A stretch of DNA of 23,180 nucleotides from a virus. The number at the start of each line of letters is the position of its first letter. The first letter of the stretch is position 1. A model generated the notes under the pieces. The model was given only the letters and a program-made list of their open reading frames with translations. It had not been told where the DNA came from and searched no databases. The stretch covers positions 1 to 23,180 of IMG/VR virus record IMGVR_UViG_3300031243_000013, one strand, 5' to 3'. Below are positions 1-23,180 of the stretch, piece after piece. The position numbers and the translations under genes were made by a program.

Positions 1-2
1 TG

Positions 3-452
3 TCATTGTTGTTGTCTCCCTATACCGACAATGGTCCTGTCTAAAAGAGGCAATACATCGCTTTGAACAACCATATCTCTTTCATTTATAAAGAATTCCG
101 TATTAGAACCATAAACTAGCGAAGTATTAAGACCTGAGGCTGTTTTACGAGCAATCAAATCACCTTCTCTTACGTCCTCTAAGTTTTCTATTTTTTGTAG
201 GCCCAACTGAACAATAAATCTATCCATAGCTGGTTGCAGGGATCTAGTCTTTGTTCCTTTCATCATCTCTAATACAAAATGTTTGTTACTAAAAAAGGTT
301 TGCCTTGTCCACTTGGGTTGTTGATAGCTATGGTCTACTAACTGTTTATAAACTAGGACTAACGCCCAACAATCGTTGTGGCCTATAATGATGTTCCCTG
401 TTTTTTTTAACCGGGCTTTCATTTCTTCGATTGCCTCTAAAACTTCTTTCAT
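3..452 (-). CDS. NlpC/P60-like tail-associated protein, possibly inactive
   Basis: Complete 149-residue protein. Residues 24-33 (GHNDCWALVL) match the catalytic-cysteine segment of phage NlpC/P60 tail proteins (usually DCWGLV), with the presumed nucleophile at Cys28. A GDLIAR segment near residue 97 followed by a VYGSNTEFF strand fits the second half of that fold. In active members a histidine normally opens that strand (HVGIYLG-like); here the aligned residue appears to be Asn, so the cysteine may lack its partner. Such proteins cut cell-wall peptides or help assemble the tail tip. The start is supported by AGGAGA seven bases upstream. The gene stands apart from the fibre genes behind a promoter-like leader at 453-540. 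The family call is from a short motif and is tentative. Confidence 0.5.
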   Translation of the reverse strand: MKEVLEAIEEMKARLKKTGNIIIGHNDCWALVLVYKQLVDHSYQQPKWTRQTFFSNKHFVLEMMKGTKTRSLQPAMDRFIVQLGLQKIENLEDVREGDLIARKTASGLNTSLVYGSNTEFFINERDMVVQSDVLPLLDRTIVGIGRQQQ

Positions 453-497
453 ACTCTTCTCCTAGTAAGTGAGGGAGGACCCTAAGGTTTCCCCCTC

Positions 498-513
498 TCT
501 TTAACGTCACCTA
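498..513 (-). promoter_or_regulatory. Conserved leader box shared with the 11 kb repeat array
   Basis: On the minus strand this reads TAGGTGACGTTAAAGA. The same 16 bases occur at 11020-11035, 11290-11305 and 11397-11412, always outside genes and always followed by a G-run/C-run segment able to pair. Here the box lies about 45 bases upstream of the NlpC/P60-like start and follows CATAAT, which resembles a -10 element. It may be a transcription start region or a leader element bound by a phage factor. The rest of the 453-681 gap holds a 16-base A tract on the minus strand (549-564) and a small GGACA/TGTCC hairpin at about 645-657. No clear terminator is seen. Confidence 0.5.
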
Positions 514-681
514 ATTATGTGATAAAAAACAAACCCTTAGTTACTCCCTTTTTTTTTTTTTTTTCACTTTGAAGCTTAAGACTTGCTCCAAGACTTGTGA
601 GTAAGTCAATTGGGCTTCCTTTAAAGAGCCGCTAAATGGACGGCCCCGGACAGTGTGTCCTGATCTTGGTTTGTCGTGTTG

Positions 682-832
682 TCAGGTGACTACGACGTTG
701 TAATCGACGCCATCAGTGAACAGCGATGAAGCAGACCCAAATGTGTATACATCTATCCCGTCACTGGTTTCAGAAAACGTCAATTCTGTCCCGACGCCGC
801 GCTGCGATTTGGGCGGCTACTGTTTCAGTCAT
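682..832 (-). pseudogene. Small gene split by a +1 frame change
   Basis: An ATG at 832 overlaps the stop of the preceding gene (GATGACTGA), the coupling used throughout this genome. It opens MTETVAAQIAARRR and stops after 20 codons at TGA 770-772. The +1 frame is open across the same region and runs to TGA 682-684, encoding a protein-like stretch (TELTFSETSDGIDVYTFG, then SSLFTDGVDYNVVVT). Joined, the product would be about 49 residues. A one-base indel, a sequencing error or programmed frameshifting could each explain it. I do not recognise the product. Its place at the end of the DUF4376 fibre cluster suggests a virion-surface accessory role. Confidence 0.45.
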
Positions 833-1088
833 CTGCCCGCCTTAACGTTTCAATTTCAGCAAGCAAGGCTTTCGCGTCGGACACGTCATTCAGAAACGAC
901 CGCTCGCAGTGGTCGGGGTTGCGCTGCCAGAAGAATATGGCGTCAATAAACCGCTCACCCCGGCGGCCCTGCCGGTGCATCCGGGCGCTAACGCTTTCGT
1001 TCGGCCCCGTCTCTGTCAAGTCAACCGCCGTCATAACGTTGCCAAGCTGCGACAGGGCCGAACCGATCATGGATATGCGCTGCATCAT
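825..1088 (-). CDS. Small conserved phage-type protein of unknown function
   Basis: An 87-residue protein beginning MMQRISMIGSALSQLGNVMT. A middle segment has ESVSARMHRQGRRGERFIDA and then FFWQRNPDHCERSF. The pattern of an ES-x-S-x-R-x-x-R block followed by an aromatic patch and HCxxS resembles small proteins found beside phage and prophage tail genes; no function is known to me. Its start overlaps the DUF4376 stop by four bases, and its own stop overlaps the next start, so it is translated as part of the coupled cluster 1704-682. No signal peptide or membrane segment is visible. The N-terminal MIGSALSQLGNVMTAV is only mildly hydrophobic. Confidence 0.6.
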   Translation of the reverse strand: MMQRISMIGSALSQLGNVMTAVDLTETGPNESVSARMHRQGRRGERFIDAIFFWQRNPDHCERSFLNDVSDAKALLAEIETLRRADD

Positions 1089-1489
1089 GGCCAGTACTTA
1101 TCATTGGTGAAGTCTGCCGGAATCGGGTCCATGGCCTTGATTGCGTGGGCCGCAAAGATGTGCGCGCTCTCGTTCGCTGCCGCCGCATTGCCAAAGGCAA
1201 AGCACGTCTGAGCGTCCATCGTGGTCAAGCTGTTGTCGGCGGCAATCCACGTGAAGTCTGCATTGCCTCTATGCCACCGCAGGTCGCCGACCTCTGCTCC
1301 ACCACCTATGGCAAATCCGGCAAGGGTTGCCGCGCCCGTGATCCGCGCGAGGCTTGCAGTGTCGCAGTCATACCGTTTGCCAGCAAAGGCAAAAGTTGCG
1401 GTCATACGGCGGTCGCGTTCTGCGTTTACTGCGGCGCGGGCTTCGGCAAGCAGGGTGGCTGGGTCTGGTCTGCCAATCTTGATAATCAT
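1085..1489 (-). CDS. DUF4376 domain protein, tail-fibre associated
   Basis: A 134-residue protein. Residues 28-125 have the DUF4376 layout: an Arg/Ala-rich N-terminal helix (LLAEARAAVNAERDRR), a strand pair with a small hairpin (ATFAFAGKRYDCDTASLARI), then WHRGNADFTWIAADNSLTTM and a long Ala-rich C-terminal helix with a conserved-looking HIFAAHA. DUF4376 proteins occur next to or fused to tail fibres in many proteobacterial phages, and their role is unknown. ATGA overlaps join it to both neighbours (1486-1489 and 1085-1088). The GC-rich codon use differs from the terminase region and suggests acquisition with the fibre genes. Confidence 0.75.
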   Translation of the reverse strand: MIIKIGRPDPATLLAEARAAVNAERDRRMTATFAFAGKRYDCDTASLARITGAATLAGFAIGGGAEVGDLRWHRGNADFTWIAADNSLTTMDAQTCFAFGNAAAANESAHIFAAHAIKAMDPIPADFTNDKYWP

Positions 1490-1704
1490 GCGCCCACTCC
1501 ATCAGTCAAATCGGCTTCATCAACAGTCCATTCGTTACGCCATTGGCGGTCTGTTGGAATGTCAGCCACGTCTACAATCTTGTACGCCTTTCCAGTCGGC
1601 ACGTCTTTTGCGGCGATTTCCTCAATTGTCAGCCCGCAATCGGCAGGGATGATAACCGCCACGTTGCCTTCGTCGTTTTGGTAGATAATGCGTTTGTTTT
1701 GCAT
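1486..1704 (-). CDS. Small phage tail-cluster protein
   Basis: A 72-residue acidic protein (starts MQNKRIIYQNDEGNVAVIIP; contains YKIVDVADIPTDRQWRNEW). The IVD-x-ADIPTDR-x-[WF]RN-x-W segment is one I recognise from small proteins beside phage tail-fibre genes in alphaproteobacterial phages and prophages, where it is uncharacterised. AAGGAG lies ten bases before the ATG. The stop overlaps the DUF4376 start by four bases. It opens the coupled cluster just downstream of the 483-residue tail fibre and is probably expressed late with it. It may be a fibre cap or assembly accessory, but that rests on position only. Confidence 0.65.
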   Translation of the reverse strand: MQNKRIIYQNDEGNVAVIIPADCGLTIEEIAAKDVPTGKAYKIVDVADIPTDRQWRNEWTVDEADLTDGVGA

Positions 1705-1715
1705 TGGGTCGCTCC

Positions 1716-3167
1716 TTACCTGAAAAACATAACTTCTACTGACGGGAAGTCTTCTACGTTAGCACCTGCATTGACTGTCTTAATGCGACAAGCAGTAGTT
1801 GTTTTTGTTCCACCGTTCGTCCGACCAATTAACACGTCTTTAACTCCACCCGTATCCTCGCCAGAACCGGACATAGCGTAATTCGCATCCTGCATTGCTG
1901 TCGTAAAGTTTACAGTGTAATCACCCACGCCATTATCAGTAACGCTCGATACATTCCCGCCGCCGCGGATTGCCACTGTTCCGGTGCCGTTGAAATTTAC
2001 CCACGCGCGGCAGGCATGCATCGGGGCTGTGCCGCCAGGATCAAGCGTTGCGCCTTTTACGCTTAAACTTTTGGTAATTTGGACATCACCGCCTGACGTT
2101 ATTCTCATACGTTCCGTCGGGAATTCTTCGATATCTGGTCTTGTTCCAAATGTTAAAGCCTGTTGATAACCCGATACGGATTCTTGGTCCCAGCCTATGT
2201 AGCATCCCGTTTCTTCAAATGAATTAGAAATTCCGAAACCAATATATCCTTTGCCAAGAGTGTCACCACTGCTACCAGCACTGTTGATAAACTGAGCAAC
2301 CATTGAATTGTTTACTTCTTCCACAACACGAAGTTTTTCAGGACTATTTGCAGAAGCCAGCCCTAAGTTAGCGCGCGCTGTCGTCGCGCTTCCCAGATCG
2401 CTTAAATTGTTGGATCGGTGGGCGTAGCGGTTGTCTGGCTGAACAGATGCCGTCCCAAGCGCCGTTCCCTGCCGGTAAGGTGTCCAGCCGCTTCCATCCT
2501 TTTTGGCGACGATAACCCATGCGCTATTTGCCTCATTGCGCACTTTCATGAGGTCGTTATTCGTATCGAACCAGAGCATGTGCGCAAATGTCGGGTTCGG
2601 CTCTGATGATCCGGCATTGTTCGTCGCAATCGCGCTCAGAGCGGTGTTTGTTGTGAAGCCGGAGTCGTTGGTCAGAAGCGAGATGTTCGATCCAGACACT
2701 AGCTTGCCGTCGAGCGCACCCTGCAGCCCCGTGACGGTCGAGATGGCCTGCGTGTGTGCTGCTGGGGCATAGTCGCTGCTGTCAAAAGACTTAACCTGAG
2801 CTAAGTTAGTTACCTCACTGTCCATAAGAGCACCAGCGGATGTCACATTAGCTGTGTCTGTAACGTCTGCGGAAGCCTCGATGTTGTCCAACTTAGTCTT
2901 GTCACCATCTACAAAAGCACCCTCAGTAGGTGGCTGTTGCGCTGTATCTGCAAGACTTCCTTGCGCTGCAGTGGCGAAGTCTTCTGTGCTAGCCGTTGCT
3001 GCAGAACCCGCGTCTGAAATACTAGAAAGGGGCTGTGTACCTGTATGTGTTCCCCTATCTCTTAGTTGAGCGTCTGTTGCGTTGGCGGTTGCGTTGGAAG
3101 CAACGCCTTGAGTCTTGCTGATCCCGGCGTCGATATCTTCACCGGTATGGATACTGTTATATGGCAT
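1716..3167 (-). CDS. Tail fibre protein
   Basis: A 483-residue protein with the look of a trimeric phage fibre. The N-terminal half is a low-complexity Ala/Ser/Thr/Asp-rich shaft with repeated collar-type phrases (DGDKTKLDNIEASADVTDT, VTGLQGALDGK, NNLSDLGSATTARANLGL). The middle holds GSSEPNPTFAHMLWFDTNN, typical of fibre shaft-to-tip regions. The C-terminal 100 residues (from about 385, CRAWVNFNGTGTVAIR through DYTVNFTTAMQDANYAMSG) are a tip domain I recognise from many marine phage fibres. It should bind the host surface. AGGAG precedes the ATG by eight bases. It lies between the 169-residue Ig-like protein and the DUF4376 cluster. The 5' shaft is less GC-rich than the tip, suggesting mosaic assembly. 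Confidence 0.85.
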   Translation of the reverse strand: MPYNSIHTGEDIDAGISKTQGVASNATANATDAQLRDRGTHTGTQPLSSISDAGSAATASTEDFATAAQGSLADTAQQPPTEGAFVDGDKTKLDNIEASADVTDTANVTSAGALMDSEVTNLAQVKSFDSSDYAPAAHTQAISTVTGLQGALDGKLVSGSNISLLTNDSGFTTNTALSAIATNNAGSSEPNPTFAHMLWFDTNNDLMKVRNEANSAWVIVAKKDGSGWTPYRQGTALGTASVQPDNRYAHRSNNLSDLGSATTARANLGLASANSPEKLRVVEEVNNSMVAQFINSAGSSGDTLGKGYIGFGISNSFEETGCYIGWDQESVSGYQQALTFGTRPDIEEFPTERMRITSGGDVQITKSLSVKGATLDPGGTAPMHACRAWVNFNGTGTVAIRGGGNVSSVTDNGVGDYTVNFTTAMQDANYAMSGSGEDTGGVKDVLIGRTNGGTKTTTACRIKTVNAGANVEDFPSVEVMFFR

Positions 3168-3178
3168 TGTTGTGGCTC

Positions 3179-3688
3179 CTACTCTGCAGCGGTAATAAAT
3201 TCTTCTCCGCCTGATGTGATCAGTTGATCCTCATACGTTGGCGGAGAGGGTATGTACCCGTAAATAATTTCCGGCTCTGCCCGCGCGACAGTCATCTGAA
3301 CCCCACTCTTGCCGCTGAGCTGTTGAACGGGAGGTTCAGCGTCAAAGTCTCCGGTGTTGAAATCCCCGACACGAATGCGAGTGACCGGAAAGCCCACGCT
3401 GAAGCCGTTAGGGGTCGGTCCGGAGGCCCGAACGATTTGCACTCGAAATGTCGCTGTGCTCGACCCGAGATCGCTCGTGCCTTCAAAGATCACCCGCACC
3501 TTACCGGCGACTCGATCTGTATATGAAATGATCTCTTTGCCGAGAATCTGCGCACTTGGGTCATAGATCCTGACCTCCCATTCTGTGAGATCGAAAGGAG
3601 CCCCTAAAGCACCTACGGTCCCCGGTGGTCCAAAGAAATTAAGGTCGACGGCCACGTCACCGCCAGCGTTGTGTATAAGCGTAGTCAT
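3179..3688 (-). CDS. Putative baseplate or fibre-linker protein with Ig-like fold
   Basis: A 169-residue protein. After NAGGDVAVDLNFFGPPGT it has FDLTEWEVRIYDPSAQILGK, then GKVRVIFEGTSDL and STATFRVQIVR. This alternation of strands resembles the BppU N-terminal or Ig-like modules that attach fibres to the tail (lvD ... G.v.v.l ... f.v.i pattern). The C-terminus (ARAEPEIIYGYIPSPPTY) is extended. ATG 3688 is chosen over the TTG two codons upstream because a GGGGGA site is correctly spaced before it. Its start overlaps the 45-residue gene upstream by ATGA, and the tail fibre follows 11 bases later. The structural role is inferred from fold pattern and position. Confidence 0.65.
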   Translation of the reverse strand: MTTLIHNAGGDVAVDLNFFGPPGTVGALGAPFDLTEWEVRIYDPSAQILGKEIISYTDRVAGKVRVIFEGTSDLGSSTATFRVQIVRASGPTPNGFSVGFPVTRIRVGDFNTGDFDAEPPVQQLSGKSGVQMTVARAEPEIIYGYIPSPPTYEDQLITSGGEEFITAAE

Positions 3689-3822
3689 CGGCAATCCCCC
3701 TTCATTCTGTCGTCCGTATTAGCCATTATTTTACTCCTTTCATACAGGCCCCCACGGCAGAAGTGCAGGCCTCCAGACCAGCAGTTCAGATCCTTTTCTT
3801 GGTTATCATAAGGGTTAGCCAT
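3685..3822 (-). CDS. Small ORF of 45 residues, coupled to the next gene
   Basis: Encodes MANPYDNQEKDLNCWSGG and then HFCRGGLYERSKIMANTDD to a CR end. GAGGA lies six bases before the ATG at 3822, and the stop overlaps the next start as ATGA (3685-3688). An internal ATG at about 3723 also has AAGGAG before it and would give a 13-residue product in the same frame, so either start is possible. No family is recognised. Two Cys-containing segments and many charged residues are visible, with no membrane segment. The support is translational signals rather than homology. Confidence 0.55.
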   Translation of the reverse strand: MANPYDNQEKDLNCWSGGLHFCRGGLYERSKIMANTDDRMKGDCR

Positions 3823-3856
3823 TTATATTCCTCAAATTTTCTAGGTGGGTTAGTCT

Positions 3857-4018
3857 TTAGTTAATAACCATTAGATAGGCAACTAAAGTGCCAGCACCGC
3901 CGCAGGCGTTCAGCCAGTTCAAACTGCCGTAGGTTAGGGCCTCGTCAGGGCCAGACCCAAAGGCCATTGCAAAGTGGTTGCCGTCGGCGCGCAGGGCGTC
4001 TGGGCAAGGGATTGTTAG
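3857..4018 (-). pseudogene. Truncated paralogue of the 135-residue gene, without its own in-frame start
   Basis: These 53 codons read LTIPCPDALRADGNHFAMAF, then GSGPDEALTYGSLNWLNACG, ending YLMVIN and TAA. They align with the first 50 residues of the neighbour at 4019-4426 (LTIACPEALRDDANQLAMVL, then GYGPSDAETYVALNWQDAGG), so this is a tandem paralogue. The neighbour starts ATG AGA CTA ACA ATC. Here the DNA is ATGACTAACAATC, as if GA were lost, which puts the ATG out of frame and leaves the TGA of the upstream gene directly in frame. It is therefore expressed only by readthrough of that TGA, or not at all. Confidence 0.7.
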
Positions 4019-4426
4019 TCATACATACGCCCCCACATCCACCTCAACCTCAACCTCAACCTCAACCTGCGTCAGCCCCATTGCGGCCAACGTTGCCAAC
4101 GCATCGTCTCCGGCACAGGCGGTCAGTTTGTCAGGCGCTACCTCAACAGCCTCTAGCGAGAACACCAGCGCCGCTTGTGCGAGCCGTGCCGCATCCATGT
4201 CTATAATGTTGTCAGTGTCCCATGAGGGGCGCTGTAGGCCGCTCTGTGCTGTTGTGGTGAATGCGTCAGACACGATCAAGCTTGCGCAGGCGTAAAGGTT
4301 GCCCCCCGCGTCCTGCCAGTTCAGCGCCACGTAGGTTTCTGCATCAGACGGACCGTAGCCCAGCACCATGGCTAGTTGGTTTGCATCATCCCGCAGCGCC
4401 TCGGGGCAAGCGATTGTTAGTCTCAT
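4019..4426 (-). CDS. Small virion-module protein with a paralogous copy downstream
   Basis: A 135-residue protein starting MRLTIACPEALRDDANQLAM. The start at 4426 is supported by AGGAGG six bases upstream and a one-base TGATG overlap with the adhesin stop. The first half has GYGPSDAETYVALNWQDAGG and Cys-containing segments. The second half is Ala/Leu/Asp-rich, ending in a VEVEVEVEVDVG run encoded by a six-base repeat (about 4041-4067). Similar short proteins sit behind tail genes in Rhodobacterales prophages as far as I recall, function unknown. The first 50 residues are duplicated at 3857-4018. Coupling to the adhesin suggests a chaperone or a minor fibre part, by inference only. Confidence 0.65.
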   Translation of the reverse strand: MRLTIACPEALRDDANQLAMVLGYGPSDAETYVALNWQDAGGNLYACASLIVSDAFTTTAQSGLQRPSWDTDNIIDMDAARLAQAALVFSLEAVEVAPDKLTACAGDDALATLAAMGLTQVEVEVEVEVDVGAYV

Positions 4427-6666
4427 CAGTAGCCTCCTGTTACTGCTACGGTCCATCCGCGTGACCGTAGCGTGTCGATTGCTGCCTCACCAGCAGCGGA
4501 CGGTGCCGATCCGCCCGACTGATCGAACACACGTGTTCCTGCCGCAATACCGGATGCAACAAGCGACACTAGGATGTTGTCGATGCTGGTTTGCGTCAGT
4601 GCGGTGTTGTTAAATGCGCTGGAAAAGTCCCCGCCTTTTATATTGTCGAAGGCATTAGCTGGGAAGCTGGTCAGGCTGGTGCAGTCGCGCCACGCTAACG
4701 CAAAGCTAGTCCCCGAAGACGTGTCGATTAGGGGGAAACTGGTGAGGCTTGAGCAACGCAACCACGCTATCGCAAAGATATTCCCCGAAGACGTGTCAAT
4801 AAGAGGGAAACTGGTGAGGCTGGTGCAGTCCTGCCACGCTCGCCCAAAGCCAGTCCCAGAAGATGTGTCGATGAGCGGGAAACTCGTTAGGCTGGAGCAG
4901 TCGCGCCACGCTCCCCGAAAGTTAGTCCCCGAAGATGTGTCGATGAGCGGGAAACTGGTGAGGCTGGTGCAGTCCTGCCAAGCAAAAGAGAAATTAGTCC
5001 CTGCTGACGTGTCGATCAGAGGGAAGCTGGTGATTTCCGACCAATCTCTCCAGTAAGACTCAAAGTCGGTCACAGCCCCATAGCTGGCCGTTGCACCTTC
5101 CCCTACAAAGTAAGCCTCCGTCGCAGCAGCATCCCCCGCACTCAAAGCCCCGTTGCGGATTAACTGCCCCACGAGTGCGGTGCCGGGGAAATACTGCCCG
5201 TCCCTGCCGCCAATCTCATACGGACCAGCAGGAATGTTCACGCCGTAGCTTGCTGTGCCTTGGTCCGTGCCGAGAACCATTGTGCCAGTAAACCCGCCCG
5301 TTGGTACTGTCACGGACAGGCGGTCATCCACCTTGTCCAGCGTGGCGCGGGCGGGACCAGTCTGGTATGTCGGACGCGCCGCAGCCGTGGCCTGCGTGGC
5401 GTGGTTGCCGTTGCCTGATTTGTCCAGCATCAGCCCAACAGGTTGTCCCGCCGTTGTGACGGGCGTGGTGCCTGCGCTATCTTGGAACAGCGTGGACAGG
5501 TCGGATGGACCGTACCATGCACCTGCCTCGCTTCCCGTGAACACGTCAGCAGGGGTGAACACGCCGTCCTGCACCGTCACGCTCACGCTGTCCTGCGCGT
5601 CGGGTGACACGCCGTTGCTTGCTGTCTCCGAGTACTCCAGAACTTCACCGACAGACGCTTCCTCCGGTATAGTATAGTCGAGACCAGAAAGGTTCGCCGT
5701 AACGTCAACGCCATCAAGCGTAAGCGTAGGTGTCAAAGTAGGTGCAGGCGACCCGGAGTAGATGCCTTCAACGATTGTCACTGTGCTACCCTGTGCCGGA
5801 TCGCCGGTGATCTGCGGGGCGGAGGTGATCGTCGGCGCGAATGCCTTGAGACCTGCCTGTCCCCAGTTTAAGAGGTCTGTAAATTCAGACGCTGTCAGAC
5901 CGCGACTGATCTCCATTCCTCGCGCTATTTCTACCTTGGCAAAAGTATCTTCGCTAAACACACCTTTGTTGCCAAACAATTGGCTAACTCCTGTTTGCCA
6001 GTCCGGATAGAAACTGACACCTGTTTCCGAGGCAACCAGAGTTCCGTCGATCCAGAGTTTAAGAGTGCCGCTCGGTATGTCGCCCTCTACGATGATCACC
6101 ATGTCAAGCGGCGGATCATATGTCGGACTGGGTGCATCGAGAACATCTGTACTGGTGTTGTCAATCTGGAACCGGACAGGGGAAAACGAACCTTGCGGCG
6201 CATAGATAATCCTTAGTCCGTCATTAAGATCATGGGCAGTCCAGACAGGGTTGGTGTTTCCGTTTGTGTCCAGCGACCTGATTGCAAAACATGCGGTGAA
6301 AACATCCTTGCCTGTGAAGTCTCGGGTCACGCTCGTCAGTTTATCACTGATACCGTCCGAAAGTATCGTTCGACGGTTACCCACAATCTGCAGCCTCGGA
6401 CGGTCGGCGAGTACCTCCGTGCTGTGATCCACCCCGTTCGTGCTTCCGCTGTTATCTTTCCAAAGAGCCACGGGATCGTCATGGGCCGTCGCCGGAATTG
6501 TCCCGGCATCATCTTGCCAAAGACTCGACGTAGCGTAGGCATCCACGACAAAGCCCTGATCGTTTGATGTATAGAGGGTCTGCGGGAACACAAGCACGCC
6601 GGATCGACCACTTCGGCTATAGAAAACGGGAGTAGAAGTCATGTTAAGTGCTGTCGTTAGTCTCAT
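4426..6666 (-). CDS. Large phage adhesin: LamG-like, Ig-like and BspA-type repeats
   Basis: A 746-residue modular surface protein. Residues about 30-265 look like a concanavalin/LamG-type lectin domain (SDGISDKLTSVTRDFTGKDV, then GTLKLWIDGTLVAS). Residues 275-368 are an Ig- or cadherin-like module (APTITSAPQITGDPAQGSTV). Residues 380-540 hold WYGPSDLSTLFQDSAGTTPV and DKSGNGNHATQ, a second segment of the kind preceding bacterial surface lectins. Residues about 545-667 are five 24-residue repeats of the DUF285/BspA type (SFPLIDTSSGTNF..AW.DC.SLT). The C-terminus is a small cap. A role in binding host glycans or surface proteins is very likely. AAAGG sits about eight bases before the ATG. It follows the spike-base-like gene and is strongly GC-rich. 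Confidence 0.8.
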   Translation of the reverse strand: MRLTTALNMTSTPVFYSRSGRSGVLVFPQTLYTSNDQGFVVDAYATSSLWQDDAGTIPATAHDDPVALWKDNSGSTNGVDHSTEVLADRPRLQIVGNRRTILSDGISDKLTSVTRDFTGKDVFTACFAIRSLDTNGNTNPVWTAHDLNDGLRIIYAPQGSFSPVRFQIDNTSTDVLDAPSPTYDPPLDMVIIVEGDIPSGTLKLWIDGTLVASETGVSFYPDWQTGVSQLFGNKGVFSEDTFAKVEIARGMEISRGLTASEFTDLLNWGQAGLKAFAPTITSAPQITGDPAQGSTVTIVEGIYSGSPAPTLTPTLTLDGVDVTANLSGLDYTIPEEASVGEVLEYSETASNGVSPDAQDSVSVTVQDGVFTPADVFTGSEAGAWYGPSDLSTLFQDSAGTTPVTTAGQPVGLMLDKSGNGNHATQATAAARPTYQTGPARATLDKVDDRLSVTVPTGGFTGTMVLGTDQGTASYGVNIPAGPYEIGGRDGQYFPGTALVGQLIRNGALSAGDAAATEAYFVGEGATASYGAVTDFESYWRDWSEITSFPLIDTSAGTNFSFAWQDCTSLTSFPLIDTSSGTNFRGAWRDCSSLTSFPLIDTSSGTGFGRAWQDCTSLTSFPLIDTSSGNIFAIAWLRCSSLTSFPLIDTSSGTSFALAWRDCTSLTSFPANAFDNIKGGDFSSAFNNTALTQTSIDNILVSLVASGIAAGTRVFDQSGGSAPSAAGEAAIDTLRSRGWTVAVTGGY
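4665..5030 (-). repeat. Five 72-bp coding repeats of BspA/DUF285 type
   Basis: Five in-frame units of 72 bp; the block encoding DTS recurs at 4721, 4793, 4865, 4937 and 5009. Each gives a 24-residue unit with conserved FPLIDTSSG, AW, C and SLTS. Differences cluster at the two residues after NF and around W, the positions expected on one face of the solenoid. Confidence 0.85.
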
Positions 6667-6687
6667 TTCTCGACCTTTCTATTAATA

Positions 6688-6927
6688 TTAAGTTAATAGA
6701 GCGAAGATACCAACAGCTGATGTATTTGCCGCATTAAACCTTGAGACATTTGCTGTAATAAGAGTACCGCTACCTACTTCTGCTTCAATGGTCTCTCCGG
6801 CACTGTCGAAAGAAACTACTCCACCTACATTTACAAAGAAGCCTACACAGACATCCTCTGGAACGTAATCACCATCACCTGTAGCTCTCCACTTGGGGGA
6901 TAAGCCTGATACTTTTGTTGCTTGCAT
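6688..6927 (-). CDS. Putative head-spike base or head-decoration protein
   Basis: A 79-residue protein starting MQATKVSGLSPKWRATGDGD. The pattern VGFFVNVGGVVSFDSAGETI, then GSGTLITANVSRFNAANTSA and a hydrophobic IFALL end, resembles the small beta-rich head-spike base proteins of the Rhodobacter gene transfer agent type (RCAP_rcc01079-like) and related phages. Those form a socket for surface spikes or fibres. AAAAGGA precedes the ATG. The gene lies between the large terminase gene and the 746-residue adhesin, which fits a base and spike pairing. The family match is by eye on a short protein. Confidence 0.5.
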   Translation of the reverse strand: MQATKVSGLSPKWRATGDGDYVPEDVCVGFFVNVGGVVSFDSAGETIEAEVGSGTLITANVSRFNAANTSAVGIFALLT

Positions 6928-6978
6928 TTTTATTAATTCCTTTTCTTTTTGTTTGGTGGCACTAAACAGTATCAGAAC

Positions 6979-8316
6979 CTAGAAAGTAGAAGTCTTAACA
7001 ACGCCTACACTACCGCTACGAATAGGGTAGTTATACTCTGTATAGTACCTAATAGCATCAGACCAGTGTTCGACCCCCTCGGTCTTATTGATTTGTGCTG
7101 TATCTGGGTTATTCTCTAGCCAAGACGTGCGCTCCATAGAACGAACAGTGTTAAGCATACGAGGGTGAAAGTACATATTAACATCCCCGTTAGCGTTCTT
7201 AAGCTGAGCGTTAACTGCGTTAGTACTATCTATGATAGCTGGAGATGCCTCTCTAACCCTTACGGTTAGACCAGCCTTACGAAGAATACTGAAGTCGGTC
7301 TCCCCAGAGGCAGAGGTCTTACGACTCTTACCTGTAGGGTCCGGGTAGACGATTACCTTATGCCCATTCTTTACGTATTTACTTACGAGGGACTTAGCGA
7401 CCGAATCAGTATCAGGATGGCCACTAAGTTCGTGCAGCCAATGCGTCTGATTACCACGGCGAGCGCCGATAGCTGAAGCCATAATACCGATGTTGAAGTC
7501 CATTGCAACATGAACATCTTCTCCTTTCTGGATGTCAGGTAGAGCAGAGTCTACGTGATCATTACGATTAAACATATAGAACAGGTTGTTACCAGAGTCT
7601 TTAAATGATGCTTCATACTCTCTTGCAAACTTAAGAGGGTCTAGAGTCATCTTAGCTCGTTGAATCTCATCAGGATCTAGGTAGGGTGATTGTCTATAGT
7701 TAAAGTGGTAAGAACCCCAAGCGTTGTCATTCTCTTTCCTATTGAACATCTCATAGAAATAGTCATGACCCCTTGGTGTACTAATAACAATAGCACGACC
7801 GGGAAAAGGACTATTCCACTTCTTTTGCATCATAGGGGACCAACGAGTAGTAACACAAGGCTCGATTACCGACTCCCAGCTTTCCTTTAGGTTAGTACCT
7901 GCACCCTTCCAAGAACAGACCTCATCAAGAATAACAAGGTATTGTCCTGTACCGCGCATACGCTCTGAAGCCTCGTAAGACCAGAGCTTAAGCATAACGT
8001 TGTTAGGGAGCCAAAACTGACCAGCAGATCTACTATGTTTAACAGCAAAGTCCTCTAGACCGAGCTGCCAAGCAAGCAGCGGATAGTAAATATCCACCAC
8101 CTGCTGATAGGTAGGGGCAATAATAGCAACGTTCTTGTTAGGGACATCGGCTGGCATGTTAACTAGTTCTTGAACTGCCTGTAGCGCCGTAGTGCCAGCA
8201 AAATAAGACTTACCCCAACCTCGGGCAGCGCAAACCACACCATAACGGTATTTTCCATCAACCATAACATCTTTAAACACTCTACTTTGACCGGGGTGTA
8301 GTTTAATACTTGGCAT
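6979..8316 (-). CDS. terL: Terminase large subunit (DNA-packaging ATPase and nuclease)
   Basis: A 445-residue motor that packages phage DNA into the prohead and cuts concatemers. Residues 30-38 (AARGWGKSY) are the Walker A site. LVILDEV at 127-133 is Walker B with the catalytic Glu132. ISTPRG at 178-183 is the coupling motif. The RNase H-like nuclease half follows, with acidic positions Asp273 (AMDFNIG), Asp326 (VYPDPTGKS) and Asp420 (HWSDAIRYY). The length is normal for the family. It starts six bases after a small gene and shares the operon with the small subunit at 9037-9798. Unusually, no portal or capsid gene follows; spike and adhesin genes come next. Confidence 0.93.
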   Translation of the reverse strand: MPSIKLHPGQSRVFKDVMVDGKYRYGVVCAARGWGKSYFAGTTALQAVQELVNMPADVPNKNVAIIAPTYQQVVDIYYPLLAWQLGLEDFAVKHSRSAGQFWLPNNVMLKLWSYEASERMRGTGQYLVILDEVCSWKGAGTNLKESWESVIEPCVTTRWSPMMQKKWNSPFPGRAIVISTPRGHDYFYEMFNRKENDNAWGSYHFNYRQSPYLDPDEIQRAKMTLDPLKFAREYEASFKDSGNNLFYMFNRNDHVDSALPDIQKGEDVHVAMDFNIGIMASAIGARRGNQTHWLHELSGHPDTDSVAKSLVSKYVKNGHKVIVYPDPTGKSRKTSASGETDFSILRKAGLTVRVREASPAIIDSTNAVNAQLKNANGDVNMYFHPRMLNTVRSMERTSWLENNPDTAQINKTEGVEHWSDAIRYYTEYNYPIRSGSVGVVKTSTF

Positions 8317-8322
8317 GCTCTA

Positions 8323-8685
8323 TTATCCTACAACCGGTTCTGAAGACCAGTAGTCCCAAAGACTGTCTTGTCTATTGTCTGTCTCTACGAACTCGTTTTT
8401 GTGTACTCTTTGTTTCCCTACTTTTTTAAACTCACTATACACTTTAGGTCTCCTATACTCGTATTCATGAACAGAGGTTTCAGAATCAGAAGTAGCCATA
8501 GCGCTGTAATGAGATAAGAGCTTATTATGATGGTTCTTTTCTACAGTAATAACAACAGGACTCTCTAATGCCTCTTTCCAAGGGAAGAACTCAAAGAACA
8601 CAGACCCACCAATAGAGCCTGTTGGGTCCCTACGCATAATCAATTCGGCTATAAGATCGATGGTTTTCACACTTTTAAGCTCCAT
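8323..8685 (-). CDS. Hypothetical protein in the terminase operon
   Basis: A 120-residue protein starting MELKSVKTIDLIAELIMRRD. I choose this start because AAAGGGA lies six bases upstream; a longer form from 8709 has no ribosome site and overlaps the previous gene more. The first half contains SIGGSVFFEFFPWKEALESP and a basic KNHHNKLLSHY. The second half is polar, with SDSETSVHEYEYRRPKVYSE. No family is recognised. It overlaps the previous gene by 11 bases and ends six bases before the terminase large subunit, so it is likely co-translated with the packaging genes. Confidence 0.65.
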   Translation of the reverse strand: MELKSVKTIDLIAELIMRRDPTGSIGGSVFFEFFPWKEALESPVVITVEKNHHNKLLSHYSAMATSDSETSVHEYEYRRPKVYSEFKKVGKQRVHKNEFVETDNRQDSLWDYWSSEPVVG

Positions 8686-8905
8686 AATAGTCCCTTTCGT
8701 TGTTTTCATACACTACATCGTACTCAAGGTTTATTCCATACGCCCTAACTTCCCAACTACGACCATGTGCTTTTCTACTTTTACGGGTCATGGAAATAGC
8801 TTTTTTAGCTGCTGCTTGACTCTCATAGATACCGAGTTGTTTAACTGTATTATAGTCATCAGCGGGTGATCGATAGAACACTCTGTATATAGTTTCAAAA
8901 CTCAT
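8675..8905 (-). CDS. Small protein of DUF7336-like appearance
   Basis: A 76-residue protein (MSFETIYRVFYRSPADDYNT, then QLGIYESQAAAKKAISM). The arrangement of a YRV strand, an LGIY-S..AA..AI helix and a WEVRAYGINLEYDVVYE strand resembles small single-domain phage proteins of the DUF7336 type, which have no known function. AGGAAAG precedes the start, which overlaps the upstream ORF stop (ATGAGTTTTGA). It lies between the terminase subunits. The 58-residue protein at 15726-15902 has a comparable layout. Confidence 0.65.
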   Translation of the reverse strand: MSFETIYRVFYRSPADDYNTVKQLGIYESQAAAKKAISMTRKSRKAHGRSWEVRAYGINLEYDVVYENNERDYYGA

Positions 8906-9086
8906 CTAATACTTTCCTTCCTGTATCTGTTAGAGAAGCAAAACCTACATGAAGGTGCCATCTAACTAGGTCTTCTCGCATAAGCTGACAGAACTCCCAT
9001 GAACTATAGAACCTCTTATGGACCTTAGGTTCAGAATCAGAACTCGTAGCTAGCGTTAATAGTCGTTTCTTTCTTAGAGGTCTCAT
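8895..9086 (-). CDS. Possible winged-helix-like small protein overlapping terS
   Basis: A 63-codon ORF in the +1 frame relative to terS, from ATG 9086 to TGA 8895. The part beyond the terS stop reads SSWEFCQLMREDLVRWHLHV and then GFASLTDTGRKVLDEF. The LTDTGRKVL end is typical of winged-helix domains. Without it there would be a 130-base hole in a tightly packed operon, and the next gene start overlaps its stop. The 9086 ATG has only a weak, distant GGAAG. An internal ATG would give 28 residues after GGGAG. A frameshifted terS extension is the other option. The ORF looks real; its start is uncertain. Confidence 0.45.
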   Translation of the reverse strand: MRPLRKKRLLTLATSSDSEPKVHKRFYSSWEFCQLMREDLVRWHLHVGFASLTDTGRKVLDEF

Positions 9087-9798
9087 CCTCAGAGAATCTT
9101 CCATCTGAATCTGAATCTGAATCTGAATCCGAGTCATTGTTGTCTTTTTCACCGAGATCAAGTTTAATAATAGTTGGAGCCTTTTCATTGATGTCCAACT
9201 CTTGCTTATCAGGTACCATACGATAACCATACCGCTGGAGATCCTTAATGATGGTCTGTTTGATCTGTAGCATACCGTTATACTGGTGTGATCCACGAGG
9301 AACTGTATACTCATACCTATCAGGGTCATCTGTAGGAGCGTTACGAGCTTTATCAGTCTTCTTAACTCTCACAGCAGAAAGATCTCTGTTAATCTGCTTA
9401 TAGAGTTTGATCATCTCAACCATAGGATCGAAGTTAAGCTCTTCTAGCTTACCAGCAGCATTAGAGGGATCGATCTTCACATTCTTAGAGCCTTTAGGTC
9501 TACCGCCTTTATTGAATCTACGATTGTTTTCAAAGTCCCAATCACCGTTATCTACGGCATTGATCTTATCTTCCATAGCTGCACGAGCAGCCTGCTCTGT
9601 ATTCCATCTAGTTTCGTTTTCAGTACCTTCTTCCCCACTGAATAAAGGAGGATTCTCCCTCCCTTCACACCCTATGTGGCTCATCTTGTCTTTTTCTGAA
9701 ACATGGTTCTTTTTTGGCTTAGGACTCCCCGGCGGAAGACCATCTTTGCGAGGTCGACCACGAGGACGCTTAGGTTTGTCATCTTTATTATCAGACAT
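9037..9798 (-). CDS. terS: Terminase small subunit
   Basis: A 253-residue protein. Residues 9-20 (PKRPRGRPRKDG) and about 95-105 (FNKGGRPKGSK) are AT-hook-like DNA-binding segments. Residues 120-205 (ELNFDPMVEMIKLYKQINRD ... LQRYGYRMVPD) match the helical core of small terminase subunits of many tailed phages, where a DP-x-x-x-x-I-x-L helix pairs with a late YGY-R-V-P-[DE]. The tail has an Asp-Ser run (about 222-232) encoded by a six-base repeat. It should recognise phage DNA for packaging and load the large subunit. AAGGAG before the ATG is strong. The large subunit lies downstream, with three small genes between. Confidence 0.8.
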   Translation of the reverse strand: MSDNKDDKPKRPRGRPRKDGLPPGSPKPKKNHVSEKDKMSHIGCEGRENPPLFSGEEGTENETRWNTEQAARAAMEDKINAVDNGDWDFENNRRFNKGGRPKGSKNVKIDPSNAAGKLEELNFDPMVEMIKLYKQINRDLSAVRVKKTDKARNAPTDDPDRYEYTVPRGSHQYNGMLQIKQTIIKDLQRYGYRMVPDKQELDINEKAPTIIKLDLGEKDNNDSDSDSDSDSDGRFSEDETSKKETTINASYEF

Positions 9799-9810
9799 GG
9801 TCTCTCCTTA

Positions 9811-9900
9811 TCATTTATCTGTATGTTTACTATAGGAAAATAGGGAATGAAGACAGGGTACTAAATAGCTATTAAGTTTATTAAACAATAAAAAACCCAT
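9811..9900 (-). CDS. Possible 29-residue ORF before terS
   Basis: ATG 9900 follows AGGGAACTTAAG and encodes MGFLLFNKLNSYLVPCLHSL to a HTDK end, stopping nine bases before the terS ribosome site. The DNA is AT-rich and the peptide resembles no family, so this may be leader rather than gene. The surrounding gap 9799-10011 also has an imperfect inverted repeat at 9930-9951 and a TTGATA followed by AT-rich sequence that could be a promoter for the terminase operon. Confidence 0.25.
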   Translation of the reverse strand: MGFLLFNKLNSYLVPCLHSLFSYSKHTDK

Positions 9901-10011
9901 CTTAAGTTCCCTTAACTACATGATTTCATTAGATCTTTTTTAAAGATTCTATTAAAATAAAGACCAGATAAAATTATCAATACCTTCATCGGGAGATTAC
10001 TAAAAGACCCT

Positions 10012-10542
10012 TTATTCAGGTAAATAAAAAGGACCGACCTCTTTAGAGTAATCATCGAGAGATATGCTAAAGAAGGTTGTAGACTTCACAACAAAGTTTC
10101 TAATGCGTTCATCATAGCAAAGATGGTCTGTTACAGCAGTTAGAGTGCCTTTCTTTAATGAAAAGGTATCCTCTCCACCACTGATGACATATAGCCTAAA
10201 CTCCTGTGGTCCGGGTGGTCTATTACCCTCGTTTTCATTGGCTTGCCAATCTAACTCACTAGTCTCTCCTCTAACCGAGTGATAGATCTCTAGAGAAAGA
10301 AAAGAACAAGCCCTCTTGATAAAAGACACATCAACAATGAAACTCTTTTCTTTTACCCCGAAATGAGGGTTATCTAGCCTTACCTTCGAATAAGGCTCAC
10401 TTATCCTGTAGGGAAGGTTGTAGTAGTTATAAGAGCTGTAGAGAGCACTAGTTACAGCAATACTAAAAATCAAAAATACCAGTCTTATAAACCAAGTTTT
10501 CAATGTAGTATTATATTTATATTTATATTCATATTTGGTCAT
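10012..10542 (-). CDS. Single-pass membrane protein of unknown function
   Basis: A 176-residue protein from ATG 10542, four bases inside the previous gene (ATGA). The N-terminus is MTKYEYKYKYNTTLKTWFIR, followed by one hydrophobic segment (LVFLIFSIAVTSALY, about residues 21-36). The remaining 140 residues are polar with mixed strand and helix character. The short basic N-terminus suggests N-in topology with the C-terminal domain outside the cytoplasmic membrane. The YEYKYKY stretch comes from a six-base repeat. Pairing with a coiled-coil membrane gene recalls lysis or envelope modules, but no lysis motif is seen. Confidence 0.65.
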   Translation of the reverse strand: MTKYEYKYKYNTTLKTWFIRLVFLIFSIAVTSALYSSYNYYNLPYRISEPYSKVRLDNPHFGVKEKSFIVDVSFIKRACSFLSLEIYHSVRGETSELDWQANENEGNRPPGPQEFRLYVISGGEDTFSLKKGTLTAVTDHLCYDERIRNFVVKSTTFFSISLDDYSKEVGPFYLPE

Positions 10543-10832
10543 TGTCCTATAAGTCCTCCTCTGGAGACCCAAGTCCAGACAGAAGCTATAAATGCCCCGC
10601 CAAGGATCCAGAAAAATCTGTTCCAACCTGTTCTCATCCTATCATCATTCTCTTTAATAGCATAATTAGTCTGTGCTAAGAGTTCTGTAAGAGTTTTGAT
10701 CTGGGACTTCATAGTTGTTTCAGTTATTTCCATTTCTCTAACTTTTAGTTCAGTTAGTTCTATTTTTCTTTTTTGTTCCTCTACTGCTCTACATAAAGCT
10801 CTTATTTCATAGCTTTGCTTTTCTTCATTCAT
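10539..10832 (-). CDS. Coiled-coil protein with C-terminal membrane anchor (XhlA-like layout)
   Basis: A 97-residue protein. Residues 1-65 form a charged heptad-rich coiled coil (AVEEQKRKIELTELKVREME, then KSQIKTLTELLAQ). Residues about 70-90 are hydrophobic (FFWILGGAFIASVWTWV). This coil-then-anchor arrangement is that of XhlA-type holin partners and other small phage membrane proteins. GAGG lies nine bases before the ATG. It is the first gene after the tandem promoter-like array and couples directly to the 176-residue membrane protein. A holin-related role is possible but unproven. Confidence 0.65.
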   Translation of the reverse strand: MNEEKQSYEIRALCRAVEEQKRKIELTELKVREMEITETTMKSQIKTLTELLAQTNYAIKENDDRMRTGWNRFFWILGGAFIASVWTWVSRGGLIGQ

Positions 10833-10866
10833 CCTAGGATCCTCTCTTTAGATTTGAGGTCTAAGG

Positions 10867-10980
10867 CTCTGTTAAATTATTTATTAACAAATAATCAACA
10901 AACAACAGTCCTTTCGATTCAAGGGAAGACCCTTTAGGGTCTCTTCTTAGCATCTACTGACTCCGATCTCGTCAGTAAGG
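10867..10980 (-). repeat. Structured-RNA repeat, copy 1
   Basis: A 114-base unit nearly identical to 11139-11252. On the minus strand it carries an ACTGAC/GTCAGT stem-loop (about 10956-10976), an AGACCC-TAAA-GGGTCT stem-loop (about 10927-10942), and an AT-rich end containing GTTTGTTGATTATTTGTTAA. It lies in the leader of the 97-residue gene. Confidence 0.8.
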
Positions 10981-11060
10981 TTCCTAGTTAGAATCCTTTA
11001 GGGTTTCTTTTTACCCTCTTCTTTAACGTCACCTATTTTATTTCTTTACTTTCAATTGTT

Positions 11061-11090
11061 TATCTACTATAAAACTGTAAGTTTTGTTAA
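11061..11090 (-). promoter_or_regulatory. Promoter-like element, copy 1 (weak)
   Basis: On the minus strand TTAACA (11085-11090) is followed after 18 bases by TAGATA (11061-11066). This is a diverged form of the two elements at 11331 and 11438. The leader box 11020-11035 lies about 26 bases downstream. Confidence 0.4.
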
Positions 11091-11138
11091 AAAAGGTAAG
11101 ATCCTCTTAGGATCCCTAGTTAGGATCCTACCTTAAGT

Positions 11139-11252
11139 CTCTGTTAAAGTATTTATTAACAAATAATCAACAAACAACAATGCTTTCGATTCAAGGGAAG
11201 ACCCTTTAGGGTCTCTTCTTAGCCTCCACTGACTCCGATCTCGTCAGTAAGG
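11139..11252 (-). repeat. Structured-RNA repeat, copy 2
   Basis: Same length and stem-loops as copy 1, offset by 272 bases. The stems are unchanged; the few differences fall mainly in linkers and at the edge after the ACTGAC stem. Each copy is preceded, in the transcribed direction, by a CTAACTAG palindrome whose flanking arms differ between copies (GGATT/GAACC in one, GGTCC/GGGCC in the other). Confidence 0.8.
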
Positions 11253-11288
11253 CCCCTAGTTAGGACCCCTATTTAGGGGTTTTCCCCC

Positions 11289-11369
11289 TTCTTTAACGTC
11301 ACCTATTTTTTCTCTTTACTTTCAATTGTTTATCTACCTTAAACTATGACTTTTGTCAAAAAAGATAAG
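11289..11369 (-). repeat. 81-bp perfect direct repeat, copy A (promoter plus leader box)
   Basis: Identical over 81 bases to 11396-11476, offset 107. It contains a promoter-like pair and the leader box. A diverged third version spans about 11020-11100. Confidence 0.9.
11331..11359 (-). promoter_or_regulatory. Sigma70-like promoter, copy 2
   Basis: On the minus strand a perfect TTGACA (11354-11359) is followed after 17 bases by TAGATA (11331-11336). A TGAC-AAAA-GTCA inverted repeat overlaps the -35 hexamer and could be an operator. The -10 match is only partial. Confidence 0.5.
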
Positions 11370-11395
11370 ATCCTTTAGGGTTTCTTTTTACCCTC

Positions 11396-11476
11396 TTCTT
11401 TAACGTCACCTATTTTTTCTCTTTACTTTCAATTGTTTATCTACCTTAAACTATGACTTTTGTCAAAAAAGATAAG
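11396..11476 (-). repeat. 81-bp perfect direct repeat, copy B (promoter plus leader box)
   Basis: Second identical copy, lying directly downstream of the intrinsic terminator at 11477-11505, so transcription would restart here after the upstream operon ends. It is followed by a GGGT...ACCC pairing segment. Confidence 0.9.
11438..11466 (-). promoter_or_regulatory. Sigma70-like promoter, copy 3
   Basis: TTGACA (11461-11466), a 17-base spacer and TAGATA (11438-11443) on the minus strand, identical to copy 2 with the same inverted repeat over the -35 element. The first transcribed bases would lead into the leader box at 11397-11412. Confidence 0.5.
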
Positions 11477-11505
11477 AAAAAAAAAAAAAAGGGGGTATGA
11501 CCCCC
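11477..11505 (-). terminator. Strong intrinsic terminator
   Basis: On the minus strand GGGGGT-CAT-ACCCCC forms a perfect six-pair stem and is followed at once by 14 T. Just upstream, CCCCATCC and GGATGGGG (within 11506-11540) can form an eight-pair stem. It would end transcripts arriving from the 11739-12986 cluster. Confidence 0.85.
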
Positions 11506-11509
11506 ACCC

Positions 11510-11735
11510 CATCCCAATTAAGGGACAGGATGGGGGTTCATGAGTAAGGTCTCTTCATACCAGAGAGCTCCAGAGTGTACCCCTCTGGTGACTCCTCTAA
11601 GCTCTGGATACCCACCCTACTAGAAGAGTGAACCCATGTCTCTACGGTCTCCTTTGAGGCACTTTACCATAGTTGATCGGTAACTTCAGTAAGAGGGCCA
11701 CATACTAATGCTAGCCTCTTGTTCCTCATTGAAGA
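11510..11735 (-). ncRNA. Candidate structured non-coding RNA or 3' leader
   Basis: About 225 bases without a convincing gene, between the 70-residue membrane gene and the terminator. Two stem-loops are visible on the minus strand. At 11642-11672 CTATGGT pairs with ACCGTAG around an inner CTC/GAG. At 11560-11607 CCAGAG pairs with CTCTGG around a GGGTACA loop, enclosed by an outer AGAGC/GCTCT stem. The G/C-rich 11506-11540 segment and the terminator complete a transcript-like end. It could be a small RNA or a stable 3' end. A 21-codon ORF (11664-11729) is probably chance. Confidence 0.4.
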
Positions 11736-11738
11736 GCC

Positions 11739-11951
11739 TTATCTGCTCCTCAAAAAAATGCTCGTAGGATCGTACAAGGATCTGACGGTATCTAAGACAA
11801 TAGAGACAGATAGAACGATAAACACAACAGTTAGGACAAAATAGATGACTCTTTTACTATCCTTCTCGTATCCTTCGAAGAGCTTGTTCCCCGTTAAAAC
11901 CAAATAGGTACCTGCTAAGACAATTGCCAGATAGAAGATAGCAGTAAGCAT
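11739..11951 (-). CDS. Small two-helix membrane protein
   Basis: A 70-residue protein with two hydrophobic segments: residues about 2-21 (LTAIFYLAIVLAGTYLVL) and 34-54 (RVIYFVLTVVFIVLSVSIVL), joined by a charged loop (KLFEGYEKDSKR). The layout would place both ends on the same side of the membrane and is that of many small phage inner-membrane proteins, including holins and superinfection-exclusion proteins; nothing decides between them. AAGGA lies ten bases before the ATG. It is the last gene before the terminator at 11477-11505. Confidence 0.7.
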   Translation of the reverse strand: MLTAIFYLAIVLAGTYLVLTGNKLFEGYEKDSKRVIYFVLTVVFIVLSVSIVLDTVRSLYDPTSIFLRSR

Positions 11952-11968
11952 AGCTTATTTTCCTTTTC

Positions 11969-12529
11969 TTAGTAGGAGAGACCGGTTTTCATGTTGCGGA
12001 TGACTTCTGCCTCCCTCGCCATATAAGTCATAATGACAGACCATTGTATCCGAATTTCTGTAGTAGGGGCATTCAGAATGTTATGGAAAGCGAACTCAAC
12101 ATGACGATCTACAGACAGAGCAGCTTCTTCAAGTGCAGCATTACGCTCCCTGTCAAGGATAGTCCTAAGTTTTTTCTCCTCTTCAAGTTCAGCTTCTTCT
12201 GCCCCATATTCGTCTGCTTCAAGTTCAGCTTCTTCAGGGTTCATGCTCATGAAGATTGGGCTGTTGCCATCAATGACGAAAAAGTCTTGATATTCCTCCT
12301 CAGGTACATCAACAATCATATCTTCACCGAGAACAATACTATCAGGCTTACAAGTGCATTTGTATTGGTATCGGTATTGGTAGGGGGTGGCATTTTGCGG
12401 TTTGTTCATTTTAGAATTCTTCTTATCCTTAGTTTCAGCTTCAAGTTCGTCTTCTTCATCCCAGTAGATCTTTTCCGCAAAGTAGAGATCATCATCTGGA
12501 TTGGTATGAGTGCGCTGGTTATTTTCCAT
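11969..12529 (-). CDS. Acidic hypothetical protein
   Basis: A 186-residue protein starting MENNQRTHTNPDDDLYFAEK. AAGGA nine bases before ATG 12529 supports this start over the upstream one at 12577. It has a QYRYQYKCTCKP stretch encoded by a six-base repeat (12361-12383), a highly acidic Glu/Ala stretch (NPEEAELEADEYGAEEAELE) likely to be helical, and a C-terminal helical segment (IQWSVIMTYMAREAEVIRNM). No family is recognised. It overlaps the previous gene by 11 bases. Confidence 0.65.
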   Translation of the reverse strand: MENNQRTHTNPDDDLYFAEKIYWDEEDELEAETKDKKNSKMNKPQNATPYQYRYQYKCTCKPDSIVLGEDMIVDVPEEEYQDFFVIDGNSPIFMSMNPEEAELEADEYGAEEAELEEEKKLRTILDRERNAALEEAALSVDRHVEFAFHNILNAPTTEIRIQWSVIMTYMAREAEVIRNMKTGLSY

Positions 12530-12746
12530 TTTTAGCGTCCTTACTGGTTTGGTGTTGAGCTTTTTCATAGCCTGCAAAGAAGGCTCTTCTTATGATACTA
12601 TAGGTCGGTGAGGACTCTATAGTCTCTCTTACTGAGTCATCTGGCCTGAAATGAGATCCGTGGAACTCATCCCAGTACCATTCTTCAAAGAGCTGGTTTA
12701 TTTGGGGTAACACGACTAGCACCTCCTCCGGGTCCAGAGGGTCCAC
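12519..12746 (-). CDS. Small hypothetical phage protein, GTG start
   Basis: Up to 75 residues from GTG 12746. A second GTG at 12713 has GGAGGAG at good spacing before it and would give 64 residues, which I think is the more likely start. The core reads QINQLFEEWYWDEFHGSHFR and then IIRRAFFAGYEKAQ. A tryptophan-rich helix followed by AFFAGYEKA matches a common small phage protein pattern of unknown function. Its 5' end lies inside the 41-residue gene in another frame. It is followed by the acidic 186-residue gene. Confidence 0.6.
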   Translation of the reverse strand: MDPLDPEEVLVVLPQINQLFEEWYWDEFHGSHFRPDDSVRETIESSPTYSIIRRAFFAGYEKAQHQTSKDAKNGK

Positions 12747-12810
12747 CGCCGCCCCCTTTAAAAAAAGCGATGATGACGATAATAGCTATTATCGTGACAA
12801 AAAAGTCCAT
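12685..12810 (-). CDS. 41-residue membrane micro-protein with Gly-rich tail
   Basis: From ATG 12810 the product is MDFFVTIIAIIVIIAFFKGG with a continuing GGG-P-S-G-P-GGG linker and a VTPNKPAL end. One hydrophobic helix (residues 3-17) followed by a Gly/Pro-rich tail is clear. GGAGAC lies five bases upstream, and the ATG overlaps the preceding stop as TAATG, so the start is well supported. The Gly-rich segment is encoded by the same DNA as the start of the 75-residue gene in another frame. The function is unknown. Confidence 0.7.
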   Translation of the reverse strand: MDFFVTIIAIIVIIAFFKGGGGGPSGPGGGASRVTPNKPAL

Positions 12811-12986
12811 TATTTGTCTCCTTTAAGTTCTTTCGTTACGCTATCAGAGCAAGAATCTTTGAGAGCATCAGCCTTTTCTGTTGTTTCTTCCTGTCTCTCC
12901 TTTATTCTTTGAGATTCTCGAACAAATCTTACTGCTACGTTGAACAGAAAGATCCCCCCAAAGAGGAATAGCGCGGTCTCTAACAT
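12810..12986 (-). CDS. 58-residue membrane-anchored small protein
   Basis: From ATG 12986: MLETALFLFGGIFLFNVAVR, then a charged helical tail (QRIKERQEETTEKADALKDS). One N-terminal hydrophobic helix with a cytoplasmic coiled tail is predicted by eye. The frame is open further upstream to 13172, but that part overlaps the 62-residue gene. A 13-base A tract lies between a possible AAAGGA site and GGGG directly before the ATG, an unusual ribosome-site region. It couples to the next micro-protein through TAATG. Function unknown. Confidence 0.65.
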   Translation of the reverse strand: MLETALFLFGGIFLFNVAVRFVRESQRIKERQEETTEKADALKDSCSDSVTKELKGDK

Positions 12987-13014
12987 CCCCTTTTTTTTTT
13001 TTTCCTTTCGATTG

Positions 13015-13203
13015 TTAGGTGAACCTTTTTCCGAGTTTTCGTTTGGTTGCTTTAGAGCCGTCTGCTGTAGTGCATCGACCCCAAGATTTTCCTTTAGACA
13101 CCGGCCCTTTAAGCTTCTGATAGGGAAGGGTGTTATTGCCGCCTGAAGCCGCTGTCTTGAGCGTACGTACACCGGTTTTGTTCATAACTGGTACTGTTTC
13201 CAT
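13015..13203 (-). CDS. Small basic hypothetical protein
   Basis: A 62-residue, Lys/Arg/Gly-rich protein (METVPVMNKTGVRTLKTAAS, then KSWGRCTTADGSKATKRKLG). AAGGA seven bases upstream supports the ATG. The high positive charge fits a nucleic-acid or host-protein binder, but no motif is recognisable. Its 5' end overlaps the 91-residue ORF by about 70 bases, an overlap longer than usual here, so one of the two borders may be misjudged. Confidence 0.6.
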   Translation of the reverse strand: METVPVMNKTGVRTLKTAASGGNNTLPYQKLKGPVSKGKSWGRCTTADGSKATKRKLGKRFT

Positions 13204-13408
13204 TGTGTAGTCCTTCTTCTAGTTTGTCTATAAGTCTGATCTCAGACGCTTTCATGTTGTATAGGATTTTCCTTTTATCAAAAGCGCGCCTAGCCCCACC
13301 AGCATCAGCCAACCCGCTGCGGGAAGAGGAACAGGCGCGGGCAGCATGCGCGTCAATCTCAGGGCTTATTTGGGCGGCGTACAGCTTGGCCGTCTCGGTG
13401 ATGTTCAT
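13133..13408 (-). CDS. Hypothetical protein, apparently chimeric
   Basis: A 91-residue ORF. Residues 1-43 (MNITETAKLYAAQISPEIDA, then ARACSSSRSGLADAGGARRA) are encoded by GC-rich DNA. From residue 44 the code turns AT-rich (DKRKILYNMKASEIRLIDKL). The switch near 13280 coincides with the edge of the GC-rich accessory block, so the ORF looks like a join between an imported gene start and a native gene that may once have begun at MKASEIR. AGGAAG precedes the ATG. The C-terminal end overlaps the 62-residue gene. No family is recognised; the true product length is uncertain. Confidence 0.45.
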   Translation of the reverse strand: MNITETAKLYAAQISPEIDAHAARACSSSRSGLADAGGARRAFDKRKILYNMKASEIRLIDKLEEGLHNGNSTSYEQNRCTYAQDSGFRRQ

Positions 13409-13453
13409 TTCTCTTTCTTCCTGTGGTAATGGGGGCGCTTGGCCCCGTTGAGT

Positions 13454-14125
13454 TTACTGTCGCTCGGCAGCGATTGCATTCAGAGCGGTGACAATTGCCA
13501 TGCTTTCACGATGTTTGTGGTGCTTAGGGTGGCCCCAATGGGCTTTCGCCTCGTCAGGCGTAAAGTCGCGGCACCCAGCGACAATCGATCCGTCCGATTG
13601 CAAGGTGAACATGTACCCATCTGATCGGGTTATGCTTGTAGGCGTAGACGTGTACACCCCGCGCTTGACCAGCGCATTGCCGGAGACCCGCGCATCGCCG
13701 TAGACAAGCGCATTGCCGTAGACCCGCGCACTGCCGGAGACCCACGCATCGCCGCGGACCCGCGCATCGCCGGAGACCAGCGCATTGCCGTAGACCAGCG
13801 CATCGCCGCGGACCCGCGCATTGCCGGAGACCCGCGCATCGCCGTAGACAAGCACATTGCCGTAGACCCGCGCACTGCCGGAGACCCACGCATCGCCGTA
13901 GACCCGCGCATTGCCGTAGACCAGCGCATTGTCGTGTACCAGCGCATCGCCGGAGACCAGCGCATTGCCGTAGACCAGCGCATTGCCGTAGACCAGCGCA
14001 TCTTCTCCAATGTACGCGCTATTATGTACGTTAGCCGTATCAGCCACCCACCCGTTGCCTTTAATATGCCTGTGCGCAGGAACGGGGCCGTTGCCGTCTC
14101 CGAAATTGTGAGTTTGCTCTTTCAT
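13454..14125 (-). CDS. Hexapeptide-repeat (left-handed beta-helix) phage protein
   Basis: A 223-residue protein. Residues about 31-155 are some 20 imperfect hexapeptides of the form [VL]-Y/S-G-[ND]-A-[RLW] (ALVYGNARVYGDAWVSGSAR), the sequence signature of a left-handed parallel beta-helix. Residues 157-195 (SITRSDGYMFTLQSDGSIVA, then GCRDFTPDEAKAHWG) form a C-terminal domain that accompanies such repeats in other phage proteins I recall. The helix lacks the catalytic loop and His expected of acyltransferases, so a structural or binding role is more likely. AAGGAG precedes the start, which overlaps a 25-residue gene by ATGA. The very GC-rich DNA points to acquisition. Confidence 0.75.
   Translation of the reverse strand: MKEQTHNFGDGNGPVPAHRHIKGNGWVADTANVHNSAYIGEDALVYGNALVYGNALVSGDALVHDNALVYGNARVYGDAWVSGSARVYGNVLVYGDARVSGNARVRGDALVYGNALVSGDARVRGDAWVSGSARVYGNALVYGDARVSGNALVKRGVYTSTPTSITRSDGYMFTLQSDGSIVAGCRDFTPDEAKAHWGHPKHHKHRESMAIVTALNAIAAERQ
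13660..14035 (-). repeat. Array of 18-bp in-frame coding repeats
   Basis: About 20 consecutive 18-bp units, each encoding one hexapeptide of the beta-helix protein. The units are near identical (GGCGATGCGCTGGTC-like) and adjacent without spacers. Such DNA can gain or lose coils by slippage without breaking the frame. Confidence 0.85.
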
Positions 14126-14199
14126 CTGTCTGTCTCCTTGTGTTGATCGTCGCGCTGGCGGTCCATAATCAGGAACAGGCGCGTGGCGAAGTCGGACAT
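14122..14199 (-). CDS. 25-residue micro-protein coupled to the hexapeptide gene
   Basis: Encodes MSDFATRLFLIMDRQRDDQH to a KETDR end. GGAGAGAGACC immediately before the ATG is a strong ribosome site of the same form used by terS, and the stop overlaps the next ATG by four bases (AGATGA). It is amphipathic and charged, with no membrane helix. It may be a true micro-protein or a leader whose translation couples to the beta-helix gene. Confidence 0.55.
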   Translation of the reverse strand: MSDFATRLFLIMDRQRDDQHKETDR

Positions 14200-14232
14200 G
14201 GTCTCTCTCCGTTGTTATTTAAATGGACTTAG

Positions 14233-14613
14233 TTATTTCAGCCAAGGCTTGCCGCCGCTAAGGTCGGCACAGTTAACAAATATGCCCGTAAAATACGTCT
14301 CAGACCCGCTAGAAACGTCAATGGTAGGGAATGCGTTTTTCTCCGCCCACTCCTTTCCTTCATCCGTTTCCAAGAACGCGGCCTTCAGTTTGGCTTCCTC
14401 CGCTGCGCGCTTCTCTTCTTCTGCACGGTATTTTTCATCGGCGTCAATGGTGTCTTGGTGCATTGCGATATAAACGCCGCGGTCGTCCTCGTCCTCAGTA
14501 TCGTAAAGGAATGTGCCTGTTTTGTGGGTAACTCGGAGCGATCCGCGAATGTCTATCGTCAGACCTGCATCCTCAAAAAGGCGGACGACATCTGCTTGTG
14601 TTAGGTTTTTCAT
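14233..14613 (-). CDS. Charged hypothetical protein (MKNLTQADV family copy)
   Basis: A 126-residue protein starting MKNLTQADVVRLFEDAGLTI. AAGGA nine bases upstream supports ATG 14613 over the longer frame from 14685. The first 65 residues look like a small alpha/beta domain (RVTHKTGTFLYDTEDEDDRG). A long charged helix follows (DEKYRAEEEKRAAEEAKLKA), then FLETDEGKEWAEKNA. The first 27 coding bases are repeated exactly at the start of a broken gene at 15199, so this is probably the surviving version of a gene that once followed 15196 directly. Function unknown. Confidence 0.65.
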   Translation of the reverse strand: MKNLTQADVVRLFEDAGLTIDIRGSLRVTHKTGTFLYDTEDEDDRGVYIAMHQDTIDADEKYRAEEEKRAAEEAKLKAAFLETDEGKEWAEKNAFPTIDVSSGSETYFTGIFVNCADLSGGKPWLK

Positions 14614-14615
14614 TT
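14586..14615 (-). repeat. 30-bp perfect direct repeat, copy 1
   Basis: Thirty bases identical to 15172-15201, covering AAATG and the first nine codons of MKNLTQADV. The interval of 586 bases contains the VRR-NUC remnant and a 61-residue gene, as expected if a module was inserted or the site was duplicated during recombination. Confidence 0.9.
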
Positions 14616-14668
14616 GGTTGGTTCCTTTGGTTGATGTGTGGTCCCCGGCGCGTGGCCGGGGGTGGGGG

Positions 14669-14854
14669 TCATGCGTCAATTTCAACGGCGGTCATGCCGG
14701 TGGTGTCGGGGCACTCGTCGCCGTCATCGTCAATGTATGGCGTGCCGTGAAGTGTGGCTGCAACTTCCATTGCATCTTGCTCGCTCGTGCCTTCAAACTC
14801 ACCCCAGAAGATGCCGTTTGCGTAAACGCTGTATTTCAAAATCTGCATGCTCAT
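14669..14854 (-). CDS. Small acidic phage protein
   Basis: A 61-residue protein from ATG 14854: MSMQILKYSVYANGIFWGEF, then EGTSEQDAMEVAATLHG and an acidic YIDDDGDECPD stretch. GGAGA about eight bases upstream decides this start over 14899. A Y-x-V-Y strand, a GIFWGEF-x-G turn and an A-x-x-x-A helix recur in small phage and prophage proteins of unknown function. It lies within the 586-base module between the two direct repeats and is GC-rich. Confidence 0.65.
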   Translation of the reverse strand: MSMQILKYSVYANGIFWGEFEGTSEQDAMEVAATLHGTPYIDDDGDECPDTTGMTAVEIDA

Positions 14855-14901
14855 CTTGGTCTCTCCAGTTGTGGGCGTCTGCCCGTTTCCTTGCACCACT
14901 A

Positions 14902-15177
14902 TTACCCGTTAATACCGCACGAGTCAAGCAGTAATTTTGCAAAATCGTCGGCTGTGCAACAAAACCCACCGACACCGCCGAAGCCCCGAACGGATTGCAG
15001 GAAAGCGGCCAGGCGCAGGCCGCGTTTGTCGCCGGGCGTCAGACGCCAGCCGGGCTTTTTGGTTTCGACCGCCGGGAACACGCCAAGCGTTTTGCCAACG
15101 TGTGACGGCTGCACCAACACGGGCAACAGCCCGATCAGATCGGACGACTTCCAGCGCGCATTCAAGGCGGGCGACAT
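14902..15177 (-). pseudogene. Truncated VRR-NUC nuclease remnant
   Basis: The 91-codon frame reads LNARWKSSDLIGLLPVLVQP, then VGKTLGVFPAVETKKPGW and SVRGFGGVGGFCCTADDFAK. This is the C-terminal two thirds of a phage VRR-NUC endonuclease: SDLIG (Asp13), the E-x-K metal site (Glu38, Lys40) and the GG-x-x-G end. The N-terminal third of the domain is missing and the usual Gln after the Thr-Pro turn is replaced. The frame opens in DNA that belongs to MKNLTQADV in another frame, with no ribosome site. The start at 15199 instead reads into an unrelated frame. I read this as a broken import; whole VRR-NUC proteins act on branched DNA or recombination intermediates. Confidence 0.7.
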
Positions 15178-15201
15178 CTGCTTGTGTTAGGTTTTTCATT
15201 T
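15172..15201 (-). repeat. 30-bp perfect direct repeat, copy 2
   Basis: Second copy of the MKNLTQADV start region. Here the ATG (15199) overlaps the preceding stop by ATGA, the native arrangement. The frame it opens (to 14924) is a 91-codon Arg-rich sequence antagonistic to the VRR-NUC frame and is unlikely to be functional. Confidence 0.9.
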
Positions 15202-15555
15202 AGGTTTTCCTTTGCTATAATAGTATTCTTCTAGAGCATTTGCAATCTCACTAAAGGATTTACCTTTGTCATTCATTTCTGTAGCAATTCTTGATATTTT
15301 TGAGTCTTGGGTGAATTTCATTATGTGGTCATAGGTTATCTCGTGTCCTTCAAAAGTAAAACCACTTTTATTAAGACTCTCAACTTCCATAGGGCCGAGA
15401 TGAAACAAATCATTAAGTACACCAAGGCAGCAATAACCTGTCTTACCAAACTCTGAAACACCCATAAGTGTCCCTTGTATTTGCTGGTACTTACCACTGC
15501 GGAGTGCGGCCATCCATTGATTAAATTCCTTATCAGTTATTTTAGCAATTGTCAT
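15196..15555 (-). CDS. Conserved phage protein with ALRSGKY and YCCLGVL motifs
   Basis: A 119-residue protein. WMAALRSGKYQQ at 14-25, YCCLGVLNDL at 41-50, and MNDKGKSFSEIANALEE near the C-terminus match a protein widespread in tailed phages and prophages (W..ALRSG.Y.Q...L.....YCCLGVL..L ... LND.G.SF.EIA..I). Its biochemical role is not known. The paired cysteines in YCCLG are a fixed feature of the family. The ATG at 15555 lies within the preceding gene, and the stop overlaps the start of the duplicated MKNLTQADV segment. AT-rich, part of the native backbone. Confidence 0.75.
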   Translation of the reverse strand: MTIAKITDKEFNQWMAALRSGKYQQIQGTLMGVSEFGKTGYCCLGVLNDLFHLGPMEVESLNKSGFTFEGHEITYDHIMKFTQDSKISRIATEMNDKGKSFSEIANALEEYYYSKGKPK

Positions 15556-15733
15556 AGTTTTTCACCTTACTGTAATCCACCCTAGGGCAGAAATTGTATT
15601 TGATAGACCGGTACTTTGTATTGATAAGGCCGGGCGGTTTGGCCACGTAGTTTTGTCTCCTTTTCTCAAAAATTTCTTCATAGCCTTTAACAAATAGCCA
15701 AGATTTTTTGTTAGGTTTGTAAGATTCAATCAC
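15542..15733 (-). CDS. Small basic hypothetical protein, GTG start
   Basis: A 63-residue protein (MIESYKPNKKSWLFVKGYEE, then KRRQNYVAKPPGLINTKYRS). The GTG start at 15733 has AGAGGA eight bases upstream and overlaps the preceding gene. It is rich in Lys, Tyr and Asn, with no membrane segment. The family is not recognised. It overlaps the next gene by 14 bases and is part of a continuous coupled run from 16144 to 15196. Confidence 0.55.
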   Translation of the reverse strand: MIESYKPNKKSWLFVKGYEEIFEKRRQNYVAKPPGLINTKYRSIKYNFCPRVDYSKVKNYDNC

Positions 15734-15902
15734 AGTTGTTTCCTCTCGAAACTATCGCATACCACTTGTTATCTCTCGGAGACATATATGGTTTGCGGGT
15801 TATAGTATCGTAGCCTTGCGCAGGATACTTTCTCAGGTAGTTAGAAGACGCCACAAGGGCGTCCTCCTTTGTCTTAAATGGACCAAGATCCTCATACACC
15901 AT
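15726..15902 (-). CDS. Small single-domain hypothetical protein
   Basis: A 58-residue product: MVYEDLGPFKTKEDALVASS, then NYLRKYPAQGYDTITRKPYM and WYAIVSRGNNCD. The ATG overlaps the previous stop as TAATG, and the end overlaps the next GTG start by eight bases. An LGPF strand, a KTKEDAL helix and a WYAIVSRG strand give a small alpha/beta pattern like the 76-residue protein at 8675-8905. The function is unknown. Coupling and codon-like composition support it strongly despite its length. Confidence 0.65.
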   Translation of the reverse strand: MVYEDLGPFKTKEDALVASSNYLRKYPAQGYDTITRKPYMSPRDNKWYAIVSRGNNCD

Positions 15903-16144
15903 TACACAGCCACGCTTTGGGACTTCTGGTGATTCTTCTTGTTGTTAGCATGGACTTCATTGGGGGTTGCAGTAACCCAATTCCGCTTACCATGCCGATC
16001 AACTTCAGAACGAATGTTAGGCGATCGACGACGACCAGACTTAGCCGGAAGCCCGGCTTTCTGCCTAGCGTTAATTCCAAGAGCACTCTTGTGGCTGCTC
16101 TGACGTGCCTTTGCTTTACCAATTCCAGATTTTCCACCAGCCAT
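15902..16144 (-). CDS. Small highly basic protein
   Basis: An 80-residue protein (MAGGKSGIGKAKARQSSHKS, then AGLPAKSGRRRSPNIRSEVD and NNKKNHQKSQSVAV). It is very rich in Lys, Arg, Ser, Gly and Ala, with no hydrophobic core, so it is probably disordered and nucleic-acid binding. AAGGAG precedes the ATG. Another frame is open over the same DNA, but this one has the ribosome site and the TAATG coupling to the next gene. It could be a nucleoid-type or minor structural protein; position does not decide. Confidence 0.6.
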   Translation of the reverse strand: MAGGKSGIGKAKARQSSHKSALGINARQKAGLPAKSGRRRSPNIRSEVDRHGKRNWVTATPNEVHANNKKNHQKSQSVAV

Positions 16145-16168
16145 TGATTTTCTCCTTATCCTATGTGT

Positions 16169-16567
16169 TTAGATTACGTCCAGATCCACCCAGCTTGCTG
16201 TAAAGACCATGTTAGGGAGAGGACCTCCTTGATCTATGATAAGCTGCATGATGTCCTCTCGATTATGGCCAGCCAGACCACAACCAATTGGTGTGATAAC
16301 AAACAAGAGACCGGGGCGAGCCTCAGCATACTTGATAAACCTATAGACAAAGTTCTCAATTTTATCGAGAGACAAAGTCTGCATACTCCCGTCTTTAGTA
16401 GGGATAGCATAGCACCGGCCAGTACGGCCAGTCCCTACACCCCAAGCTGCTCCAAGGCCTTGATGTGCATAGTAAGCCGCCCCTGCACTGTGATAACCAG
16501 CGAGGTTAGAACCAAAAACAAAGCATAGGTTGCTCACAAGATCCCAGTTATAATTCATATAAGCCAT
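16169..16567 (-). CDS. A1S_2505-type, macro-domain-like phage protein
   Basis: A 132-residue protein. CFVFGSNLAGYHSAGAAYYA at 15-34, WGVGTGRTGRCYAIPTKD at 42-59, and FVITPIGCGLAGHNREDI at 89-106 match a phage-associated family annotated as A1S_2505, whose GSN-x-x-G-x-H-x-x-GAA and IGCGLAG loops resemble the ligand loops of macro domains that bind ADP-ribose. A role in handling ADP-ribose or related nucleotides during infection is inferred. AAAGG lies about ten bases before the ATG. It is followed by the small basic protein. The length matches the family. Confidence 0.75.
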   Translation of the reverse strand: MAYMNYNWDLVSNLCFVFGSNLAGYHSAGAAYYAHQGLGAAWGVGTGRTGRCYAIPTKDGSMQTLSLDKIENFVYRFIKYAEARPGLLFVITPIGCGLAGHNREDIMQLIIDQGGPLPNMVFTASWVDLDVI

Positions 16568-16570
16568 AAG

Positions 16571-16714
16571 TTAGTAACCTTTCATTTCTTCTTTTAACGC
16601 TTCGACAGCATGGATCATGTTAGCCTCTTGGCATTCTTTGATGCGCCTAAGACATTCTTCTTTGGTGAGTCGGCTACCACCCACCGGCTTAATCCTATCT
16701 AGATCAATCTTCAT
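16571..16714 (-). CDS. 47-residue hypothetical protein
   Basis: Product MKIDLDRIKPVGGSRLTKEE, then CLRRIKECQEANMIHAVEAL and KEEMKGY. It is mostly helical and charged. The start overlaps the zinc-ribbon-like gene's stop by ATGA (16711-16714), and the stop is three bases before the macro-like start. No family is recognised. It has the look of small phage proteins carrying an LTKEE-x-x-x-R helix start. Confidence 0.6.
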   Translation of the reverse strand: MKIDLDRIKPVGGSRLTKEECLRRIKECQEANMIHAVEALKEEMKGY

Positions 16715-16905
16715 AGTTTTGCCCTTGTTTTTCGTTGTTTTTTCTGCTCGTCCTTGACTAGGTTTTCAAGGTGAAAGTTACAGGAACAACAAAGATCTGT
16801 CCAATTTAAAGCCACCCAACCTGCCAGATCGCACCCTACCATAGGTCTCTCCATTTTAATATTACACCTATCACAAATGTAATACTCTTCTGTCTTTTTC
16901 ACCAT
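16711..16905 (-). CDS. Small zinc-ribbon-like protein
   Basis: A 64-residue protein. Cys11-x2-Cys14 (YICDRCNIKM) and Cys39/40-Cys42 (WTDLCCSCNFHLENL) form two knuckles about 25 residues apart, as in zinc ribbons that bind nucleic acid or protein. The C-terminus is basic (KDEQKKQRKTRAK). GAAGGA precedes the ATG. It couples to the 47-residue gene by ATGA. A regulatory role is possible but not shown. Confidence 0.65.
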   Translation of the reverse strand: MVKKTEEYYICDRCNIKMERPMVGCDLAGWVALNWTDLCCSCNFHLENLVKDEQKKQRKTRAKL

Positions 16906-16944
16906 TGTTATGGCTTCCTTCTGTTGATTTAGTATACAGTATAG

Positions 16945-17103
16945 TCAGTAGTAGTTGTCAAATGCAGCTTCTGCAGCCTCTTCTCTTGCTTCTCTGAGTT
17001 CTTGCTTGAGGTCTCTTATATACTCATTAAACTCTTCCTGAGTTATAAGGCCATCCTCAAGCTCTTGTTCAAGTTCTAGTTCGGCTTTATCACACCAGTG
17101 CAT
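16945..17103 (-). CDS. Small helical phage protein
   Basis: A 52-residue protein from ATG 17103: MHWCDKAELELEQELEDGLI, then TQEEFNEYIRDLKQELREAR and EEAAEAAFDNYY. AAGGA upstream supports the start. A GLIT-x-EE[FY]-x-x-x-[MI]RDL-x-x-[ED] helix followed by an EAA-x-x-A[FY] end recurs in short phage proteins across many tailed phages; no function is known. Its 5' end overlaps the previous gene by 28 bases. Confidence 0.65.
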   Translation of the reverse strand: MHWCDKAELELEQELEDGLITQEEFNEYIRDLKQELREAREEAAEAAFDNYY

Positions 17104-17321
17104 TGTTTTTTTTCCTTGCTTACTATAGTTGCAAAACCTTTTTGATCCCACGCGAGTTTTACCCCGCGTGAAATCAGTTCCTGTTTGTAGGAGTTAAACA
17201 TAGTGTTGTAATGTCTAGCAGCGCCAAGCGCATGTAAACTAAGATACGCATCAGAGTTTCTAGCGCTCCTATTCATCAGACTAAGAAGATCAAAGTTCGG
17301 CAAGTTGCTTTCGGATTTCAT
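17076..17321 (-). CDS. Hypothetical protein
   Basis: An 81-residue protein from ATG 17321: MKSESNLPNFDLLSLMNRSA, then RNSDAYLSLHALGAARHYNT and FNSYKQELISRGVKLAWDQK. GGAAGG about 11 bases upstream is a plausible ribosome site, and the frame overlaps the preceding gene by 32 bases. Internal ATGs lack sites. The central part is helical. An eight-base A tract near the 3' end lies at the ribosome site of the next gene. No family is recognised, and the start is less sure than most. Confidence 0.5.
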   Translation of the reverse strand: MKSESNLPNFDLLSLMNRSARNSDAYLSLHALGAARHYNTMFNSYKQELISRGVKLAWDQKGFATIVSKEKKQCTGVIKPN

Positions 17322-17691
17322 CTTCGGAAAGACCTTCCAGTTTGTTTTCTTGTTTCTTATCAAGGATCTCAAGAAGCTTCTGACGCTTTTCAGCTTTAGC
17401 GCGGGCATCTTGACGAGCAGCGTTTTCGTCTTGCTTATCAGCAATTACGTCTTTAACAAGCTCAAGCTGATCTTTCCAACGAGTCAACTGGGGGTTAGAC
17501 CCAGTATCAACGAAGGTCTCTTCTCCCGTTTCACGAATCTGACGAGAAAGATCAATTGCCACCTTATTAAGGCAAGCAGCACCTGTTTGAGAAGTCAGAG
17601 CCAACTTGAACAGATCCTCAACGGTCATCTGGCCCTTAGTGGAGTTGAAGCGCCAGTTTTCTTTTGCAGCACGTTTGTAGAGATTAGTCAT
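17290..17691 (-). CDS. Conserved phage coiled-coil protein
   Basis: A 133-residue protein. The opening MTNLYKRAAKENWRFNSTKG followed by QMTVEDLFKLALTS, and the closing run KRQKLLEILDKKQENKLEGL then SEDEIRKQLAEL, match a protein common in siphophages and other tailed phages (ATRQKLRF...G.LTVEDLW.L.L ... RQKLLE.I..K.......S.EEL...LA.L). It is highly helical with a likely coiled coil at 75-115. Its role is unknown. AAAGGA lies nine bases before the ATG. It follows the 730-residue gene after 13 bases. Confidence 0.75.
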   Translation of the reverse strand: MTNLYKRAAKENWRFNSTKGQMTVEDLFKLALTSQTGAACLNKVAIDLSRQIRETGEETFVDTGSNPQLTRWKDQLELVKDVIADKQDENAARQDARAKAEKRQKLLEILDKKQENKLEGLSEDEIRKQLAEL

Positions 17692-17704
17692 GGTTTTGAT
17701 TCCT

Positions 17705-19897
17705 TTATCCGAAGTTTACGTTGTAAGCGGTTTTCTTACCTTTGTTGTCTGTTACCAAAAGTTCGATTTCGGCTTTTTTGGTATGAGAAAATCCAACACC
17801 AGAAAGCTGGTCGGGATCAAGCTCGCACTTAGTCTTGTTTCCAAGTACTTCAAACACCTTACGGTGCTTATAAAGCGCTGGACTTAGAAACTCATTAAAG
17901 ATACCACGGGGTTCCTCATCAATCTCACACCCGTCGAGGATGAAAAAGGTGTGTTTATTACCAGCCTTATTATTACCCCAGTAGTTAGGTGAGTTCATGA
18001 TAGTACGAACCGTTGCTAGGTTGTTTGTATCTACTCCCCAAATATCTTTAGAAGACTGGGAAGAGCAAGGGATCTTGTGAGCGATAGAGAACACACCATT
18101 TTCTAGGGTTACCTCAGCAACAAGAACCCATTCTTTGTGACCAAGTTTTTTAGGATAGTCATATTCAAAGACCTGACCATCAAACTCAATCTCGGCTTTG
18201 AAGCCACCTTCTGTAGGAGAACGAAGTTTCCAGTTATGAATGGCACAACGATATATACCATCCGACATTTTACTACGAGACGGGTAAGTAATGTTCTCAA
18301 CTGGTACATTGCCACTTGGCGCAGCTGAAGTGTAATCTACGTCTTGAACTCCTCCTGTTTGCGAATGTTGACGTTTGTTCCAGCCTACTCGCTGTTCGTT
18401 GTTACCATACTTGTCACCAACTTCAAAAGCCCTCTTGCTATTTCCGGGGTGGAAAACATGAAGATCCATAAGGGAGGCATTACGCCGACCCTCGTGGTTC
18501 CAAGAGTGAGAGAACCGGAAGTCACCATTAACCGAACCCCCTCGTGCAGCAACTTCACGGCGGAGATCAGAATCAGTGATACCACCGTTGTAGGCCCAAC
18601 CAAAGTCATTGTTCCAGCTAAAGAGACCACCGGAGTCACCGTGTTTGGGAGCGGTAACTGTCATGAAGTTAGCCGTATGATCGTTACGAACCAAGGCTTC
18701 AATCTTATTGGCCTGAGGAACAACATGTTCAATGAAGTCCTCTGCTGGAATCGGCTTAGCGTTCTTGATGCTAAAGTCTGTCTTTTTAACTTCAGAAGAA
18801 AGCAAATCATTAATCACAGAACCACCGATCATCTGTTTACCAGTGTCCCGGTCAACAAACAAAACGTCGTTAACGTTCATATCTGAAGCACGAGCAAGCC
18901 TACGATCAACAGCGTGTTCCATGTTAAGCTCTTTAAGAGTTTTAACAGCATCATCAACCATACGTTGGGTGATCAAAGCTTTAGGACGCTTGTAGTTTTG
19001 AGGAGCAACTTTACTTTCAAAAGACTTTACCGCTGATTCAACCTCTTTACCCTTGGACAAGTCTGTAACAAGAGTACCAATTGAGGTATTTCGGAAGGAA
19101 GCGAGGCCGGGGTTTGTTGCTGCTACATGCCACAGGAAACTATCCTTTTGTGAAGAAACTAGCTTATTCTTAAAATCTTTTTTTGCCTTGAGCATGTCAT
19201 TAACTTTTTTCTTATGCTCTTGACCTCGGTAGAGACTGTTTTCGTCAATCAAATCCTTTACTGTTTCAAGAGCATCAATGGTGAATTCGTCCATTGATCG
19301 TTTAAAAACCCCATAAAGAGATTTGACTTTCCCCTGTGGATCCCCCGGAGACTTATGGTAATGGGCCTTGTCGATGCTAGCGTGAAAATGGTAGAAGGTT
19401 TCCACGTTACCATCCGGATCAAGGTTCTTGTTAGAGGGCACCGACACCTTCCATTCAGAGGATCGGAAGATAGATTTGATCGGCGTGGACTTTACAATAC
19501 TCCTCATTGCCTTCGCTATTCTGTTGTAAGGCTCTGGAAGGTTACTACAGTTATCCCATACAGTAGTTTTCTCAAAAGTCTTCGGATCAATGGATATGAC
19601 GCCGCCAACTCGACGAATAAATTGTTTATCATATGAACCATCGTGGAACGTACGTGTACGGAAGATGGGGTTTTCCTTCCCGGTAAACGCGTCGAGGTAA
19701 AAGTCAAAGAAATCTTTTTCTTCATACTTGTCTTTGATTGGTCCGAGGTCATAGGCTGGACGCCCGTAGTCGTTCTTGGCGTACACCTCTTTTTCACCAA
19801 AGTCCTGAAGTTCTAGGTCAACAACGAATAGTTCACCTTTAGACATTTTGTCGAAGCTCTTGTTTACTGTGTTAGCAAAAAGTTTGAAGTTTGTCAT
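17705..19897 (-). CDS. Large conserved hypothetical protein, two-part
   Basis: A 730-residue protein with no signal peptide or membrane segment. The N-terminal part has KGELFVVDLELQDFGEKEVY, HDGSYDKQFIRRVGGVIS, a middle segment YGVFKRSMDEFTIDALETVK, and VAPQNYKRPKALITQRMVDD. The C-terminal part (about 420-650) has LFSWNNDFGWAYNGGITDSD, FRFSHSWNHEGRRNASLMDL, DVDYTSAAPSGNVPVENITY and GFKAEIEFDGQVFEYDYPKK, a beta-sandwich-like block resembling DUF2135/YfaP-type domains. I recognise both halves as a conserved protein of phages and bacteria without assigned function. In relatives I recall a Cys cluster near residue 90; it is absent here. AAGGA precedes the ATG. It lies 99 bases after rIIB. Confidence 0.7.
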   Translation of the reverse strand: MTNFKLFANTVNKSFDKMSKGELFVVDLELQDFGEKEVYAKNDYGRPAYDLGPIKDKYEEKDFFDFYLDAFTGKENPIFRTRTFHDGSYDKQFIRRVGGVISIDPKTFEKTTVWDNCSNLPEPYNRIAKAMRSIVKSTPIKSIFRSSEWKVSVPSNKNLDPDGNVETFYHFHASIDKAHYHKSPGDPQGKVKSLYGVFKRSMDEFTIDALETVKDLIDENSLYRGQEHKKKVNDMLKAKKDFKNKLVSSQKDSFLWHVAATNPGLASFRNTSIGTLVTDLSKGKEVESAVKSFESKVAPQNYKRPKALITQRMVDDAVKTLKELNMEHAVDRRLARASDMNVNDVLFVDRDTGKQMIGGSVINDLLSSEVKKTDFSIKNAKPIPAEDFIEHVVPQANKIEALVRNDHTANFMTVTAPKHGDSGGLFSWNNDFGWAYNGGITDSDLRREVAARGGSVNGDFRFSHSWNHEGRRNASLMDLHVFHPGNSKRAFEVGDKYGNNEQRVGWNKRQHSQTGGVQDVDYTSAAPSGNVPVENITYPSRSKMSDGIYRCAIHNWKLRSPTEGGFKAEIEFDGQVFEYDYPKKLGHKEWVLVAEVTLENGVFSIAHKIPCSSQSSKDIWGVDTNNLATVRTIMNSPNYWGNNKAGNKHTFFILDGCEIDEEPRGIFNEFLSPALYKHRKVFEVLGNKTKCELDPDQLSGVGFSHTKKAEIELLVTDNKGKKTAYNVNFG

Positions 19898-19944
19898 TTG
19901 GTCTGGTCCTTTATAGGAGTTCAGTTTACAGGTTTGGTTTTGTA

Positions 19945-19971
19945 GGCCACCCCTCAGAAAGAGGGATGACC
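19945..19971 (-). promoter_or_regulatory. Stable intergenic hairpin between rIIB and the 730-residue gene
   Basis: On the minus strand GGTCATCCCTC and GAGGGGTGGCC form an 11-pair stem with two G-U pairs and a TTTCT loop. No T run follows, so it is not a classical terminator. It could be an RNase III processing site or a stabiliser separating the two messages. Confidence 0.5.
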
Positions 19972-19996
19972 AATGTTTTATTACCAGTTCCGACGA

Positions 19997-20791
19997 TTAG
20001 ACTCGGAACGCCCGATGACTTGGGGCCTGATCGTAATCACGATCATAAACGACCCTTGTAGAGCGTTCTTCAAGACTATTAGGCTCAACTTCTTCAAGAA
20101 CCTCGTACCGGCAGCAACGCATCTTGGCATTGTTGTAATCCGGCGGCACAGCAACCACGTCTGCCGGGTTTACCTTAACTGCAACAGTACGACTACCGTT
20201 AGAGTAGAAATGACTCAGGTAAGAGGTAGCTGCAACGTGGAGACCCTGCGAGCAGGTGTTATTGATGTTGTCATCAACCTGATGTCGAGAAACTTCGCAC
20301 ACCTTACCCGGACTATTGTCAAGTGTATTTGAGTAAATGTCATGGTAGTTCTCGCGAACGTTCTTAAAGGCCACAAAGTGCCCATCTTCTGTGATAGGAG
20401 CCATCCAGTGCTCAAGGAATGCAAACAGAGACTGACGAGAGTTGTAGCTAGGATTCTGGTCAATGTTGCGAAGGAAGTTAGCCAAGGGCTCAATGTCAGC
20501 GTCTTCGCTAGCAAGATCAAGCATCTTATCTACGAGAACACCATGAAGCTCTTCACCCTTGTAGGTGATAGTTTGTGCTTCAAGGTCAACATTAATGTCA
20601 GAACCTTCTGCAAACTTAGACATTGCAAGACCACGGTCAATCAAACTGGTGATAAGTTCAGGGTCATGAGGCTCGTAAAGAAGGTGTTTACAAAGCTCAT
20701 CAAAGTTCTTTGAGTCACTTGGGATGTTATGCGACTTGCCGTTAAAGAAGATAGAGATTGCTTTCGGGGTGTAGGTATAGGGGTATTGCAT
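19997..20791 (-). CDS. rIIB: rIIB-like protein
   Basis: A 264-residue protein, partner of rIIA in T4-type rII systems that affect lysis timing and resistance to prophage exclusion. Conserved-looking segments are YTPKAISIFFNGKSHNIPSD at the N-terminus, GHFVAFKNVRENYHDIYSNT (about 135-155) and NTCSQGLHVAATSYLSHFYS (about 180-200), a pattern typical of rIIB-like proteins. T4 RIIB is somewhat longer (about 312). Its ATG overlaps the rIIA stop by one base (TAATG), preserving the T4 gene order and implying coupled synthesis. Confidence 0.85.
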   Translation of the reverse strand: MQYPYTYTPKAISIFFNGKSHNIPSDSKNFDELCKHLLYEPHDPELITSLIDRGLAMSKFAEGSDINVDLEAQTITYKGEELHGVLVDKMLDLASEDADIEPLANFLRNIDQNPSYNSRQSLFAFLEHWMAPITEDGHFVAFKNVRENYHDIYSNTLDNSPGKVCEVSRHQVDDNINNTCSQGLHVAATSYLSHFYSNGSRTVAVKVNPADVVAVPPDYNNAKMRCCRYEVLEEVEPNSLEERSTRVVYDRDYDQAPSHRAFRV

Positions 20792-22995
20792 TAAAACTTT
20801 CCTTTTTGGTTCATGACTAGGTCTTCATACTGCTTAACAGTATCTTTATTCCATCCGTTCAGTTTAGATAGGAGTGGAAACAGGGAAGATCGTTCTTTCG
20901 AGATTGCCTCAATGATACGATCGTAAGAAACAAGATGTCCTGACTCTTTAACATCAGCCCTAACTGAGTTAATTTTGTGTAGATCATCCCTCGTTATAGA
21001 TGCGGTAATTTTCTCAAGTTTTTCATAGATTGGCCTTATAGCATTTATATGCCTGCTTGGCCAAAACGGAAGTGTGTAAGAATTGTAAGAGGAATTTATG
21101 ATATTACTAATACGATTTTTTGCAGTTATGCAATGCCTCAGATTAACAAGACGTTTGTATTCTCCACTATTAATTACCTCTTTAGCAGTGACATCAAGAT
21201 TAATCCAATCTGGGTCTTTATCAAATCGACTCCACATAGTTTTAGGAACAATAACAACTTTATCATCAGGACTTAGCCCAAGAATACTTTTCCAGTTAGG
21301 GAGAAGAAAATTTTCCTTGAAAGCCCCGTCTTGGATATCGTTTCTAAACATGCGAAGATAGTAACCACCCTCATCAAATTCTTCAGGTTCAAGTGTAGTA
21401 TCGTAACCACGGAAGCTGCCATTCCCTTTCAGTTCCCTGAGTTTTACACGAGACCTCCCCTTTTTAGGATGGGTGTAGTCTATTTCGTGGGTAAAAATAG
21501 TTCCCCTATTCTCTTTTGCACGCCTAGACTTATAGGTCTTTATCTGATCCAGAGCTTCTTTCTCGTTGTCGTCCGTTATTTCAACATAGGAAGCTCGACT
21601 AAAACCTTTTTCCGTTAGGTACTTATGTACACGTCTGGCATTATGCTTTGCTTGGGGCGCTCCCTTCCTTTGATCGGATATAATAAGAATTGGATCTGTG
21701 GTAAGCCGGTAAATTGAATCAGTAAAATGATTTGTTTTAGTAATTTTTGCGTTGGCTGTGGCTTTATGATCTATCCAAGCAAAAGAAAATTGGTCTAGCT
21801 CGGTTAGAATATGGGAATTGAGTAATTTGCCCCAAACAGAAGTAAACCTACCTTCTTTGTAAACAGTAGCATTCCCATATTGCGGTTTCTTTGGGTCATA
21901 TTTTTCTAGGTTTGAGTTAGTACTAAATTTTACTATTGAACTGGCAGAAGTGAAGTATTGTTGCTTAAAATAGTTATGTGAAACTCTACTCCGAAAGTAT
22001 TTGTTAGCTTCTTCAAGCGTTTTAAATTTGTTTACTACTTCAAGAGTATCCTCTAAGATTACATCTGATACTTCATTAATTCTCTTTTTAATAGAGTCAG
22101 CAGTAGGTTCATCTTTACCGAAAGATAGCTCCTCCCGAGACAGAGTTATCTCAAGTTCCCCCATTTCAAAGGGTAGGACAATAATGTCATCACGACCACA
22201 AAGTTTTGTTAGAGTAATAATTTCGGAAGAAGAAACATAATCGTTAGGCTTGATAGGATAAAGAACGGTACCCATTTTAGCAAAAACAATGGTTTCGTTA
22301 TACCCTATCCCTACGGGGCTTCCGTTTTTATCACAGAAATTGCCTATCTTGTAAAGACCTTTTTTATCAATGTCATATTTGATACGCTTTTTAGGCTCAA
22401 ACCCCTCTGGGATAGGGTCATAGGCGAGAGAAACCCACTCAGCAGCATCCCGGAAAGACTGAACGTCTCTAGCATCAACAGGGAAAGTTACCTCTAGACC
22501 AGTTTCATCATTAGAGTCTTCCTCGTGCATCAAGTTAATGGTTGGTACACCGTCTCGACCAATTACTGCTGAATAGACCCTACGCTTTCCATCATGCCAA
22601 GATGTAACCCCGTATGTGTCAGTGTAGGAGAAAGGCGATTTAGAACCAAGACCCCACTTGCCCGTTTGAGAGTTTGTATCCTCTTTTGTAGATTGGAACA
22701 CAGTTGTATACAGTCCCATGACATCTTCATGAGACAATCCATAGCCATAATCACGCACCCTAAACTCGTTGTTGAACAAACTAGGAAACGTAACAGAAAA
22801 GGGGCGGTCCTTGTTACCACGTTCTGTATGAGCGTCGTAAGCGTTAGACCAGATTTCCCTAGTAATTGATTCCGCCTTGCGGGAGTATAGACCGTCAATA
22901 AGAGCCTTAAAGGCCTTTCCATTCTCAGCAATTTTGAAACGACCTTCTTGAGACACGCTCGTACGTACATCACGTTCTTCTTGCATCAACTTCAT
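20791..22995 (-). CDS. rIIA: rIIA-like protein with GHKL ATPase domain
   Basis: A 734-residue protein, close to T4 RIIA in length. The N-terminal 200 residues form a GHKL-type ATP-binding domain: REIWSNAYDAH (Glu47, Asn51, Asp54), RDYGYGLS (Asp82, Gly84, Gly86), and GKWGLGSKSPF (112-122). The rest is an uncharacterised RIIA-type region of mixed strands and helices. In T4 the RIIA/RIIB pair is membrane-associated and counters lambda Rex exclusion; a similar counter-defence or lysis-timing role is inferred here. The ATG overlaps the preceding stop by ATGA, and rIIB follows with a one-base overlap. Confidence 0.88.
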   Translation of the reverse strand: MKLMQEERDVRTSVSQEGRFKIAENGKAFKALIDGLYSRKAESITREIWSNAYDAHTERGNKDRPFSVTFPSLFNNEFRVRDYGYGLSHEDVMGLYTTVFQSTKEDTNSQTGKWGLGSKSPFSYTDTYGVTSWHDGKRRVYSAVIGRDGVPTINLMHEEDSNDETGLEVTFPVDARDVQSFRDAAEWVSLAYDPIPEGFEPKKRIKYDIDKKGLYKIGNFCDKNGSPVGIGYNETIVFAKMGTVLYPIKPNDYVSSSEIITLTKLCGRDDIIVLPFEMGELEITLSREELSFGKDEPTADSIKKRINEVSDVILEDTLEVVNKFKTLEEANKYFRSRVSHNYFKQQYFTSASSIVKFSTNSNLEKYDPKKPQYGNATVYKEGRFTSVWGKLLNSHILTELDQFSFAWIDHKATANAKITKTNHFTDSIYRLTTDPILIISDQRKGAPQAKHNARRVHKYLTEKGFSRASYVEITDDNEKEALDQIKTYKSRRAKENRGTIFTHEIDYTHPKKGRSRVKLRELKGNGSFRGYDTTLEPEEFDEGGYYLRMFRNDIQDGAFKENFLLPNWKSILGLSPDDKVVIVPKTMWSRFDKDPDWINLDVTAKEVINSGEYKRLVNLRHCITAKNRISNIINSSYNSYTLPFWPSRHINAIRPIYEKLEKITASITRDDLHKINSVRADVKESGHLVSYDRIIEAISKERSSLFPLLSKLNGWNKDTVKQYEDLVMNQKGKF

Positions 22996-23180
22996 TTTGG
23001 ATAGATTCCTTCAATTATGATTCGTCTAGCATTTTCTAAAGAGTAAGTCTTGTAGATGAGGAAAATAGAGTCTGCGTCACCTATACACAACCCTTTAGAA
23101 TACACCTGAGGAACAGTTCTGTGTTTTGCCACAAAGAGTGGCCGGATAGATGTTGCATTAACTTCAGTAAATTCAAATTC
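22992..23180 (-). CDS. Glutaredoxin-like protein, C-terminal part
   Basis: Only the last 62 codons are in the window; the start lies beyond 23180. FVAKHRTVPQVYSKGLCIGD followed by ADSIFLIYKTYSLENARR resembles the second half of glutaredoxins and thioredoxin-like proteins, with the cis-Pro segment TVPQV and the GLCIGDAD turn (usually G.x.IGG.D). The CxxC active site would lie off the window. Phage glutaredoxins usually serve ribonucleotide reductase as electron donors. The stop overlaps the rIIA start by four bases. Confidence 0.6.
   Translation of the reverse strand, partial: EFEFTEVNATSIRPLFVAKHRTVPQVYSKGLCIGDADSIFLIYKTYSLENARRIIIEGIYPK

Follow-up and report, generated by a model that had tools for sequence, protein, structure and literature searches.

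A tandem island of SP6-like boxes as a candidate late promoter region in a phage related to DSS3_VP1 and DSS3_PM1

The IMG/VR virus record analysed here (23,180 bases, hereafter the window) carries its long ORFs on the minus strand and contains a tandem repeat array at 10862-11477. We propose, with a probability of about 0.87, that this array is a tandem phage-polymerase promoter island which opens a late operon behind a strong terminator. The proposal is built on the identity and recurrence of a 16-base leader box, TAGGTGACGTTAAAG, the strand on which it lies, a polymerase gene in contigs of the same species, and the hairpins and terminator-like sites of the region. The box is the informative element and resembles the promoters of phage SP6. 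A preliminary description of this DNA had offered a multi-promoter control region as one reading; this is supported, mainly through the phage-polymerase box, a reason which that description had not given.

Layout of the array and its genomic setting

The large terminase of the window is ~69-70% identical to those of DSS3_VP1 and DSS3_PM1 (hereafter VP1 and PM1), the nearest named phages, both roseophages, which are listed as Naomviridae, Noahvirus. A 61,150-base contig of the same species, G002, matches the whole window at 99.8%. Among the protein matches that keep the order of VP1 are the RNA polymerase, DNA polymerase, exonuclease, primase/helicase, terminase, endolysin and portal. Boxes were compared in four related genomes or contigs (G002, VP1, PM1 and G013); VP1 and PM1 are nearly one phage and the array boxes are duplicates, so the counts are not independent. 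No TerL relative was confirmed in the bacterial genome collection. A tRNA search of the window found none; in the same species, five tRNA matches cluster just downstream of the portal gene at 3137-3925 of L105. Cultured members of the family contain DNA with uracil instead of thymine, according to two reports (PMC13037479; PMC12697855). The dCMP-deaminase domain PF00383 is present in VP1 and PM1 and absent from the fragments G001, G002, G006 and G013; the window's species may make no uracil DNA or may carry the deaminase gene elsewhere.

All elements of the array follow the direction of the phage's coding strand, here the minus strand. They are listed here in the direction of reading, followed by a fourth candidate promoter of the window.

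11477..11539, minus strand: end of the upstream operon, marked by terminator-like hairpins and a T14 run (11485-11545 folds at -34.7 kcal/mol, z -4.1)
11477-11370, minus strand: copy A, promoter part and first hairpin only
11438..11466, minus strand: copy A TTGACA-N17-TAGATA, possible host -35/-10
11393..11415, minus strand: copy A putative SP6-like phage promoter, -17 to +6, predicted +1 the G at 11398
11377..11394, minus strand: copy A 5-pair hairpin, starting at about +5
About 11370-11089, minus strand: copy B, with promoter, full leader and terminator-like hairpin, and no gene
11331..11359, minus strand: copy B TTGACA-N17-TAGATA
11286..11308, minus strand: copy B putative SP6-like phage promoter, predicted +1 at 11291
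11275..11289, minus strand: copy B G-run/C-run hairpin, starting at about +3
11256..11263, minus strand: copy B CTAACTAG, on the loop side of a weak hairpin
11228..11248, minus strand: copy B invariant stem-loop ACTGACGAGATCGGAGTCAGT
11199..11214, minus strand: copy B AGACCC/GGGTCT stem-loop
11089..11134, minus strand: copy B end, 13-pair hairpin then T6, terminator-like (-21.6 kcal/mol, z -3.3)
About 11090-10833, minus strand: copy C, leading into the gene at 10832
11061..11090, minus strand: copy C TTAACA-N18-TAGATA
11016..11038, minus strand: copy C putative SP6-like phage promoter, predicted +1 at 11021
11000..11017, minus strand: copy C 5-pair hairpin, starting at about +5
10956..10976, minus strand: copy C invariant stem-loop, with a Shine-Dalgarno-like GGAG partly in the loop
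10861..10953, minus strand: copy C 30-codon mini-ORF that may encode a leader peptide, including the AGACCC stem-loop (10927-10942) and an A/T hairpin (10871-10899)
10539..10832, minus strand: gene of 97 aa next after the array, its ATG preceded at 7 nt by AGAGAGGA
494..516, minus strand: fourth putative SP6-like promoter of the window (19-nt box 499-517), before the ORF 452..3 and followed by a G-run hairpin

The tandem array is thus as first described, and it does begin directly after a strong terminator. Its three composite units are unequal: B and C are the fuller ones, and the ACTGAC and AGACCC stem-loops said to mark every unit stand in these two but not in A. The palindrome element CTAACTAG occurs three times. 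The repeat between A and B, given earlier as a perfect 81 bp, is exact but spans 83 bp (11288-11370 = 11395-11477), and between B and C a stretch of 135 nt is shared at 93% identity, in which three runs, of 41, 30 and 25 nt, are exact. The product of the first gene after the array has weak similarity to DSS3VP1_00007, which stands at the corresponding place (pairwise E 8e-6). Between 10830 and 11560, seven terminator-like sites were listed, several of them overlapping, against a mean of 0.9 in shuffles; a G+C-rich hairpin followed by a T-run, as in an intrinsic terminator, is found at 11505-11491 and 11134-11089. Ahead of the upstream terminator, 11556-11662 is 88% like 43023-43129 of G002, in the region of the primase/helicase ORF.

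Could the repeats have arisen during assembly? Box spacings of 107 and 270 recur in all five array-spanning contigs (the window and IMG/VR 3300031329, 3300031704, 3300031684 and 3300031339), which makes an artefact unlikely; three of the other four carry an array letter-identical to that of the window. In a sixth contig (3300028366) copy C is the sole copy. The 270-base unit was found through its 21-mer in 12 viral stretches. Related copies thus exist elsewhere in a restricted sense, with boxes in other phages but the 270-base unit only in this species or very near it. Before the portal gene, contig 3300028367 (L117, 7038-7270) has one leader unit and the other eight loci (six contigs) have two; the cassette may vary in copy number through recombination between repeats, or assembly collapse could account for the single unit.

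The box, its recurrence and the phage polymerases

In the window, the 19-nt box is found four times with up to three mismatches, three times in the array and once at 499-517, against a mean of 0.00 in 100 shuffles. For genome counts it was written as the pattern TAGGNNNCG[TC]TAAAG, which has 7 sites in G002, 14 each in VP1 and PM1 and 4 in G013. Every one of these 39 lies on the coding strand; the expected mean was 0.0 in 10 first-order simulations of each genome. The exact 16-mer was present in 79 stretches, from which 25 contigs were followed up together with VP1 and PM1, and those contigs that had a single site but matched no polymerase were left out as perhaps due to chance. Allowing two mismatches, the 16-nt form was found in 27 of 27 records, 25 of which had been selected for carrying it, and a backward-read control pattern gave no site in any of the 27. 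By a crude gene call, the boxes are intergenic in 7/7 cases in G002, 6/14 in VP1, 7/14 in PM1 and 3/4 in G013, the remainder lying inside ORFs (VP1 8/14, PM1 7/14, G013 1/4).

Each of the four genomes has tandem boxes ahead of its portal gene: one exact and two variant in G002, two by pattern and one with a changed last base in VP1, three in PM1 and two in G013. VP1 and PM1 share with the window the same box on the same strand, in tandem before portal and before the gene at the corresponding place. They differ in that most of their boxes have a varied middle (TAGGTTACG, TAGGGTGCG), and they have neither a TTGACA-like pair nor the leader stem-loop; the latter is also absent from G013 (searches with up to four mismatches).

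Recurrence fades in distant relatives. Among 76 loci, TAGGNNNCGTTAAAG is present in 2 and ACGTTAAAGA in 7, with 9/9 copies of the latter on the coding strand, and most loci are without a box. In four of the seven (L142, L149, L157 and L193) the form is ATACCTGACGTTAAAGAA, in which the start half is kept and the recognition half changed. The bare 8-mer CGTTAAAG is found 69 times on the other strand against 18 on the coding strand, probably because of a shared coding word, ACTTTAACG, present in 54 loci. A de novo repeat search of the relatives' loci of at least 11 kb gave a box-like motif in L149 only.

How close is the box to known phage promoters? An SP6 matrix was built from 13 promoter-like sites collected from the SP6 record with the known consensus, all on one strand; at the collection threshold the opposite strand of SP6 yields 1. 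Annotated starts supplied 17 T7 promoters for comparison, and annotation 13 K11 promoters. When both strands of G002 are scored with the SP6 matrix, its seven boxes rank 1, 2, 3, 3, 3, 6 and 16 of 122,256 positions; the first two lie outside the window, the array boxes tie third, the box at window position 513 is sixth and the portal box sixteenth. The boxes of VP1 rank less well (1 to 1950 of 150,130). The 23-nt consensus AAaTAGGTGACGTTAAAGAaGaG agrees with SP6 at 16/23 positions, a value reached by 2 of 20,000 shuffles, with K11 at 12 and with T7 at 10. A profile over 26 sites gives a consensus of ~23 bp (-17 to +6), dispersed on the coding strand as in promoters of the T7/SP6 type; at positions which the pattern leaves free, 24 of the 26 have A at +2, and +3 to +8 are mostly purines.

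The span of 23 nt, the purine start, the placing on the gene strand and the dispersal before genes are shared foremost with SP6 promoters, then with those of K11 and T7, and the recognition half TAGGTGAC is as in SP6. T7 also has annotated tandem promoters, phi1.1A and phi1.1B, 75 bp apart. Positions +1, -1, -3 and -4 are described as conserved in phage promoters in PMC13029058, and the box has G, A, A and T there. The same source gives CACTATAG, -7 to +1, as a core closely common to T7, T3 and SP6; the core of the box is CGTTAAAG, the same in 5/8 positions, which rules out an SP6 promoter proper. The genome that carries it is also Naomvirid, not Autographivirid. The box would thus represent a diverged class, working like an SP6 promoter without being one.

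A candidate polymerase is encoded by these phages. The VP1 enzyme (PF00940, 732 aa, E 8.5e-83) matches T7 RNA polymerase in the PDB at E 1.8e-58, and PM1 also encodes a single-subunit polymerase. The gene lies outside the 23,180-base window, in other contigs of the species: G002 has a VP1-type polymerase gene interrupted by a group I intron, and its two exons are 63-64% identical to the VP1 gene product. In G013 a 317-residue part is found at the contig end. The catalytic residues of T7 (D537, K631, Y639, H811 and D812) have their equivalents in the VP1 and G002 enzymes. At T7 position 748, which we take to be a promoter-reading residue, one alignment gives N in T7 and K or R in K11, SP6, VP1 and G002, in line with GG at -12/-11 in the promoters of these four. 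One alignment also places a gap in the VP1 enzyme, the shorter one at 732 aa, at the A/T-rich recognition loop of T7. As a single query against viral contigs, the VP1 polymerase found one relative, the record of VP1 itself.

On this prediction each box would serve as a promoter for an SP6-like, single-subunit RNA polymerase that the phage itself encodes, and the array would head a late operon extending through the large terminase. Promoter use, start site, strength, termination and leader function are likewise predicted. Transcription would begin on the minus strand at the G of TTAAAG, giving RNAs with the 5' start GAAGAGGG or GAAGGGGG, in which a hairpin could form within 3-5 nt of the 5' end. 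Transcripts of copies B and C would continue into a longer leader; that of C would reach the gene at 10832, and that of B would probably stop in part at its own terminator-like hairpin. The upstream terminator would insulate the island from the preceding operon. Two further units stand before the portal gene.

The leader and competing readings

Some late mRNAs of T7 have a hairpin near the 5' end, in the phi10 leader at the very 5' end. The array leader is alike in this respect and differs in its further hairpins and mini-ORF. A hairpin starts within 8 nt of +1 at 5/7 boxes in G002, 7/14 in VP1, 6/14 in PM1, 3/4 in G013 and 0/1 in L118, compared with 6-10% of random places and 11-20% of G-rich places. 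By energy these hairpins are only slightly more stable than dinucleotide shuffles (mean z -0.95, 18/42 below -1, sites not independent).

Further into the leader, the block ACCTTACTGACGAGATCGGAGTCAGT is nearly unchanged across copies B and C and the two G002 portal units, and from CCTTACTGAC onward the leader is invariant in six aligned variants, loop included. This invariance points to sequence conservation or recent exchange, not to pairing alone. Selection on RNA structure, suggested earlier from the changing palindrome arms, is unsupported, since 0/19 pairs changed on both sides in the six variants, a small sample. Pairing is largely kept in homologues (87% of cells), but the AGACCC helix, which in the portal copies is disrupted in part, pairs in 67%.

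The strongest rival makes the TTGACA/TAGATA pair, read by the host sigma-70 polymerase, the main working part of the island, the box being no more than a conserved leader; we regard this as possible but less than even. The pair had been assigned to every unit; A and B do have an exact TTGACA at 17-nt spacing, but C has TTAACA at 18. The -35 and the spacing (16-18 nt) are as expected for sigma-70. TAGACA-N18-TAGATA stands before the full box at portal, and a loose pair is found within 80 nt before 4/7 G002 boxes (the three array copies and the portal copy). Phage N4 offers a precedent, its late genes being transcribed by the host sigma-70 polymerase according to PMC4496689. Against this, TAGATA matches 3/6 of TATAAT and lacks the final T of the A2 and T6 looked for in a -10 element, and a sigma-70 scan did not list the pair; the sole site it listed in the array is TAAACA-N16-TAAAAT (11062-11035, copy C), where chance alone would give 1.3. 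A and B count as a single duplication, and even the loose pair is absent before the boxes of VP1 (0/14), PM1 (0/14) and G013 (0/4), where the box itself is kept. The pair may be a host promoter, and under the phage-polymerase reading it may also admit the host enzyme before each box.

What, then, is the role of copy B, which has a promoter and a full leader and no gene? Under a second rival, A and B are the source of short trans-acting RNAs (~200 nt from B) terminated by the hairpin at 11134-11089, and C is an mRNA leader. The hairpin of -21.6 kcal/mol and its T-run favor this, as does the stem-loop that is invariant, loop included, in the six variants. The transcript of B may stop there because of these 13 pairs and the T-run, and the repeated small RNA first suggested for the whole array thus survives as a possibility for copy B. 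As an account of the array it is unlikely: covariation is absent, the scanned portal leader region has no terminator-like site, and T7-type polymerases pass many intrinsic terminators. Rfam has no family for the window at gathering score, the best sub-threshold match being RT-16 (33.6 bits against 50, E 0.004). The sub-threshold Rfam matches in 10830-11750, 18 in number (E up to 5), were treated as chance.

The mini-ORF MLRRDPKGSSLESKGLLFVDYLLINNLTEP might instead encode a leader peptide whose translation governs the downstream gene. GGAG stands 7 nt before its ATG, and the frame runs for 30 codons in copy C and for 26 in the second portal unit, where it reads MLRRDPKRTSLESKALLFVDSLNKYF; variants in L070, L117 and L013 include several changes that are synonymous or conservative by reading. 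The frame is closed in copy B, which has AGG for ATG, and in the first G002 portal unit, and the changes are too few for a test. We judge a translated attenuator to be rather improbable. Least credible is a replication origin primed from tandem phage promoters and an A/T-rich stretch, as at the T7 primary origin with phi1.1A and phi1.1B: when the window is taken in 1000-base steps, G+C reaches its minimum (34%) and local GC skew its strongest value (-0.22) at the array, but cumulative skew does not turn there and similar tandem promoters also precede portal.

Implications and further observations

Control of late genes by tandem promoters for a phage polymerase is known in kind; the promoter variant and the repeated leader cassette appear new. 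A literature search on the letters of the box gave no match, the family's original description lying outside the search, and the words 'promoter' and 'RNA polymerase' are absent by term search from PMC13037479 and PMC12697855. From the boxes a promoter code can be predicted for this family of phages, in which the cultured members have uracil-DNA, making middle and late transcription testable, and they suggest a polymerase/promoter pair distinct from those of T7, T3 and SP6. A duplicated leader cassette shared in this manner would be a way for a phage to spread a control block among operons.

A second polymerase-like gene is also seen. A 1463-aa protein at 21242-25633 of L006 (DSS3_VP1), 13118-17524 of L112 and 16919-12251 of L114 is a head-polymerase fusion, with the minor head domain PF04233 at residues 140-243 (phrog_241 E 2.4e-53) and a single-subunit RNA polymerase domain (phrog_414 E 4.9e-25; PF00940 E 2.4e-6). 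T7-like motifs A, B (K and Y eight apart) and C can be recognized by eye, and the protein may be a virion polymerase tied to the head. Very tentatively, and against the odds as we see them, a programme of three polymerases could be imagined. The head-fused polymerase would act first and the SP6-like polymerase would then use the dispersed boxes, with late islands adding host promoters. The repeated cassette would be the shared leader of two late operons, its invariant ribosome-site stem-loop and tiny peptide serving to control both together.

In the window's species, each of the two polymerase genes is interrupted by a group I intron (RF00028, 53 and 103 bits), at 13455-13639 of L107 and 13299-13528 of L114, and the first insert (L107) holds an ORF that resembles a homing endonuclease by eye. 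Elsewhere in the window, a direct repeat of ~52 bp, 92% identical, links 14578-14629 and 15164-15214, and two ORFs, at 13454-14125 and 4426-6666, are built from repeats of 18 bp (ALVYGNA-like) and 72 bp (SFPLIDTSSGT-like).
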